A DNA stretch of 64,000 nucleotides, taken from positions 2,604,001-2,668,000 of the forward strand of contig NZ_CP077062.1 in assembly GCF_019039255.1 (NCBI RefSeq). The letters are read 5' to 3'. The notes under the pieces were generated by a model. It was not told where the DNA came from. It saw only the letters and a program-made list of their open reading frames with translations, and searched no databases. A program made the translations under genes and the position numbers. Origin of the DNA: Nocardioides panacis (lineage in GTDB: Bacteria; Actinomycetota; Actinomycetes; Propionibacteriales; Nocardioidaceae). Positions 1 through 64,000 of this stretch are shown one piece after another. Position 1 is the first letter of the stretch; every line of letters begins with the position of its first letter.

Positions 1-189
1 GATCGTCACGAACGGGATGTCGGTGCGGTCCAGGTCGGGCAGCCGCGGGGAGCTGGCCGCCGCCTGCGCCGCCTGCTCGACCTCGGCCGGGAACTCCGGG
101 TGCACCCCGAGGTCCTGCTGGATGGCGGTGATCCCGGCGCGCAGCGTGTCGCCGTCTGCGTGCAGGACCCTCACGACTCGTCTCGGCAC
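1..189 (-). CDS. RNB-domain ribonuclease (RNase II/R family), N-terminal fragment
   Basis: The gene runs off the left edge; only the first 63 codons are here. The translation reads VPRRVVRVLHADGDTLRAG and later LPDLDRTDIPFVTI. The LDRTDIPFVTI segment resembles what precedes the RNB catalytic domain in actinobacterial RNase II-like proteins, which degrade RNA 3' to 5'. I chose the GTG at 189 over the in-frame GTG at 174 because a GAGGGG ribosome-binding site lies about 9 nt upstream and the longer N-terminus looks like family members. It is transcribed divergently from yaaA, with about 50 bases between the two starts. The family call rests on a short fragment. Confidence 0.72.
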   Translation of the reverse strand, partial: MPRRVVRVLHADGDTLRAGITAIQQDLGVHPEFPAEVEQAAQAAASSPRLPDLDRTDIPFVTI

Positions 190-239
190 AGCTGGTCACC
201 CCTCGCACGTGTAGGTGCCGGCCAGCATAAGGTGACGCG

Positions 240-1022
240 GTGCTGATCCTGCTGCCCCCGTCGGAGGGGAAGACCTCCCCGCGCCGCGGCAAGCCCCTCG
301 ACCTGGCCTCACTGTCGTTCCCCGAGCTGGAGCAGCACCGCGCGGAGGTCCTCGACGCCCTCGTCGCCCTGTGTACGACGGACGTGCCGGCCGACGCGGC
401 CCGGGTGCTCGGGCTCGGCACCACCCAGACCGCCGACGTCGCGGCGAACGCGCGGCTGCCGACGGCCCCGACGGCGCGCGCGGACACGGTCTACAGCGGC
501 GTGCTCTACGAGGCGCTCGGGCTCGGCTCGCTGACCGGTGCGGCGCGCCGGCGGGCCACGTCCTGGCTCGCGGTGACCTCCGGCCTGTTCGGGCTGCTCC
601 GCCCGGCGGACCGGGTCCCGGCCTACCGGCTCTCCGGCGACGTGTCGCTGCCCGGTACTGGCACCGTGTCGACGTACTGGAGCCGGCGGCTCGACGAGAG
701 CGTGCGCGCGGTCGCCGGTCGTGGCCTGGTGGTGGACCTGCGCTCCTCGACGTACGCGTCGTTCTGGCGGCCGGCGCCCGACCTGGCCCGCAAGGTCGTG
801 ACGCTGCGCGTGCTGCACGAGGTCGATGGCACCCGCAAGGCGGTCTCGCACTTCAACAAGGCGACCAAGGGCCGCCTCGTGCGCGCGCTGCTGGAGGACG
901 GCACCGCCCCCGCCACCCCGGCCCGGTTCGCCGCGCACCTGCGCGCGCTCGGCTGGACCGTCGAGGAGGGCCCGGCCGGACGGCACGGCACCCAGCTCGA
1001 CGTGGTCGTCAGCGACCTGTGA
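240..1022 (+). CDS. yaaA: YaaA family peroxide-stress / DNA-binding protein (UPF0246)
   Basis: A 260-residue protein with the YaaA/DUF328 signature: LLPPSEGKT at the N-terminus, DLRSSTYASFW near residue 165 and HFNKATKGR near residue 203. In E. coli YaaA limits free iron during hydrogen peroxide stress and the fold binds DNA; that role is known for the family, not shown here. The start is the GTG at 240, just after the divergent RNase promoter region. Its 3' end overlaps the convergent RNase HI-phosphatase gene by 14 bases. Length is normal for the family. Confidence 0.9.
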   Translation: MLILLPPSEGKTSPRRGKPLDLASLSFPELEQHRAEVLDALVALCTTDVPADAARVLGLGTTQTADVAANARLPTAPTARADTVYSGVLYEALGLGSLTGAARRRATSWLAVTSGLFGLLRPADRVPAYRLSGDVSLPGTGTVSTYWSRRLDESVRAVAGRGLVVDLRSSTYASFWRPAPDLARKVVTLRVLHEVDGTRKAVSHFNKATKGRLVRALLEDGTAPATPARFAAHLRALGWTVEEGPAGRHGTQLDVVVSDL

Positions 1023-2151
1023 ACGCGGCGTCCGTCGGGCGCGCGTTGAACATCCGCAGCGCGGCGTTGCCGTCGGCGAAGTAGGACAGCACCGTCACCG
1101 ACGCCGGAGCCATCTCCATCCGGTAGACCGACTCCAGCGGGGCGCCCAGCGCGTGCGCGACGAGCACCTTGATCGGCGTGACGTGGCTGACCGCGAGGAC
1201 CGTGCGGCCGCCGTACTCGGCGAGCAGCCGCTCGAGCCCGGCGAGCACCCGCTTCTCCACGACCCGGAACGACTCGCCCCCGCCGGGCGCGTGGTCGAGC
1301 GAGCCCAGCCAGGCGTCCAGGTCGTCGGGGTGCCGCTCGCGGATCTCCGCGAAGGTCATCCCGTCCCAGCTCCCGAACTCCATCTCCGCGAGCCCGGGCT
1401 CCACGACCAGCGGCTTGTCGAGCCGCTCGGCGAGGATCTCGGCGGACTCCCGTGTGCGGCGGACGGGCGAGGCCACGACCGTGTCGATCTCGCCGGCCAG
1501 CGGGGCGAGCCAGTCGCCGGTGGCCCGGACCTGCGCCCGGCCCTCCTCGACGAGGCCGGGGTCGCTGCCGCCGAGACCGCCGGAGAAGCGCTTGTCCAGG
1601 GTGTGCCCGGTGACGCCGTGCCGGACCAGCACCAGGGTGGTGGCGGCACCGCCGGGCGACCAGCCGCGCTGCTCGGTGGCCGACGCGGCCGGTGCCTGCG
1701 CCGGGGCCTGCGCCTCGACGGCGGTTTGCGCGGGCCGGCCGGACGCCTGCGCGTCGAGCGCCGCGTTGAGGATCCGGTCCGCGTGCTTGTTCTGCTCGCG
1801 CGGGATCCAGGTGTACGTCGTCCCGGCCGGCGCCAGCGCACGGGCCCGCTCGGCCAGCGCGCGCATGTCCTGGTGCTTGATCTTCCAGCGTCCCGACATC
1901 TGCTCGACGACCAGCTTGGAGTCCATCCGCACCTCGAGCCGCGCGCCGGGGGTGTGCTCCCGGTAGAGCTCGAGGCCGGCGACCAGGCCGGAGTACTCCG
2001 CGACGTTGTTGGTCGCGACCCCGAGGTACTCCGCCCGCTCGGCGATCACCTCACGGGTCTCCGCGTCGAGCAGCACGGCGCCGTACGCCGCCGCCCCGGG
2101 GTTGCCGCGCGAACCGCCGTCGGCCTCGATCAGGACGGAGCGGGACACCAT
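1009..2151 (-). CDS. Bifunctional RNase HI / histidine-phosphatase (Rv2228c-like)
   Basis: A 380-residue two-domain protein. Residues 1-130 are RNase HI, with acidic residues D11 (EADGGSRGNPG), E52 (NNVAEYSG) and D77 (RMDSKL), and should cleave RNA in RNA-DNA hybrids. From about residue 172 a histidine-phosphatase domain follows, with the RHG motif at 177-179 and a late SHVTPIK motif; in mycobacteria this half is linked to alpha-ribazole phosphate dephosphorylation. An Ala/Pro-rich linker separates the halves. The ATG at 2151 shares one base with the upstream stop (TGATG), so translation is coupled to the zinc-ribbon gene. Order with that gene and Nif3 matches Rv2228c-Rv2230c. Confidence 0.93.
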   Translation of the reverse strand: MVSRSVLIEADGGSRGNPGAAAYGAVLLDAETREVIAERAEYLGVATNNVAEYSGLVAGLELYREHTPGARLEVRMDSKLVVEQMSGRWKIKHQDMRALAERARALAPAGTTYTWIPREQNKHADRILNAALDAQASGRPAQTAVEAQAPAQAPAASATEQRGWSPGGAATTLVLVRHGVTGHTLDKRFSGGLGGSDPGLVEEGRAQVRATGDWLAPLAGEIDTVVASPVRRTRESAEILAERLDKPLVVEPGLAEMEFGSWDGMTFAEIRERHPDDLDAWLGSLDHAPGGGESFRVVEKRVLAGLERLLAEYGGRTVLAVSHVTPIKVLVAHALGAPLESVYRMEMAPASVTVLSYFADGNAALRMFNARPTDAAFTGR

Positions 2152-2894
2152 CAGATGCCGGACTCCGCGGTGCGCACCAGGATCCGGTTGCACTCCTCGC
2201 AGCGGATCACCTCGTCGAGCGGCGCCTTGGCGATCACGCCCAGGTCGTGGGCGTTGAGCTGCAGGCTGCAGCCGGTGCACTGCCGGGCCCGCAGCACGGC
2301 GGCCCCGACGCCGCCCTTCTGGGCGCGCACCTTCTCGTAGAGCGCGAGCAGGTCGGCCGGCACGCCGGTCGCGGTGACCTTCCGCTCGGCGGTCACGGAC
2401 TCGGCCTCCCGGGTGATCTCGGCGGCGGCGGCGTCCCGGCTGGTGACCAGCGCGGCCGACCGGGCGTCGATCTCCGCGAGCCGGTCGGCGATCCGGGACT
2501 GCTCGGCCTGCGCGGCCTCGAGCTGCTCCATCACGTCGAGCTCGGTGTCCTCGAGCTCGCTGATGCGGCGGGTCAGCGAGACCAGCTCCTGCTGCATGTG
2601 CGCGAGGTCCTTGGGGTTGGTGATCAGCCCCTGGTCCATGCGCTCCTGGTCGCGCTTGCGCCGGGTCTTGACCTGCTCCACGTCGGAGTCGGCTTTGCGC
2701 TGCTCGCGGGTCAGGTCCTCGACCTTGATGGTGGCGTCGCGACCGTGGTCGACGAGCTCGGCCCGCTCGGCGGCGAGGGTGGCGATCTCCTGCGTCTCCG
2801 GGAGGCTGCGCAGCCGGTGCCCCAGCAGGTCGATCCGGGCGTCGAGCTCCTGGACGTCCAGGAGCTTCAGCTGGGAGAAAGCGTCGGCCTTCAG
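2151..2894 (-). CDS. C4-type zinc-ribbon coiled-coil protein (Rv2229c-like)
   Basis: About 247 residues: a long charged helical region likely to form a coiled coil (roughly residues 1-190), then a C-terminal zinc ribbon with CTGC at 206-209 and CEEC at 232-235. The molecular role of this conserved actinobacterial family is not established. An internal ATG at 2681 would remove the first 71 residues, which belong to the family. The likely start is a rare CTG at 2894 (reading LKADAFSQLKLLDVQ), 6 nt after GAGGAG. It sits between Nif3 and the RNase HI gene in one minus-strand operon. Confidence 0.85.
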   Translation of the reverse strand: MKADAFSQLKLLDVQELDARIDLLGHRLRSLPETQEIATLAAERAELVDHGRDATIKVEDLTREQRKADSDVEQVKTRRKRDQERMDQGLITNPKDLAHMQQELVSLTRRISELEDTELDVMEQLEAAQAEQSRIADRLAEIDARSAALVTSRDAAAAEITREAESVTAERKVTATGVPADLLALYEKVRAQKGGVGAAVLRARQCTGCSLQLNAHDLGVIAKAPLDEVIRCEECNRILVRTAESGI

Positions 2895-2937
2895 GGTGTT
2901 CTCCTCGTATGGAAGTGGGGTGTGCGTCCAGATGGTC

Positions 2938-3789
2938 TCACCGGCGGGCCGGTCGATCCACCCGGAAGGTCCACGGGTCGGTGACGATGTCGCTGACCCG
3001 GGTCTCCACCGTATCCCCCAGCGCTGCCGTGGCCGCCAGCAGTTTGCGCTCGACGACCGGGAGCCAGGTCCACTCCGCGGCCCAGTGCGCCACGTCGACC
3101 AGTGCCGGACCGCCGTGCTCGAGGAACTCCCCGGCCCGGTGGTGCCGCAGGTCGGAGGTGAGGTAGACGTCCGCGTCGGTGCCGAGGACGGTGTCGAGCA
3201 TGAAGTCCCCGGCCCCGCTGCCGACCACCACCGTCTCGACGGTCCGGTCCGGGTCCCCCGCCACGCGGACCCCGTGCGCGGTACCGGGCAGCGCGGCGTC
3301 CACCCGGGCCGCGAAGTCCCGCAGCGTGGTGGGTGCGGCCAGCCGGCCGATCCGTCCGTGGCCGCGCGTCGCGCGGCGCTCGTCGGCCGCGGCGCCGTCC
3401 TCCTCCACGACCACGCGGGGGTCCACGATCCCGACGGCCCGGGCCAGCGACTCGTTGACCCCGTCGGCGGGGACGTCGGCGTTGGTGTGCGCGGTGAACA
3501 GCGCGGTGCCGGACCGGATCAGCCCGTGCAGCACCCGGCCCTTGGGGGTGGTGGCGGCGACGCCGTGCACCGGCGTGAGCAGCAGCGGGTGGTGGCAGAC
3601 GATCAGGTCGGCACCCCACTCGGCGGCCTCGGCCACCACGGTCGGGGCCGGGTCGACGGCGAGCAGCACCCGCGCGACCGGCTGGTCGGGGTCGCCGCAG
3701 ACCAGGCCGACCGCGTCCCAGTCCGCGGCCCAGGCCGGGTCGTACCAGCCGTCCAGCAGCGCGGTCAGGTCCGACAGGCGCAGGGTCAT
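2938..3789 (-). CDS. Nif3-like dinuclear metal centre hexameric protein
   Basis: A 283-residue Nif3/DUF34 family protein. Metal-ligand motifs are visible as CHHPLLL near residue 64 and HTNAD near residue 97, with a C-terminal SDLRHH/DVAHW region. Members form toroidal hexamers with a two-metal site and are often tied to GTP cyclohydrolase-type or cofactor-related chemistry, though the substrate is unsettled. It starts the minus-strand operon leading to the zinc-ribbon and RNase HI-phosphatase genes. tRNA-Val lies 45 bases upstream in the same direction. Confidence 0.92.
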   Translation of the reverse strand: MTLRLSDLTALLDGWYDPAWAADWDAVGLVCGDPDQPVARVLLAVDPAPTVVAEAAEWGADLIVCHHPLLLTPVHGVAATTPKGRVLHGLIRSGTALFTAHTNADVPADGVNESLARAVGIVDPRVVVEEDGAAADERRATRGHGRIGRLAAPTTLRDFAARVDAALPGTAHGVRVAGDPDRTVETVVVGSGAGDFMLDTVLGTDADVYLTSDLRHHRAGEFLEHGGPALVDVAHWAAEWTWLPVVERKLLAATAALGDTVETRVSDIVTDPWTFRVDRPARR

Positions 3790-3834
3790 GGCGGCGAGCC
3801 TAGAGGACCTGTGAGGGTCTTCTGGAGGGAGCGG

Positions 3835-3906
3835 TGGGCGCAGCAGGGATCGAACCTGCGACCACCTCGTTGTAAGCGAGGTGCTCTACCGCTGAGCTAT
3901 ACGCCC
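3835..3906 (-). tRNA. tRNA-Val (anticodon TAC)
   Basis: 72 nt fold into a complete cloverleaf on the minus strand: acceptor GGGCGTA/TGCGCCC, D stem GCTC/GAGC, anticodon stem CCTCG/CGAGG with loop CTTACAA (anticodon TAC), and T arm GCAGG-TTCGATC-CCTGC. The discriminator is A and CCA is not encoded. It is transcribed in the same direction as the Nif3 operon. Confidence 0.97.
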
Positions 3907-3960
3907 GAGACGCCGGGGACCGGCGAAGCGCGGGTCAGCCTACGCGAGCGCGCGGACCGG

Positions 3961-4011
3961 CCACAAAAACAAACAACGACCGCTGGCGTCTCGGGTCACC
4001 AGCGGTCGTTG
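3961..4011 (-). terminator. Rho-independent terminator downstream of ahpE
   Basis: A perfect 13-bp inverted repeat (CAACGACCGCTGG at 3974-3986, CCAGCGGTCGTTG at 3999-4011) with a 12-nt loop. Read on the minus strand it is followed by TTTGTTTTTGTGG, giving the expected U-rich tail. It lies about 90 bases past the stop of the peroxiredoxin gene and should end that transcript before tRNA-Val. Confidence 0.88.
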
Positions 4012-4103
4012 CAAGCACTATTCAACTACCCCGGGCCAAGCGGTGTCAGATCTTCGCGGCGATTTCCTTGAAAACTTTACTTACTCCGGCACCAGGAGTT
4101 CAC

Positions 4104-4565
4104 TCAGACCACTTCGGTGAGCACCCGTGCCTGCTCGTCGAGGTCGCGGGCGTCCCGCACCGCACTGTGCACCGCCCAGCGCAGCACCCCGTCCCGGTCG
4201 ACGACGAACGTGGAGCGGTCCGCACAACCGCGCTCCTCGTCGAGGACGTCGTACGCCCGCGCGGTCGCGCCGTGCGGCCAGAAGTCCGAGAGCAGCGGGA
4301 AGGTCAGTCCGTCCCGCTCGGCGAACGCCCGCAGCGAGAACATCGGGTCGCAGGAGACCGCGAGCACCTGGACGGTGTCGGACTGGAAGGTCGCCAGGCG
4401 GTCCCGCACCCCGCCGAGCTCGCCGGTGCACACCGAGCTGAAGGCGTAGGGGTAGAACATCACCACCACGGCCTTGCGGCCCCGGAACGACGCCAGCGAG
4501 ACCTGCTGCCCGTGCTGGTCGCGGAGCGTGAACCCGGGCGCCTCCTGGCTGACCTCCAGGGTCAC
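4104..4565 (-). CDS. ahpE: AhpE-type peroxiredoxin
   Basis: 153 residues, the same length as M. tuberculosis AhpE. The peroxidatic cysteine is C46 in YAFSSVCTGE; the downstream FPLLSDFWPHG and FVVDRDGVLRWAV segments match AhpE closely. It reduces peroxides through a cysteine sulfenic acid, in the cytoplasm. Additional cysteines (AVSCDPM, ERGCAD) exist, so a resolving Cys cannot be excluded. The GTG start at 4565 overlaps the restored stop of the upstream acyl-CoA synthetase by four bases (GTGA). Because of the upstream frameshift a naive reading fuses the two genes; they are separate. Nearby DUF3052 and aceE match the AhpE neighbourhood in mycobacteria. Confidence 0.9.
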   Translation of the reverse strand: MTLEVSQEAPGFTLRDQHGQQVSLASFRGRKAVVVMFYPYAFSSVCTGELGGVRDRLATFQSDTVQVLAVSCDPMFSLRAFAERDGLTFPLLSDFWPHGATARAYDVLDEERGCADRSTFVVDRDGVLRWAVHSAVRDARDLDEQARVLTEVV

Positions 4566-6200
4566 GGCGCGTCCTGCGGGCCGCGCTCGACCAGGTCTCG
4601 CTTGAGCACCTTGCCGGTGGCGTTGCGCGGCAGCTCGTCGAGGAACACGATCTCCCGCGGCACCTTGTAGCGCGCGAGGTTCTGCTTCCACGAAGTCCTT
4701 GAGCTCGTCCTGCGAGACCTGCGACCCCTCGGTGCGTACGACGAACGCGCGCAGCCGCTTGCCGTAGTCCTCGTCGTCGACCCCGAAGGCCGCCGCCTCC
4801 ACGACCTGGTCGTGGCGGGACAGGCAGTCCTCGACCTCCTGGGGGAAGACGTTCTCGCCGCCGGACACGATCATGTCGTCGTCGCGGCCCTCGACGATCA
4901 GCCGGCCGCCCTCGTCGAACCGCCCGACGTCACCGGTCGCCATCAGGCCGTCGACCAGGTCCTTGCTGCCGCCGCCGGTGTAGCCCTCGAACAGGATGCT
5001 GTTGCCGACGAAGATCCGGCCGGCCTCCCCCGCGGGGAGCTCGGCGCCGTCCTCGTCGAGGATCTTCACCACCGTCGCGAACGGCGGCCGGCCCGCCGTA
5101 CCCGGCGCCTCGCGGAGGTCGTCGGGGCTGGCGACCGTCGCGTAGGCGACCTCGGTGGAGCCGTAGACGTTGAACAGGTGGTCGCCGAACTGGTCCATCC
5201 AGGTGGTGCCGAGGTCGCCGGGCAGCGCCGACCCGGACGCGGCGACCACCTTGACGTTCGACAGGTCGTAGCGGTCGAGCGTCTCCTGCGGCAGCTGCAT
5301 GATCCGCTGCAGCATCACCGGGATCACCACGAGCGAGTCGCAGTCCTCCTCGACCAGGGTCTGCAGGCAGCCCTCGGGGTCGAACCTGCGGCGCAGCACG
5401 ACGGTGGAGCCGAGCAGCATGGCGAGCGCGAAGTGCGCCCACCCCCAGGTGTGGAACAGCGGGGCGGCCACGTGCGAGCGCCAGCCGGACTTCAGCGGCA
5501 GCCGGGACAGCAGCGCCGCGGCGGCCTCGATGCCGGCCTCGCTGCGGGGCGCGCCCTTCGGGGTGCCGGTCGTGCCGGAGGTGAGGATGATGATCCGGCT
5601 CTGCCTCGCCGGAGCGGGGTGGTCGCCGGGCGCCCCCTGGGCGATCAGCGACTCCAGGGTGACCCGGTCACCGGTGCCGGCGTCGTCCACCCAGCCGAGC
5701 ACCCGGTCCCGGGTGCCGGCCTCCTCGAGCATCGCGGTGAACTCCTCGTCGTGCACGACGACCCGGGGCGCCTCGCGCTCCAGCACGTCCACGAGCTGCG
5801 GACCGGCGAAGGCGGTGTTCAGGTAGAGGATGTCGGCGCCGAGCTTGGCGGCGGCGATGCTCGCGTCGACGAAGCCGCGGTGGTTGCGGCACATGATCGC
5901 GATCCCGTCGCCGGGCCGCACGCCCCGCGAGCGCAGGGCGTCCGCGAGCCGGTTGCTGCGGTCGTGCAGCTCACCGAACGTCAGCGCGCCGAGCTCGTCG
6001 ACGACCGCGGTCCGGTCGGTCTCCAGGATCGCCATCGCGGCGAAGCCGCCGGCCGGGCCGGTCCCCCACCGCAGCAGGGTCGCGCCGACGCGGGCCAGCT
6101 TGAGCGGCGGGTGCAGCCGTACGACGCCTGCGGAGGTGAGCACCCGCAGCAGGGTGGGCGCCTGGCCGAGGAGGCCGAGCCCCTTGGTGACCTTGCTCAA
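4562..6200 (-). CDS. Acyl-CoA synthetase (AMP-binding), frame broken at 4688-4689
   Basis: A long-chain fatty-acid-CoA ligase type enzyme of about 545 residues once the frame is restored. Adenylation motifs are LTSGTTGTPKGAP (A3, near residue 207), YGSTEVAYA (A5) and TGDVGRFDEGGR with GRDDDMIVSGGENVFP (A7/A8). One extra base at 4688/4689 throws off the last 40 residues. Removing it restores VKQNLARYKVPREIVF and PRNATGKVLKRDL, including the catalytic A10 lysine, ending at TGA 4562-4564. As sequenced the ligase loses that lysine and reads into ahpE. The start is TTG 6200, 5-6 nt after GGAGG. Either the base is a sequence error or the gene is a recent pseudogene. Confidence 0.85.
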
Positions 6201-6231
6201 CGAGTCCTCCTGAGCCGGGACGGTGCAGGGC

Positions 6232-6666
6232 TCAGTGCGCGGCCTTGGGAGCCACCAGGCGGGTCGCGGACCAGTCCTGGCTCACCGGCGCGGTCGTGGT
6301 CGTGGACAGGCCGGCCACCGGGGCTGCCTCGGCGACGTCGGCGGGGTCCACCGTGCCGGGCCGGCCCACCTTGGGCGTCAGCAGCCAGATCTCGCCGCCG
6401 GCCACCAGGTCGGTCAGGGAGTCGACGAGTGCGTCGACGAGGTCGCCGTCGGCCTCGCGCCACCACAGCAGCACGCAGTCCACGACATTGCCGTAGTCAC
6501 CGTCCACCATGTCGGCGTCGATGGTGTCCTCGATCGAGACGCGCAGGGCGTCGTCGACGTCCTCGTCCCAGCCGAGCTCCTGGACGACCATCCCGGTCTT
6601 CAGACCCAGCCGCTCGCCGGCGTTCTGGGTGGCGGTGCCTTCGGGGCCACCCGAGGTCGCGCTCAC
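6232..6666 (-). CDS. DUF3052 domain protein
   Basis: 144 residues, Rv2239c-like. Conserved features include LGLKTGMVVQELGWDEDVD, a central acidic stretch (DADMVDGDYGNVVD) and WLLTPKVGRPGTVDPADV. The function of DUF3052 is unknown. The GTG at 6666 (reading SATSGGPEG) follows GGAGGAG at close spacing; a longer frame upstream lacks family similarity. It lies 31 bases upstream of the acyl-CoA synthetase in the same direction, between ahpE and aceE as in mycobacteria. Confidence 0.88.
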   Translation of the reverse strand: MSATSGGPEGTATQNAGERLGLKTGMVVQELGWDEDVDDALRVSIEDTIDADMVDGDYGNVVDCVLLWWREADGDLVDALVDSLTDLVAGGEIWLLTPKVGRPGTVDPADVAEAAPVAGLSTTTTAPVSQDWSATRLVAPKAAH

Positions 6667-6792
6667 GTCACTCCTCCACATCTCGAATCTCGTCGTCCGG
6701 TCGCCACGGCGTCCGGTGCTGCACTGTTGCGCGTAGTTCATCGGAAGTCGACCCGGCGCGCAAGGCACCGAGACGGGTGCCAGGCTACTGCC

Positions 6793-7398
6793 ATGCACGC
6801 CGACCGCTCGCCGAATCCGGTGACTGCGCCCCTGCCGCCCCCGGCACCGGCCGCCCAGCCGCCCCGGGTGGTCGCCGTCGCGGCCAGCGCCGGGCACCGG
6901 TTCAGCAAGCAGACGCGGCCGGTCATCCGGCTCGTCGAGGGCCTCGGGGTGGAGGGCGACGCGCACCTCGGGGAGACCGTCCAGCACCGGTCCCGGGTGC
7001 GCCGCGACCCCTCGCAGCCCAACCTGCGCCAGGTGCACCTGATCCACGCCGAGCTCTTCGAGGAGGTGCACGGGGACGGCCCGCGGGTGCTCCCCGGCGA
7101 CCTCGGCGAGAACGTCACCACCTGTGGCGTCGACCTGCTCGCGCTGTCCGCCGGGACCCTGCTGCTGCTCGGCGACACCGCCGAGGTGGTGGTCACCGGG
7201 CTCCGCAACCCGTGCGTGCAGATCGACCGCTTCCAGCCCGGTCTCCTCGCACGGGTGGTAGGTCGTGACGCCCAGGGCCGGGTGGTGCGCAAGGCGGGGG
7301 TGATGGCCGTCGTACGACGGGGTGGCGAGGTGCGTCCGGGCGACCCGGTGACCGTCGTACCCCCGGACGGGCCGCACCGTCCGCTCGAGGCCGTCTAG
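6793..7398 (+). CDS. MOSC domain-containing protein
   Basis: 201 residues. After a Pro/Ala-rich start, the MOSC fold is recognisable: VEGDAHLGETVQHRS near residue 55, LRQVHLIHAELFEEV, GDLGENVTTCGVDL and TGLRNPCVQIDRFQ, the last with the Cys typical of the family. MOSC domains carry sulfur or molybdenum-cofactor related activities; the substrate cannot be read here. The ATG at 6793 was taken as start because upstream sequence is the divergent DUF3052 leader. The 3' end overlaps the convergent DHFR-like gene by four bases. Confidence 0.88.
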   Translation: MHADRSPNPVTAPLPPPAPAAQPPRVVAVAASAGHRFSKQTRPVIRLVEGLGVEGDAHLGETVQHRSRVRRDPSQPNLRQVHLIHAELFEEVHGDGPRVLPGDLGENVTTCGVDLLALSAGTLLLLGDTAEVVVTGLRNPCVQIDRFQPGLLARVVGRDAQGRVVRKAGVMAVVRRGGEVRPGDPVTVVPPDGPHRPLEAV

Positions 7399-7949
7399 GA
7401 CCGCGGCACGTCGTAGGTCAGGTCGACCATCTGGCCGTTGCGGGCGACGTCGACGAGCCGGAGCCCCTCGATGCGGCGCGGCAGCAGCGGGGCGCCGGAC
7501 CCCAGCGTCACCGGCGCGACGCTGACGATGACCTGGTCGAGCAGCCCGGCGTCGTGGAACTGGCCCACCAGGTCGCCGCCGCCGACCAGCCACACGTTGC
7601 GGTCCCCGGCCGCCGCGACCAGGTCCGGGTGCACGACCGCGACGTCGCCCTGCACGAACCGCAGGTCGGCCCCGGGGATCGGCGTGAGCTCCCGGTGGCT
7701 GAACACCCAGGACGGCCGGTCGGCGTAGAACTCCTGCCAGCGTTGGGGGTTCTCCAGCAGGTGCTCGTGGTCGAGCACCCACTGGTACGTCGTCGCGCCC
7801 ATCGCCATCGCACCGACGCCGGCCAGGAACTCCGCGAACCCGCTGCCCTCGTCCTCGCGCTCGACGGCGAACAGCCAGTCCAGGGAGTTGTCCGCGTCGG
7901 CGAGGAAGCCGTCGAGCGTCGTGGCGGTGCAGTACTGGGTGAGCGCCAT
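7395..7949 (-). CDS. Dihydrofolate reductase family protein (RibD C-terminal fold)
   Basis: 184 residues of the RibD_C/DHFR-like family: TTLDGFLADADNSLDWL near the N-terminus, MGATTYQWVL and a GGGDLVGQFHDAGLLDQV segment. These proteins bind NADPH and reduce pterin or flavin-precursor type substrates, but most single-domain actinobacterial members have no assigned substrate. It is transcribed away from aceE; the 145 bases between the two starts hold both promoters. Confidence 0.9.
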   Translation of the reverse strand: MALTQYCTATTLDGFLADADNSLDWLFAVEREDEGSGFAEFLAGVGAMAMGATTYQWVLDHEHLLENPQRWQEFYADRPSWVFSHRELTPIPGADLRFVQGDVAVVHPDLVAAAGDRNVWLVGGGDLVGQFHDAGLLDQVIVSVAPVTLGSGAPLLPRRIEGLRLVDVARNGQMVDLTYDVPRS

Positions 7950-8094
7950 GCGCTCACCCTAGGCACCGGACGTTCGCTACTGATCGGTAGATTTCCTGCG
8001 CGACGCGGGCGTGACACGATGAGCGGGGAACCAGCCCGTGACCCGGGCCGGCTCCCACCACGCAGTGCACACCGAGCACGAGAGCAGAGGAATC

Positions 8095-10947
8095 GTGGCA
8101 ACAGGTTCTGAGCAGCAGTCGTCCGAGCTGGCCGCGGAGAAGTCCGCCGAGAAGGAAGCCATGTCGCAGCCCGGCGCTCCCTCGACCCGCGCCGTCGGGC
8201 GTCCCCAGGTGATCCACGAGGGGCTGCCCACGCAGCTCCCGGACATCGATCCCGACGAGACCAAGGAGTGGCTCGAGTCGTTCGACTCGATGGTCGACGA
8301 CCGCGGCCGCAGCCGCGCGCGCTACGTGATGCTCCGCCTGCTGGAGCGAGCCCGCGAGCAGAACGTCGGCGTGCCCGCCCTGCGCAGCACGGACTACATC
8401 AACACGATCCCGCCCGAGCGTGAGCCGTGGTTCCCCGGCGACGAGGACATCGAGCGCCGGATCCGCGCCTTCCTGCGCTGGAACGCCGCCGTCACCGTGT
8501 CGACCGCGAACCGCAAGGGCCTCGAGGTCGGCGGTCACATCGCGACGTACCAGTCCTCGGCCTCGCTCTACGAGGTCGGCTTCAACCACTTCTTCAGGGG
8601 CAAGAACCACGAGGGCGGTGGCGACCAGATCTACATCCAGGGCCACGCCTCCCCCGGCATCTACGCCCGGGCGTTCCTCGAGGGCCGGCTCAACGAGACG
8701 CAGCTGTCCCGGTTCCGCCAGGAGGTGCAGCACGGCGTCGGCGAGGGCCTCTCGTCGTACCCGCACCCGCGGCTGATGCCGGACTTCTGGGAGTTCCCGA
8801 CCGTGTCGATGGGCCTCACCGCCCTGAACGCGATCTACCAGGCCCGGTTCAACCGGTACATGCAGAACCGTGGGATCAAGGACACCAGCCAGCAGCACGT
8901 CTGGGCGTTCCTGGGCGACGGCGAGATGGGCGAGCCCGAGTCGCTGGGCGCCATCGGCGTCGCGGCCCGTGAGGAGCTCGACAACCTCACCTTCGTCGTG
9001 AACTGCAACCTGCAGCAGCTCGACGGCCCGGTGCGCGGCAACGGCAAGATCATCCAGGAGCTCGAGTCGACCTTCCGGGGCGCGGGCTGGAACGTCATCA
9101 AGGTCGTCTGGGGCCGCGAGTGGGACGACCTCCTGGCCCGCGACGTCGACGGCGTGCTGGTCAACAAGATGAACAGCACCCCGGACGGGCAGTTCCAGAC
9201 CTACTCGGTCGAGAGCGGCGACTACATCCGCAACAACTTCTTCGGCGGCGACCCGCGGCTGCGCAAGATGGTCGAGCACATGACCGACGAGCAGATCGTG
9301 AAGCTGCCCCGTGGCGGCCACGACTACCGCAAGGTCTACTCGGCGTTCGACGCGGCGACCAAGCACGTCGGCCAGCCGACCGTGATCCTGGCGCACACCA
9401 TCAAGGGCTGGACGATCGACGCCCTCGAGGGCAAGAACGCCACGCACCAGATGAAGAAGCTCACCAAGTCCGACCTCAAGAAGTTCCGCGACCGGCTGTA
9501 CCTGCCGATCAGCGACAAGGAGATCGACGAGTCGGAGATCGCGCCGTTCTTCCACCCCGGCAAGGACTCCCCGGAGATCGAGTACATGCTCGAGCGCCGG
9601 CACGCCCTCGGCGGGTCGATCCCGAAGCGCGAGGTGCGCGCCAAGCTGCTCAAGCTGCCCGGCGACGAGGTGTACTCCGAGCTCAAGGCCGGCTCGGGCA
9701 AGCAGGCCATCGCCACCACGATGGCGCTGGTCCGGCTGCTCCGCGACCTGATGAAGGACAAGGAGATCGGCCAGCGCATCGTGCCGATCGCGCCGGACGA
9801 GTACCGCACGTTCGGCATGGACGGCATGTTCCCGACGGCCAAGGTCTACAACCCGATGGGCCAGCGCTACGAGTCCGTCGACCGCAACATGCTGCTGGCC
9901 TACAAGGAGTCCGCGCAGGGCCAGATGCTGCACGAGGGCATCTCCGAGGCGGGCGCGATGGCGTCCGCGACGGCAGCCGGCTCGGCGTACGCCACGCACG
10001 GCGAGCACATGATCCCGTTCTACCTGTTCTACTCGATGTTCGGCTTCCAGCGCACCGGTGACTCGATCTGGGCGATGGCCGACCAGTTGGCCAAGGGCTT
10101 CCTGATCGGCGCCACCGCGGGCCGCACCACGCTGACCGGCGAGGGGCTGCAGCACGCCGACGGCCACTCCCCGCTGCTCGCGGCGACCAACCCGGCGGTC
10201 GTGCACTACGACCCCGCGATGGCCTACGAGCTGAGCCACATCGTCCAGGACGGTCTGCGGCGGATGTACGGCGGCACCGAGAAGGACCCGGACGGCGAGA
10301 GCGTCATCTACTACCTGACGGTCTACAACGAGCCGACCGTGCAGCCCAAGGAGCCCGACGACCTCGACGTCGAGGGCCTGCTGCGCGGCATCTACCACGT
10401 GGCGACTCCCCCGCCGGTGCAGGGCGAGAAGGTCCCGCGGGTGCAGCTGCTCGCCTCCGGCGTGGGCTTCCCGTGGATCACCGAGGCGGCGAAGCTGCTG
10501 GCCGAGGACTGGGGCGTGGCGGCCGACACGTGGTCGGTGACGTCGTGGAACGAGCTGAGCCGCGACGCCGTGGCGTGCGAGGAGTGGAACCTCCTGCACC
10601 CCTCGGAGCCGGCCAAGGTCCCCTACATCACCGACAAGCTCAAGGAGGCCGAGGGGCCCGTCGTGGCGGTGAGCGACTACATGCGCGCCGTGCAGAACCA
10701 GATCGCCAAGTGGGTCCCCGGCGACTTCCACGCCCTCGGCGCGGACGGCTTCGGCTTCGCGGACACCCGTCCCGCGGCCCGCCGGTTCTTCCACATCGAC
10801 GCCCAGTCGGTCGTCGTCCAGGCCCTCGCGGCCCTCGCCCAGCGCGGCGAGGTCAAGCCCGAGGTGGTCCAGGAGGCCTTCGACAAGTACCGCATCGACG
10901 ACCCGACCGCCGTACGCGGCGTCAAGCAGGAGGGCGGCGACGCCTAG
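8095..10947 (+). CDS. aceE: Pyruvate dehydrogenase E1 component, homodimeric type
   Basis: 950 residues with the homodimeric AceE arrangement. A thiamine-diphosphate motif is visible as [10 protein letters not shown] followed by [10 protein letters not shown] near residues 280-310, and the C-terminal half has [21 protein letters not shown]. The enzyme decarboxylates pyruvate and passes acetyl units to the lipoyl E2, feeding acetyl-CoA to the adjacent fatty-acid genes. I chose the GTG at 8095 with AGAGG just upstream over an earlier in-frame ATG at 8038; an internal ATG at 8161 is a second possibility. aceE next to the FasR-fab cluster matches mycobacterial order. Confidence 0.97.
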
Positions 10948-10949
10948 CC

Positions 10950-11069
10950 GACCCGGCGCCTCTGGCGGACGCACGACCGCCGACCCGGCGACTTTGGTGG
11001 ACGAGCACAGGTGCTCGCCCGCCAGACGCGCCGGGTCGGCGGCTTTCCGGGCGCCAGAGGCGCCGGGTC
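10950..11069. repeat. Mirror-symmetric repeat element between convergent aceE and hydrolase
   Basis: Four copies of a 19-nt unit (consensus GACCCGGCGNCTYTGGCGG) lie in the order forward (10950-10968), forward (10982-11000), inverted (about 11018-11037), inverted (11051-11069). A perfect hairpin CGAGCAC-AG-GTGCTCG (11002-11017) sits in the centre. The stop codon of the minus-strand hydrolase is inside the last unit. The same architecture occurs at 50313-50420. It can fold as one long stem on either strand, so a bidirectional terminator is a reasonable reading. Confidence 0.8.
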
Positions 11070-12021
11070 AGGCGATCTCGGCCTGGCGGACAGGGGTGAC
11101 CGCCGTGGGCACCGGGACCTGCCGGCCGTTCTTGAGCAGCGACCGCCAGCGGCCGCGGTGGTACGCCGCAGCCGGGTGCGCCCGGATGAACTCGTCGACG
11201 ATCTTCACGAAGCGCTGCGGGTGGTCCTTGTGCGGGAAGTGGCCGGCGTTCGCGATCACCTCGACGGTGGCGCCGGGCGCGAACTCCGATGCGATCCCCG
11301 CGTGCTTGACCGGGATCACCGCGTCCTCGGTCCCCCATATCACGCACATCGGCATCGCCTGGGTGAGGTAGGCCCGGTCCACCATGGTGACGATCTGGCC
11401 GCGCCAGTCCACCACCGCGGACACCACGTGCCGGATGGCCCGTCGGGCGCGGGGGTCCTTGAAGGAGTCCACGATCATCGCGACCTCGTCGAGGTCACGG
11501 GCCTGCGGCAGCCCGGACGCGGCCAGGGCACGCAGCCCCGCCGTGGTCAGGTGGCGCACGCCGGGCAGGGTGACGACCCCCATCGCCTGGTGGAAGAACG
11601 GCAGCGTGATCGCCCGGATCGCCGGCGTCACCTCGGCGCCGAGGCCGCCGGGGGCGACCAGGATCATCCGCTCGGTGCGCTCGGGGAACTGGTAGGCGAA
11701 CTGCATCGCGACGCCGCCGCCGAAGCTGTGCCCGACCACGGTGACCTTGTCCACGCCCAGGACCGTGAGCAGGTCCCGCATGCCGTTGGCGTAGCCGCCC
11801 ACGCTGTAGTCCGCGCGCGGCTTGGCCGACCTGCCGTGCCCCAGCAGGTCCGGGGCGATCACGGTGTAGCGGCGCGAGAGCGCGGCGATCACCGGCAGCC
11901 AGGTGGTGTGGTCGCAGCCGAGGCCGTGCAGCAGCAGCAGCGCCGGTCCGGTGCCGACCTTGACGTACGCACGCTTGTGCCCGTGGATGGTGAGGTACTG
12001 GACCTCGATGGGCTTGGGCAT
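11068..12021 (-). CDS. Alpha/beta fold hydrolase
   Basis: 317 residues. The fold is clear from LLLLHGLGCDHTTW (oxyanion HG near residue 33), PDLLGHGRSAKP, the nucleophile elbow VGHSFGGGVAMQ near residue 97, WGTEDAVIPVKHA with the likely acidic residue, and ANAGHFPHKDHPQRF with the catalytic His. The substrate is not evident; related sequences are annotated as epoxide hydrolases, haloperoxidases or lipases. The ATG at 12021 follows CCAGGAG at good spacing. It is divergent from the FasR-like gene and convergent with aceE. Confidence 0.88.
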   Translation of the reverse strand: MPKPIEVQYLTIHGHKRAYVKVGTGPALLLLHGLGCDHTTWLPVIAALSRRYTVIAPDLLGHGRSAKPRADYSVGGYANGMRDLLTVLGVDKVTVVGHSFGGGVAMQFAYQFPERTERMILVAPGGLGAEVTPAIRAITLPFFHQAMGVVTLPGVRHLTTAGLRALAASGLPQARDLDEVAMIVDSFKDPRARRAIRHVVSAVVDWRGQIVTMVDRAYLTQAMPMCVIWGTEDAVIPVKHAGIASEFAPGATVEVIANAGHFPHKDHPQRFVKIVDEFIRAHPAAAYHRGRWRSLLKNGRQVPVPTAVTPVRQAEIA

Positions 12022-12130
12022 GATGCTCCTGGAGGGACGCTTCGTGGTGACCGGAGTCAGAACACAGGGCTAAATTAGTATGAACCAGCGCCCAGCGGCC
12101 CAAACCGACCGTTCGGCCAGGGCTGGACCG

Positions 12131-12159
12131 GTCAACCGTCCCCGCCGGTGAAATAGGGT
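12131..12159 (+). promoter_or_regulatory. Candidate leaderless promoter of the FasR-like gene
   Basis: GTCAAC (12131-12136) and TAGGGT (12154-12159) are 17 bases apart, close to actinobacterial -35/-10 boxes. The -10 ends six bases before the ATG at 12166, so the transcript would begin at or very near the start codon. No ribosome-binding site is seen, consistent with leaderless translation. Confidence 0.5.
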
Positions 12160-12165
12160 CGGGTC

Positions 12166-13368
12166 ATGAGCGGCAGCAGCGAACGCGACCGGGAGCAGAT
12201 CGCCCGGCGGCTGCAGCGCTCCGTCGGTGCCCTGGCGACCTCCACGGTCACCCGGATGGAGCGGGACATGCCGTGGTTCCGCCGGATGTCGGCCGAGGAC
12301 CGGTCCTGGATCGGGTTGATCGTGCAGGCCGGCATCACCTCGTTCGTGGAGTGGTACCGCGAACCCGACGGCTCCGCCCCGGTCACCGCCGAGGTCTTCG
12401 GGGTGGCACCGCGGGCCCTGACCGGAGTTGTGAGCCTCCACCAAACCGTCGAGATGGTGCGGCTGACCATCGAGGTGGTCGAGGAGAACGTCACCGAGGC
12501 GGTCGGGGAGGCCGACGCCGACTCCGTGCGGTACTCGATCGTCCGGTACGCACGGGAGGTCGCGTTCGCCACCGCGGAGGTGTACGCCCGGGCCGCGGAG
12601 ATGCGGGGCGCGTGGGACGCGCGGCTCGAGGCGCTGGTCGTGGACAGCGTGCTGCGCGCCGAGGCGGACGAGACGGTCCGGTCCCGGGCGAGCGCGCTCG
12701 GCTGGGAGTCCAAGGGCGCCGTGATCGTGGTGCTCGGCCGCGTCCCCGACGGCGAGTCCGCCGGCCGGGCCCGCGAGTCCCTCATCGACGACGTACGACG
12801 CTCCGCGCGGCACCTCGGGCTGGACGCGCTGTGCGCCATGCAGGGCGACCGGATGGTGGTCGTTCTGGGCGGAGTGGACAACCCGGACAAGGCGGGAGCG
12901 GCGGTGGCGGACCACTTCGGGGACGGGCCGGTGGTCGTCGGGCCGGTCGTGCCGGACCTCGTGCACGCGAGCATCTCGGCCCGGGCCGCGACCGCGGGCC
13001 TGCGGGCCGCCCCGGGCTGGCCGGACGCCCCGCGCCCGGTGACGAGCGACGACCTGCTGCCCGAGCGGGCGCTGTCCGGCGACGGCCACGCCCGCCGCCA
13101 GCTGGTCCAGGAGGTCTACCTCCCGCTCGCCGCGGCGGGCTCGGCGACCATCGAGACGGTGTCGTCGTTCCTGGACCACGGGGGCTCGATCGAGGGCACC
13201 GCGCGGGCGATGTTCGTGCACGCCAACACCGTCCGCTACCGGCTCCGGCGGGCCGCCGAGGTGACCGGCCTGACCACCAACGACCCCCGGCACGCCTACA
13301 CCTACCGGGTGGCGCTGACCCTCGGCCGGCTGGCCCCGCCGGACTCGACGACACCGCCGTCGGTGTAA
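12166..13368 (+). CDS. fasR: PucR/CdaR-type helix-turn-helix regulator, FasR-like
   Basis: 400 residues. The C-terminus holds the PucR-type HTH: SFLDHGGSIEGTARAMFVHANTVRYRL near residue 340, followed by RRAAEVTGL. The N-terminal 300 residues are a GGDEF-like/CdaR-type sensing region. In Streptomyces the protein at this position, FasR, activates the fabD-fabH-acpP-fabF operon, and mycobacterial Rv2242 occupies the same place; the role is inferred from that family and the adjacent fab genes. A palindrome between its stop and fabD (13376-13392) is a possible binding site. The start is ATG 12166, probably leaderless. Confidence 0.87.
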   Translation: MSGSSERDREQIARRLQRSVGALATSTVTRMERDMPWFRRMSAEDRSWIGLIVQAGITSFVEWYREPDGSAPVTAEVFGVAPRALTGVVSLHQTVEMVRLTIEVVEENVTEAVGEADADSVRYSIVRYAREVAFATAEVYARAAEMRGAWDARLEALVVDSVLRAEADETVRSRASALGWESKGAVIVVLGRVPDGESAGRARESLIDDVRRSARHLGLDALCAMQGDRMVVVLGGVDNPDKAGAAVADHFGDGPVVVGPVVPDLVHASISARAATAGLRAAPGWPDAPRPVTSDDLLPERALSGDGHARRQLVQEVYLPLAAAGSATIETVSSFLDHGGSIEGTARAMFVHANTVRYRLRRAAEVTGLTTNDPRHAYTYRVALTLGRLAPPDSTTPPSV

Positions 13369-13375
13369 ACGGTCT

Positions 13376-13392
13376 TTGTAGGGTTCCTACAA
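13376..13392. promoter_or_regulatory. Palindromic operator candidate upstream of fabD
   Basis: TTGTAGG-GTT-CCTACAA is a perfect inverted repeat with 7-bp arms and a 3-nt spacer. It lies 8 bases after the FasR-like stop and 69 bases before the fabD start, in one of the few A/T-containing stretches here. Position suggests a regulator site for the fab operon; the binding protein is inferred only from adjacency. Confidence 0.55.
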
Positions 13393-13460
13393 GAACACCC
13401 CCCGAATCTTCGTGTGCGCCGAGCACGCGGTCCGGGCCCCCGGCGCGACAGAGTTGACCT

Positions 13461-14648
13461 GTGCTCGCCATCGTTGCTCCCGGCCAAGGTGCCCAGACCC
13501 CCGGCTTCCTGACCCCCTGGGTCGAGAACCCGGTCTTCCGCGACCGGCTGACCTGGCTCTCCGCGGTCGCCGGCCTCGATCTCGTCCACTACGGCACGGA
13601 GGCCGACGCGGACACGATCCGCGACACCGCGGTGGCCCAGCCGCTGCTGGTCGCCTCCGGCCTGCTGGCCGCGCTCGAGCTGTTCCCGCACCCGGCCGAC
13701 GCGTTCGACCAGGTCGGCGCGGTCGCCGGGCACAGCGTCGGCGAGCTCACCGCGGCGGCCGGCGCCCGCGCGATCACCGCCGAGCAGGCCATGGTGCTGG
13801 TCCGCCAGCGCGGCAACGCGATGGCGGCGGCCGCGCAGCAGACCCCGACCAGCATGACCGCGGTGCTGGGCGGCGACCGCGACGAGGTGCTCGCCAAGCT
13901 CGAGCAGCACGGGCTGACCGCGGCCAACGACAACGGCCCCGGCCAGATCGTCGCGGCCGGCACCGTCGAGCAGCTCGCGGCGTTCGCCGAGGACCCGCCG
14001 GCCAAGGCCCGCCTGGTCCCGCTGTCGGTCGCCGGCGCGTTCCACACCCAGCACATGGGGCCCGCGGTCGAGGTGCTCGCCGGCCTGGCCCGCTCGGTGT
14101 CGACCCACGACGCGCGGATCCCGCTGATCTCCAACCGGGACGGCCAGGTCGTGCACGACGGCCGCGAGGTGCTCAAGCGCATCGTCACCCAGATCAGCTC
14201 GCCGGTCCGCTGGGACCTCTGCATGGAGACGATGCTCGACCTCGGCGTCACCGGGATGCTCGAGATGCCGCCGGCCGGCACCCTGACCGGCATCGCCCGG
14301 CGGGCGATGAAGGGCGTCGAGACGTTCGCGCTGAAGACCCCCGACCAGCTCGACGACGCCCGCGCGTTCATCGAGAAGCACGGCGGGCGGACGCACCTGG
14401 ACACCAACCCGACCTGGCGGATGCTCGTCGCCCCCGCGAAGGGCACCTTCCACCAGACCGCCGACCTGCCCGAGGGCAGCTCGATCGCGCCGGACACCCG
14501 GGTCGGCGCCGTGCAGGGCCGGCAGGACGAGACCGCGATCACCGCGCCGTACGGCGGCACGATCGTGGAGTGGCTCGTCGAGGACGGCGACCTCGTCTCC
14601 CCTGGCCAGCCGTTGATCCGCCTGCACCCGGAAGGGGTGAACGCATGA
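13461..14648 (+). CDS. fabD: Malonyl-CoA:ACP transacylase (FabD) with C-terminal BCCP-like domain lacking its lysine
   Basis: 395 residues, about 80 longer than M. tuberculosis or Streptomyces FabD. Residues 1-310 are the acyltransferase: GQGAQ, the Ser nucleophile in AGHSVGEL near residue 92, and the catalytic His in FHTQHM near residue 196. It loads malonyl groups onto ACP. Residues 319-392 resemble a biotin carrier domain (LVAPAKGTFHQ, then AITAPYGGTIVEWLVEDGD), but where EAMKM would be it reads QGRQDET, so there is no biotinyl/lipoyl lysine. GTG 13461 starts the fab operon; the stop overlaps fabH by four bases (ATGA). Confidence 0.92.
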   Translation: MLAIVAPGQGAQTPGFLTPWVENPVFRDRLTWLSAVAGLDLVHYGTEADADTIRDTAVAQPLLVASGLLAALELFPHPADAFDQVGAVAGHSVGELTAAAGARAITAEQAMVLVRQRGNAMAAAAQQTPTSMTAVLGGDRDEVLAKLEQHGLTAANDNGPGQIVAAGTVEQLAAFAEDPPAKARLVPLSVAGAFHTQHMGPAVEVLAGLARSVSTHDARIPLISNRDGQVVHDGREVLKRIVTQISSPVRWDLCMETMLDLGVTGMLEMPPAGTLTGIARRAMKGVETFALKTPDQLDDARAFIEKHGGRTHLDTNPTWRMLVAPAKGTFHQTADLPEGSSIAPDTRVGAVQGRQDETAITAPYGGTIVEWLVEDGDLVSPGQPLIRLHPEGVNA

Positions 14649-15646
14649 CCACGCTCAACCCGTCCGTCGGCGCCGCACAGTCACGGATCCTCGGGATCGG
14701 CACCTACCGTCCCGAGCGCATCGTCCCGAACTCCGAGCTCGTCGAGGCCATCGACTCCAGCGACGAGTGGATCCAGCAGCGCTCGGGCATCAAGGAGCGC
14801 CGCTTCGCGGGTCCCGAGGAGACCGTGCAGATGATGTCGGTCGCCGCCTCCCGCCAGGCGCTGGAGCGGGCCGGCATCGACGCCGCGCAGATCGACTGCG
14901 TCGTCGTGGCGACCGTCTCCCACATGCTGCAGACCCCGGCGATCGCCACCGCGATCGCGCACGAGCTCGGCACCGACAAGGCGCCGGCCTTCGACATCTC
15001 CGCGGCCTGCGCGGGCTTCTGCCACGGCCTCGCGCTGGGCTCTGACATGGTCCGGGCCGGCAGCGCCAAGCACGTGCTGGTGATCGGCGTCGAGCGGCTC
15101 ACCGACATCACCAGCCTCAACGACCGCGGGACGGCGTTCATCTTCGCCGACGGCGCGGGCGCGGCCGTGATCGGTCCCTCCGAGGAGGTCGGCATCGGCC
15201 CGGTCGTCTGGGGCTCCGACGGCGAGCAGTACGACCTGATCCGTCAGGACGAGGACTGGCGCGACGTGCTGGTCCAGGAGAAGCCGACCATGCCGCACCT
15301 GATCATGCAGGGCGCCGCGGTGTTCCGCTGGGCGTCGTTCGCGATGGCCAAGATCGCCGAGGCCACCCTGGACAAGGCCGGGATCACCGTCGACGACCTC
15401 GACGTGTTCGTGCCGCACCAGGCGAACATGCGGATCATCGACGCGATGGCCCGCTCCATGAAGCTCCCCGCGCACGTCCAGATCGCCCGGGACATCGCCG
15501 AGCAGGGCAACACCTCGGCGGCCTCCATCCCGCTGGCGCTCGGCCGGATGATCGACGAGGGCACCGCCAAGAGCGGTGACACCGCGCTGCTGATCGCCTT
15601 CGGCGCCGGCCTGGCGTACGCCGCGCAGGTCGTCGTCCTCCCGTAG
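14645..15646 (+). CDS. fabH: Beta-ketoacyl-ACP synthase III
   Basis: 333 residues with the KAS III triad: Cys in DISAACAGFCHG near residue 120, His in VPHQANMR near residue 258 and Asn in GNTSAASIPLAL near residue 290. It condenses acyl-CoA primers with malonyl-ACP to begin fatty-acid chains. The ATG at 14645 overlaps the fabD stop, so the two are translationally coupled. acpP follows after about 90 bases that contain a single diverged copy of the convergent-gene repeat unit (15665-15684). Confidence 0.96.
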   Translation: MTTLNPSVGAAQSRILGIGTYRPERIVPNSELVEAIDSSDEWIQQRSGIKERRFAGPEETVQMMSVAASRQALERAGIDAAQIDCVVVATVSHMLQTPAIATAIAHELGTDKAPAFDISAACAGFCHGLALGSDMVRAGSAKHVLVIGVERLTDITSLNDRGTAFIFADGAGAAVIGPSEEVGIGPVVWGSDGEQYDLIRQDEDWRDVLVQEKPTMPHLIMQGAAVFRWASFAMAKIAEATLDKAGITVDDLDVFVPHQANMRIIDAMARSMKLPAHVQIARDIAEQGNTSAASIPLALGRMIDEGTAKSGDTALLIAFGAGLAYAAQVVVLP

Positions 15647-15664
15647 CCTCCCCCCGAGTTCCCG

Positions 15665-15684
15665 GCGCCAGACGCGTCCGGGTC
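15665..15684. repeat. Single diverged copy of the GACCCGGCG...TCTGGCG repeat unit
   Basis: CGCCAGACGCGTCCGGGTCA between fabH and acpP is, on the reverse strand, TGACCCGGACGCGTCTGGCG. It is a variant of the unit found four times each at 10950-11069 and 50313-50420, here as one copy without a partner. Confidence 0.5.
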
Positions 15685-15739
15685 ACGAGCACCACCCGCA
15701 GCACCCACCACCACCCGCAACCTGAAGGAGTTCCCCGCA

Positions 15740-15988
15740 ATGGCAACCACTGAGGAAATCCGCTCCGACCTCGCCGAGATCGTCAACGAGGTCGCCGGCA
15801 TTCCCGCCGACGACGTCCAGATGGACAAGTCGTTCGTCGACGACCTCGACGTCGACTCGCTGTCCATGGTCGAGGTCGTCGTGGCCGCCGAGGAGAAGTT
15901 CGACGTCAAGATCCCCGACGACGAGGTCAAGAACCTCAAGACCGTCGGCGACGCCGTGGCCTTCATCGAGCGCGCCCAGAACGGCTGA
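15740..15988 (+). CDS. acpP: Acyl carrier protein
   Basis: 82 acidic residues with the phosphopantetheine attachment site DVDSLSMVEV; the modified serine is Ser40. It carries growing acyl chains for FabD, FabH and FabF. AAGGAG about 9 bases before the ATG gives a strong ribosome-binding site, fitting high expression. A large stem-loop and tandem repeats separate it from fabF. Confidence 0.97.
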   Translation: MATTEEIRSDLAEIVNEVAGIPADDVQMDKSFVDDLDVDSLSMVEVVVAAEEKFDVKIPDDEVKNLKTVGDAVAFIERAQNG

Positions 15989-16003
15989 GCGAGCCCGTCG
16001 TAC

Positions 16004-16079
16004 GGACGGGTTCCTCCGGCATCGGACGCGCACCAGTGACCCCGGGTCACGTCTCGTCACCGATGTCGGAGGACCGTCC
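16004..16079 (+). other. Long stem-loop between acpP and fabF
   Basis: 16004-16025 pairs with 16060-16079 to form a 20-bp stem with a 2-nt bulge (16010-16011) and one G-U pair. The 34-nt loop contains another perfect palindrome, GTGACCC-C-GGGTCAC (16036-16050). No U-run follows, so it is not a classical terminator. It may partially terminate, stabilise or process the fab transcript so that acpP is made in excess over fabF. Confidence 0.7.
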
Positions 16080-16092
16080 ACAGCTCGACCTC

Positions 16093-16140
16093 GCAGCACA
16101 GCAGACCAGCAGCACAGCAGCACAGCAGCACAGCAGCACA
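16093..16140 (+). repeat. Six 8-nt tandem repeats in the fabF leader
   Basis: GCAGCACA is repeated in register from 16093 to 16140. The second unit is degenerate (GCAGACCA) and the last four are perfect. The array starts 13 bases after the acpP-fabF stem-loop and ends 60 bases before the fabF ATG. The reading frame is not involved. Confidence 0.85.
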
Positions 16141-16199
16141 CCGACCACACCGCGGCCGCCCCAGCGCAGCCCGCACGACACCTCTGAGGTGAACAGACC

Positions 16200-17438
<1,239 letters not shown>

Positions 17439-17449
17439 CGAGGAGCCCG

Positions 17450-18883
17450 ATGACCCAGGCGCCGGCGGCACCTGTCGCCAAGCCCGCCAAGCTCCCCCGC
17501 GAGCAGGACCCCCGCAACCCGAACTTCCGGCTCGCGGCCCTGTTCGACGAGGGCACGCTCGAGCTGATCACCCCCGACGACGGCAGCGGCATGCTGGCCG
17601 CCGTCGGCAAGGTGGCCGGCACGCACGTGGTGGCGTTCTGCTCCGACGCCACGGTGATGGGCGGCGCGATGGGCGAGGTCGGCTGCAAGGTCGTCGTGCA
17701 CGCCTACCAGCGCGCCCTCGCCGACCAGGCCCCGATCGTCGGCCTGTGGCACTCCGGGGGCGCCCGGCTGGCCGAGGGCGTGCTGTCGCTGCACGCCGTC
17801 GGTGAGATCTTCCACGCGATGACCCAGGCCTCCGGCAAGGTCCCGCAGATCTCCGTCGTGCTCGGCCCCGCGGCCGGCGGCGCTGCCTACGGCCCGGCGC
17901 TGACCGACCTGGTGATCCTCGGCCCGGAGGGCCGGATCTTCGTCACCGGCCCCGACGTGGTCCGCTCCGTCACCGGCGAGGACGTCGACATGCTCCGCCT
18001 CGGCGGACCGGAGCCGCACGGCCGCCGCTCGGGCGTCGTGCACATCCTCACCGAGTCCGAGCAGGAGGCCATCGACCGGGCCCGCACGGTCGCGACGCTG
18101 CTCGGCGCGCAGGGCACGCTCGACGTGTCCGCGGTCGAGGACGTGGACCTCTCGCAGATGCTGCCGGAGTCCAAGAAGCGGGCGTACGACGTGCACCCGC
18201 TCGTCGAGGCGATCCTGGACCGGGGCACCACCCAGGAGGTGCACGCCAAGTGGGCGCCGAACATCGTCACGGCGCTCGGCCGGTTCGGCGGTCGCAGCGT
18301 CGGCGTGATCGCCAACAACCCGCTGCGCCTCGGGGGCTGCCTGGACTCGCTGTCCGCCGAGAAGGCGTCCCGGTTCGTGCGGATGTGCGACGCGTTCGGC
18401 GTGCCGCTGATCGTCGTGGTCGACGTACCCGGCTACCTTCCCGGCGTCGGCCAGGAGTGGGACGGCGTCGTACGACGCGGGGCGAAGCTGCTGCACGCGT
18501 TCGGCGAGGCCGTCGTGCCGCGGGTCACGCTGGTGACGCGCAAGACCTACGGCGGCGCCTACATCGCGATGAACTCCCGCTCGCTCGGCGCCACCAAGGT
18601 GTTCGCGTGGCCGGGGGCCGAGGTGGCCGTGATGGGTGCGGTCGCCGCGATCCGGATCCTGCACCGCCGCAAGCTGCTCGAGGTCGCGCCGGACATCCGC
18701 CCGCAGGTCGAGGCCGAGCTGGCCGCCGAGCACGAGCGGATCGCCGGCGGCGTCGAGAAGGCCGTGGAGATCGGCGTGGTCGACGAGGTCGTGGAGCCCT
18801 CGGCCACCCGCACCGCGCTGGCCAGGGCGATCGCCGGCGCCGGCCTCGTGCACCGCGGGGCGCACGGCAACATCCCGCTCTGA
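17450..18883 (+). CDS. accD: Acyl-CoA carboxylase beta subunit (AccD6-like carboxyltransferase)
   Basis: 477 residues of the carboxyltransferase family. Oxyanion-hole glycines appear in LWHSGGARLAEG near residue 100 and GPAAGGAAYGPAL near residue 145 of the N-terminal half, and RKTYGGAYIAMNS near residue 365 of the C-terminal half. It transfers CO2 from biotin to acetyl- or propionyl-CoA, supplying malonyl-CoA to FabD. Position after fabF matches accD6 of mycobacteria. The biotinylated alpha subunit is not in this window. The stop is only a few bases from the convergent lipoprotein hydrolase. Confidence 0.94.
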   Translation: MTQAPAAPVAKPAKLPREQDPRNPNFRLAALFDEGTLELITPDDGSGMLAAVGKVAGTHVVAFCSDATVMGGAMGEVGCKVVVHAYQRALADQAPIVGLWHSGGARLAEGVLSLHAVGEIFHAMTQASGKVPQISVVLGPAAGGAAYGPALTDLVILGPEGRIFVTGPDVVRSVTGEDVDMLRLGGPEPHGRRSGVVHILTESEQEAIDRARTVATLLGAQGTLDVSAVEDVDLSQMLPESKKRAYDVHPLVEAILDRGTTQEVHAKWAPNIVTALGRFGGRSVGVIANNPLRLGGCLDSLSAEKASRFVRMCDAFGVPLIVVVDVPGYLPGVGQEWDGVVRRGAKLLHAFGEAVVPRVTLVTRKTYGGAYIAMNSRSLGATKVFAWPGAEVAVMGAVAAIRILHRRKLLEVAPDIRPQVEAELAAEHERIAGGVEKAVEIGVVDEVVEPSATRTALARAIAGAGLVHRGAHGNIPL

Positions 18884-18890
18884 CGCGGCC

Positions 18891-19955
18891 TCAGAGGTTC
18901 GCCCGCAGGAAGGCCGTGGTACGGCGCATCGACTGCGGCCACAGCGCGACGAACGCGTGGTCCTCCCCCGGGTAGACGCGCAGCCGGACGTCCACGCCGG
19001 CGCGCCTCATCGCCCGCAGGGTGGCCCGGCTCCAGCGCAGCGGGCAGGTCGCGTCCACCGCACCGTGGTGGATCAGCACCGGCTCGGTGATCCGGTCGAA
19101 GTACGGCCGCGGGCTGACCTGACGCCAGAACCGCGGGTTCTCGCGCGGATCGCCGTGCCGGCGCAGCAGGAGGTCCGAGAGCGCGCTGCGCCCCGGGTCG
19201 TCGCGGATCCAGCGGTCGAAGTTGTCGGCGGTGCGCGAGCTGACCGGCGCGAACACGACCGCGGCGTCGACCAGGCCGGGCCGGGCGACCAGCACGTTGT
19301 AGACCACGCCACCGCCCATCGACCGCCCGACCAGCCCCACCCGGTCGTCGTCGACCGCGACCTCGGTCGTGCGGCGCAGCGCGTGCACGGCGTTGACCAC
19401 GTCGGTCGTGTAGCCGAGCCGCAGCCGGCGCTCGGCGGTCGGGTCCTCGGCGGAGAAGGCGTGGTTGCGGTAGTCGGTGTGCAGCACGACGTAGCCGGCC
19501 CGGGCGAGCCAGTCCTGCTCGCGCCGCATGCCCTGACCGTTCACGTAGACCGCCGGGTCGATGTAGCCGTGCGCCAGCACCACCGCCGGGAACGGCTCCC
19601 GGCCGCGCGGCACGTCGAGCTTGCCGGAGATCCGCAGACCGTTGCTGCGGTAGGTCACGGAGTACGACGTGTAGGCGTCCGTCCTGGCCAGGGTGCGGCG
19701 CAGGGCGAGACCCCGCCCGTCGTACCGGGCGGTGAACAGGGCCGGCACGGAGACCGGGTCGGGAGGCGGCACCGTCCGGGTCGGGGACGGGGAGGCCAGG
19801 GCGGGCGACGGCGACGGCGACGGCGACGGGACCGACGGTGTCACGCTCCGGCCGGGCGGGCGTCGGGACTCCTCCGCGCCGGTGCAGGCCGCGAGGACGG
19901 CCAGGGCGGCGAGCAGCGCGACCCGGCCGGCGAGACGCCGTCGTCGCGCGAGCAC
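18891..19955 (-). CDS. Secreted lipoprotein alpha/beta hydrolase (S9-like), copy 1
   Basis: 354 residues. The N-terminus is a lipoprotein signal: RRRR, a hydrophobic stretch, then lipobox VLAAC near residue 24, followed by a Pro/Ser-rich tether with (SP)n. The hydrolase domain has VVLAHGYIDP, the nucleophile elbow VGRSMGGGVVYN near residue 212 and VLIHHGAVDATCPLRWS with a late EDHAF histidine. It resembles prolyl-oligopeptidase/dienelactone hydrolase type enzymes; the substrate is unknown. It is a clear paralogue of the next gene (shared RYDGxGL, AHGY, DYRN and GRSMGGG motifs). Confidence 0.87.
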   Translation of the reverse strand: MLARRRRLAGRVALLAALAVLAACTGAEESRRPPGRSVTPSVPSPSPSPSPALASPSPTRTVPPPDPVSVPALFTARYDGRGLALRRTLARTDAYTSYSVTYRSNGLRISGKLDVPRGREPFPAVVLAHGYIDPAVYVNGQGMRREQDWLARAGYVVLHTDYRNHAFSAEDPTAERRLRLGYTTDVVNAVHALRRTTEVAVDDDRVGLVGRSMGGGVVYNVLVARPGLVDAAVVFAPVSSRTADNFDRWIRDDPGRSALSDLLLRRHGDPRENPRFWRQVSPRPYFDRITEPVLIHHGAVDATCPLRWSRATLRAMRRAGVDVRLRVYPGEDHAFVALWPQSMRRTTAFLRANL

Positions 19956-20019
19956 CCGCCCATCATCGCCGCCGCGGACGGGACCGGACCAGGCCCGAGA
20001 ACCGGTGCCGGCGGACCGG

Positions 20020-21030
20020 TCAGTCGAGCCGGGCGTGCAGGAACGTCACCGTGCGGTGCATGAACCGCGGCCAGGACCGGTCGAACCGGTGGTCCTCGCC
20101 GGGGTACTCGTACAGCGTCACGTCCTTGCCGCGGGCCTCCAGCGCGCGGGTGGTCGCCTCCGACCAGCGCACCGGGCAGACCGGGTCGGCGGTCCCGTGG
20201 TCGATCTGCAGGGGCACGTCGATCCGGTCGAGGTAGCTGCGCGAGCTCGCCGACCGCCAGAAGGCGGGCCGCGACGCCGGCGTCCCGAAGGCGCCCTCGA
20301 CCCGCCGGCGCAGCGCCGGGTCCGGCACCACCCAGCGCCGGTAGTTGTCGGCGGCCAGCGAGCTCACCGGCGAGTAGAGCACCGCCGCCCGGGCGAGGTG
20401 CGGGCGGGCGACCAGGGCCTGGAGCACCACGCCGCCGCCCATCGAGCGGCCGAGCAGCCCGATCCGGGAGGCGTCGGCGAACGGCAGTCGCGCCTTCTTC
20501 AGGGCGGAGACGGCGTTCACGAGGTCGGCCGGGTAGCCGAGCGGCCGGGCCACCGGGTCCGGGCTCTCCCGCGTCGAGCGGGCGTAGTTGCGGTAGTCGA
20601 TCTGGAAGGCGACGAAGCCGCTCTGTGCGAGGTAGACCTGCTCGCGCACCAGCATCGAGCCCGACGTGTAGCGGGCCGGGGCGTTGTAGCCGTGCGCGAT
20701 CACCACGACCGGGTGCCGCCCGGGACGGTTCGGCACCACCAGCACGCCGGTGACGCTGAGCGCGCCGCTGCGGTAGACCACCGCGTAGCGCGTGAACGCG
20801 AGCTCGCGCTGGAGCGTGCCGGTGACCCGCAGGCCGTGCCCGTCGTACCGGTGGGTGAGGAGCGCCGGCACCGAGACCAGGTTGAACGGGGTGGAGGTGT
20901 CGTTGTGGGCACCGAGGAGGACCGGTGCGGTGCCGGGGACGCCGAGCGTCGTCGAGGAGGCGGGCGCGCACGCGGCGAGGAGGCCCGCCAGGGCGAGCAG
21001 CACCAGGAGACGCGCGAGCCGGGATGTCAC
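20020..21030 (-). CDS. Secreted lipoprotein alpha/beta hydrolase (S9-like), copy 2
   Basis: 336 residues. Signal and lipobox LLALAGLLAAC end near residue 20. The catalytic domain has VIAHGYNAPA, LGRSMGGGVVLQ as nucleophile elbow, a LQIDHGTADPVCPVRWS acid region and GEDHRFDRSW with the catalytic His. I chose the GTG at 21030 because a signal peptide follows directly; a long upstream extension encodes nothing family-like. No good ribosome-binding site precedes it. It is a tandem paralogue of the gene at 18891, and both sit between accD and DUF3145, where Streptomyces has fab-linked genes directly adjacent. Confidence 0.83.
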   Translation of the reverse strand: MTSRLARLLVLLALAGLLAACAPASSTTLGVPGTAPVLLGAHNDTSTPFNLVSVPALLTHRYDGHGLRVTGTLQRELAFTRYAVVYRSGALSVTGVLVVPNRPGRHPVVVIAHGYNAPARYTSGSMLVREQVYLAQSGFVAFQIDYRNYARSTRESPDPVARPLGYPADLVNAVSALKKARLPFADASRIGLLGRSMGGGVVLQALVARPHLARAAVLYSPVSSLAADNYRRWVVPDPALRRRVEGAFGTPASRPAFWRSASSRSYLDRIDVPLQIDHGTADPVCPVRWSEATTRALEARGKDVTLYEYPGEDHRFDRSWPRFMHRTVTFLHARLD

Positions 21031-21104
21031 GCGGAGATTGTCAGGAGGTGGGGGCGCTTCGCGCAGGGGAATACGCGAAGTGCCGCCCGGGCGTGACCGG
21101 AGTC

Positions 21105-21611
21105 TCAGACGACCTGGTGCAGCCAGCGCACCGGAGCGCCGTCGCCGGCGTACCGGAACGTCTCGAGCTCGTCGTCCCACGGCTTGCCGAGGAGCTTGTC
21201 GATCTCGTTGTTGAGGGTGGTGTCGCCGAGCGCGGACTTGACCACCGCGGCCTTGAGCCGGTCCTCGGGGATCATGATGTCGCCGTGCACGCCGATCACG
21301 GCGTGGAAGACGCCGAGGTCGGGCGTGTAGGAGAACCGGGAGCCCTCGGTGCCGGAGGTCGGCTCCTCGGTCACCTCGAAGCGCAGCTGGTTCCAGCCGC
21401 GCAGCGCCGAGGCGATGGCGGCCGCCGTGCCGGCGTCGCCCGCCCAGGAGAACTCGGCGCGGTACGTCCCGGCCTGGGCACCTTGCGGCGTCCAGTCCAG
21501 GCTGACGGCGTTGCCGAGCACACCGCCGGCCGCCCACTCGATGTGCGGGCACAGCGCTGACGGCGCAGAGTGGACGTAGAGCACGCCCCGTGTCGCAGTT
21601 CGTGTGGTCAC
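21105..21611 (-). CDS. DUF3145 domain protein
   Basis: 168 residues. RGVLYVHSAPSALCPHIEW at the N-terminus, SLDWTPQ, and TPDLGVFHAVIGVHGDIMIPEDRL mark the family. DUF3145 is widespread in actinobacteria beside the fab cluster, but its function is unknown. Here it lies on the opposite strand to the fab genes, after the two lipoprotein hydrolases. Start ATG 21611. Confidence 0.92.
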   Translation of the reverse strand: MTTRTATRGVLYVHSAPSALCPHIEWAAGGVLGNAVSLDWTPQGAQAGTYRAEFSWAGDAGTAAAIASALRGWNQLRFEVTEEPTSGTEGSRFSYTPDLGVFHAVIGVHGDIMIPEDRLKAAVVKSALGDTTLNNEIDKLLGKPWDDELETFRYAGDGAPVRWLHQVV

Positions 21612-21682
21612 CGTGGCCTCCTAGATCCGGCGCGAGATACGCCTTCCCCAGCGGTCTCCGTGGATCTCGAGGTCCTGATCCC

Positions 21683-22726
21683 TCACGAACAGGTGAAGTT
21701 GTGCCCCCATTGTGGCGCAGGATGTGGCTCACGCGCCACATTCGCCTCAATTTTACCTGCAGCCCCGTCGGGGTCGTCCGCGGTCAGGCGGAGCGGCCGC
21801 GCGGTTTCAGGCGGGAGTTCGGCATCGGCGGGGCCAGCAGCCGGTCCCCCCTCGAACTCCCGCACCACCCCGAACCGGGGTGGCTCGAAGCCCAGCCCGT
21901 CGCCGTTCCAGGCCTCGCGCTGCTCGACGATCTCCTCGTGGCTGCGGCCGATGAAGTTCCACCACATCACGATCTCCTCCTCGAACGGCTCGCCGCCGAG
22001 GAGCATCACGATCGTCTCCTCCTCCCCGGTCGCCCGGAACGCCAGCTCGCGCCGCCCGCTGCCGAGGTAGCTCATCGCGTTGCGCTCGATGCCCACGCCG
22101 TCGACCTGGACGCCGCCCTGGGCCACCAGGACGCCGTACTCGAAGGACGGGTCGAGCGGCACGGTGGCCTCCGCGCCCGGCTCGAGGGTGATCTCGGCGC
22201 CCACGACCGGGGTGTACGTCGGGGCGCTGGACGCCTCACCGGCCAGCGACCCGACCAGCACCCGGAGCCGCACGCCGTGCTCGGTCCAGGTCGGCAGGTC
22301 GGCGAGGTGCGTGAAGTCCGGCGGGGTGCGGTCGCGGACGGCGTCGGGGAGGCACACCCACAGCTGGACGCCGTGCAGCAGAGCCGGGGCGTCCGGGGGC
22401 GACACCTCGGCGTGGCAGATGCCCGCGCCGGCGGTCATCACGTTGAGCTGGCCGGGGCGGATCAGCTGGTGCGAGCCGAGGCTGTCCGTGTGCAGGCCGG
22501 TGCCCTCGAACAGCCAGGTCACTGTCTGCAGCCCGGTGTGCGGGTGCGGCGGCACCCACATGCCGCCGGTCTGCCGGACGTCGTCGGGCCCGTAGTGGTC
22601 CAGGAAGCACCAGGCGCCGATCATCCGGCGGGTCTTGTTCGGCACCAGGCGCCGGACGTGGGTGGTCCGCCCGAGCAGGACGTCTCGGGCGACGAGGGGC
22701 TCGTGGACGGCCTCGAACGTGCTCAC
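21683..22726 (-). CDS. Pirin family protein
   Basis: 347 residues. The pirin metal site is visible in PPHPHTGLQTVTWLFEG near residue 60 and AGAGICHAEVSP near residue 100; a C-terminal cupin and IGRSHEEI follow. Pirins bind iron and some act as quercetinases or transcription cofactors; the role here is open. The last 40 residues are a low-complexity tail longer than in typical pirins. It is divergent from the GNAT gene. Confidence 0.92.
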   Translation of the reverse strand: MSTFEAVHEPLVARDVLLGRTTHVRRLVPNKTRRMIGAWCFLDHYGPDDVRQTGGMWVPPHPHTGLQTVTWLFEGTGLHTDSLGSHQLIRPGQLNVMTAGAGICHAEVSPPDAPALLHGVQLWVCLPDAVRDRTPPDFTHLADLPTWTEHGVRLRVLVGSLAGEASSAPTYTPVVGAEITLEPGAEATVPLDPSFEYGVLVAQGGVQVDGVGIERNAMSYLGSGRRELAFRATGEEETIVMLLGGEPFEEEIVMWWNFIGRSHEEIVEQREAWNGDGLGFEPPRFGVVREFEGGPAAGPADAELPPETARPLRLTADDPDGAAGKIEANVAREPHPAPQWGHNFTCS

Positions 22727-22856
22727 CCTCCCAGTCTGGCAGCGACGTCAAACCACTCTTCGCCTGCCCGAAACACCGTCGTGGTCGATCCGAAACCTCC
22801 GTGCCGCACGCTGGGTGGGCATCCACGTGAGTCACGAGAGCCCTGGGAGAACACCG

Positions 22857-23351
22857 ATGACCACCTCGCTGGTCAGGACGCGCTACGCCACGCCGCTGGA
22901 CGTCGCCGCCGTCACCGACCTGCACGCCCGCTGCTCCCCCACGACGCTGCGCCGCCGGTTCCACGTGCCGGTGACGCACGTGCCCGAGCGGCTGGTCCGC
23001 CAGCTCGTCTCGCCGCGCAACGGCTGGAGCGTGCTGGCCGAGCAGTGCGGCGAGGTCGTCGGCCTCGCCTCGGCCGGACCGCTGACCGCCGACCTCCTGG
23101 AGGTCGGGCTGATCGTCGAGGACCGGCACCAGGGCAGCGGCGTCGGCTCGCGGATGCTGCGCGACGTGGCCCGCGACGCCCACGAGCGCGGCTACCGGCG
23201 GCTGGTCTGCCTGGCCGAGCCCGACAACGACGCGGTCCTGCCGACCGTGCGCCGGGCCGGCCTCGAGGGCGTCCCGGAGCACGTCGACGGCGTCGTCGAG
23301 GTCGTCGTGGCGCTTCCCGCGCGTCGCAGGGGGCTCCGCCGGCCCGCCTGA
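22857..23351 (+). CDS. GNAT family N-acetyltransferase
   Basis: 164 residues. The acetyl-CoA site is seen as VEDRHQGSGVGSRML near residues 85-100, with the following helix and LAEPDNDA. The substrate cannot be assigned. The ATG at 22857 follows GGGAGA at good spacing; the upstream part of the open frame is intergenic. The Arg-rich C-terminus is short. It is followed 46 bases later by an FAD reductase on the same strand. Confidence 0.88.
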   Translation: MTTSLVRTRYATPLDVAAVTDLHARCSPTTLRRRFHVPVTHVPERLVRQLVSPRNGWSVLAEQCGEVVGLASAGPLTADLLEVGLIVEDRHQGSGVGSRMLRDVARDAHERGYRRLVCLAEPDNDAVLPTVRRAGLEGVPEHVDGVVEVVVALPARRRGLRRPA

Positions 23352-23397
23352 GTCGTACGCTCGGCAGCAACAGTCGTCGAGTGCACCGGGAGCGGTC

Positions 23398-24642
23398 ATG
23401 AGCGAGACCTTCGTCGTCGTCGGAGCCGGGCTGGCCGCAGCCAAGGCGGTGGAGGAGCTGCGAGCCTCGGGCTTCGAGGGGGAGGTCGTGGTCTACGGCG
23501 CCGAGCACCACCTGCCCTACGAGCGACCGCCGCTGTCCAAGGGCTACCTCCTGGGCAACGACGAGCTCGAGTCGGTCTTCGTGCACGACCCGGACTGGTA
23601 CGACGAGAACGACGTCGACCTGCGGCTCGGCCAGGAGGTCACCGCGATCGACACCGCCGCGCACCTGGTCCGCACCCGGGACGGCCAGCAGGCCTACGCC
23701 CGGCTGCTGCTGGCCACCGGATCGTCCCCGCGGCACCTGCCGATCGCCGACGAGTCCGGCGCCCCGGTGGCCTACCTCCGCACCATCGAGGACAGCCAGC
23801 GGCTCAAGGAGGCGTTCACCGACGGCGCCCGGGTCGTGGTCGTCGGCGGTGGCTGGATCGGCCTGGAGACGGCAGCCGCGGCGCGGGAGGCCGGCGCCTC
23901 CGTCACGGTCCTCGAGTCGCTGGACCTGCCGCTGCTGCGGGTGCTCGGCCCCGAGGTGGCCCAGGTCTTCGCCGACCTGCACACCGAGCACGGCGTCGAC
24001 CTGCGCACCGGCGTCGAGGTCTCCGGCGTCGAGAAGAGCCCCTCGACAGGCTCAGGACAAGCGGCGGCCGTCGTACGCCTGGGTGACGGGTCCTCGGTCG
24101 AGGCCGACCTGGTGGTGGTCGGCATCGGGGTGGCGCCCAACGTCGAGCTCGCCGAGGCCGCCGGGCTGGCGACCGACAACGGGATCCTGGTCGACGAGCG
24201 GCTGGCCAGCTCCGACCCGGACGTGTTCGCCGCCGGAGACGTGGCCAACGCGCAGCACCCGGTGCTGGGGCGGCGGATCCGCGTCGAGCACTGGGACACC
24301 GCGATCGAGCAGGGCAAGGCCGCAGCGCACGGCATGCTCGGGCACGACCCGTCCTACGACCGGCTGCCCTACTTCTTCACCGACCAGTACGACCTCGGCA
24401 TGGAGTACGTCGGCAGCGTCGGCCCCGAGGGCTACGACGAGGTGGTGCTCCGCGGCGACACCAGCGCGGCCGGGGGCCGCACCTTCACCGCGTTCTGGCT
24501 GTCCGGGGGCCGGGTGGTCGCCGCGATGCACGCGAACGACTGGGACGCCACCGACCACCTGCACGCGATCGTCGGCACCCGGGCCGACCCCGAGCGGCTG
24601 GGTGACGCGTCGACGTCCCTGGAGGACCTGGCGAAGGGCTGA
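23398..24642 (+). CDS. FAD-dependent ferredoxin-reductase-like oxidoreductase
   Basis: 414 residues. The FAD motif is VVGAGLAAAKAVEEL at the N-terminus, ATGSSPRHLP lies near residue 107, the NAD(P) motif VVVVGGGWIGLETAA near residue 145, and VFAAGDVAN near residue 278. The family passes electrons from NAD(P)H to ferredoxins for P450s or ring-hydroxylating enzymes. Residues about 214-222 (KSPSTGSGQ) are encoded by a copy of a dispersed palindromic repeat, in frame and at a surface-loop position. Confidence 0.93.
   Translation: MSETFVVVGAGLAAAKAVEELRASGFEGEVVVYGAEHHLPYERPPLSKGYLLGNDELESVFVHDPDWYDENDVDLRLGQEVTAIDTAAHLVRTRDGQQAYARLLLATGSSPRHLPIADESGAPVAYLRTIEDSQRLKEAFTDGARVVVVGGGWIGLETAAAAREAGASVTVLESLDLPLLRVLGPEVAQVFADLHTEHGVDLRTGVEVSGVEKSPSTGSGQAAAVVRLGDGSSVEADLVVVGIGVAPNVELAEAAGLATDNGILVDERLASSDPDVFAAGDVANAQHPVLGRRIRVEHWDTAIEQGKAAAHGMLGHDPSYDRLPYFFTDQYDLGMEYVGSVGPEGYDEVVLRGDTSAAGGRTFTAFWLSGGRVVAAMHANDWDATDHLHAIVGTRADPERLGDASTSLEDLAKG
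24037..24061. repeat. Dispersed short palindromic repeat inserted in a coding gene
   Basis: The stretch around CCCCTCGACAGGCTCAGGAC is a variant of the repeat whose usual form is close to CCCTTCGACAGGCTCAGGGC, seen widely in bacterial genomes and recognisable in reverse translation as PEPVEG. Here it adds in-frame residues (SPSTGSGQ) to the FAD reductase. Confidence 0.72.
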
Positions 24643-24647
24643 CCCGG

Positions 24648-25463
24648 GTGGTCGTGCGGGTCGGCATCGCGGGGTGGCGCTACCCGGGCTGGCGGGGGGA
24701 CTTCTACCCCGTCGGCCTGCCCCAGCGCCGCGAGCTCGAGCACGCCTCGCGCCGGCTCACCTCGATCGAGGTCAACGGCTCGTTCTACTCGCTGCAGCGG
24801 CCCACCTCGTACGCCGCCTGGCGGGCCGAGACCCCGGATGACTTCGTGTTCTCCGTCAAGGGGCCGCGCTACGTCACCCACCTCAAACGGCTGGTCGACG
24901 TGGACACCGCACTGGCGAACTTCTTCGCCTCGGGCGTCCTCGGCCTCGGCCCCAAGCTCGGGCCGGTGCTGTGGCAGCTCCCGGAGACGCTGCGCTTCGA
25001 CGCGGCCGTGCTGGACGCCTTCCTCGCCGCCCTGCCGCGGACCACGGGCGAGGCGGCCGCCCTGGCGTCGCGGCACGACGACAAGGTCAAGGAGGGCCGC
25101 TCGCTCACCGTCACCGAGCGGGACGTCCCGCTGCGGCACGCGCTGGAGTTCCGGAGCACGACGTTCGCCGACGAGGCGGCCTACGAGGTGCTGCGGCGGC
25201 ACCGCGTGGCCTGCGTGCTCGCCGACACCGCCGGCCGGTGGCCCGCCGTCGAGCAGCTCACCACCGACTTCGTCTACGTCCGGCTGCACGGCGACCGCGA
25301 GCTCTACGCCAGCGGCTACACGGACCCGGCGCTCGACGCCTGGGCGGCGAGGTGCCGCGGCTGGGACGCCGACGGCCTCGACGTGTTCGTCTACTTCGAC
25401 AACGACGCCAAGGGCCGCGCGCCGCACGACGCGATGGCGCTGATCGCCCGGCTCGCCGGGTAG
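24648..25463 (+). CDS. DUF72 domain protein
   Basis: 271 residues with the DUF72 TIM-barrel features: GIAGWRYPGWRGDFYP at the start, SIEVNGSFYSLQRP near residue 40, FVFSVKGPRYVTH near residue 65, FVYVRLHGDRELYASGY near residue 205 and VFVYFDNDAKG near the end. The biochemical function is unknown. It starts six bases after the FAD reductase stop (GTG 24648). Confidence 0.92.
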   Translation: MVVRVGIAGWRYPGWRGDFYPVGLPQRRELEHASRRLTSIEVNGSFYSLQRPTSYAAWRAETPDDFVFSVKGPRYVTHLKRLVDVDTALANFFASGVLGLGPKLGPVLWQLPETLRFDAAVLDAFLAALPRTTGEAAALASRHDDKVKEGRSLTVTERDVPLRHALEFRSTTFADEAAYEVLRRHRVACVLADTAGRWPAVEQLTTDFVYVRLHGDRELYASGYTDPALDAWAARCRGWDADGLDVFVYFDNDAKGRAPHDAMALIARLAG

Positions 25464-25499
25464 ACCGGCGGCCTCCGGCGAGGCGGTAGCGTCACGGCC

Positions 25500-26081
25500 A
25501 TGCCGGGTGCCCGTGTCGTCGTCGTGGACCACCACGACTCCTACACCTGGAACCTCGTGCACCTCGTCGCGGCGGTCACCGGCGTGCTCCCGGTCGTCGT
25601 GCAGCACGACGAGGTGAGCACAGAGGCCTTGCAGGCAAGGGGGTTCAGCCACATCGTGCTGTCCCCCGGTCCCGGCAGCCCCGAGGACCCGCGGGACTTC
25701 TCGCTCGGCCGGGCGGTGTTCGAGCTGGGCGTCCCGGTGCTCGGCGTCTGCCTGGGCATGCAGGCCCTCGTCACGTCGTACGGCGGTCACGTCGGCCAGG
25801 TCGAGCCGGCCCACGGGGAGCTGGCCCGGGTCGAGCACGGCGGCACCGACGTGTTCGCGGGGCTGCCGTCCCCGTTCACCGCGGTGCGCTACCACTCGCT
25901 CGCCGCCCTGGCGCTGCCCGACGTGCTCACCGCGACGGCCTGGTGCGACGGGGCGGACGGCCGGGTGGTGATGGGGGTCGCGCACCGCGAGAAGCCCTTG
26001 TGGGGCGTGCAGTTCCACCCCGAGTCGATCCTCACCGAGCACGGCGAGCAGCTGGTGCGCACGTTCCTGGAGCAGCCGTGA
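25500..26081 (+). CDS. pabA: Aminodeoxychorismate/anthranilate synthase glutamine amidotransferase subunit
   Basis: 193 residues, class I glutamine amidotransferase. DHHDSYTWNLVH at the start, LSPGPGSPEDP, nucleophile Cys in GVCLGMQALV near residue 84, and His/Glu in GVQFHPESILTEHG near residue 172. It releases ammonia from glutamine for the partner PabB. Its stop overlaps the pabB start by four bases (GTGA), so the subunits are coupled. A TrpG role is possible but the partner's PIKGT motif favours aminodeoxychorismate. Confidence 0.9.
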   Translation: MPGARVVVVDHHDSYTWNLVHLVAAVTGVLPVVVQHDEVSTEALQARGFSHIVLSPGPGSPEDPRDFSLGRAVFELGVPVLGVCLGMQALVTSYGGHVGQVEPAHGELARVEHGGTDVFAGLPSPFTAVRYHSLAALALPDVLTATAWCDGADGRVVMGVAHREKPLWGVQFHPESILTEHGEQLVRTFLEQP

Positions 26082-27331
26082 GCGTCGACCCCGCGCAGCG
26101 CTTCGTCGAGCTCGCGGCGTCGTACGACCGGATGTTCTGGCTCGACGGCGGCGGGTCGCGGGCCTGGTCCGGGCGCCGGTCGATCCTGGGGTTCCTGCGC
26201 GACGAGGACGTCTCCCTGACCTACGACGCCGCCGCGCGGCAGGTGTCGCGGCACCAGCACGGCCGGAGCGAGGTGGTGGGCGACGACGTCTTCGGCGCGC
26301 TCGCCGCGGAGGTGGCGCGCGACGGCGGCGACCCGGCGGTCAGCTGGGTCGGCTACCTCGGCTACGCGTGCCGGCCCGACCTGCCGGCACACCGCGGTGG
26401 CGGAGCCCCGGACGCCGTGTGGATGCGGGTGCGGGACCCGCTCTTCGTCGACCATCCCCCGGGTCGTCCGGTTGCGGGGGCGCCCCGGCGCGCGCTCGAC
26501 CGGACGACCCCGGGGTGGTACGTCGACGCCTTCGCCGAGGTGCAGCGCCAGCTCCGGCTCGGCAACAGCTACGAGGTGAACCTGACCTACCGCGAGGCGG
26601 TGGCCTCCCCCGTCGACCCGGTCACGGCGTACCTGCGGCTGCGCGCGTCCAGCCCCGCGCCGTACGCCGGGTTCCTGCGGCACCACGGCACGCACCTGCT
26701 GTCCTCCAGCCCGGAGCGGTTCGCGCTCGTCGACCGGGACCGGTGGCTGGAGACCAAGCCCATCAAGGGCACCACGCCGCGCGGCGACACCCCGGAGCGG
26801 GACGAGGAGATGCGGCACGCACTGGCCACCGACCCGAAGTACCGCGCCGAGAACCTGATGATCGTCGACCTGCTCCGCAACGACCTCTCGATGGTCTGCG
26901 ACCCCGGCACGGTGACCGTCCCGGTCCTGATGGAGGTCGAGTCCTACGCGTCGGTGCACCAGCTCGTCTCCACCGTGCGCGGCCGGCTGCGTCCCGGGGT
27001 CGGCACCGTGGAGGCGCTGCGTGCGCTGTTCCCGGCCGGCTCGATGACCGGCGCCCCCAAGCTGCGCACGATGCAGGTCGTCGAGGACGTCGAGACCTCG
27101 CCGCGCGGCCCCTACGCGGGCGCGTTCGGCTGGGTCGGCGCCGACGGCCGGGCGGACCTCGGCGTGGTGATCCGCACCCTGGTCGCGACCCCGGCCGGCG
27201 AGCAGTGGCACTACGAGCTCGGCACCGGCGGCGGCATCACGGTCCGCTCCGACGTCGACGAGGAGTACGCCGAGACCCGCTGGAAGGCGGAGCGGCTGCA
27301 GTCCGCGCTGGTCCCCGGGAACGACGCGTGA
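26078..27331 (+). CDS. pabB: Aminodeoxychorismate synthase component I
   Basis: 417 residues of the chorismate-utilising family. The nucleophilic Lys is in the motif ETKPIKGTTPRGDT near residue 230; anthranilate synthases carry PIAGT instead, so this should be PabB making 4-amino-4-deoxychorismate for folate or a specialised pathway. MIVDLLRNDLS, PAGSMTGAPKLRTM and YELGTGGGITVRSD complete the signature. GTG 26078 overlaps pabA and its stop overlaps the PrmC-like gene. The usual pabC lyase is not adjacent. Confidence 0.92.
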   Translation: MSVDPAQRFVELAASYDRMFWLDGGGSRAWSGRRSILGFLRDEDVSLTYDAAARQVSRHQHGRSEVVGDDVFGALAAEVARDGGDPAVSWVGYLGYACRPDLPAHRGGGAPDAVWMRVRDPLFVDHPPGRPVAGAPRRALDRTTPGWYVDAFAEVQRQLRLGNSYEVNLTYREAVASPVDPVTAYLRLRASSPAPYAGFLRHHGTHLLSSSPERFALVDRDRWLETKPIKGTTPRGDTPERDEEMRHALATDPKYRAENLMIVDLLRNDLSMVCDPGTVTVPVLMEVESYASVHQLVSTVRGRLRPGVGTVEALRALFPAGSMTGAPKLRTMQVVEDVETSPRGPYAGAFGWVGADGRADLGVVIRTLVATPAGEQWHYELGTGGGITVRSDVDEEYAETRWKAERLQSALVPGNDA

Positions 27332-28104
27332 GCGAGGACGAGCTGGTGCTGCGGCTGCGGACGGCCGGCTGCGTGTTCGCCGAGGAGGAGGCCGCGCTGC
27401 TGCTCGACGCTGCCGGGTCCCCCGCCGAGCTGGCGGCGATGACCGCCCGCAGGGTCGCCGGCGAGCCCCTGGAGTACGTCGTCGGGTGGGCGGAGTTCTG
27501 CGGCGTCCGGATGGTCGTCGAGCCCGGGGTCTTCGTGCCGCGGCACCGCACCGAGCTGCTCGTGGACGAGGCCGGGCGGCTGCTGGACGGGCGGCCCGGT
27601 GCGCCCCTGGTGGTCGACCTGTGCTGCGGGTCGGGCGCGCTCGGCGCCGCCCTGGCCGGACGACGCACGGTGCGGCTGTACGCCGCGGACGTCGACGCGG
27701 CCGCCGTACGCTGCGCGCGGGTGAACCTCGCGGCGGTCGGGGGCGTGGTCCTCGAGGGCGACCTGTTCGACCCGCTGCCACCGGACCTGCGCGGGCACGT
27801 CGAGGTGCTGATGGCCAACGTGCCCTACGTGCCGACCGGTGCGATCACGCTGATGCCGCCCGAGGCCCGCGACCACGAGACCCGGGCCACCCTGGACGGC
27901 GGTGCCGACGGGCTCGAGGTGATGCGTCGGGTGGCCGCCGCGGCGCCGCGGTGGCTGGTGGCGGGTGGGACCGTGCTCTTCGAGTCCAGCGAGCGGCAGG
28001 CGGTGGCGATGTGCGAGGTGCTCGCCGCCGTCGGCCTCGCCCCGCGGGTGGTGGTGTCCGAGGACCTGGGCGCGACGGTCGTGACGGGACGCCGGGAACC
28101 CTGA
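27328..28104 (+). CDS. PrmC/HemK-related methyltransferase with NVPY motif
   Basis: 258 residues. The SAM motif is VVDLCCGSGALGAAL near residue 92, an acidic motif follows in YAADVDAAAVRCA, and the catalytic NPPY of PrmC is replaced by MANVPYVPTG near residue 158. This variant corresponds to the family of putative protein-glutamine N5-methyltransferases of unknown substrate. The GTG at 27328 overlaps the pabB stop, so it is the third coupled gene of the operon. Whether it methylates release factors or something else cannot be told. Confidence 0.82.
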   Translation: MSEDELVLRLRTAGCVFAEEEAALLLDAAGSPAELAAMTARRVAGEPLEYVVGWAEFCGVRMVVEPGVFVPRHRTELLVDEAGRLLDGRPGAPLVVDLCCGSGALGAALAGRRTVRLYAADVDAAAVRCARVNLAAVGGVVLEGDLFDPLPPDLRGHVEVLMANVPYVPTGAITLMPPEARDHETRATLDGGADGLEVMRRVAAAAPRWLVAGGTVLFESSERQAVAMCEVLAAVGLAPRVVVSEDLGATVVTGRREP

Positions 28105-28202
28105 CCGGCGGTGAAGGGCCGACCCCTCCGCGAGGGTTCCGCACGCTTCGCCCGGGTCTGCTGCGGCGCGCCCCGAAGCGCACCGGTCGTCAATAGCGAG
28201 AC

Positions 28203-28255
28203 GGGGTGGTTCCGGAGCGCAGACGAACCCGGACGCATGACGTGACAACCACCCC
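28203..28255. promoter_or_regulatory. Inverted repeat upstream of the ScyD-like gene
   Basis: GGGGTGGTT (28203-28211) and AACCACCCC (28247-28255) are perfect 9-bp arms separated by 35 bases, 92 bases before the ATG at 28347. The rest of the 242-base gap (28105-28346) shows no gene. It could be a paired operator site or an mRNA hairpin. Confidence 0.4.
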
Positions 28256-28346
28256 AACTCGTCATGCCGAGGGCCGTGCACGTTCATAGCGTCGGGTACG
28301 GCGGCCGCGGGGGCTGGGGGCCGTGGTCACTTAGGGGAGGAACCAG

Positions 28347-29444
28347 ATGAAGTCACGAACCGGCGCGGGCGTGGTCTCGCTCGCCCTCGCTGTCGCCGCC
28401 ACCGGAGCGGTGAGCGTCGTCCCGGCCGCGTCCGCGGTCGAGGCGCGACCGGCAGCGAGGACCATCACCGCACGGCTGGACGGCCCCTTCGGCCTGCAGC
28501 GGTCGGTCGACCACCGCGGGTTCGTGGTGGCCGAGAGCGTCTCCGGCCAGGTCACGCGGGTGTTCCTGGACGGTCGCAAGCGCACCATCATCAACGGCGC
28601 GCCCGGTGTCGCCGGCGTCGCGACCGGTCCGCACCGGGTGTTCGCCGTGCTGGGCGGCCCGAACGAGGACGGTCAGGCCCCGGCCGGGAAGTACGGCCCC
28701 AGCACGGTCCTGCGCTCGACGTACGACGGCCGCGGGACGAAGGTGATCGCCGACCTCGGCAAGTACGAGCTCGCGCACAACCCCGACGGCCAGGTGCAGT
28801 TCGTCGACGGGAAGCCGGTCGACGCGCTGTCCAACCCGTTCGCGATGACCATGTCGCGCTACGGCCTGATCGTCGCCGACGGCGGCGCGAACGACGTGCT
28901 CCGGGTCGACCCGCGCAGCGGCCGCGTCTCGACGTTCTTCGTGCCGCACACCGTCACGGACGTGAAGGCCTGCCTGGCCCCCGGCGCCCAGTCGAACCCG
29001 GGCACGGTCGGCTGCGACCCGGTGCCCACCGGCGTGGCCGTCTCGCGGGGCAGTGTCTACGTCAGCACCCTCGGTGCCGAGCAGCCGGGCGCGGGGCGGG
29101 TCTACAAGCTCGACGAGCGGACCGGCAAGGTGCAGCGGGTCTGGCGCGGACTGACCTCGCCGACCGGCATCGCGGTCCGCGGCGACGGCACGGTCTTCGT
29201 CTCCGAGGTGCTGCACGGCGCCCCGGCCGGCGACGGCCCGCCGCCTCCCGGATTCGACCCGCGCAAGGTCGGCCGGATCACCAGGATCAGCCACGGCCGG
29301 ATCACGCACGCGCAGGTGACGATGCCGACCGGCCTGCTGTACACCCACGGCAACCTGTACTCCACGGCCTGGAGCATCGCCAGCTTCGTCGGCCTCAAGC
29401 ACAAGGGCCAGGTCGTCCAGGTCCGGCAGAGCGCGTTCCACTGA
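28347..29444 (+). CDS. ScyD/ScyE-like secreted beta-propeller protein
   Basis: 365 residues. A Sec signal peptide covers about residues 1-30 (KSR, hydrophobic core, VPAASA). The mature part has propeller-type repeats: GLIVADGGANDVLRVDPRSG near residue 173, PVPTGVAVSRGSVYVSTLG and LTSPTGIAVRGDGTVFVSEV. In cyanobacteria ScyD/ScyE accompany scytonemin genes, but actinobacterial homologues are far from such clusters and their role is unknown. A strong hairpin follows the stop. GGGGAGG lies 9-10 bases before the ATG. Confidence 0.85.
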   Translation: MKSRTGAGVVSLALAVAATGAVSVVPAASAVEARPAARTITARLDGPFGLQRSVDHRGFVVAESVSGQVTRVFLDGRKRTIINGAPGVAGVATGPHRVFAVLGGPNEDGQAPAGKYGPSTVLRSTYDGRGTKVIADLGKYELAHNPDGQVQFVDGKPVDALSNPFAMTMSRYGLIVADGGANDVLRVDPRSGRVSTFFVPHTVTDVKACLAPGAQSNPGTVGCDPVPTGVAVSRGSVYVSTLGAEQPGAGRVYKLDERTGKVQRVWRGLTSPTGIAVRGDGTVFVSEVLHGAPAGDGPPPPGFDPRKVGRITRISHGRITHAQVTMPTGLLYTHGNLYSTAWSIASFVGLKHKGQVVQVRQSAFH

Positions 29445-29448
29445 GCCC

Positions 29449-29495
29449 GACGGCGAGCGGTGCCCGACCCCCACCGGTCCGGGCACCGCGCCGTC
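29449..29495 (+). terminator. Hairpin terminator after the ScyD-like gene
   Basis: GACGGC at 29449-29454 plus GCGGTGCCCG at 29457-29466 pair with CGGGCACCGC at 29480-29489 and GCCGTC at 29490-29495, giving a 16-bp stem with a 2-nt bulge. A second 8-bp hairpin (29499-29506 with 29521-29528) has TTTT in its loop. Together they lie between the ScyD-like and aldo/keto reductase genes. Confidence 0.65.
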
Positions 29496-29541
29496 GTGCC
29501 CGCCGGGGTTTTCGGATCGGCCGGCGGGGAACGACCTGGGG

Positions 29542-30426
29542 GTGCAGACACGAGAGATCGGCAATGACCAGGTAGGACGCGTCTCCGTCGGGGCCGTCGG
29601 GCTCGGCCTGATGACCTTCGACCAGACCGGGGCCCAGCCCCGCGAGCAGCTCGCCGACACCGTGCGGGCCGCCCTCGACGCGGGCGTGACGCTGTTCGAC
29701 ACGGCGGACGCCTACGGCCCCGGCGATGAGAAGGGCGCCGGCGCCCAGGGGGCCAACGAGCAGCTGATCGCCGGCCTGCTCGACGAGCTCGGGGTGCGCG
29801 ACCGGGTGCTGCTCGCCACCAAGGGCGGGCACGTCCGCAGCGACGGCGGCGAGTGGGGCCTCGACAGCAGCGCCCGGCACCTCCGCGAGGCCGTCGACGC
29901 GAGCCTGCAGCGCCTCGGCGTCGAGCAGATCGCGCTGTGGCAGCACCACCGGCCGGACCCGGAGGTCCCCTACGACGAGGTGATCGGCACGCTGGGCGAG
30001 ATCCACGCCTCGGGCAAGGTCAAGATGCTCGGCCTGTCCAACGCGAACCCCGACCAGATCCGGGCCGCGCACCGGGCGCTCGGCGGCGCGCTGGTGAGCG
30101 TGCAGAACCAGTACTCCCCGGCCTACCGCAGCAGCCGGCCGGAGATCGACGTGTGCGAGGAGCTCGGGCTCGCGTTCCTGCCGTGGAGCCCGCTCGGCGG
30201 GCTGTCCGACGCCAAGGCGCTGGCCGAGAAGCACCCCGCCTTCAAGGAGATCGCCGACGAGCGCGGGGTCAGCGCCCAGCAGGTCGCCCTCGCCTGGGAG
30301 CTCGCCCAGTCCCCCGTGGTCATCCCGATCCCCGGCGCCAAGCGTCCCCAGTCGATCACCGACTCCGCCGCCGCCGCCGACCTCGAGCTGTCCGACGAGG
30401 AGCTCAAGCGCCTCGACGCCAGCTGA
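29542..30426 (+). CDS. Aldo/keto reductase
   Basis: 294 residues. The AKR tetrad is recognisable: DTADAYGPG near residue 54, the Lys in LLATKGGH near residue 95, and WQHHRPDPEVPY with the histidine pair near residue 135; IPIPGAKRPQSI near residue 255 binds NADPH. It probably reduces small aldehydes or ketones; the substrate is unknown. GTG 29542 directly follows GGGG. A small hydrolase follows 17 bases later. Confidence 0.92.
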   Translation: MQTREIGNDQVGRVSVGAVGLGLMTFDQTGAQPREQLADTVRAALDAGVTLFDTADAYGPGDEKGAGAQGANEQLIAGLLDELGVRDRVLLATKGGHVRSDGGEWGLDSSARHLREAVDASLQRLGVEQIALWQHHRPDPEVPYDEVIGTLGEIHASGKVKMLGLSNANPDQIRAAHRALGGALVSVQNQYSPAYRSSRPEIDVCEELGLAFLPWSPLGGLSDAKALAEKHPAFKEIADERGVSAQQVALAWELAQSPVVIPIPGAKRPQSITDSAAAADLELSDEELKRLDAS

Positions 30427-30443
30427 GCACCCGGGCCGAGGGC

Positions 30444-30953
30444 ATGCACGTCTTCGACCCGGCGGAGGCGCCGCGCGGACTGGTCCTGCTCGCCCCTGGG
30501 GGCGGGCAGGACCACACGTCGCCCGGCGTCGTCGCACGCGCGAGCCGGATGACCGACCGCGGCTACACGGTCGCGGTCGTGCGCTCCCTCTCCGGGGTGC
30601 CGGGCCTGCTGGCCGAGCACGCCGGCCCGGTCGGGTTCTGGGGCCTCTCCCAGGGGGCCCGGGTCGGGTTGCCGCTGCTCGCCGCGGAGCCGCGGATCGA
30701 CGCCGCCGTCCTCGGGCTCGCCGACGGGCCGCTGGGCTCGGCGCCCCTGGTCACCGCCCCGGTGCTGTTCTACGTGCAGTCCGACGACGACCTCGTCGAG
30801 CCCGACGCCTGCCGGGCGCTCTTCCACGCGCTGGGCTCGGCCGACAAGACTCTGGTCGAGAACCCCGGTGGTCACCTGGACCTGCCCAGGGCCTCGGTCG
30901 AGGAGTCCGCCGCCTGGCTGGACGGACGGCTGGCCGGGCGTCGTACGACGTAG
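30444..30953 (+). CDS. Small alpha/beta hydrolase (dienelactone-hydrolase-like)
   Basis: 169 residues, shorter than most members. LVLLAPGGGQDHTSP is the oxyanion region, VGFWGLSQGARVGLPLL near residue 75 holds the nucleophile elbow GLSQG, VLFYVQSDDDLVEPDA the acid and GGHLDLPRASV the catalytic His. Despite its small size all triad segments are present. It follows the aldo/keto reductase on the same strand. Its TAG stop (30951-30953) overlaps the 3' end of the tRNA gene on the other strand. Confidence 0.78.
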   Translation: MHVFDPAEAPRGLVLLAPGGGQDHTSPGVVARASRMTDRGYTVAVVRSLSGVPGLLAEHAGPVGFWGLSQGARVGLPLLAAEPRIDAAVLGLADGPLGSAPLVTAPVLFYVQSDDDLVEPDACRALFHALGSADKTLVENPGGHLDLPRASVEESAAWLDGRLAGRRTT

Positions 30954-31024
30954 GGCGGGTGGGGCTCGAACCCACGACCCAAGGATTATGAGTCCTCTGC
31001 TCTAACCGGCTGAGCTACCGCCCC
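30951..31024 (-). tRNA. tRNA-Met (anticodon CAT; tRNA-Ile2 possible)
   Basis: 74 nt fold into a cloverleaf: acceptor GGGGCGG/CCGCCCT (first pair G-U), D stem GCTC/GAGC, anticodon loop CTCATAA, T arm GTGGG-TTCGAGC-CCCAC, discriminator A, CCA not encoded. Lack of initiator features makes it elongator Met or a TilS-modified Ile2; sequence alone does not settle this. Its 3' end overlaps the stop codon of the opposite-strand hydrolase. Confidence 0.9.
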
Positions 31025-31056
31025 CGGACCCCGATCGGACCGGGTCCCGCGCGACT

Positions 31057-31632
31057 CTAGCGTCCCCGCACGGAGTCGGTGGGGCGGGTGGCCCCGGGAC
31101 GGCCGACGTGACGCACCGCGCGGAACGTCCACAGCTTGTTGGTCACGAAGGACAACGGCGTGACCGCGCAGATCGCGATCAGGTTCGCCCAGGACAGCCG
31201 GGAGCGCAGCGCCGAGGAGTCGTCGAAGACGTCGGTGGGCAGCGCGAGCGGCGAGCCGGGGTGCATCAGCACCGTGACGATCAGCAGGTTGAGCACCAGC
31301 GCGCCCAGACCAAGCACCAGGAAGGGGACGTACTCCCCCAGCCAGGACGACGAGCTGGCGGCGCTGCGGAAGGTCCAGCCGCGGTTCAGCTGGAAGTTCC
31401 AGAGGTTCGCCACCACGAAGGCCCCGGTGATGAACACGTGGTACCAGCGGATGTTGAAGGACGTCGCCGGGAGGTCCAGCCACACCGTGTTGTACGACGG
31501 CCCGGCGAGCTCGAACAGCTTCAGCGCGACGAGGTTCACCACCACGCCGGACACGCCGACGACGCCGAAGCGGAGCAGCAGGCCCCAGTTGTGGCGGTGC
31601 CGGACGAAGAGGAACTCTAGGAGGCGCGGCAC
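31057..31632 (-). CDS. GtrA family membrane protein
   Basis: 191 residues with four predicted membrane segments (about 18-42, 66-88, 100-122, 150-170). RFGVVGVSGVVVNLVALKLF at the start and FLVANLWNFQLNRGWTF-type segment (ANLWNFQLNRGWTF) near residue 78 are GtrA signatures; FVTNKLWTFR near residue 160 repeats the theme. GtrA proteins are thought to flip polyprenyl-phosphate sugars across the membrane. Partner-like genes (a GT2 and a polytopic protein) lie 1 kb away on the other strand, past a sulfotransferase. Confidence 0.92.
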   Translation of the reverse strand: MPRLLEFLFVRHRHNWGLLLRFGVVGVSGVVVNLVALKLFELAGPSYNTVWLDLPATSFNIRWYHVFITGAFVVANLWNFQLNRGWTFRSAASSSSWLGEYVPFLVLGLGALVLNLLIVTVLMHPGSPLALPTDVFDDSSALRSRLSWANLIAICAVTPLSFVTNKLWTFRAVRHVGRPGATRPTDSVRGR

Positions 31633-31734
31633 TGCGCTCCTCGGGGGACCGGCTCGCTGCCGGCGCGCTGGTGCCTCATGCCTCCATCGTGCCAGAGGGG
31701 GCCAGCAGACCCCGGCAGCGGCGTCCGGCCCGGC

Positions 31735-32454
31735 TCAGTAGGAGTGCTTGACCGTCATCACGTCGCGGACCGCCGCCTCGTCGAACGGCTCGCCGAGCCA
31801 CTCGAAGAGACCGGCCAGCGAGCCCGGGTCCGCCACGTAGTCGTCGAAGTGCACCCGGAAGGCGTCGTCGCCGAGCCCGCCGGCGACCTCGAGGATCGAC
31901 TCCTCGTTGCGCTCGAGGCGGCCGTCGCGGGGCTTGTTGCGCCAGAACTTGCTGGCCAGCACGGCCTCGTGGTCCCGGGTGTTGACGATGAACCGGGCAC
32001 CGGGGAAGACCGCGCGCAGGAAGTCGACGTACTCCGGGAGGTCCTTCTGGTACCACCGGATCTCCTTGAACCCGGTGACCCGGGTGCCGGCCTCGGGGCG
32101 CAGCACGGTGGCCGTCGCGAGCTGGCGGATCCGGTCGAGCGAGACCTCGGTGGAGAAGTCGTCCATCCCGTAGAACGGGTGCGTCACCGGGAGCCGGCTG
32201 CCGTCCTCGCGGGTGACCCGCGCGGCCTCCTTCACCAGGGTCTGGTGGTAGGCGAACAGGTGGTGCAGCGCGTCCCGGTTCTCGCCGCGGATCAGGTAGC
32301 CCGGGATCGAGTTGAGGATGCCCTGGACGAGCGTGGAGCCCGAGCGGCCGTAGGTCATGATGAACAGGTAGCCGAGCTGGTCGCTGCGCCGCGCGCCGAT
32401 CCGGCGACGCACCGAGGCGCTCGTCCGTCCGAGCCGTCCACGAGCTCGAGTCAC
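31735..32454 (-). CDS. Sulfotransferase family protein
   Basis: About 239 residues. The 5'-phosphosulfate loop is MTYGRSGSTLVQG near residues 33-45, and the 3'-phosphate-binding segment FPGARFIVNTRDHEAVLASK lies near residue 150. It should move sulfate from PAPS to a glycan or lipid acceptor. I chose the GTG at 32454, with GGGGA about 9 bases upstream; a GTG at 32463 is also possible. It is divergent from the GT2 operon and upstream of gtrA on the same strand, suggesting a shared envelope pathway. Confidence 0.82.
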   Translation of the reverse strand: MTRARGRLGRTSASVRRRIGARRSDQLGYLFIMTYGRSGSTLVQGILNSIPGYLIRGENRDALHHLFAYHQTLVKEAARVTREDGSRLPVTHPFYGMDDFSTEVSLDRIRQLATATVLRPEAGTRVTGFKEIRWYQKDLPEYVDFLRAVFPGARFIVNTRDHEAVLASKFWRNKPRDGRLERNEESILEVAGGLGDDAFRVHFDDYVADPGSLAGLFEWLGEPFDEAAVRDVMTVKHSY

Positions 32455-32565
32455 CGCTGGCACTCCCCAGGTCGTCGTCCGCCGCGCGCCGTGACCACGG
32501 CGCGCCCGCATCATGTCATCCCACCGGTCGTCGGCGTCCACCCTCACGGTCGTTACGCTCCCTGG

Positions 32566-33501
32566 GTGCCCGACTCCTCCACGACCGTCGTCGCCATCGT
32601 CCCCTGCCTGGACGAGGAGGCCACGGTCGGCGCCGTGGTCCGCGACCTGATCGCCGCGGTCCCCGGCATCACGGTCTACGTCTTCGACAACGGCAGCACC
32701 GACCGGACGGTCGAGAGGGCCGCCGAGGCGGGCGCGGTGGTGCGCCACGAGACCCGTCGCGGCAAGGGCAACGTGGTCCGCCGGGCGTTCGGCGACCTGC
32801 AGGCCGACGTGTTCGTGCTGATCGACGGCGACGACACCTACGACGTGTCCGCGCTGCCCGGGATGATCGCGCTGTTGCACTCGGGGCCCTACGACCAGGT
32901 CGTGGGCGTCCGGCGCGAGGACGGCGCCTCGGCGTACCGGCCGGGACACGCGAGCGGCAACAGCTTCTTCAACGCCGTCGTCAGCCGGCTGTTCGGCGAA
33001 CCGGTCCAGGACATGCTCACCGGCTACCGGGTGCTGTCCGAGCGCTTCGTGAAGTCCTTCCCGGTGCGCTCGCGCGGCTTCGAGGTGGAGACCGAGATGA
33101 CCGTGCACTCGGTGGGCCTGCGGGTGCCGACGGTCTACGTCGAGGTCGGCTTCAAGGACCGCCCGCCGGGCAGCGAGAGCAAGCTGCGGACCTACCACGA
33201 CGGGTTCAGGATCCTGGGGCTGATCCTGCGCCTGGCGCGCTACGAGCGCCCCCAGCCGTTCCACGCCGCGGTCGCCGTGGTGCTCGCGCTGGTCTCGCTG
33301 GTGCTCGGCCTGCCGGTGATCCTGGAGTACTTCGACACCGGGCTGGTGCGCCGCTTCCCGACCGCGATCCTGGCCTCGTCGATCGCCGTCATCGCCGTGC
33401 TCGCGCTGATCATGGGCATGCTGCTCGAGGCGAACCGCCGGGTGCGCGACGAGGGCGCCCGCCTCGCCTACCTGCGGTTCCCGCCGCCGGAGCACAAGTG
33501 A
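32566..33501 (+). CDS. Glycosyltransferase family 2 (polyprenyl-phosphate sugar transferase type)
   Basis: 311 residues. The GT-A domain has VPCLDEEATV, VFDNGSTDRTVE and the DXD region LIDGDDTYDVS near residue 86. MLTGYRVLSERFVKSFP and FEVETEMTVHS match dolichol-phosphate-mannose synthase-like enzymes. Two C-terminal membrane helices (about 225-250, 262-285) anchor it. It likely loads a sugar on polyprenyl phosphate. Its stop overlaps the next gene by four bases, starting a four-gene coupled operon. Confidence 0.9.
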   Translation: MPDSSTTVVAIVPCLDEEATVGAVVRDLIAAVPGITVYVFDNGSTDRTVERAAEAGAVVRHETRRGKGNVVRRAFGDLQADVFVLIDGDDTYDVSALPGMIALLHSGPYDQVVGVRREDGASAYRPGHASGNSFFNAVVSRLFGEPVQDMLTGYRVLSERFVKSFPVRSRGFEVETEMTVHSVGLRVPTVYVEVGFKDRPPGSESKLRTYHDGFRILGLILRLARYERPQPFHAAVAVVLALVSLVLGLPVILEYFDTGLVRRFPTAILASSIAVIAVLALIMGMLLEANRRVRDEGARLAYLRFPPPEHK

Positions 33502-34808
33502 GGCCGCTGGTGCGGCTGGGGGCCCGCCTGCTCGTGCTCGTGGTGCTCCTCCAGCTGCTGTTCGTCGGCCTGCTCGTGGTCGGCGCGGCGGTCCCGGACA
33601 AGCCGATCGTGGACCGGCTCAGCGCCGACGCCCGCAGCGGCGCCTACGGGCCCAGCGGCCAGCCGGACGGCCAGGGCGGCCGGGCGACCAGCTTCACCGA
33701 CTGCGTCGCGGCGGGCACCGGGCTGGGGCTGCCGACGACCTCGGCGTTCGACCGGGCGATCCGCATGCCGCGGCTGGAGAGCTGCACCGAGGGCACCCGG
33801 CAGCTCGTGACCCTGCACCGCGGGCAGCGCGTCGACCACCCGCAGGAGTACTTCCGCTACTGGGCCGGCTACACCGTGCTGACCCGCCCGGTCCTCGCGC
33901 TCGGCGGCATGGACGCCATGCGGCTGGTCGCGGGCGGGCTGTTCGGGCTGGCCCTGCTGACGATGGCGATGACGCTGTCGCGCGCGCTCGGCACGCCGTA
34001 CACGCTGGCGCTGCTCGCCCCGCTGCTGCTGTCCTCCAACGTGCTGACGGTGCCCGCGAACGCCTTCAGCCACGCGATCAGCCTGGCGGTGATCTTCGGC
34101 GGCGTCGCGTTCGTGACCTGGGCCGCGGCCAGGGAGCGCGGCTGGTCCGTGCTGTACGCCGTGGCCGCGTCGGCCGCCGTGTTCAACTTCGTCGACCTGC
34201 TCACCACCCCGACGATCCCGCTCGCGCTGACCGCGGCGGTCACGGCCGCCCTGGCCTACCGGCGGACCGCCTCGGTCCGCGACGCCCTGGTCACCGGCGT
34301 GACCGTCTCGGCAGTGTGGACCGTCGCCTACGTCGTTACCTGGGTCAGCCGCTGGCTGATCACCGCGGTGTTCCTCGGCTGGCGCCACACGATGGACGTG
34401 GTGACCAACATCGCGAAGTTCCGCATCGACGGCGACTTCGGCACGGTCAGCCACACCTTCGGCGCGGCCGTGCTCAAGAACGGCCGGACCTGGCTGGCGG
34501 TGCCGGTGATGCCGGAGCTGGTGCTCGGCGCCGCCCTGGTCGCCGTGGTCGTCTCGCTGGCCCTCGCCTGGCGACGCTTCGGTCCCGGCCGCCTGCTGGC
34601 GGCCGCGGTGCTCGCGGCGCCGTCGCTGATCGCGGTGGTCTGGATGCTCGTGCTCAGCAACCACTCCCAGATCCACGACATCTTCGTCTACCGCAACGTG
34701 CCGACCTCGATCGGCATCGCGGTGGCCGCCTGCGTGCTGGCCGCCGGCACGCGCCCCGGGACGTCGGGCCTCGAAAACCCACGCACGTCCTTTACCCTCG
34801 TCCCGTGA
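33498..34808 (+). CDS. Polytopic membrane protein, unknown (possible GT-C-like)
   Basis: 436 residues with an N-terminal helix, a ~100-residue extracytoplasmic loop containing FTDCVAAG and ESCTEGTRQL (two Cys that could pair), then about nine further membrane segments. I do not recognise a named family. The layout (N-terminal helix, big loop, many helices) and the coupling to a polyprenyl-sugar GT2 recall GT-C glycosyltransferases or GtrC-type proteins, but no catalytic motif is evident. GTG 33498 overlaps the GT2 stop; the stop overlaps the lipoprotein start. Confidence 0.72.
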   Translation: MRPLVRLGARLLVLVVLLQLLFVGLLVVGAAVPDKPIVDRLSADARSGAYGPSGQPDGQGGRATSFTDCVAAGTGLGLPTTSAFDRAIRMPRLESCTEGTRQLVTLHRGQRVDHPQEYFRYWAGYTVLTRPVLALGGMDAMRLVAGGLFGLALLTMAMTLSRALGTPYTLALLAPLLLSSNVLTVPANAFSHAISLAVIFGGVAFVTWAAARERGWSVLYAVAASAAVFNFVDLLTTPTIPLALTAAVTAALAYRRTASVRDALVTGVTVSAVWTVAYVVTWVSRWLITAVFLGWRHTMDVVTNIAKFRIDGDFGTVSHTFGAAVLKNGRTWLAVPVMPELVLGAALVAVVVSLALAWRRFGPGRLLAAAVLAAPSLIAVVWMLVLSNHSQIHDIFVYRNVPTSIGIAVAACVLAAGTRPGTSGLENPRTSFTLVP

Positions 34809-35556
34809 CTCGGGTCGGGCGGTGGGCGGCAGCGTCGCTGTGCGCCGCCCTGCTGCCGCTGGTCGGGTGCACCTCGTCGGGCACGACCGACACCCCCGCG
34901 GCCGAGGGTACGACGGACCGGCCTGCTCCCACGCCCGCGACCCCGGCCGCTCCCGCGACCTCGACCGGCCCGAGCAGCACCGACGCCCCCTCGGCCGGCT
35001 CGATGGACGAGCCCGCCACCTCCTCGGGGCCGCTGTCGAAGCGCTCGTTCCCCGCCCCGAGGCGCCTCGGACCGGGCTGGCGCTACGCCGTCGACCCCGG
35101 TGACGCCGAGGAGGGCTACGCCGGCAACGGCACGCCGGCGCTGGCCCGCCGCCCCGAGGAGATCGTGCAGACCGCGGTCCCCTTCGGCTGCGACCGGTCC
35201 GCGCCGGTGTCCCCGCCCCGGCACGCGCTCGAGGTCGACTACGCGTACGGCGCCCGGCGGGTCGTCGCGGTCCGCGCGAAGTTCGCCGACGTCCCCACGG
35301 CCAGGGCGTTCTTCTACGGTCGTGCCGCCGACCTGCAGGCCTGCGTCGGTCGCTCGGGGAGCCCGGCGATCGGCCCGCTGGTCACCGACCTGGACGTTCC
35401 CGCCAGCGGCGCCCTGACGTCGGTCCGCACGCCCCGCTCGGACCCCTACCGCGAGCTCGCGGTGCTCGACCGGGACACCGTCGTGCTGCTCGCCGTCCAG
35501 GGCGGCGACGCGCTGACCGCCCGCCAGAACCGCCGACTCGTGGAGGCCTTCCGCTC

Positions 35557-35560
<4 letters not shown>
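34805..35560 (+). CDS. Putative lipoprotein, unknown function
   Basis: 251 residues. Signal with lipobox LLPLVGC ends near residue 22. A Thr/Pro/Ser/Ala-rich tether follows to about residue 80, then a compact domain with VPFGCDRS and LQACVGRS (a likely disulfide) and YGARRVVAVRAKF. No family recognised. It is the third gene of the coupled operon (GTGA overlaps on both sides), between the polytopic protein and an M15 peptidase, so an extracytoplasmic envelope role is likely. Confidence 0.75.
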
Positions 35561-36702
<1,142 letters not shown>

Positions 36703-36723
36703 CGCGGTCCCGGCGGGGGTGCC

Positions 36724-37485
36724 ATGCTCGGGGGCATGACCGAACCCGCACCCGTCCCGCTCGAGCCGCTCACCGAGGACTGGGAGCGCGCGCTGTGCGT
36801 GGTCGCGCACCCCGACGACCTGGAGTTCGGGGGCGCCGCGGCGGTCGCCCGCTGGACCAAGCAGGGCAAGCAGGTCGTCTACTGCATGGTCACCAGCGGC
36901 GAGGCCGGCATCGACGGGATGACCCCCGACGAGTGCCGCGAGGTCCGCGAGGCCGAGCAGGTGGAGTCCGCGCGCATCGTCGGCGTCGACGAGGTGGACT
37001 TCCTCGGGCTGCCCGACGGCATCCTGGAGTACGGCGTCCCGCTGCGCCGCGCGATCGCCGAGGAGGTCCGGCTGCACCGCCCGGACATCGTGATCACCAA
37101 CAACTTCCGCGACACGTGGGGCGGCCGGAACCTCAACCAGGCCGACCACGTCGCGACCGGCAAGGCGGTCCTGGACGCCGTGCGCGACGCCGGCAACCGC
37201 TGGGTGTTCAGCGACCAGCTCGTCGGTGGCCGGGACCCGTGGGGCGGCGTCCGGGAGGTCTGGTGCGCCGGCTCCCCCGACGCGACCCACGCCGTCGACA
37301 TCACCGACACCTTCGACGTCGGCGTCACGTCCCTGCGCGCGCACCAGGCCTACATCAAGGGGCTGGGCTGGCAGGACTTCGACCCCGCGGAGTTCCTCGA
37401 GGGCATGTCGCGGGCGACCGGCCAGCGGCTCGGCGTCCCGCACGCCGTCGGGTTCGAGGTGTTCCCGATGGGCTGGGGCGAGTAG
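36724..37485 (+). CDS. PIG-L family deacetylase
   Basis: 253 residues. The zinc motif is VVAHPDDLEFGGAA near residue 28, and NNFRDTWGGRNLNQADH near residue 123 supplies the third ligand. The family removes N-acetyl groups from sugars, as in mycothiol (MshB/Mca) or teicoplanin-type chemistry; the exact substrate is unclear. ATG 36724 has GGGGG upstream; an internal ATG at 36736 is a close alternative. It follows the M15 peptidase by 21 bases but is not overlapped, and a hairpin closes the region. Confidence 0.9.
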   Translation: MLGGMTEPAPVPLEPLTEDWERALCVVAHPDDLEFGGAAAVARWTKQGKQVVYCMVTSGEAGIDGMTPDECREVREAEQVESARIVGVDEVDFLGLPDGILEYGVPLRRAIAEEVRLHRPDIVITNNFRDTWGGRNLNQADHVATGKAVLDAVRDAGNRWVFSDQLVGGRDPWGGVREVWCAGSPDATHAVDITDTFDVGVTSLRAHQAYIKGLGWQDFDPAEFLEGMSRATGQRLGVPHAVGFEVFPMGWGE

Positions 37486-37501
37486 CGACCCGGACAAGGA
37501 G

Positions 37502-37536
37502 AGAGGGCCTGTGCCGCTGACGCGACCAGGCCCTCT
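37502..37536. terminator. Hairpin between PIG-L gene and tRNA-Asn
   Basis: AGAGGGCCTG (37502-37511) and CAGGCCCTCT (37527-37536) form a perfect 10-bp stem with a 15-nt loop. It lies 17 bases after the PIG-L stop and just past the 3' end of tRNA-Asn on the other strand, so it could end transcription from both directions. No U-run is present. Confidence 0.62.
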
Positions 37537-37543
37537 GCTGCAG

Positions 37544-37616
37544 CTCCCCCGATTGGACTCGAACCAATAACCCTCCGGTTAACAGCCGAATGCTCTGCCA
37601 ATTGAGCTACAGGGGA
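37544..37616 (-). tRNA. tRNA-Asn (anticodon GTT)
   Basis: 73 nt: acceptor TCCCCTG/CGGGGGA, D stem GCTC/GAGC, anticodon stem TTCGG/CCGGA with loop CTGTTAA (anticodon GTT), T arm ATTGG-TTCGAGT-CCAAT, discriminator G, CCA not encoded. It lies 39 bases downstream of the dnaG-associated hypothetical gene on the same strand. Confidence 0.97.
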
Positions 37617-37655
37617 TCGTGCGCGACCGATGTTAGCAAGGACGGCCGCCTGCCG

Positions 37656-38192
37656 CTAAATCGGGCCGACCTCTTCGCGCGCGCCGCGCAGAGCCGCCTC
37701 CGCGGCCTCCACGACGGCCGGATCCGCGGGGTCGACGCCGACGTCGTACTCCACCGCCCAGCTGATCTCCCCGTCGCGGTGCGGCGACCGGCGGGCGACC
37801 ACCATCAGGCCCTTCCGCGAGCCGGGCAGGCTGATCCGGCGCTGCAGCAGCACGCTCGCGGTCACCCGTTCGCGGACCAGCTGCAGCAGCCGTCCCGGGT
37901 CGGCGATCGTGACCTCGTGCACCCTGCGGGGCTGGCCGAACTCGCCGACCTCGGCGACCCGGAGCCGCTCCTCGTCGCGGTCCCAGTCGGCGGTCTCGAC
38001 CTGCTCCCACGGCAGCCGGACGCCCGGCTGGGCCGCGTCGCCGGGCACCAGCACCAGGGCGTCGCGGGTGCCGAGCAGCCAGGAGCCGTCGGCGGCCTGC
38101 GTGTGCGCGAGCACCCGGTCGCCGCGCGGCAGGTCCGCGCGCCCCAGCACGTCGGCGGGCACCTTCGCGGCCCGCGGGAACGGAGACCTCAC
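37656..38192 (-). CDS. Hypothetical protein co-transcribed with dnaG
   Basis: 178 residues, no family recognised. It contains GTRDALVLVPG, LPWEQVETADWDRDEERLRV and RVTASVLLQRRI, resembling short PH-like or sensor-type actinobacterial proteins with a Trp-rich strand pattern, but this is not firm. The GTG at 38192 overlaps the dnaG stop by four bases, so it is translated with primase. Acidic C-terminus. Confidence 0.78.
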   Translation of the reverse strand: MRSPFPRAAKVPADVLGRADLPRGDRVLAHTQAADGSWLLGTRDALVLVPGDAAQPGVRLPWEQVETADWDRDEERLRVAEVGEFGQPRRVHEVTIADPGRLLQLVRERVTASVLLQRRISLPGSRKGLMVVARRSPHRDGEISWAVEYDVGVDPADPAVVEAAEAALRGAREEVGPI

Positions 38193-40093
38193 CCCTCGCC
38201 GCCGATCGCCTTCTCGCGGAGCGTGCGGCGGTGCTGCTCGAGGGCGACCAGCTCGCCGAACATCTTGTTGTACTCGCCGGCGTGCTCGACCGGGTTGGTG
38301 CGCTGCAGCCGGGACTTGAGGTCGTTGATCCGGCGCATCGCGGTGATCTCCTGCAGCCGGAACACGTGGGCCGCGACGTACGCCGTCGTGGGCTCCTTGC
38401 TGGACAGCAGCGGCTCGACGGCCAGCGCGGACAGCGCGGTCACGGCCGCCGGGTCCTCCAGCACGTCGCGCAGCTTGGCGACCCAGACCTCGGCGCCGGG
38501 CGCGCTGGCCGGGCCGCCGCAGCCGGTGACCGCCTCCCAGACCGCGCGGAAGGTGGGGTGCGTGAAGTCGGCGGCGTCCACGTCCTTGGCCATCCGGCCG
38601 ACGGCCTCGGGGTGCTGGACGACGAGCTTGAGCGTCTCCCGCTCGAGCGCGAACCGGGGGTCGCGCAGGTCCGGCAGCGGCGGCGCGGCGGGCCGCTCCG
38701 GCGCCGGCTCGGCGGCCGCGGCGCGACGGTCCTCGGGCCGGGTCCGCTGCGCCTCGGCGGGACGGCTCGCCGCGCGGCGCACCTCGGTGCGCGCCTCCTC
38801 GATGTCGACGCCGACCATCCCGGACAGCTCGCGGGAGAACGCCTCGACCTTGGACCGGTCGCGGATCGCGGAGACCAGCTTGGCGGCCTCGCGCAGCGCG
38901 TCGACCCGGCCGTCCGCCCGGTCCAGGTCGTAGCGCGAGACGACGTTGCCGAGCACGAAGCGGTACAGCGGGATCCGGCGGGCCACCAGCTCGCGCACCG
39001 CCGCGTCGCCCTGCTGGAGCCGCAGGTCGCACGGGTCGAGGCCGGTGGGCTCCACCGCGACGTACGTCTGGCCGGCGAAGTTCTGGTCGCCCTCGAACGC
39101 CCGCAGCGCCGCCTTCTGGCCGGCCGAGTCGCCGTCGAAGGTGAAGATCACCTCGCCGCGGAACTCGTCGTGGTCCTGCAGCAGCCGGCGCAGCACGCGG
39201 CTGTGGTCGTCGCCGAACGCGGTGCCGCAGGTGGCGACGGCGGTGGGCACGCCGGACAGGTGGCAGGCCATCACGTCGGTGTAGCCCTCCACGACGACCG
39301 CCTGCGAGGCGCGCGCGATGTCGCGGCGGGCCAGGTCGATGCCGTAGAGCACGTGGCTCTTCTTGTAGATCGGCGTCTCGGAGGTGTTGAGGTACTTCGC
39401 CTCGATCCGGTCGTCGTCGAAGATCCGCCGCGCCCCGAAGCCGATCGTGTCGCCGTTGGTCTCCCGGATCGGCCACAGCAGCCGCCCGCGGAACCGGTCG
39501 TAGTGCCCGCGCTGACCCTGCCCCACGAGCCCGCCGGTGACCAGCTCGGCGTCGGCGAAGCCCTTCTGGCGGAGGTACTTGTAGAGGTCCTCGCCGCCGC
39601 GCGGCGCGAAGCCGACGCCGAACTTCTCGGCCGCGTCCTTGTCGAACCCGCGGCCGGTCAGGAACTCCCGGGCCTGCCGCGCCTCGGCCGTGGCGAGCTG
39701 CTCGGCGTAGTAGACCTGGGCGACCTTGTGCGCCTCGAGCATCCGGGGCCGGAGGTTGGTGTCCCGCTTCTGGGGACGGTCGCTGCCCTCCTGGTAGCGC
39801 AGCTGGACGCCGTACTTGTCGGCGAGCCGCTCCACCGACTCGGCGAACGACAGGCCGTCGATCTTCATCAGGAAGGCGATCACGTCGCCGCCTTCCTCGC
39901 AGCCGAAGCAATGGAAGAATCCGCGGCTCGGGTTCACGTTGAAGGACGGCGACTTCTCGTCGTGGAAGGGGCACAGGCCCTTCTGGGAGCCGCCGCCGGC
40001 GTGCTTGAGGGTGACGTAGTCCGAGACCACCTCGTCGATCCGGGCGCGCTCGCGCACGACCGCGATGTCCTCGTCCCGGATCAGCCCTGCCAC
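38189..40093 (-). CDS. dnaG: DNA primase
   Basis: 634 residues. The N-terminal CHC2 zinc finger is CPFHDEKSPSF...FHCFGCEEGGD near residues 40-65. The Toprim core has VVVEGYTDVMA near residue 265 and TFDGDSAGQKA near residue 315, and a helicase-binding C-terminal domain follows a Pro/Ala-rich linker (about 430-475). It makes RNA primers for replication. I took the GTG at 40093 (reading AGLIRDEDI) because the family starts there. dgt ends 64 bases upstream, an order also found in mycobacteria. Confidence 0.96.
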   Translation of the reverse strand: MAGLIRDEDIAVVRERARIDEVVSDYVTLKHAGGGSQKGLCPFHDEKSPSFNVNPSRGFFHCFGCEEGGDVIAFLMKIDGLSFAESVERLADKYGVQLRYQEGSDRPQKRDTNLRPRMLEAHKVAQVYYAEQLATAEARQAREFLTGRGFDKDAAEKFGVGFAPRGGEDLYKYLRQKGFADAELVTGGLVGQGQRGHYDRFRGRLLWPIRETNGDTIGFGARRIFDDDRIEAKYLNTSETPIYKKSHVLYGIDLARRDIARASQAVVVEGYTDVMACHLSGVPTAVATCGTAFGDDHSRVLRRLLQDHDEFRGEVIFTFDGDSAGQKAALRAFEGDQNFAGQTYVAVEPTGLDPCDLRLQQGDAAVRELVARRIPLYRFVLGNVVSRYDLDRADGRVDALREAAKLVSAIRDRSKVEAFSRELSGMVGVDIEEARTEVRRAASRPAEAQRTRPEDRRAAAAEPAPERPAAPPLPDLRDPRFALERETLKLVVQHPEAVGRMAKDVDAADFTHPTFRAVWEAVTGCGGPASAPGAEVWVAKLRDVLEDPAAVTALSALAVEPLLSSKEPTTAYVAAHVFRLQEITAMRRINDLKSRLQRTNPVEHAGEYNKMFGELVALEQHRRTLREKAIGGEG

Positions 40094-40157
40094 GGCGGTG
40101 AGTCTACGTGCCGCCCGGGCGGGCAGCACCGGCGCGGGAGCGGGCTGTGCACACGGG

Positions 40158-41439
40158 TCAGCCGAGCCGGGCGTGCCAGTCGACGGCGGAGGCGTCGGTG
40201 AGCGAGGCGACCTGGTCCACGACCACCCGCAGCCGGGCCGCGTCGCTGTCCGCGGCCTCGAAGTCGGCCCGGAACACCGGCATCAGCGACTCGGGGCCCC
40301 GCATCCGCAGCAGCGCGACCAGCTCGGTGACCACCTCCCGCTGGCGGTGCAGCACCGCGACCCGGTCGTCGGCGCGCATCACGTAGTGCGCGGCCACCCC
40401 CTTGAGGGCGGCGACCGCGGTCTCGGTCTCGCGCGGGACCACCACGTCGGCGGCGTAGCGGGTCAGGGGGGCGGTCGCCGTACTTCTCGATGGTGGCGTC
40501 GCGGACCTGCGTGCAGAACAGCCCGATCAGCGCGCTGGTCAGGTCCTTGAGCGAGGCCAGGGCCCGCCGGCTGCCGTCGTACGGCGTGCGCGGCCAGGTG
40601 ACCATCTCCTGGAGCAGCCGCATCGCGGCGTCCATCTCGTCGTCGACCACGTCGGGGAGGTACCAGTCGCGCACGGTCGCCCAGACGTCGGCGCGCTCCC
40701 CCGCGTCGGTCAGCCAGGCCAGCTCGATCTTGCCCGAGACGATGCCGTCCTCGAGGTCGTGCACGGAGTAGGCGACGTCGTCGGCGAGGTCCATCACCTG
40801 CGCCTCGACGCAGCGGCGGCGGTCCTCGACGCCCTCGCGCAGCCAGTCGAAGACCGGCAGGTCGTCGTCGTACACCCCGAACTTCTTGACCGCCCGGAGG
40901 GTGCCGTCGGCGTGCGAGCCGTGCGGGTCGTGGGCGCCGCCGCGGGGCCAGGGGTACTTCGTGCTGGCGTCGAGCGTGGCCCGGGTCAGGTTCAGCCCCA
41001 CCGAGCGGCCCGCGGGGCCGAAGGTCTTGGCCTCCAGCCGGGTCAGGATCCGCAGGGTCTGCGCGTTGCCCTCGAAGCCGCCGCACGCCGCGCTGACCTC
41101 GTCGAGCGCCCGCTCGCCGTTGTGGCCGAAGGGCGGGTGCCCCAGGTCGTGGGCCAGCGCCGCGGTCTCCACGATGTCCGGGTCGCAGCCGAGCGTGCGG
41201 CCCAGGTCGCGGGCCACCTGGGCGACCTCGAGCGTGTGGGTGAGCCGGTTGCGGACGAAGTCGTCGGTCTGCGGACCCACCACCTGGGTCTTCGCGGCGA
41301 GGCGACGCAGGGCGGCGGAGTGGACCAGACGGGCCCGGTCGCGCTCGAAGGGCGTGCGGCCGTGCGGCGCGGCACGTTTGGGCGGTTCGTCCACCCAGCG
41401 TGCGCGCGCGTGCTCGTCGTACTCACCCGTCGACCTCAT
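40158..41439 (-). CDS. dgt: Deoxyguanosinetriphosphate triphosphohydrolase, frame broken at 40466-40471
   Basis: About 426 residues when restored. HD-domain motifs are NRLTHTLEVAQVA and the HD pair in AALAHDLGHPPFGHNGE near residue 97, plus MDLADDVAYSVHDLEDG near residue 225. It hydrolyses dNTPs to deoxynucleosides and triphosphate. The frame is lost after ATIEKYGDR in a run of six G (40466-40471 on plus). Dropping one base restores PLTRYAADVVVPRETETAV and the rest to VDWHARLG with stop at 40158-40160. ATG 41439 is the family-like start. A homopolymer error is the likeliest cause. Confidence 0.87.
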
Positions 41440-41507
41440 CGGGGCCGACCCTACTGCCGGGCGCCGACGGGTGCGCACTGTCGGAGGGTGTGGTTAGGCT
41501 CGAGCGC

Positions 41508-42728
41508 ATGACCATCCTGGGACGCGACACCTCCGAGCGGCTGGTCGACTGCGCCGCCGTCCGCGGGTTCGTCGAACGCGTGTGCTTCAAGACCGGACCA
41601 CCCGGGCTCGTCGGCACCGAGCTGGAGTGGCTGGTCGCCTTCGAGGACGACCCCACCGACGCCGTGCCGATCCCGCTGCTCCGTGACCTGCTCGACGCCG
41701 TCGGCCCGCCGCCGCGCGGGAGCTCGGTCACCTACGAGCCGGGAGGCCAGCTCGAGCTCAGCTCGCCGGCCTTCCCCGGCGCCACCGCGTGCTGGCAGGC
41801 CCTCTCCGAGGACGCCGAGCACGTGCGCCGGCCGCTCGCCGCCGCCGGCATCCGGCTGCTCCCCACCGCGATCGACCCGCACCGGCCCCCGCGCCGGCAG
41901 GTCGTCCATCCCCGCTACGACGCGATGGCCGCCTACTTCGCGTCCGCCGGAGCCGACAGCGCCGAGATGGGGCCGGTGATGATGACCAGCACCGCGGCCC
42001 TGCAGGTCAACCTCGACATCGGGCACGACGCGGCCGACGGCACCCGGCGCTGGCGGTTGCTGCACACCGTCGGCCCGACGATGGTCGCGGCCTTCGCCAA
42101 CTCCCCGGTGCACGCCGGCGGGGACACCGGCTGGAAGTCCGGCCGGCAGCGGGTCTGGCAGCACCTCGACCAGCAGCGCACCGCGGTGCCGCCCGGCGAG
42201 GACCCGGTGACGGCCTGGGCCGACTACGTGCTCGACGCCCCGCTGATGCTGGAGCGCCGCGAGTCCGGCGACTGGACCGCCCAGCCGGGCCGCACGTTCC
42301 GCGCCTGGCTCGAGGACGACGAGCAGCCCACCCCCGACGACCTCGCGGTGCACATGACCACGCTGTTCCCGCCGGTGCGGCCCCGCGGCTGGTTCGAGGT
42401 CCGCTACCTCGACGCGCAGCCGTGGCGGTGGTGGCCGGTGCCGGTCGCCGTGCTCACCGCGCTGCTCGACGACCCGGTCGCCTCCGCGGTGGCCGAGCGG
42501 GCCTGCGCCGGCCTGGACGACTGGGAGTCCGCGGCCCGCGACGGGCTGGCCTCCCCCGGCCTGCAGGACGCGGCGCTGGCCTGCTTCGACGCCGCGCTGC
42601 CCGCCATGGGGCGCAGCGCCGAGGACCCGGCCCTGGTCGCGCTGGTCCGCGCGTTCCGCGACCGCTACGTCTCCCGCGGCCGCAGCCCGGCCGACGACCC
42701 CGACGACCCCGACCTGGAGGACTCGTGA
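41508..42728 (+). CDS. egtA: Ergothioneine biosynthesis glutamate-cysteine ligase EgtA
   Basis: 406 residues of the glutamate-cysteine ligase type 2 family: GTELEWLVAF near residue 36, YEPGGQLELSSPAFPG near residue 75 and MMTSTAALQVNLDIG near residue 160. It makes gamma-glutamylcysteine, the sulfur donor for EgtB. ATG 41508 starts the egt operon; the stop overlaps egtB by four bases. It is divergent from dgt. Confidence 0.94.
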   Translation: MTILGRDTSERLVDCAAVRGFVERVCFKTGPPGLVGTELEWLVAFEDDPTDAVPIPLLRDLLDAVGPPPRGSSVTYEPGGQLELSSPAFPGATACWQALSEDAEHVRRPLAAAGIRLLPTAIDPHRPPRRQVVHPRYDAMAAYFASAGADSAEMGPVMMTSTAALQVNLDIGHDAADGTRRWRLLHTVGPTMVAAFANSPVHAGGDTGWKSGRQRVWQHLDQQRTAVPPGEDPVTAWADYVLDAPLMLERRESGDWTAQPGRTFRAWLEDDEQPTPDDLAVHMTTLFPPVRPRGWFEVRYLDAQPWRWWPVPVAVLTALLDDPVASAVAERACAGLDDWESAARDGLASPGLQDAALACFDAALPAMGRSAEDPALVALVRAFRDRYVSRGRSPADDPDDPDLEDS

Positions 42729-44071
42729 GCACCCTGCCCGACGCCCGCCCCGGGCGCCCGTCCGCGCACGACGCGGACGCGCTCAAGCAGTACGTCGCCG
42801 ACGAGCTCGAGCGCAGCCGCCGGCGCAGCCTCGACCTGACCACCGGCACCCTCGACGACGGCGAGCTGCTGGCCCAGCACTCCCGGCTGATGTCGCCGCT
42901 GGTCTGGGACCTCGCGCACATCGGCAACTACGAGGAGCAGTGGCTGCTGCGGGAGGCCGCGGGCGGCGCGGCGCTGCGCCCCGAGCTCGACGACGTGTAC
43001 GACGCGTTCGAGCACCCGCGCGCTACCCGCCCGACGCTGCCGCTGCTGAAGCCCGGCGAGGCCGGCGACTACATCGGCCAGGTCCGCCGCCGGGTGCTCG
43101 ACGCCCTCGACGCGCTCACCCTCGACCCGGGCCGCGAGCTGCTCGACGCGGGCTTCGTGTTCGGCATGGTCCTCCAGCACGAGCACCAGCACGACGAGAC
43201 GATGCTCGCCACCCACCAGCTGCGCCGCGGCGACCCCGTGTTCCCCGCCACCGACGACCTGCCGGCGCCGGCCGCGCTGGTCCGGTCCGCCGAGGTGCGG
43301 GTGCCCGCCGGCCCGTTCACGATGGGGACGTCGACCGACAGCTGGTCCCTGGACAACGAGCGGCCCGCCCACCAGGTCGACGTGGCGTCGTACGCCATCG
43401 ACACGGTGCCGGTGTCGAACGCCGCCTACCGCGCGTTCGTGGAGGCCGGCGGCTACGACGACGAGCGGCTGTGGAGCCCGGCCGGCTGGCGCTGGCGCTG
43501 CGAGTCCGGCAAGCGCGCTCCCGCGTTCTGGTTCCGCGAGGGCGGCACCTGGCTGCGGCGGCGCTTCGCGCGGGTCGAGCCGCTGCCCGACGACGAGCCG
43601 GTGCAGCACGTCTGCTGGTTCGAGGCGGACGCCTACGCCCGGTGGGCCGGTCGGCGGCTGCCGACGGAGGCCGAGTGGGAGAAGGCCGCCTCCTGGGACC
43701 CCGCGACCGGCACCAAGACCCGCTACCCGTGGGGCGAGGACGACCCGACCGAGGAGCACGCCAACCTCGGGCAGTCCCGCTACCACCCGGTCGCGTCCGG
43801 GTCCTTCCCCGCCGGCGCCTCGCCGAGCGGCGCGCTGCAGATGATCGGCGACGTGTGGGAGTGGACCGGGTCGGACTTCACCGGCTACCCCGGCTTCCGG
43901 TCGTTCCCCTACAGGGAGTACTCCGAGGTCTTCTTCGACCAGGGCTACAAGGTGCTCCGCGGCGGCTGCTGGGCCACCGACCCGCTGGCCTGCCGGACCA
44001 CGTTCCGCAACTGGGACCACCCGATCCGCCGGCAGATCTTCTCCGGCTTCCGGACGGCCCGCGGTGTGTAG
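42725..44071 (+). CDS. egtB: Ergothioneine biosynthesis sulfoxide synthase EgtB
   Basis: 448 residues: a DinB-like N-terminal domain with iron ligands in VLQHEHQHDETML near residue 147, and a C-terminal formylglycine-generating-type domain (VPAGPFTMGTS near residue 195, RLPTEAEWEKAA near residue 315, GDVWEWTGSDF near residue 377). It is the iron enzyme that joins gamma-glutamylcysteine to hercynine with oxygen. GTG 42725 overlaps egtA; the stop overlaps egtC by eight bases. Confidence 0.95.
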   Translation: MSTLPDARPGRPSAHDADALKQYVADELERSRRRSLDLTTGTLDDGELLAQHSRLMSPLVWDLAHIGNYEEQWLLREAAGGAALRPELDDVYDAFEHPRATRPTLPLLKPGEAGDYIGQVRRRVLDALDALTLDPGRELLDAGFVFGMVLQHEHQHDETMLATHQLRRGDPVFPATDDLPAPAALVRSAEVRVPAGPFTMGTSTDSWSLDNERPAHQVDVASYAIDTVPVSNAAYRAFVEAGGYDDERLWSPAGWRWRCESGKRAPAFWFREGGTWLRRRFARVEPLPDDEPVQHVCWFEADAYARWAGRRLPTEAEWEKAASWDPATGTKTRYPWGEDDPTEEHANLGQSRYHPVASGSFPAGASPSGALQMIGDVWEWTGSDFTGYPGFRSFPYREYSEVFFDQGYKVLRGGCWATDPLACRTTFRNWDHPIRRQIFSGFRTARGV

Positions 44072-44801
44072 GCACCTGGCCTACCTCGGTGTCCCCCGCA
44101 CCCTCGCGTCGCTGGTCATCGCCCCGGAGCACGCGCTCTACGAGCAGTCCTGGGCGCCCCGGCAGCAGCGGCACGGCACGGTCAACGTCGACGGCTTCGG
44201 CGTCGGCTGGTACGTCGACCGCGTCGAGCCGGTGCGCTACCGGAGGGCCCAGCCGATCTGGACCGACGCGTCTTTCGCCTCGCTGGCGCCGACCGTCGCG
44301 ACGTCCTGCGCGGTGGCCGCGGTCCGCTCCGCGACGGCCGGCACGTCGGCCGACGAGGGGGCCGCCGCACCGTTCACCCACGACCGCTGGCTGTTCAGCC
44401 ACAACGGCCGCCTGCACGACTGGACCACGGCCCGCAAGGCCCTCGCAGCGCAGGCGGCCGACGTCCCGGACACCCGGGTCGGCGTCGACTCCGCGCTGCT
44501 GTTCGGCCTGGCCCTTGCCCGCTGGCAGGCCGGTCAGCCGCTGGCCGTCGGCCTGGCCGGCGCCGCGCGGGCCGTGCTCGGGCACGGCGGGGGGCGGCTC
44601 ACCATGCTCGCCTCCGACGGCACCTCGGTGGCCGGTGTGGTGGTCGGGGAGCCGATGCACGTGCTGGCCACCTCCGACGGCACGGTGATCGCCTCCGAGC
44701 CGCACGACGACGACCCCGGCTGGCGCGAGGTGGCCGACCTGACCGCCGTACACGTGGGGCCCGAGGGCCTCACCGAGACCCCGATCGAGGAGCTCGCATG
44801 A
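44064..44801 (+). CDS. egtC: Ergothioneine biosynthesis glutamine amidotransferase EgtC
   Basis: 245 residues, N-terminal nucleophile amidohydrolase. The catalytic Cys is residue 2 (MCRHLAYLG), with VDGFGVGWY near residue 43 and FSHNGRLHDW near residue 111. It removes the gamma-glutamyl group from the EgtB product. The GTG at 44064 lies within the end of egtB; the stop overlaps egtD by four bases. Confidence 0.95.
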   Translation: MCRHLAYLGVPRTLASLVIAPEHALYEQSWAPRQQRHGTVNVDGFGVGWYVDRVEPVRYRRAQPIWTDASFASLAPTVATSCAVAAVRSATAGTSADEGAAAPFTHDRWLFSHNGRLHDWTTARKALAAQAADVPDTRVGVDSALLFGLALARWQAGQPLAVGLAGAARAVLGHGGGRLTMLASDGTSVAGVVVGEPMHVLATSDGTVIASEPHDDDPGWREVADLTAVHVGPEGLTETPIEELA

Positions 44802-45757
44802 CGATCGACCGCCACCTCACGCCCGCGGACCTGGCCGCCTCCCTGCGCGCCGACGTCCGCGCGGGCCTGACCTCGACGCCCAAGACGCTGCCGCCGAAGT
44901 ACTTCTACGACGGCCAGGGCAGCGAGCTGTTCGAGGACATCACCCGGCTGCCGGAGTACTACCAGACCCGCGCCGAGGCGACGATCCTCGCCGAGCGCGC
45001 CGACGAGATCGCCGACGTCACCAAGGCCCGCACCCTCGTCGAGCTGGGGTCGGGCTCCTCGGAGAAGACCCACCTGCTGCTGCGGGCGCTGCGCCGCATC
45101 GGCTCCCTGGAGTCCTACGTGCCCGTCGACGTCAGCGCGGACGCGATCGAGTGGGCGATGCCCGGCCTGGTCGCGGACTACCCCGGCCTCGACGTGCACG
45201 GCGTGGTCGCGGACTTCGAGCGGCACCTGCACCTGCTGCCCTCCGACGGTCCGCGGCTGGTGGCGTTCCTCGGCGGCACCATCGGCAACTTCGAGCCCGA
45301 GCACCGGGCCGCGTTCCTGGCCTCGCTGGGCGAGACCCTGCAGCCCGGTGACGCGCTGCTGCTCGGCACCGACCTGGTCAAGGACCCGGAGCGGCTGGTC
45401 CGGGCCTACGACGACACGGCGGGCGTCACCGCGGCGTTCGACCTCAACGTGCTGCACGTGGTCAACCGCGAGCTCGGGGGCACCTTCGACGTCGACCGCT
45501 TCGAGCACGTCGCCGTGTGGGACGCCGAGCGCAAGTGGATCGAGATGCGGCTGCGGTCCCGCGGCGAGCAGCGGGTCGACGTACGTGCGCTGGACCTGAG
45601 CGTCGACTTCGCGGACGGCGAGGAGATGCGCACGGAGGTCTCCGCGAAGTTCACCGAGCCGCGGGTCGCGGCCGAGCTGACCGGGGCCGGGTTGCGGCTC
45701 GCGCACTGGTGGACCGACACGGCCGGCGACTTCGCGCTCTCGCTGGCGACCGCCTGA
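44798..45757 (+). CDS. egtD: L-histidine N-alpha-methyltransferase EgtD
   Basis: 319 residues. SAM motifs are TLVELGSGSSEKTHLLL near residue 80 and FLGGTIGNFEPEHR near residue 155; KYFYDGQGSELFEDITRLPEYYQTR near residue 34 is the family signature. It trimethylates histidine to hercynine, the first committed step of ergothioneine. It is the last gene of egtABCD; egtE, the final lyase, is not in the window. A bidirectional hairpin follows. Confidence 0.95.
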   Translation: MTIDRHLTPADLAASLRADVRAGLTSTPKTLPPKYFYDGQGSELFEDITRLPEYYQTRAEATILAERADEIADVTKARTLVELGSGSSEKTHLLLRALRRIGSLESYVPVDVSADAIEWAMPGLVADYPGLDVHGVVADFERHLHLLPSDGPRLVAFLGGTIGNFEPEHRAAFLASLGETLQPGDALLLGTDLVKDPERLVRAYDDTAGVTAAFDLNVLHVVNRELGGTFDVDRFEHVAVWDAERKWIEMRLRSRGEQRVDVRALDLSVDFADGEEMRTEVSAKFTEPRVAAELTGAGLRLAHWWTDTAGDFALSLATA

Positions 45758-45785
45758 GCCCGGGCAGTCTCGCGGAGACCAGAAC

Positions 45786-45820
45786 GGGGCCGGCCGGACC
45801 CCCGAGGTCCGTCCGGCCCC
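45786..45820. terminator. Bidirectional hairpin between egtD and ssuD
   Basis: GGGGCCGGCCGGAC (45786-45799) and GTCCGTCCGGCCCC (45807-45820) form a 14-bp stem with one mismatch and a 7-nt loop. It sits in the 79-base gap between two convergent genes, so it can serve both. No clear U-run on either side. Confidence 0.68.
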
Positions 45821-45836
45821 TCCCCCGGCTGGTTGG

Positions 45837-47012
45837 TCAGGCGCTCCGCGTGAGGCGGGCGGCCTGGTCCGGGCTCTGGGTGCCGTAGATGCCCTTGGCC
45901 CGCAGGACGGGCATGACGCCCTCCGCGAACCAGTAGGCCTCCTCGACGTGCGGGTAGCCGGAGAGGATGAACTCGTCGATGCCGATCCGGTGGTACTCCT
46001 CGATCCGGTCGGCGACCTCCTGGTGGCTGCCGACCAGCGCGGTCCCGGCCCCGCCGCGCACCAGGCCGACGCCGGACCACAGGTTCGGGGAGACCTCGAG
46101 GTCGTGGGCCGACGCGAACGCCGTACGCCCGGCGTGCAGGGAGCGCATCCGCTGCTGGCCCACCGACTCGCTGGCCGCGAGGGCCTGCTGGGCCTTGGCG
46201 ATCGTCGCCGGGTCGAGGCCGTCCAGCAGCCACTGCGCCTGCGCCCAGGCCTGCTCGCTGGTGTCCCGTGACAGCGTGTGGATGCGCAGCCCGAACCGCA
46301 CCGTACGGCCCTGCTCCTCGGCCAGCCCGCGGATCCAGCGGACCTTCTCCGCGACCTGCTCCGGGGGCTCGCCCCAGGTGAGGTAGACGTCCGCGTGCTT
46401 GGCCGCGACCGGTCCCGCGGGCCCGGAGGACCCGCCGAAGTAGATGTCGGGGACCGGGTCGATGGTGCCGCGGATCTCGGCGCCCTCGATCTGGTAGTAC
46501 GTCCCGTCGAAGTCGTACGGCGCCTGCGACCACGCCCCGCGCACGACGGAGAGGAACTCGTCGGTGCGGGCGTAGCGCTCGGCGTGGCCGAGGTGGTCCC
46601 CGAACCGCTTCTGCTCGGTCGGGTCGCCGCCGGTCACGACGTTGAGCAGCAGGCGGCCGCGGGAGATCCGCTGGAAGGCGGCGGCCATCTGAGCGGACAG
46701 CGTCGGGGAGGTCACGCCGGGCCGGAACGCGACCAGGAACTTGAGGTTCCTGGTCTCCCGGATCAGCGCCGCGGTGACCAGCCAGGCGTCCTCGCACCAC
46801 GTGCCGGTGGGGGTGAGCACCCCCTCGAAGCCCAGCTGGTCGGCGGTCCGGGCGATCGAGGCGAGGTACTCGATGTCCGGCTCCCGGAACTGGTGGGCCG
46901 AGCCGGCGCCGTCGGTGGGGCGTCCGCCGCCCAACGGGACGCTTCCGCCGCCGCCGACGAGTCCGCGGGCGTCGCCCGTGGTCGGTAGGAACCAGTGCAG
47001 CTTGATGCTCAT
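45837..47012 (-). CDS. ssuD: Alkanesulfonate monooxygenase-type LLM flavin oxidoreductase
   Basis: 391 residues of the bacterial luciferase-like family: LHWFLPTTGDARGL at the start, GVLTPTGTWCEDAWLV near residue 58, LLNVVTGGDPTEQKRFGDHLGHAERY near residue 118, VDVYLTWGEPPEQVAEK near residue 205. It should release sulfite from alkanesulfonates with FMNH2 and oxygen. It is last of the minus-strand ssu cluster (ssuC-ssuB-ssuA-ssuD); the flavin reductase gene lies on the other strand upstream of ssuC. Confidence 0.91.
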   Translation of the reverse strand: MSIKLHWFLPTTGDARGLVGGGGSVPLGGGRPTDGAGSAHQFREPDIEYLASIARTADQLGFEGVLTPTGTWCEDAWLVTAALIRETRNLKFLVAFRPGVTSPTLSAQMAAAFQRISRGRLLLNVVTGGDPTEQKRFGDHLGHAERYARTDEFLSVVRGAWSQAPYDFDGTYYQIEGAEIRGTIDPVPDIYFGGSSGPAGPVAAKHADVYLTWGEPPEQVAEKVRWIRGLAEEQGRTVRFGLRIHTLSRDTSEQAWAQAQWLLDGLDPATIAKAQQALAASESVGQQRMRSLHAGRTAFASAHDLEVSPNLWSGVGLVRGGAGTALVGSHQEVADRIEEYHRIGIDEFILSGYPHVEEAYWFAEGVMPVLRAKGIYGTQSPDQAARLTRSA

Positions 47013-47026
47013 CGTCGAGCCTCTCC

Positions 47027-48028
47027 TCAGGATGCGGGGACGGTGTCGTTGAACGCCGTCGTGAAGTAGTCACCGACGTCGAACCGGTTCGGCAGCAGGT
47101 CGGCGTCCGCGAACGCGTCGGCCATCTGCTGCTCGGAGTCGACGACGGGTGCGCCGAGCTTCACCGGCTTGGCGACCCGGCGGTCGACGGCCTTGGTGGT
47201 GACCGCCGGCGAGAGCCCGGTCTCCTCCGACCAGACCTTGGCCCAGTCGTCACGGTGCGTGTTCGACCAGATCTGCGCCTGGGCGAGCCGGCCCAGGTAG
47301 TCCTTGATCGCCGCGGCGGTCGCCTTGTCGTCGACCGACTCCGGGTTCGCGGCCTGGAACGTCATCCCGTTGACCTTGCCCGAGCCGTCGGCGAGCACCC
47401 GCGCACCGGACTCCAGCTCGGCCTGGGAGGTGTAGGGGTCCCAGATCGCCCAGGCGTCCACGTGCCCGCTGGTGAAGGCGGCCAGCGCGTCGGCCGGCTG
47501 CAGGTTCTGCACGTCGATGTCGTCGTAGGACAGGCCGACGGCGTCCAGCTGCGCGAGCAGGTTGTAGTTCGCCGAGCTGCCCTCGGCGACCGCCACCTTC
47601 TTGCCCTTCAGCTGGGCGACGGAGGTGAGCTTCGAGTCCTGCGGGACGACGATCGCGTCACCCTTGCCGCCCATCGTGGCGCCGGAGACGACGGTGATCT
47701 TGCTCTTCGCGGCGGCGGCGAACAGCGGCGGCGTGTTGCCGACGCCCCCGAGGTCGATCGCGCCGGCGTTGAGCGCCTCGAGCAGCGGCGGCCCGGACGT
47801 GAAGGAGTGCCAGCTGACCTTGTAGGGCAGCCGGGCGTCCTCGCCGGCCGCCTTCAGCAGCGCCTCCGAGCCGCCCTTCTGGTCGCCGACCCGCAGCGTG
47901 ACCTTCGACAGGTCGACGGTGCCGTCCTCGCGGACGGCCTCCTCGTTGCCCGACGCCGACGAGCAGGCGGTCAGGGCCGCGAGAGCGGTGAGGGTGAGGG
48001 CGGTGCGGACGGTCCAACGGTTTCTCAT
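47027..48028 (-). CDS. ssuA: Sulfonate ABC transporter substrate-binding lipoprotein
   Basis: 333 residues. Signal and lipobox ALAALTAC near residue 22; then a periplasmic-binding fold of the NMT1/SsuA type with LRVGDQKGGSEALLKAAG near residue 45, VGNTPPLFAAA near residue 95, AVAEGSSANYNLLAQL near residue 145 and VDAWAIWDPYTSQAEL near residue 190. It captures sulfonates for SsuC. The ATG at 48028 overlaps the ssuB stop (ATGA). Confidence 0.9.
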   Translation of the reverse strand: MRNRWTVRTALTLTALAALTACSSASGNEEAVREDGTVDLSKVTLRVGDQKGGSEALLKAAGEDARLPYKVSWHSFTSGPPLLEALNAGAIDLGGVGNTPPLFAAAAKSKITVVSGATMGGKGDAIVVPQDSKLTSVAQLKGKKVAVAEGSSANYNLLAQLDAVGLSYDDIDVQNLQPADALAAFTSGHVDAWAIWDPYTSQAELESGARVLADGSGKVNGMTFQAANPESVDDKATAAAIKDYLGRLAQAQIWSNTHRDDWAKVWSEETGLSPAVTTKAVDRRVAKPVKLGAPVVDSEQQMADAFADADLLPNRFDVGDYFTTAFNDTVPAS

Positions 48029-48807
48029 GCTGCCCCGGTCTCCAGTGCGTGGTGGGTGGTGGTCTCGTGGTGCACCCCGAGGGAGGCGAGCACCTGCTCG
48101 CGCACCTCGGCGATCTCCGGGTGCTGCGGCGTCCGTGCGCCGCGGCGCACCTCGACCCGCCACTCCCGGGCGACGCGTCCCTCGTCGAGGACCAGCACGC
48201 GGTCGGCGAGGGTGAGCGCCTCGTCGACGTCGTGGGTGACCAGCAGGACGGCCGGCGAGTGCCGGCGCCAGAGCTGGTCGACGAGCCGGTGCATCTCGAT
48301 CCGGGTCAGTGCGTCGAGCGCGCTGAACGGCTCGTCGAGCAGCAGCAGGTCGGGCTCGCTGACCAGTGCCCGGGCCAGCGAGACCCGCTGCGCCTGTCCC
48401 CCGGACAGCGAGAGCGGCCAGGCGTCGATCTTCTCGGTGAGCCCGACCTCCTCGAGCGCCGCGTGGGCCCGCTCCCGCCGTTCCTGGCGCGACGCGGCGC
48501 CGTTCAGCAGGGCGAGGGCGACGTTCTCCCCCACCCGCCGCCAGGGCAGCAGGCGGGGTTCCTGGAAGGCCACCGAGGTGCGGCCGTCGACGACGACCTC
48601 GCCGGACGGCGACGGGTCCAGGCCCGCCAGGCTGCGCAGCAGCGTCGACTTGCCGGACCCGCTGCGGCCGAGCAGCGCGAGGAACTCGCCGGGGCGGATG
48701 GCCAGGTCGACCTCGCGGAGCACCGCGGTCGACCCGAACGAGCGGTTGTGGCGGGACAGCCGGGCGACCGTGTCGGTCCCCCGGGTCCGGTTGTCTACGA
48801 GCGCCAT
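48025..48807 (-). CDS. ssuB: Sulfonate ABC transporter ATP-binding protein
   Basis: 260 residues. Walker A is LLGRSGSGKSTLL near residue 45, the signature is LSLSGGQAQRVSLARAL near residue 132, Walker B is LLLLDEPFSALD near residue 155, and THDVDEAL holds the switch His. ATG 48807 lies inside the end of the permease gene, so the two overlap by 13 bases. It powers uptake through SsuC. Confidence 0.93.
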   Translation of the reverse strand: MALVDNRTRGTDTVARLSRHNRSFGSTAVLREVDLAIRPGEFLALLGRSGSGKSTLLRSLAGLDPSPSGEVVVDGRTSVAFQEPRLLPWRRVGENVALALLNGAASRQERRERAHAALEEVGLTEKIDAWPLSLSGGQAQRVSLARALVSEPDLLLLDEPFSALDALTRIEMHRLVDQLWRRHSPAVLLVTHDVDEALTLADRVLVLDEGRVAREWRVEVRRGARTPQHPEIAEVREQVLASLGVHHETTTHHALETGAA

Positions 48808-49628
48808 GACAGCGCCCTCCTTTCGACGGAGCGGACGAGGGCGTCGGTGAGCAGGCCGAGCAGGCTGTAGACCGCGAGGCCGACGACGATCACGTCGGTC
48901 TGCTGGAACTCGCGGGCCTGGTTGATCATGTAGCCGAGGCCGGAGGAGGCGCTGACCGTCTCCGCGACGATCAGCGACAGCCAGGCGACGCCGAGGCTCT
49001 GCCGCAGCCCCACCAGCGCCTGGGGCAGCGCCCCGGGCACGATGACGTGCCGCAGCTGCTGGCGGCGCGAGAAGTGCAGCGTCTTGGCCGCCTCGAGGAA
49101 CTTCCGGTCGATGCTCCGGATGCCCGCGAAGGTGTTGAGGTAGAGCGGGAAGGTCACCCCCAGCGCGATCAGCGCGATCTTCGGCATCTCGCCGATCCCC
49201 ATCCACACGATGAACAGCGGGATCAGGCCGAAGTGCGGCAGGGTGCGCAGCATCTGCATCGGCGGGTCGACGGCGTCCTCGCCGATCCGGCTCAGGCCCG
49301 CGACCACGGACAGCGCCAGCCCGAGGGAGGCGCCGACGGCGAAGCCGACGAGCACCCGCTGCACGGAGACCAGGGTGGCCGCCCCGAGCGTGCCGTCCGA
49401 GACCAGGCCGCCGGCAGCGACCGCGATCTGGATCGGCGAGGCGATCTTCTCCTCGGGAAGCACGCCGCTGCTGCTGAGCGCCTGCCACAGGCAGAGCAGC
49501 AGCACCGGGCTGACCCAGCGCCGCAGCCAGGACAGCCGGGCGGTTCGACGCCGGGCCGGGACACGTTCACGCGCAGGCCCCGGGGGACGTGCGTCCTCCA
49601 GCTGCTGCGTGGGCACGAGAGTGGTCAT
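48795..49628 (-). CDS. ssuC: Sulfonate ABC transporter permease
   Basis: 277 residues with an Arg-rich cytoplasmic N-terminus and about six membrane helices. The EAA-type loop KFLEAAKTLHFSRRQQLRHVIVPGALPQ near residue 175 contacts the ATPase. It is first of the minus-strand ssu operon; its 5' side carries a 21-bp palindrome (49644-49664) that may control it. Confidence 0.92.
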   Translation of the reverse strand: MTTLVPTQQLEDARPPGPARERVPARRRTARLSWLRRWVSPVLLLCLWQALSSSGVLPEEKIASPIQIAVAAGGLVSDGTLGAATLVSVQRVLVGFAVGASLGLALSVVAGLSRIGEDAVDPPMQMLRTLPHFGLIPLFIVWMGIGEMPKIALIALGVTFPLYLNTFAGIRSIDRKFLEAAKTLHFSRRQQLRHVIVPGALPQALVGLRQSLGVAWLSLIVAETVSASSGLGYMINQAREFQQTDVIVVGLAVYSLLGLLTDALVRSVERRALSWRS

Positions 49629-49643
49629 GTCGAGCCAGCGTGG

Positions 49644-49664
49644 TGACTTAATAGGACTAAGTCA
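49644..49664. promoter_or_regulatory. Palindromic operator candidate at the ssu divergent promoter
   Basis: TGACTTA (49644-49650) and TAAGTCA (49658-49664) are perfect 7-bp arms with a 7-nt spacer, in an AT-rich island 16 bases upstream of the ssuC start. The region is the shared 5' side of ssuC and the flavin reductase. A sulfur-responsive regulator is a plausible ligand. Confidence 0.6.
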
Positions 49665-49712
49665 AGTAAGACACACGACAATGTGAGACAATTACAGTCC
49701 TCGTGCCACTTG

Positions 49713-49740
49713 TTGCACTTCTCGATCAACTTACTAGAGT
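49713..49740 (+). promoter_or_regulatory. Candidate promoter for the flavin reductase gene
   Basis: TTGCAC (49713-49718) and TAGAGT (49735-49740) are 16 bases apart in the AT-rich gap, about 30 bases before the TTG start at 49772. Moderate match only. Confidence 0.35.
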
Positions 49741-49771
49741 TATCGAATGCCGTCCTCCGCTGAGACCCCCC

Positions 49772-50314
49772 TTGCGCACCACCGTCCTGTGCGGCAACCC
49801 GCGCCCCGCCTCACGCACCCTCGACGTGGCCCTTAGCGTCGCCGACGCGCTGACCGGCCTGGCACCGGACGGCTCCCCCGAGCCGCAGGTGATCGACCTG
49901 GCGCTGCTCGCGCCCGTGCTGTTCGCCGCGGACCGCGACGAGCGGGCCGCCGTGGACGCCGCCCTCGCGGCGGTCAGCGGCAGCGACCTGCTCGTGGTGG
50001 CGACACCCGTCTACAAGGGCAGCTACTCCGGGCTGCTCAAGGCGTTCCTCGACTTCCTGCCCTACGGCGCCCTGCGCGGGACGGTCGCCGTCCCGCTCAC
50101 GGTGATGGCCCAGCCGCACCACGCGCTTGCCGGCGACGTACACCTGCGGCCGCTGCTGGTGGAGCTCGGCGCCGGGGTGCCGACAGCCGGCGTCGTGGTC
50201 ACCGAGAGCGAACTGGGCGCCGGTCCGGTGGACCGCTGGGTCGCGACGCACGCCGCGACGGCGGTCGGCAGCGCGCTGCTCGCGCACCGGCAGCGAGAGG
50301 ACGCCCTCGCCTGA
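49772..50314 (+). CDS. NAD(P)H-dependent FMN reductase (SsuE-like)
   Basis: About 180 residues of the flavodoxin-like reductase family: LRTTVLCGNPRPASRTLD at the start binds FMN phosphate, VVATPVYKGSYSGLLKAFLDFLP near residue 75 is the second signature. It should supply FMNH2 to the SsuD monooxygenase. I start it at TTG 49772; an in-frame GTG at 49703 would add 23 residues coded by the AT-rich promoter region and not seen in the family. No clear ribosome-binding site. Its TGA lies within a repeat unit of the 50313-50420 element. Confidence 0.85.
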   Translation: MRTTVLCGNPRPASRTLDVALSVADALTGLAPDGSPEPQVIDLALLAPVLFAADRDERAAVDAALAAVSGSDLLVVATPVYKGSYSGLLKAFLDFLPYGALRGTVAVPLTVMAQPHHALAGDVHLRPLLVELGAGVPTAGVVVTESELGAGPVDRWVATHAATAVGSALLAHRQREDALA

Positions 50315-50420
50315 CCCGGCGCCTCTGGCGCTGAAAGCCCGCCGACCCGGCGCCTCTGGCGGCAGTCCGACGCCAAAGACGCCGGGTGGGCGGGCGTCTG
50401 TCCGCCAGAGTCGCCGGGTC
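50313..50420. repeat. Mirror-symmetric repeat element between convergent reductase and response regulator
   Basis: Four units of about 19 nt: forward at 50313-50330 and 50344-50362, inverted at 50369-50387 and 50402-50420. They match the element at 10950-11069. The TGA of the reductase (50312-50314) and the stop of the response regulator (50419-50421) overlap the outermost units. Same architecture and same position class (between convergent genes). Confidence 0.82.
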
Positions 50421-51027
50421 AGAGCCAGCCGTTCAGCTCCGCGACCCGGGCGGCCTCCGCCCGGTTGGCGGTGCCGGTCTTGCCGATGGCCGAGGACAGG
50501 TGGTTGCGCACGGTCCCCTCGGAGAGCACCAGCGTCCGGGCGATGGTCGCGACGGCCGCGCCGTCCCGGGCCGCCCGCAGCACGTCGGTCTCGCGCACGG
50601 TGAGCGGCGAGTCGCCACTGACCAGGCTGTCCGCGGCCAGCCCGGGGTCGACCACCCGCAGCCCCGCGTGCACCCGGCGTACGGCGTCCGCGAGCTGCCG
50701 CGCGGGGGTGTCCTTGACGACGAACCCGCCCGCCCCGGCCTGGAGCGCCCGGCGCAGGAAGCCCGGACGGCCGAACGTGGTCACGATCAGCACCCGGACC
50801 TCGGGCAGGGCGGCCCGCAGCGCCCGGGTCGCCTCGATGCCGTCCAGGCCGGGCATCTCCACGTCGAGCAGCGCCACGTCGGGCCGGTGCTCGCGGGCGG
50901 CCGGCAGCACGGCGTCGCCGCTGCCCACCTCGGCCACCACCTCGAGGTCCGGCTCGAGGTCGAGCAGCGCCGCCAGGGCGCCGCGCACGAGGGCCTGGTC
51001 GTCGGCCAGCAGCAGCCGGATCGTCAT
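50419..51027 (-). CDS. NarL/FixJ-type response regulator (DesR-like)
   Basis: 202 residues. The receiver domain has LLADDQALVRGA with acidic pair near residue 9, phospho-Asp in VALLDVEMPGLDG near residue 54, and VKDTPARQLADAV with the conserved Lys. The C-terminal LuxR-type HTH is LTVRETDVLRAARDG...IARTLVLSEGTVRNHLSSAIGK near residues 145-190. It pairs with the histidine kinase, whose stop overlaps its ATG. The operon carries an ABC-2 exporter. Confidence 0.93.
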   Translation of the reverse strand: MTIRLLLADDQALVRGALAALLDLEPDLEVVAEVGSGDAVLPAAREHRPDVALLDVEMPGLDGIEATRALRAALPEVRVLIVTTFGRPGFLRRALQAGAGGFVVKDTPARQLADAVRRVHAGLRVVDPGLAADSLVSGDSPLTVRETDVLRAARDGAAVATIARTLVLSEGTVRNHLSSAIGKTGTANRAEAARVAELNGWL

Positions 51028-52172
51028 CGGGCGCTCACCGACAGCGCGAACCCGCGCGGGTCGAGGGTGCGGGTGACCAGCACCGCGCCGGCCGCGGTGG
51101 CCCGCTCGCGCAGGCCCTCGAGCCCGGTGCCGGCCCGCACCCCGTCGTCGCGGGGGCCCGCACCGTCGTCGCTGACCTCCACGGCCGAGGCGCCCAGCCG
51201 GACCGTGCAGCGGGTCGCGCCGCTGTGCCGGATGACGTTCGTGACGCCCTCGCGCACCGTCCACGCGAACAGCTCCCGCAGCTCGGAGGGCACCTCGTCG
51301 GTGCTGTTCGGCAGGTCGGCGTCGATCTCCGCCGCGCGCAGCGCCTCCCGCGCCCGCGCCAGCTCGCCCGGCAGCGTCAGGTCGCGGTAGCCCTCCACCG
51401 CCCGGCGGACGTCGGCCAGGGCGTCCCGGCTGAGCCGCTCGAGGTCGAGCAGCTCGGCGCGGGCCCGTTCGGGGTCGACGTCGAGGAGCCGGTTGGCCAG
51501 CTCGGCCTTCACGGTGATGACGGTGAGCGAGTGGCCCAGGATGTCGTGCAGGTCGCGGGCGAACCGGTTGCGCTCGTCGGCCACCGCGAGCCGGGCGTTC
51601 GCCTCCTCGGCGCGGATCAGCTCCACGTTGCGCGCCATCAGCTGGCTGACGCCCCACATCGCGAACGCCGCCGTGCAGATGGCGAAGGTCAGGCCGGCCG
51701 GGCTGGACCAGCCCGCCAGCGTGTGGCCCAGCACCTCGGTCACCAGCGCCAGCACCCCGGTGAGCACGGCCGCCCACCGGGCCGGCAGGCAGAGCACGCC
51801 GAGCACCGCGACGTACACCAGGCCGGAGGCGCCGGCCTCGCCCACGCAGACGCACATGACCACCGTGAGCGCGAGCAGCGTGCCGAGGACCGCCACGGCC
51901 GCGGCCGGCTCGACGCCCAGCTGCATCCGCTGCCGGCGCCGCCGCACCCAGGTGAACGACGCCACGTAGACCGAGGCGAAGGACAGGGTCGCCAGCAGCC
52001 CCACCCAGCCGCGCAGCGGGTCCGTGCCCTGCCAGGCCAGGTCCCACGCCGCCCGGAACGCGTCGGCCAGGAAGACCAGCCAGACCGCGGCGAACAGCAC
52101 GCCGAGGCGCCCGGGCCGGCCGTCACGGCTGGTCCAGGCACCCGTCGGGGTCAGCGAGCTCACGAGGGTCAC
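51024..52172 (-). CDS. Sensor histidine kinase (DesK-like)
   Basis: 382 residues. About five or six membrane helices fill residues 22-165. The phospho-accepting His is in FARDLHDILGHSLTVI near residue 211, and the ATPase domain has REGVTNVIRHSGAT (N box) near residue 310 and VSDDGAGPRDDG. This HisKA_3 type pairs with NarL-type regulators and often senses membrane or drug stress. It overlaps the regulator by four bases and follows the ABC permease by 10 bases. Confidence 0.93.
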   Translation of the reverse strand: MTLVSSLTPTGAWTSRDGRPGRLGVLFAAVWLVFLADAFRAAWDLAWQGTDPLRGWVGLLATLSFASVYVASFTWVRRRRQRMQLGVEPAAAVAVLGTLLALTVVMCVCVGEAGASGLVYVAVLGVLCLPARWAAVLTGVLALVTEVLGHTLAGWSSPAGLTFAICTAAFAMWGVSQLMARNVELIRAEEANARLAVADERNRFARDLHDILGHSLTVITVKAELANRLLDVDPERARAELLDLERLSRDALADVRRAVEGYRDLTLPGELARAREALRAAEIDADLPNSTDEVPSELRELFAWTVREGVTNVIRHSGATRCTVRLGASAVEVSDDGAGPRDDGVRAGTGLEGLRERATAAGAVLVTRTLDPRGFALSVSAR

Positions 52173-52182
52173 GGTAGTGCGC

Positions 52183-52962
52183 TCAGACCCGGGCCGTGTC
52201 CTTGCTCATCCGCCACGCGGCGCCGGCCACGAACAGCGCCAGCCAGACCACGGCGTTCAGCACGGCGTACCACGGCAGCTCGCCGGTGAGCGGGGCCCGG
52301 CTGACCTCGGCCACCCCGAACATCGGGGTCCAGGCCGCGACGTTCCACAGCGTGCTGCCCTGGTCGATCGGGATGAACACGTTGCCGAGGAACGACAGCA
52401 GCGCCAGGCCGGGGCCGAGGATCTGCATGGCGTTCTCGCCCGGGACGAGGTAGCCGACGAAGACGCCGAGCGCCGCGAACACCATCGTGCAGACCAGCGT
52501 CAGCACCGCGCTGGCGATCCAGAGGTGGGTCGGCATCGCGGCCCGGCCCTGGAGGATCGCGACGACGTTGACGACCGAGATCGCCACCGCCCCCAGGATC
52601 AGCGCGATCAGCGCCTTCATGCCGATGTAGACGGCCGGGTTGAGCGGGGTGAGGCGCAGCTGCCGAGACCACCCGAGAGCGCGCTCGGTGGCCACCATCG
52701 CGCCCGCGGAGGCGGCGGTCAGCGCGGCGCCGTACAACGCCATCGAGACCATGACGTAGGCCGCGACGTTCCCGTGGCCGACCTTCTCCTGCCACCCGGT
52801 GCCCGAGCCGATCGCGAAGAACAGCGCGGCCGGGAAGATCAGCGTGAAGATGATCGTGCGCCGGTTGCGGAGCATCCGCCGGACCTCGATGCCGAGGACG
52901 GTGAGGTTGAAGCCGCCCAGCGGCGGCACCCGCCGGGTGGTCGGGTCGATCGTGCTGCTCAT
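52183..52962 (-). CDS. ABC-2 type exporter permease
   Basis: 259 residues with six predicted membrane segments. NRRTIIFTLIFPAALFFAIG near residue 32 and SMALYGAALTAASAGAMVATERALGW near residue 75 are typical of ABC-2 permeases, and YLVPGENAMQILGPGLALLSFLGNVFIP near residue 172 is the conserved late loop. It exports lipids, antibiotics or drugs with the adjacent ATPase. ATG 52962 overlaps the ATPase stop by four bases. Confidence 0.93.
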   Translation of the reverse strand: MSSTIDPTTRRVPPLGGFNLTVLGIEVRRMLRNRRTIIFTLIFPAALFFAIGSGTGWQEKVGHGNVAAYVMVSMALYGAALTAASAGAMVATERALGWSRQLRLTPLNPAVYIGMKALIALILGAVAISVVNVVAILQGRAAMPTHLWIASAVLTLVCTMVFAALGVFVGYLVPGENAMQILGPGLALLSFLGNVFIPIDQGSTLWNVAAWTPMFGVAEVSRAPLTGELPWYAVLNAVVWLALFVAGAAWRMSKDTARV

Positions 52963-53939
52963 CGGTCGCCTCCTTCGAGGGCGTCGTGCGTGTCGTCGGG
53001 GTCGCCGGCGTCGTCGCCGGTCAGCGACAGGAACGCCTCCTCGATGCCGCGGGCGGTGATCTCCAGGTCCCGGGCGTCGGTCTGGGTCAGCAGGTAGCGC
53101 GCGATCGCGTCGGTGTCCGAGGCGTGCAGCAGGACCGTGTCGCCGCGCACCTCCAGCGACTCGACACCGGGAAGGCCGGCGAGGGCGTGGTGGTCGGGAC
53201 GGTCCAGCGTCGCGCGGACCGTGCGCCCGGCGGCCAGCGCCTTGATCTCCGAGCCGGTGCCGTCGGCGACGATCCGGCCCTTGCGCATCAGCACGATCCG
53301 GTCGGCGTACTGGTCGGCCTCCTCCAGGTAGTGGGTGGCGAAGAGCACCGTGCGGCCCTTCTCGGCGTCCGCGCGGATCGCCGACCAGAACGTACGGCGC
53401 CCCTCGACGTCCATCCCGGTCGTCGGCTCGTCGAGGAGCAGCAGCGCCGGGTCGGGCAGCAGCGCCATCGCGAAGCGCAGCCGCTGCTGCTCACCGCCCG
53501 AGCACTTGCCGACGCGGCGGTCGGCGAGCCCGGTGATCCCGGCGTGCGCGAGCACCTCGTCGACCGGCCGGGTGTCCGCGAACAGGCTCGCGGTGTAGCG
53601 CACCGTCTCCCGGACCGTGAGGTCCTTGAGCAGCCCGCCGGTCTGCATCACCGCGGACACCAGCCCGCGGGCGATCGCCTGGCGGGGCCGGTAGCCGAGC
53701 ACGTCGACGGTGCCGCCGGTGGGCTGCGAGAGGCCGAGCACCATGTCGATCGCGGTGGTCTTGCCGGCGCCGTTGGGGCCCAGGAAGGCGACGATCTCGC
53801 CCTGCTCGACCTCGAGGTCGATGCCGCGCACGGCCCGGACCGGTCCGAAGCTCTTGGTGAGGCCGGTGAGGCTGATCGCGGGCACCGGCGAGCCCGCTGC
53901 GCGACGGGGAGCCGCCTGCTCGAGAGGTGTGGAGGTCAT
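52959..53939 (-). CDS. ABC-2 exporter ATP-binding protein
   Basis: 326 residues. Walker A is FLGPNGAGKTTAIDMVLG near residue 53, signature KCSGGEQQRLRFAMAL near residue 147, Walker B LLLLDEPTTGMDVEG near residue 168, and TVLFATHYLEEADQYADRI holds the switch His. A C-terminal regulatory domain of about 100 residues follows, as in drug or lipid exporters. It begins a four-gene operon (ATPase, permease, kinase, regulator). Confidence 0.94.
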   Translation of the reverse strand: MTSTPLEQAAPRRAAGSPVPAISLTGLTKSFGPVRAVRGIDLEVEQGEIVAFLGPNGAGKTTAIDMVLGLSQPTGGTVDVLGYRPRQAIARGLVSAVMQTGGLLKDLTVRETVRYTASLFADTRPVDEVLAHAGITGLADRRVGKCSGGEQQRLRFAMALLPDPALLLLDEPTTGMDVEGRRTFWSAIRADAEKGRTVLFATHYLEEADQYADRIVLMRKGRIVADGTGSEIKALAAGRTVRATLDRPDHHALAGLPGVESLEVRGDTVLLHASDTDAIARYLLTQTDARDLEITARGIEEAFLSLTGDDAGDPDDTHDALEGGDR

Positions 53940-53988
53940 GCGCCCAGCCTGGCGCCACCCCGTCCGTCGTACCCGGCCGCTCCGTCAC

Positions 53989-54014
53989 GACCTGAAGGTG
54001 ACAAATGTCAGGTC
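53989..54014. promoter_or_regulatory. Nested palindromes upstream of the exporter operon
   Basis: GACCTGA (53989-53995) pairs with TCAGGTC (54008-54014). Inside lie TGACA (53999-54003) and TGTCA (54006-54010) with a 2-nt spacer. The site is 50-75 bases upstream of the ATPase start in the 73-base gap. It could be a binding site for the NarL-type regulator or a terminator of the upstream gene. Confidence 0.52.
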
Positions 54015-55017
54015 AGTTGACCGAGATGTGCACGTGGTCGTAGTGGTTCGCCGTCGACGAGCCGCGGTCCGGCATCGAGCGCCAGCCCTCGGCGGAGCGG
54101 ACCGGCGTCCAGATGTGCTGCGACCACAGCACGTCGTACAGGTCGAGCTCGGAGGCGTGCGCCCGGGCCCAGTCCGCGACCGCCTGGCCGAGGGCCGGGT
54201 CGCTGGTCATGAAGTCGACCGCCCGGCCGGAGCTGTGCTCGCCGTGCGCGTCGTAGCCGCCGAAGCTGGACAGCGCCGGGAAGGCGTTGCAGACCGCCCG
54301 GAACATCCGCACGGCCGAGGAGGTCAGCCCGGACTCGGTGGCGGTGCCGTCCGCGCAGGGCGCGAAGGAGACCGAGCCGGCGCCCGCACCGGAGGTGCCC
54401 GTCGCGGCGGGCTCCGGGGCGACGGGCTTCTTCTCCGAGAGGTAGTCGTCGTTGACCCAGCGGACCTGGCCGTCGAGCAGGATCTGGGCGAACCCGCGCT
54501 TGACCAGGCCGGTGACGCCGACCGTGTCGCCCGCGTCGAGGACGTCGAGCGGCTTGCCCTTCTCGCGGGGAGCGTCCCAGAGGTTCAGGTCGCTGGTCAT
54601 GTACTCGCGATCCCTGACCTCGGGCTTCTTGTGCAGCGTGACCCGCTTGGCCGAGCGCGAGAAGGAGCTGACCCGGCCGGCGAGGTACGGCGAGCGGTCC
54701 CCGCTGGCGGTGCCGTTCATGGGGCCGGTCGTGGGGCCGGTCGAGGTGCCCGTCGAGGTGCCCGTCGAGCCGCCGACGGCGGGACCCGTGCCGGTCCTGG
54801 CCGCACCGGTGGCGGCGTCGAGGTCCACGGTCATCGGATCGGCCGCGGCGCCGACGGAGGCACCGGCCTGCGAGGTGTCCGCCCCGGCGCCCGCGCCGAC
54901 GGCCAGGCCGACGACCGTGCCGGTGAGCAGGGTCGCCGCGGCTGCGGGAAGAGCCAGTCGGACGAAGCGGCGGCGGGTCGAGTGCTGCACGACCTGCCGG
55001 TGGCGTGCCGAGGTCAC
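54013..55017 (-). CDS. Secreted SH3-domain protein with M15-like C-terminal domain (ARB-07466-like)
   Basis: About 334 residues from GTG 55017. The N-terminus (RRRFVRLALPAAAATLLTG) is a signal segment; then a Thr/Gly/Ser linker, an SH3-like region (SDLNLWDAPREKGKPLDVLDAGDTV near residue 140) and a C-terminal domain with HGEHSSGRAVDFMTS near residue 246 and NHYDHVHISVN at the end, resembling zinc-dependent M15-type peptidases. It probably acts on peptidoglycan. A GTG at 55077 is an alternative start; it sits in a small hairpin. Neither has a good ribosome-binding site. Confidence 0.78.
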   Translation of the reverse strand: MTSARHRQVVQHSTRRRFVRLALPAAAATLLTGTVVGLAVGAGAGADTSQAGASVGAAADPMTVDLDAATGAARTGTGPAVGGSTGTSTGTSTGPTTGPMNGTASGDRSPYLAGRVSSFSRSAKRVTLHKKPEVRDREYMTSDLNLWDAPREKGKPLDVLDAGDTVGVTGLVKRGFAQILLDGQVRWVNDDYLSEKKPVAPEPAATGTSGAGAGSVSFAPCADGTATESGLTSSAVRMFRAVCNAFPALSSFGGYDAHGEHSSGRAVDFMTSDPALGQAVADWARAHASELDLYDVLWSQHIWTPVRSAEGWRSMPDRGSSTANHYDHVHISVN

Positions 55018-55168
55018 GGAGGAATCACCAAACAGTTGATCGGGGGGCAAACGGACACGAAACGACGAGTGAAGCACAAGGCTTCAACCATCGTCACATC
55101 CGGACCAGACAGTTCGGGCGGGTTTGTCGTAACTTGCCCGGGTTGTCACGCGTGTCGTGCGCGGAGCG

Positions 55169-55834
55169 TCACTCCCAGAGCTCGGCGAGCTCCTCGATCC
55201 CGCTCACCGTGTACGTCGCCTCGCGGAACGTCGCGGGGAACGGTCCGCCGGACCGGTTCACCCAGGCGCTCTGCAGCCCGGCGCGGGAGGCCCCGTCCAC
55301 GTCCCAGGGGTGCACCGCGACGAGCAGCACCTCCTCGGGCTTCACCTCGCAGACCTGCGCGGCGTACTCGTAGGGGCGGGCGGAGGGCTTCCACGAGCCG
55401 GCGTCCTCGACCGAGAGCAGCCGCTCGAACCGGTCCCGGATGTTCGCCGAGGTCAGCAGACGGTCGGCCACCGAGGCGGCGCCGTTGCTGAGCGTGACCA
55501 GCCGGAAGCCGTCCTCGTGCAGCCGGTCGACGCCGTTCGCGACGTCGGGGTGCAGCTCGAGGGCCGCGAACCCCTCCATCACGTGCTGTGCGGCGTCCTC
55601 GAGGGGCCGGTTGAGCTGGGCCTCGGACAGCGAGGTGAGCAGCAGCTCGCGGGCCACCCCGGCGAACGTCGGGTTCTCCCCGGCGGCGGTCAGCGCGAAC
55701 CCGTCGCGCAGCACGCTGGCGAACCACAGCGGGGCGGCGCTGGCCGAGGCCCCCACCTCGACGAACCTCGCACCGAGCGGCGAGAGGTCGGAGAGGGTCT
55801 CGTTGACATCGAAGGCGATCACCGAGGGACGCAT
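55169..55834 (-). CDS. Haloacid dehalogenase type II
   Basis: 221 residues. HAD motifs: nucleophile Asp in IAFDVNETLSDLSP near residue 8, LVTLSNGAASVADRL near residue 114, Lys in AGSWKPSARPYEYAA near residue 149, and AVHPWDVDGASRAG near residue 175. The family hydrolyses 2-haloacids via an aspartyl ester; the substrate is inferred from family only. ATG 55834. It follows dusB by 59 bases on the same strand. Confidence 0.9.
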   Translation of the reverse strand: MRPSVIAFDVNETLSDLSPLGARFVEVGASASAAPLWFASVLRDGFALTAAGENPTFAGVARELLLTSLSEAQLNRPLEDAAQHVMEGFAALELHPDVANGVDRLHEDGFRLVTLSNGAASVADRLLTSANIRDRFERLLSVEDAGSWKPSARPYEYAAQVCEVKPEEVLLVAVHPWDVDGASRAGLQSAWVNRSGGPFPATFREATYTVSGIEELAELWE

Positions 55835-55893
55835 GTCCCCACACTGCCCCTGCCGGGCAAACTCATGCCAGTCCCGGCCGCCGCCGGCAGCCG

Positions 55894-57027
55894 TCAGCCG
55901 CCCGAGTGCATGTCCTCCGCGACCGCGCACCCGGTGCCGTCGGTGTCGTCGAGCCAGCCCTGCGGCAGCACCACCCGCCGGGGGCTGCCCTGCCGGCCGC
56001 GCGGCGTGCCGAGCGCGGCGAGCGGGAACGGCTCGTCCGGGTCGAGCCGCGACAGCAGGTCGTCCAGGGCCGCCAGGGACGAGACCAGCGCCAGGTTGTT
56101 GCGCAGCTCGCCGCCTGCGGCGAACCCCTTGAGGTACCACGCGACGTGCTTGCGGAACTCCTTGCAGCCCTGCACCTCGCCCATGTGGCGGCAGAGCAGC
56201 TCGGCGTGCCGGCGCATCATCGACGCCACCTCGCCGAGGGCGGGAAGGGTGGCGACCTGCTCCCCCGCGAACGCCGCGGCGAGGTCGCGGAACAGCCACG
56301 GACGGCCCAGGCAGCCCCGGCCGACGACGACGCCGGCGGCCCCGGTCTGCTGCACCATCGCGATCGCGTCGGACGCCTCCCAGATGTCGCCGTTGCCGAG
56401 CACCGGGATGTCGACGTGCGCGACGAGCTCGCCGATCGCGGACCAGTCGGCCTGCCCGGAGTAGGCCTGGTCGACGGTGCGCCCGTGCAGCGCGATGGCC
56501 GCGCAGCCGGCCTCCTGGGCGATCCGGCCGGCGTCGAGGAACGTGAGGTGCTCGGCGTCGATGCCCTTGCGGGTCTTCATGGTCACCGGGACGTCGTACG
56601 GCGCGGCCGCCCGGACCGCGGCCTCGAGGATGTCGCCGAGCAGTCGGCGCTTCCAGGGCAGCGCGCCGCCGCCGCCCTTGCGGGTCACCTTGGGCACCGG
56701 GCAGCCGAAGTTCAGGTCGATGTGCGCGACGCCGTGCTCCGCGGCGAGGATCTCGGCGGCCTTGCCGACGTACACCGGGTCGGTGCCGTAGAGCTGCACC
56801 GACCGGACCGTCTCGGTCTCGTCGAAGGTCAGCATCCGCAGCGTGGTCTCGTCGCGCTCGACGATGCCGCGCGAGGTGATCATCTCGCAGACGTAGAGGC
56901 CCGCGCCCTGCTCGGCGCAGAGCCGCCGGTACGCCGCGTTGGTGATCCCGGCCATCGGCGCGAGCACGACGGGCGTGTCGACGCGCAGCGGGCCGAGACG
57001 CAGCTCACGGGGCACGGGAAAGGTCAT
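55894..57027 (-). CDS. dusB: tRNA-dihydrouridine synthase DusB
   Basis: About 377 residues. FMN-barrel motifs: [15 protein letters not shown] near residue 22, [18 protein letters not shown] with the catalytic Cys near residue 105, [10 protein letters not shown] near residue 145, [13 protein letters not shown] and [11 protein letters not shown] near residue 205. It reduces specific uridines in tRNA. I start at ATG 57027, with GGGG three bases upstream; an ATG at 57036 is in frame. The CACAAT upstream resembles a -10 box, so it may be near-leaderless. Confidence 0.94.
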
Positions 57028-57085
57028 GCGCCCCATTGTGAACGGCGGGCCCCTTCGCCCCCAAATGCCGCCACCGCCCCCGCTC

Positions 57086-57809
57086 CTAGCCCTTCTTGTT
57101 CTTCCTCTTGCTCTTCGCCGTCGGCGCGGGCTTCGGGGTGGTGAGGTCCCCGGTCCAGGTGACCGGGTTGAACTCCTGGCTCGGCCGGTAGCTCACCGCC
57201 TCCAGCGTGCCGCGGTCCGGCGAGAGGAAGACCAGGCAGGTGCTCAGCGAGGCACCGGTCGCGAACTTCTTGGGCAGCGGCTTGGACGGGCAGGGCTTGA
57301 AGCTGGTGGTGAAGTTCACAGGGGGCAGCAGGGTGTTCGCCGCGTTGACGCCCCAGAGCGGCACCCCGATGCCGCCCACGTCCCCCTCGCCGACGTTCTT
57401 CACCGAGACGTTCGCGTAGTAGTAGGACGCCTTCTGCTTGTAGGCGTCGTCGAGGATGAAGCCCTTGAAGTCGGCGAGGCTGCCCTTGCGGACGCTCTTC
57501 ACGGTCAGCTGCAGCACGGTGCCCGGCCCCTGGGCCGACTCGTAGATCACCGTAGCCGGGTCGCCGTAGGACAGCTTGCTGCCCTGGGCGGTCAGCTCGG
57601 CCCCGTCGGGGACGGCCACCGTGGACGACGGGGACGGCGAGGCGGGGGTCGACCCCGAGCCGGACGCCGCGGCCCCCCGAGGAGCCCGAGAAGCCCGAGC
57701 CGGTCTCGTCGCCCGCCGAGTCCGAGCTGCACCCGGACAGCGCCAGGGCGCCTGCGGTGGTCAGGGCAGCGAGGGACAGGGCGGCACGGGAGACGGAAGG
57801 CACCCGCAC
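57086..57809 (-). CDS. Putative lipoprotein, frame broken at 57673-57678
   Basis: About 240 residues once restored, no named family. GTG 57809 follows GGAG; the signal ends in lipobox ALSGC near residue 24. The frame is lost in a run of six C (57673-57678 on plus). Removing one base gives a Ser/Pro/Ala linker joining to [13 protein letters not shown]. The second half has [30 protein letters not shown], two Cys (FKPCPSK, LSTCLVF) and a Lys-rich tail (KSKRKNKKG). Resembles DUF4352-type beta-sandwich lipoproteins, tentatively. Confidence 0.72.
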
Positions 57810-57853
57810 ATTCTGCACTCCGCCGACCGCCGATCGGCGCAGGACCCGGCGGT

Positions 57854-59252
57854 TCAGCAGCCGAGCAGGCGCTCCGCGAAGTACGAGCGCACCTGCGCGA
57901 GGGAGACCCGCTCCTGCTTCCATGGTGTCCCGCTCGCGGACCGTGACCGCGTCGTCCTCCAGGGTGTCGAAGTCCACCGTCACGCAGTACGGCGTGCCGA
58001 TCTCGTCCTGGCGGCGGTAGCGGCGGCCGATCGCGCCGGCGTCGTCGAACTCGACGTTCCAGCTCTGCCGGAGCTCGGCGGCCAGGCCCTTGGCCTTGGG
58101 CGAGAGGTCCGCGTTGCGGGAGAGCGGCAGCACCGCCACCTTGACCGGGGCCAGCCGCGGGTCGAGCCGCAGCACCGTGCGCTTGTCGACCCCGCCCTTG
58201 GTGTTCGGCGCCTCGTCCTCGGTGTAGGCGTCGACCAGGAACGTCATCAGCGAGCGGGACAGGCCGGCTGCCGGCTCGATGACGTAGGGCATGTAGCGCT
58301 CGTTGGCGGCCTGGTCGAAGTACGACAGGTCCTGGCCGGAGTGCTCGGAGTGCGTCTTGAGGTCGAAGTCCGTGCGGTTCGCGATGCCCTCGAGCTCGCC
58401 CCACTCGGAGCCGGTGAAGTTGAAGCGGTACTCGATGTCGACCGTGCGCTTGGAGTAGTGCGACAGCTTCTCCTGCGCGTGCTCGTAGTGCCGCAGGTTG
58501 TCGGGGTTGATGCCGAGGTCGGTGTACCAGCGGGTGCGCTCGTCGATCCAGTACTGGTGCCAGTCCTCGTCGGTGCCGGGCACGACGAAGAACTCCATCT
58601 CCATCTGCTCGAACTCCCGCGTCCGGAAGATGAAGTTGCCCGGCGTGATCTCGTTGCGGAAGCTCTTGCCGATCTGGGCGATGCCGAACGGTGGCTTCTT
58701 GCGCGAGGACGTCACCACGTTGGTGAAGTTCAAGAAGATGCCCTGGGCGGTCTCGGGGCGCAGGTAGTGCAGGCCGGACTCGTCCTCGGTCACCCCGAGG
58801 TAGGTCTTCAGAAGGCCGGAGAACTGCCGGGGCTCGGTCCAGGCGCCGCGGGTGCCGCAGTTCGGGCAGGCCAGCGTGGCGAGGTCGACGGAGTCCGGGT
58901 CCTCGATGCCCTTCTTCTCGGCGTAGGCCTCCTGCAGGTGGTCCGCGCGGAACCGCTTGTGGCAGGACTGGCACTCGGTGAGCGGGTCGCTGAACGTCGC
59001 GACGTGGCCCGAGGCCTCCCAGGTCTGGCGGGGCAGGATCACCGAGGAGTCCAGGCCGACGACGTCCTCGCGCGACTGCACCATCGAGCGCCACCACTGG
59101 CGCTTGATGTTCTCCTTCAGCTCGACGCCGAGAGGGCCGTAGTCCCAGGCCGACTTCGTGCCGCCGTAGATCTCACCGCACGGGTAGACGAACCCCCGGC
59201 GCTTGGCGAGGGAGACGACGCTGTCAACGGTCGAGGGGGCCTTGTTTGCCAC
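57854..59252 (-). CDS. glyS: Glycyl-tRNA synthetase, frame broken at 57920-57921
   Basis: About 465 residues when restored, the usual length for the class II alpha2 enzyme. [22 protein letters not shown] at the start; zinc-ribbon Cys in CQSCHKRF and ACPNCGTRG; class II motif 2 [21 protein letters not shown] near residue 195; [10 protein letters not shown] near residue 330. It charges tRNA-Gly and is essential. One surplus base at 57920/57921 shifts the frame after RERDTM. Dropping it restores [21 protein letters not shown] with stop at 57854-57856. A true loss is unlikely for an essential gene. Confidence 0.93.
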
Positions 59253-59319
59253 GGGATCAGGCTTTCTGGTCGAGTGCGCCGGCTGGCTGACGGCGAAGCG
59301 TCCAGACTATCGGCACCCG

Positions 59320-59649
59320 TCAACGCAGTTCGCGGGGCACCTGCTCGTTCAGCTCCGCGCCCGGCTGGTCGCAGGCGTAGGCCGACGGCTCGTCGACCGC
59401 CCGGGACAGCAGGGGTACGGCGGTCATCTTCACCTCGAACGCCGACAGGGCCCGGCGGTAGCTCCCCACGTTGACCCAGGTCGTGGTCAGCAGCCACAGC
59501 TCCGGCTCGTCCACGTTGCGACCGATCCGCCCGTCGACGTACCCGGGTCGCGCGGCCAGCGCGGCCAGCGCGGCGTGCACGTCGACCCGGAACGACGCGA
59601 CCTCGGCCTCGTCGACGCGGAACCTGTTCACCACCACCAGCTCGTGCAC
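59320..59649 (-). CDS. Antibiotic-biosynthesis-monooxygenase (ABM) domain protein
   Basis: 109 residues of a dimeric alpha/beta-barrel ABM fold: VVVNRFRVDEAEVASFRVDV at the start, RPGYVDGRIGRNVDEPELWLLTTTW near residue 34 and WVNVGSYRRALSAFEV. Members include quinol monooxygenases and heme-degrading proteins; the activity is unknown here. It is divergent from the znu operon and 67 bases upstream of the glyS start on the same strand. Confidence 0.85.
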   Translation of the reverse strand: MHELVVVNRFRVDEAEVASFRVDVHAALAALAARPGYVDGRIGRNVDEPELWLLTTTWVNVGSYRRALSAFEVKMTAVPLLSRAVDEPSAYACDQPGAELNEQVPRELR

Positions 59650-59682
59650 GCCGCGACCCTATGCCTCCGCCCCGGCACCGGC

Positions 59683-59712
59683 TTGACAATGGTTGTCATT
59701 AGTATTGAGAAT
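59683..59712 (+). promoter_or_regulatory. znu promoter
   Basis: TTGACA (59683-59688) and GAGAAT (59707-59712) are 18 bases apart. The -10 ends seven bases before the ATG at 59720, pointing to a leaderless or near-leaderless transcript. Both boxes are overlapped by the Zur palindromes. Confidence 0.6.
59684..59698. promoter_or_regulatory. Zur box 1 (distal)
   Basis: TGACAA-TGG-TTGTCA is a perfect 6-bp-arm palindrome covering the -35 box of znuA. It fits the general TGA-rich/TCA-rich shape of Fur/Zur boxes. Confidence 0.65.
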
Positions 59713-59720
59713 CATTCTCA
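59706..59720. promoter_or_regulatory. Zur box 2 (proximal)
   Basis: TGAGAAT-C-ATTCTCA is a perfect 7-bp-arm palindrome close to the actinobacterial Zur box (TGAAAATGATTTTCA-like). It covers the -10 box and its last base is the A of the znuA ATG. Start-to-start distance from box 1 is 22 bases. Confidence 0.8.
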
Positions 59721-60604
59721 TGAAGCGGCCGTCCCTCCCCCACTCCCTGGTGCTCGCCGGGGTGCTGGCCCTGACCGCGCCGCTGCTGGCCGGGTGCGGG
59801 GCCGGGGGTGCCGACGCCGGCCCGGGGACCACGGTCGTGACGTCGTTCTACCCGCTGCAGTACGTCGCGCAGCGGGTGGTGGGCGACCGGGCCGACGTCG
59901 TCAACCTGACCCAGCCCGGCAAGGAGCCGCACGACCTCGAGCTGGACTTCCGGCAGACCGCCGCGGTCGCGGACGCCGACGTGCTGCTCTACGAGCGGGG
60001 GTTCCAGGCCGCGGTGGACGACGCCGTCGACCAGAGCCACCCGGCCCACGTCGTGGACGCCGCGCAGGCCGCGCACCTGTCCGGCGACGACCCGCACTTC
60101 TGGCTCGACCCGACCAAGCTCTCGCAGGTGGCCGCAGCGGTCGAGGAGCAGCTCGCCGCCGCCGACCCGGCCCACCGCGCGGCGTACTCCCGCAACCTCG
60201 CCGGCCTGCAGTCCGACCTCGCCACCCTGGACCGGGACTTCCGGACCGGACTGGCGCACTGCGCGACCTCGACGATCGTGGTCAGCCACGACGCGTTCGG
60301 CTACCTCGGTCGGCGCTACGGCCTCCAGGTGGTCGGCATCAACGGCCTCTCCCCCGACGCCGAGCCCTCGCCCGCGCACATCCGCGAGCTGCAGGACCTG
60401 ATCCGGTCCGACAAGATCACCACGGTCTTCTCCGAGCGGCTCGGCAGCCCGAAGTTCGCCGACAGCCTGGCGAGCGACCTCGGCATCCGCGCCGCGGTGC
60501 TCGACCCGCTCGAGGGCCTGAGCGACGCGACCGCGGACCAGGACTACCTGTCCCTCATGCGGTCGAACCTGGCCGCACTCCAGAAGGCGAACACCTGCTC
60601 ATGA
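59720..60604 (+). CDS. znuA: Zinc ABC transporter substrate-binding lipoprotein
   Basis: 294 residues. Signal and lipobox LLAGC with Cys26. Cluster A-I metal-binding fold with TSFYPLQYVAQRV, likely ligands in GKEPHDLELD near residue 73, DPHFWLDP near residue 130 and VVSHDAFGYLGRRYG near residue 195. The His-rich loop usual in ZnuA is absent. Operon context and Zur boxes indicate zinc; manganese is less likely. ATG 59720 lies at the end of Zur box 2. Its stop overlaps znuC (ATGA). Confidence 0.9.
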   Translation: MKRPSLPHSLVLAGVLALTAPLLAGCGAGGADAGPGTTVVTSFYPLQYVAQRVVGDRADVVNLTQPGKEPHDLELDFRQTAAVADADVLLYERGFQAAVDDAVDQSHPAHVVDAAQAAHLSGDDPHFWLDPTKLSQVAAAVEEQLAAADPAHRAAYSRNLAGLQSDLATLDRDFRTGLAHCATSTIVVSHDAFGYLGRRYGLQVVGINGLSPDAEPSPAHIRELQDLIRSDKITTVFSERLGSPKFADSLASDLGIRAAVLDPLEGLSDATADQDYLSLMRSNLAALQKANTCS

Positions 60605-61395
60605 GCACTCCCGCCGTGACCGTCACCGACGGCGCCGTCGAGCTCGGCGGCCGTCCCGTCCTGCGCGGCATCGACATCTCGGTCGGCACCGGCGAGGTAC
60701 TGGCCGTGCTCGGTGCCAACGGGTCGGGCAAGTCCACGCTGGTCCGCACGATGATGGGGTTGGTGCCGACCTGCCGCGGCGAGGTCCGGCTGTTCGGCAC
60801 CCCGCTCGCCGACTTCGAGGACTGGCAGCGGGTCGGGTTCGTGCCGCAGCGGACCAGCGCCGCCTCCGGGGTGCCCGCCTCGGTGCGCGAGGTCGTCGCC
60901 TCCGGCCGGCTGTCGCGCCGCCGGCCGTTCGTCCCGCAGCGCCGTGCCGACCGCGAGGCCGTCGAGGGTGCGATCGGGGCCGTCGGGCTGGCCGGCAAGG
61001 CCCGGGACGGCGTCTCCACGCTCTCCGGCGGGCAGCAGCAGCGGGTGCTCATCGCCCGCGCCCTGGCCGGCGTGCCCGACCTGCTCGTCCTCGACGAGCC
61101 CACCGCCGGAGTGGACGTGCAGAGCCAGCAGACCTTCGCCGACGCGCTGCGCACGCTGGTGGTCCGCGGCGCGACGATCGTGCTGGTCGCCCACGAGCTC
61201 GGCCCGCTCGGCGACCTCGTCGACCGTGCGCTGGTGATGCGCGACGGCCGGGTGGCGTACGACGGGCCGCCGATCGCCGCGTTCACCGACGCCGACACCA
61301 CCCACGACCACCACCACGCCGACCTGGACCGCGCCCCCGGCGACCACGCGCCGACCGTGGCCTCACCGCTGGACCGGCAGGGAGGACGCCGATGA
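60601..61395 (+). CDS. znuC: Zinc ABC transporter ATP-binding protein
   Basis: 264 residues. Walker A LGANGSGKSTLVR near residue 42, signature STLSGGQQQRVLIARAL near residue 141, Walker B LLVLDEPTAGVD near residue 162, and LVAHELGPLGD with the switch His. The C-terminus ends with a His-rich segment (TTHDHHHADLDRAPGDH) that could sense or buffer zinc in the cytoplasm. ATG 60601 overlaps znuA; the stop overlaps znuB by four bases. Confidence 0.92.
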   Translation: MSTPAVTVTDGAVELGGRPVLRGIDISVGTGEVLAVLGANGSGKSTLVRTMMGLVPTCRGEVRLFGTPLADFEDWQRVGFVPQRTSAASGVPASVREVVASGRLSRRRPFVPQRRADREAVEGAIGAVGLAGKARDGVSTLSGGQQQRVLIARALAGVPDLLVLDEPTAGVDVQSQQTFADALRTLVVRGATIVLVAHELGPLGDLVDRALVMRDGRVAYDGPPIAAFTDADTTHDHHHADLDRAPGDHAPTVASPLDRQGGRR

Positions 61396-62402
61396 ACCTG
61401 CTCAGCTACGACTTCATGGTCCGCGCGCTGCTCGGCGCCCTGTTCACCGGGCTCGCGGCCCCCGCCGTCGGCACCTACCTCGTGCAGCGTCGTCTCGCGC
61501 TGATGGGCGACGGCATCGGCCACATCGCCGTCACCGGCGTGGCGCTCGGCCTGCTCACCGGCACCTCCCCCACGATCACCGCGGTGGTGGTCGCGGTGAT
61601 CGGCGCGGTCGTGATCGAGGTGATCCGGGAGAGCGGCCGCACCAGCGGTGACGTGGCCCTCGCGCTGCTGTTCTACGGTGGCATCGCGGGCGGCGTGCTG
61701 ATCACCGGCATCGCCGGCCAGAGCGCGGCGACCCTGAACAGCTACCTGTTCGGGTCGATCACCACGATCTCCGCCTCCGACGTCTGGGTGACGCTCGTGC
61801 TCGCCGCCGTCGTGGTCGCGATCGCGGTCGGCCTCTCGCCCCAGCTGTTCGCGGTCTCCCAGGACGAGGAGTTCGCCAAGGTCGCCGGGCTCAACGTCCG
61901 GGTCTACAACCTGCTGGTCTCGGTGATGGCCGCGGTGACGGTCACGGTCGCGATGCGCACGGTCGGCCTGCTCCTGGTCAGCGCCCTGATGGTGGTGCCG
62001 GTCGCGACCTCCCAGCAGCTCACCCGGACGTTCCGCACCACGCTGTTCGCGGCGATGGGCCTCGGCATGCTGGCCTCGGTCGGCGGTGTCACCGTCTCGG
62101 CCTACGTCGACGCCGCTCCCGGCGCGACGATCGTCCTGCTCGCCCTGGCCGGGTTCGTGGCGGCGTACCCCGTCGGGGTCTGGCTGCGCCGACGCCAGCG
62201 CCTCGCCCGGCCGTTCGTCGAGCCCGGGGACGAGCCGTCCTTCGGCGGGCTCGGCCCGGAGCACACCGCCGTGCCCGAGGACCACTCGCACGCGCACGGC
62301 GAGGCGTGCGGGCACACCGCCGTCCCGCACGGCGACCACGTCGACTACGTCCACGACGGGCACCGGCACGCCGTCCACGGAGGCCACTATGACGAGCACT
62401 GA
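61392..62402 (+). CDS. znuB: Zinc ABC transporter permease with His-rich tail
   Basis: 336 residues, about eight membrane helices. YLVQRRLALMGDGIGHIAVTGVALG near residue 27 is the family signature, with DEEFAKVAGLNVRVYNLLVSVMAAVTV near residue 157. After the last helix a ~45-residue cytoplasmic tail has about 12 His (EDHSHAHGEACGHT, HGDHVDYVHDGHRH). Such a tail on the permease, with one on ZnuC and none on ZnuA, is unusual. The zur start lies within its 3' end. Confidence 0.92.
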   Translation: MNLLSYDFMVRALLGALFTGLAAPAVGTYLVQRRLALMGDGIGHIAVTGVALGLLTGTSPTITAVVVAVIGAVVIEVIRESGRTSGDVALALLFYGGIAGGVLITGIAGQSAATLNSYLFGSITTISASDVWVTLVLAAVVVAIAVGLSPQLFAVSQDEEFAKVAGLNVRVYNLLVSVMAAVTVTVAMRTVGLLLVSALMVVPVATSQQLTRTFRTTLFAAMGLGMLASVGGVTVSAYVDAAPGATIVLLALAGFVAAYPVGVWLRRRQRLARPFVEPGDEPSFGGLGPEHTAVPEDHSHAHGEACGHTAVPHGDHVDYVHDGHRHAVHGGHYDEH

Positions 62403-62793
62403 GCCCACGCTGCCGCAGGGCGCGCGTCCCACCCGGCAGCGCCGTGCGGTCGCCTCCGCGCTGCAGAGCTTCGAGGACTTCCGCAGCGCGCAGGACATCC
62501 ACGAGCTGCTGCGCCGCAGCGGGGAGAACGTCGGGCTGTCCACCGTCTACCGGACGCTGCAGGCCCTGGCCGACGGCGGCGAGGTGGACATGCTGCGCAC
62601 CGAGGACGGCGAGGCGGTCTACCGGCGCTGCTCGGCGACCCACCACCACCACCTGGTCTGCCGGGCCTGCGGCCGGACCGTCGAGGTCGAGGGCCCGACC
62701 GTCGAGCGGTGGGCGGACGGGGTCGCCGGCCAGCACGGGTTCGTCGACGTCAGCCACACGCTGGAGATCTTCGGGACCTGCCCCGACTGCTGA
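62389..62793 (+). CDS. zur: Fur-family zinc uptake regulator Zur
   Basis: 134 residues. The winged helix has TRQRRAVASALQSFEDFRSAQDIHELL and LSTVYRTLQALADGGEVD near residues 45-60. The metal sites include HHHHLVCRACG near residue 84 and C-terminal CPDC, the structural Cys4 zinc site. It should repress znuACB-zur when zinc is replete, through the boxes at 59684-59720. ATG 62389 follows GGAGG and overlaps znuB by 14 bases. A Fur or Mn-type role is less likely given the operon. Confidence 0.93.
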   Translation: MTSTEPTLPQGARPTRQRRAVASALQSFEDFRSAQDIHELLRRSGENVGLSTVYRTLQALADGGEVDMLRTEDGEAVYRRCSATHHHHLVCRACGRTVEVEGPTVERWADGVAGQHGFVDVSHTLEIFGTCPDC

Positions 62794-62810
62794 GCCGTCG
62801 CGCCGCCGGC

Positions 62811-63602
62811 TCAGGCGTTCGGCTCGGCCCCGCCGTACCTGCGGTCGCGGGCGGCGTAGATCTCGATCGCGTTCCACAGCGCCAGCCGGTCCACGTCCGG
62901 CCACAGGACGTCGGTGAAGACCATCTCGGAGTACGCCGCCTGCCAGAGCATGAAGTTCGAGAGCCGCTGCTCGCCCGAGGTGCGCCAGACCAGGTCGGCG
63001 TCCGCCAGCTCGGGGACGTACAGGTGCTTGGCGAAGGTCTTCTCGTCGACCTTCTCGGGGTTCAGCCGGCCCGCCGCGACCTCCCGGGCGATCGACCGGG
63101 CCGCGTCGGCCAGCTCGGAGCGGCCGCCGTAGTTGACGCACATCGTCAGCGTCAGCACGTCGTTGTCGCGGGTCAGCTCCTCGGCCACCTGGAGCTCCTT
63201 GACGACCGAGCGCCACAACCGGGGAGCCCGGCCGGCCCAGCGGACCCGGACGCCGAGCTCGTGCATCTCGTCGCGCCGGCGGCGGATCACGTCGCGGTTG
63301 AAGCCCATCAGGAACCGCACCTCGTCCGGCGAGCGGCTCCAGTTCTCGGTGGAGAAGGCGTAGGCCGAGACCGCCTTCACGCCGATCTCGATGGCGCCCT
63401 CGACGACGTCGAACAGCGAGGCCTCGCCCCGCTCGTGGCCGGCCGTGCGGGGCAGGCCGCGCTGCTTGGCCCAGCGGCCGTTGCCGTCCATGACGATCGC
63501 GACGTGCCGCGGGACGAGCGCCGCCGGGATCTGGGGCGGTTGCGCACCCGAGGGGTGGGGTGTGGGTCGACGTACCTCGCGTCGCGGCGTTCTGCGCGCC
63601 AT
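62811..63602 (-). CDS. uppS: Isoprenyl transferase (cis-prenyl, undecaprenyl/decaprenyl diphosphate synthase)
   Basis: 263 residues. [27 protein letters not shown] near residue 33 holds the catalytic Asp and diphosphate-binding loop; [15 protein letters not shown] near residue 80, [15 protein letters not shown] near residue 150 and [19 protein letters not shown] near residue 203 complete the family. It makes the polyprenyl carrier for cell-wall and glycan assembly. ATG 63602 follows GGAGGCG. It converges with zur, 17 bases apart. Confidence 0.96.
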
Positions 63603-63714
63603 CTCGCCTCCTCCGGAACCTGTGCGTCTCGGGGCTCGTTGTAGCAGGCACAGAGCTGAGCGACCCCTAGACTCATCCAACACGACCGGAGACGGCGCCC
63701 GGAGGGCAGGCGAC

Positions 63715-64000
63715 ATGGATACGGCCAACAAGCAGATCGAGCAGCAGATCACGGTGCTCCTGCGCCGCGTGCAACGGATCCACCTGTCCACCACCTCCGG
63801 CGACGTGAACCTCGAGCGGTCCGCCTACGGGATCATGTGCAAGCTGGCCGACGAGGGCCCCCAGCGCCTCGGCGCGCTCGCCGTGGCGTTCGGCCTGGAC
63901 CCCTCCACGATCACCCGGCAGGTGCAGGCGCTCGAGGAGATCGGGCTCGCCGACCGCAAGACCGACCCCTCGGACCGCAGAGCGTCGATCCTCGACCTGA
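63715..64000 (+). CDS. MarR family transcriptional regulator, N-terminal part
   Basis: The first 95 codons only; the gene continues past the right edge. [19 protein letters not shown] begins the dimer helix, and the winged helix follows in [48 protein letters not shown] lies 9-10 bases before the ATG at 63715. It is divergent from uppS, whose start is 112 bases away. Its target is unknown, commonly an adjacent exporter gene outside the window. Confidence 0.85.

Follow-up and report, generated by a model that had tools for sequence, protein, structure and literature searches.

Introduction

Arrays of repeated, directional protein sites just downstream of genes, such as the TTF-I/Sal-box and Reb1 terminator arrays of eukaryotic rDNA, stop RNA polymerase. 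The MIRU of mycobacteria are actinobacterial intergenic repeats that overlap stop codons; they have larger units than those described here and are not known as inward-facing phased arrays. To our knowledge, the way in which transcription ends between abutting convergent genes in high-GC actinobacteria is poorly understood.

Among other bacterial repeats, BIMEs and REPs have been reported as binding sites of gyrase, IHF and Pol I (PMC2817692). The GTAG and CGTC REPs are described as lying predominantly downstream of genes, between convergent or unidirectional ORFs; the ends of GTAG REPs often give a TAG stop to the flanking ORFs, and CGTC REPs have no dedicated RAYT (PMC3733652). The main text of that paper does not contain the word Actinobacteria. 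E. coli REPs within 15 nt of a stop codon are reported to stall ribosomes (PMC12306157). Since GTAG REPs are thus described as supplying stops (PMC3733652) and stop-proximal REPs as stalling ribosomes (PMC12306157), an overlap of stop codon and repeat is not in itself new in kind.

Here, we describe arrays found in a 64,000-nucleotide stretch of the Nocardioides panacis genome ("the window"; NZ_CP077062.1, positions 2,604,001 to 2,668,000). Like the BIMEs of enterobacteria, they are extragenic, multi-copy and made of regularly spaced units in opposite orientations. Unlike BIMEs, they have units that are not individually palindromic and that are set 32 bp apart in inward-facing blocks (F..F R..R), not in alternating orientation; moreover, species differ in the core, and no RAYT-type transposase gene was found. 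They also differ from the GTAG and CGTC REPs, as the stop codon pre-exists and there is neither a tagged stem in each unit nor a RAYT. The distance to the stop codon is like that of the stop-proximal REPs of E. coli; those are palindromes acting on translation, whereas the geometry here is that of phased DNA sites. With the MIRU, the arrays share the actinobacterial setting, the intergenic position and the overlap with stops, but not the unit size or the arrangement. The likeness to the TTF-I and Reb1 arrays lies in the way of working only, and the bound protein is putative in our case. In the open-access literature searched, we found no description of 32-bp phased, inward-facing, stop-flush arrays with lineage-specific cores.

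Results

Four copies of a 17-nt core, ACCCGGCGNSTNTGGCG, are present at positions 50314-50419 of the window, two forward and then two inverted. An NADPH-dependent FMN reductase gene (49703..50314, plus strand; Pfam FMN_red) ends in a TGA at 50312..50314, the A of which is base 1 of the first forward core (50314..50330). The second forward core (50345..50361) begins 31 bp after the first. After a gap of 9 nt, the two inverted cores follow on the minus strand (50371..50387 and 50403..50419), 32 bp apart. The last core overlaps by one base the TGA (TCA on the plus strand, 50419..50421) of a LuxR-type response regulator gene on the minus strand (50419..51027; Response_reg and GerE). Thus, each of the two stops has one base in common with a core.

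The original prediction, that the forward-forward-inverted-inverted order recurs about 39 kb away, was correct: a twin site lies at 10951-11068, 39.4 kb from the window site, between a pyruvate dehydrogenase E1 (aceE-like) gene (8038..10947, plus strand) and an alpha/beta hydrolase gene (11068..12021, minus strand). Its forward cores (10951-10967 and 10983-10999) are separated by a 20-nt gap from its inverted cores (11020-11036 and 11052-11068). The idea that both flanking stops lie inside the repeat holds for the reductase and the regulator at the window site, and fails at the twin. There, the last core overlaps the hydrolase stop (TCA, 11068-11070), whereas the aceE TAG (10945-10947) ends 3 nt short of the first core. 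Because this TAG lies outside the core, embedding of both stops is not general to every copy. At two mismatches or fewer, the core is matched 8 times in the 64 kb against 0.70 expected, and 8 matches were reached in none of 100 shuffles.

The whole genome of N. panacis (hereafter "own"; 4.90 Mb, one contig) contains 80 exact cores of the NCTN form and 45 of the NGTN form. With one mismatch allowed, the NCTN core was detected 167 times, compared with 7 times for a reversed-pattern control. All exact NCTN and NGTN cores served as seeds for own sites, along with 1-mismatch seeds to about 1.25 Mb, and further sites are possible. By a weight matrix applied to the window and 43 loci, there are at least 171 core units at at least 55 sites, at least 43 of which are multi-unit. 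The training units scored 14-32, and the best score in the window outside the two sites was 10. The wider unit consensus in the own genome is CCGCYGACCCGGCGMSTCTGGCGGC. Several of the 12 single-unit sites are inside genes and may be chance matches; single units with more than one mismatch were left out of the locus core listing and the stop-to-core count. Two stretches near the contig ends, L031 (G000:C1:19500-25600) and L074 (G000:C1:4893500-4899600), are 99.95% identical over 6,072 bases, which looks, from the sequence, as if the overlap of a circular chromosome had been left untrimmed. The array site was therefore counted once, with L074 treated as an assembly duplicate of L031 and excluded from every count.

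The forward-then-inverted order was observed in 31 of the 32 own sites with both orientations. The exception is L051 ('-+-'), whose first unit has 2 mismatches and sits in a gene. One orientation alone is present in 11 of the 43 multi-unit sites; among these sites, L041 (3002-3114) has four forward units and no inverted arm behind a minus-strand gene, contrary to the usual orientation. Among relatives, the order is broken in four clusters (two in G004, one in G002 and one in G083; seeds at one mismatch or fewer). The arrays do not have the form of a CRISPR, with its same-orientation direct repeats and unique spacers: there are dozens of short arrays, both orientations occur in 32 of 54, and the linkers are alike within a run.

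Twenty of the 43 own multi-unit sites lie at convergent junctions, 19 at tandem and 3 at divergent ones, and one is inside a gene. Since the background in the same loci is 39 convergent, 178 tandem and 55 divergent junctions, convergent junctions are enriched (20/42 versus 39/272, P 3e-6), and the depletion of divergent ones gives P 0.053. At 18 of the 19 tandem sites, the array lies closer to a gene's 3′ end than to the 5′ end of its neighbour. The exceptions to the usual placement are L041 and L045, together with the divergent L042, L057 (3003) and L062.

Gene ends were assigned by a codon-score gene caller made for this analysis. From 87 run ends, 56 gene ends were retained that have an ORF score above 30 and a sense-strand stop within 120 nt upstream. 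The genome-wide count of units starting in the TGA of a gene, suggested with the original prediction, gave 28 of these 56 ends, at which the A of TGA is core base 1. At 22 of the remaining 28 ends, the last stop base is 4-17 nt upstream of the core, and partial units often occur in between (for example, TGACCC|ACCCGG). Thus, placement exactly at gene ends is a recurrent property. In relatives with other cores, a stop-to-core distance of 0 was found at 16 of 28 ends in G004, more weakly in G002 (3/13) and at 1 of 4 ends in G101. In G083, the distance is 0-2 nt at 6 of 9 ends. At L209 (G004:C250), the orthologue of the own L060 junction, one forward/inverted pair of a further core, CCGCCGAGTTGTCAGGCG, stands directly behind both stops. 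Other GC-rich 3′-end repeats, such as GAGGTGCGAGCGAAGCGAGCCTCG and GTCTGCGCTCGCTCCGCTCGC, follow several stops in G002 and G004 (L170, L171) and apparently form a separate family.

The proposal that the repeat unit itself supplies the TGA was not supported. Orthologues in six congeners (G001-G006) were available for 19 of the 28 overlapped ends. In 75 comparisons, the orthologue ends at the same final codon 53 times and within 3 amino acids 71 times, and its stop is TGA 65 times; these comparisons are not independent, as they come from 19 genes in up to 6 species. Without the 6 orthologue rows that have an array of their own by the lag scan described below, the same end codon was found in 51 of 69. 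Furthermore, internal units mostly have CGA, not TGA, at the stop-equivalent position (CCG|A in 54 of 84, CTG|A in 16 of 84). In the compared congener stretches, an orthologue is present for 22 of the 56 ends and absent for 34; of the latter, 9 were queried and 3 gave matches (L052+, L052- and L069+). For the reductase tail, the six congeners gave no match at E 1e-10. Downstream of the orthologue stops, the sequence is unrelated, except in relatives with an array of their own. The aceE/hydrolase junction, which reads TAG-CCG-[array]-TCA in the own genome, is near-empty in relatives: TGA-CCG-TCA in G004, TGA-TCA in G003 and TGA-C-TCA in G006. Because orthologues end at the same codon and these junctions are near-empty, the arrays were added beside pre-existing stops. 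The original prediction held that such a finding, the same final codon followed by unrelated sequence, would mean a coincidental overlap. The finding itself was made, but that conclusion does not follow, because the register of stop and core recurs genome-wide and, with a different core, in G004. The four letters CTGA occur at 26 of the 28 own overlapped ends and in 49 of the 75 orthologues (Fisher P 0.005). From this excess, a target preference for CTGA or a later conversion of stops to CTGA is possible.

Same-strand spacing in the own genome (83 pairs) is 32 in 71 pairs, 31 in 9, 29 in 2 and 54 in 1, the last inside a gene. The spacing of 32 also prevails in G006 (59/63, in the loci compared), G004 (35/36), G002 (42/45) and G083 (20/20); in G005 it is loose (32 in 13 of 37, range 17-64). 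Cores are alike between sites (0.90), whereas linkers are not: their likeness is 0.52, with 0.54 given by column composition. Within a run, linkers are alike (0.83). Loops of equal length have a likeness of 0.36-0.42, that is, they are unrelated. Thus, length is conserved where sequence is not.

The gap between opposing arms at the 32 own sites is 9 or 10 in 21 and 20 in 4, followed by 31, 41, 52, 71, 148, 17 and 4, so that the main series (9/10, 20, 31, 41, 52) steps by about 10.5 bp. The corresponding series are 24, 33/34, 44/45 and 76/78 in G004 and 33/34, 43/44, 54, 96 and 159 in G002. When six genomes were pooled (22 displacement classes), phasing at 10.5 bp gave P 1e-4, and the mean cosine was highest at 10.5 among 10 periods tried. 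Taken alone, G002 (P 1e-4) and G004 (P 0.01) are phased, and the own genome (P 0.08) and G083 (P 0.16) do not reach significance. Gaps out of phase are 4, 17 and 148 in the own genome, 38 in G083, 142 in G006 and 123 in G005. The 32-bp period and the pooled 10.5-bp stepping agree with a phased array, in which sites lie on one helical face, with two of the four genomes individually non-significant.

Tandem pairs of the own core type were detected in 3 of 294 family genomes (own, G005 and G006). Among 120 family genomes, another core type, CGCCGAGGCG, occurs at 32-bp spacing in G002 and G004 of the same genus and in G033, G083, G101, G121, G127 and G136 of genus g5. The cores of G004, G002 and G083 (CGCCGAGGCG...) thus differ from the own core, and the 32-bp geometry is alike. 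A third core type, GCCGAGTCGGCGCGTC, is common to G003 and G005, and G006 also carries AGACGGCGCGTCTGGCG. A tree from 15 genes (11-15 per species) places G002 and G006 as sisters (support 1.0), yet their main cores differ. Across the class, the CGCCGAGGCG motif at exact 32 spacing was found in 22 of 394 genomes, nearly all with a single match; G033 has 4, G458 has 3 and G430 has 2. In genomes without arrays, CGCCGAGGCG-type pair-motif matches are spaced 30 or 33 and once 31, as expected of coding repeats. A sequence-agnostic lag scan of 200 kb each of G003, G014, G101 and G018, which has low power, gave 1, 0, 1 and 0 matches at lag 32, those of G003 and G101 being units of known core types. 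The same scan gave 2 lag-32 matches in the 64-kb window. At other lags, for example 24, 36, 39 and 42, as many as 6 matches came up.

A lag scan was also performed on 81 orthologous 3′ regions. Six matches appeared at lag 32, at 4 distinct own ends; lags 31 and 33 gave none, and no other lag between 20 and 60 gave more than 2. The core differs from the own core in 4 of the 6 regions and is the same in 2 (G006). In a small control of 44 further gene ends from these loci, none had a shared-position array. The response regulator of the window has an array behind it in the own genome, G006 and G002, each with a different core. Behind the G006 orthologue (L147, 18-220), there are seven 32-bp units with the core AGACGGCGCGTCTGGCG.

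In the reverse direction, 33 gene tails beside G004 and G002 arrays were searched in the own genome, and 28 were matched, several of them weakly. Three of the 28 fall on own arrays (1840621, 3288641 and 3309114) against about 0.36 expected (P about 0.006, computed with 27 matched tails and an estimated background of 1.3%, roughly 60 in some 4,650 gene ends). The G004 tail L261- belongs by sequence to the same family as the tail landing at 3309114. One gene family (C-terminus ...FTPDLSRLGEYVVADYL...) has a 3′-end array in three species (L057 in the own genome, L261 in G004 and L283 in G002), with a core in the own genome that differs from that in G004 and G002.

The arrays might be read as RNA. 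A bidirectional terminator or 3′-end stabiliser would form a long hairpin behind the stop in either transcript, and would end or protect both mRNAs or stall the terminating ribosome. The stretch 50305-50430 does fold strongly (-94.4 kcal/mol, z -8.8), and this reading would suit the forward-then-inverted order, the position of the arrays flush with 3′ ends, their excess at convergent junctions, and the reported stop-proximal effect of REPs as a precedent (PMC12306157). However, a strong single-strand fold is what any inverted array of this kind gives. Over all 17 core positions, the inner arms slightly exceed shuffled arms in likeness (484/544 versus 475.3, P 0.04), but the four variable positions show no covariation between the inner arms (78/128 identical versus 72.5 shuffled, P 0.14; at core position 9, 10/32 versus 10.2), and the outer arms are no more alike than shuffled (426/476 versus 429.5). 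Inside the units there is no pairing signal either: an alignment fold of the 66 distinct own units gave just 4 (sense) or 6 (antisense) pairs, equal to shuffled counts, and the MFE is -16.9 versus -16.6 with linker letters shuffled. The window site lacks the form of an intrinsic terminator, as its hairpin ends in the flanking stop codons with no T-run after. The 11 one-directional arrays, and a G002 array at the regulator end with different, non-matching cores in its two arms, also argue against a hairpin, which gives no reason for the 10.5-bp stepping of loops or the fixed 32-nt period. We therefore consider the RNA-level explanation unlikely. Since helical phasing is a property of DNA, and the variable positions and unit interiors have no pairing signal, a DNA-bound protein array is favoured. 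Rfam, at gathering score, gave nothing for 49500-51200 of the window, apart from two sub-threshold microRNA matches (22.1 and 18.6 bits). A readthrough peptide was rejected on inspection: a period of 32 nt is not divisible by 3, and the core base that varies most would fall at a second codon position.

Discussion

The arrays have a regular geometry, a pooled helical phasing and a recurrent position at gene ends, and their core changes between species while some positions are kept. There is, in our judgment, an even chance that they serve as binding platforms on double-stranded DNA where transcription units end, with sites for a putative protein. Each 17-nt core would be a directional site for a putative sequence-specific protein. 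Units would follow about every three helical turns, with inward-pointing arms mostly in helical register, so that bound copies would align on one face of the DNA. Placed directly against pre-existing stop codons, a bound array may halt or insulate read-through or converging RNA polymerases. Alternatively, it may anchor topology through gyrase or a nucleoid protein, as BIMEs do in enterobacteria. We read the arrays as BIME-like in location and layout, with a bound protein that would probably act as a barrier to transcription or in topology.

A more specific form of the protein-bound reading is possible but doubtful, namely a factor-dependent system for ending transcription. A lineage-specific DNA-binding protein on oriented, stop-abutting sites three turns apart would block RNA polymerase where transcription units end, especially converging ones. 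Protein and core would co-evolve, and therefore the core would turn over between sister species while the geometry and some array positions persist.

A selfish, REP-like mobile repeat without host function, targeted in its insertion to stop codons and growing by tandem duplication, is rather improbable. Such a repeat would account for the near-empty aceE/hydrolase junctions of G004, G003 and G006, the patchy distribution of the own core's tandem pairs, the likeness of linkers within a run and the bias of own overlapped stops to CTGA. Between sites, however, just the core is common, not the linkers or loops; no target-site duplication was seen at the one junction inspected; and some positions keep an array while the core differs. 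The Y1 transposase of RAYT type (PF01797) is absent from the own genome and G001-G006, and was detected in 2 of 120 family genomes, compared with 5 of 14 control genomes. The own arrays are extragenic, high in copy and 3′ of genes, as REPs and BIMEs are. By the alignment fold of the 66 distinct units, the unit is not an imperfect palindrome with a stable stem. Thus, the lack of a unit palindrome and of a PF01797 gene rules out membership of the REP/RAYT systems. The own consensus also has no GTAG and no stem of the GTAG/CGTC type beside which such a tag would stand. Units with G at core position 10 hold CGTC or GGTC within the core, and GTAG is present in some units of G004. A chance overlap of a GC-rich repeat with TGA codons, which would fit stops that pre-date the arrays where orthologues are comparable, is refuted by the genome-wide count, with the same register at 28 of 56 own ends and a distance of 0 at 16 of 28 G004 ends with a different core, and is extremely improbable.

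The arrays look like a previously unrecognised kind of protein-bound marker at gene ends. A class of sequence sits exactly at abutting convergent gene ends in these actinobacteria, and its geometry predicts a DNA-binding protein. Arrays with different cores behind the same genes in the sisters G002 and G006 would be a clear-cut example of concerted binding-site change across dozens of loci.
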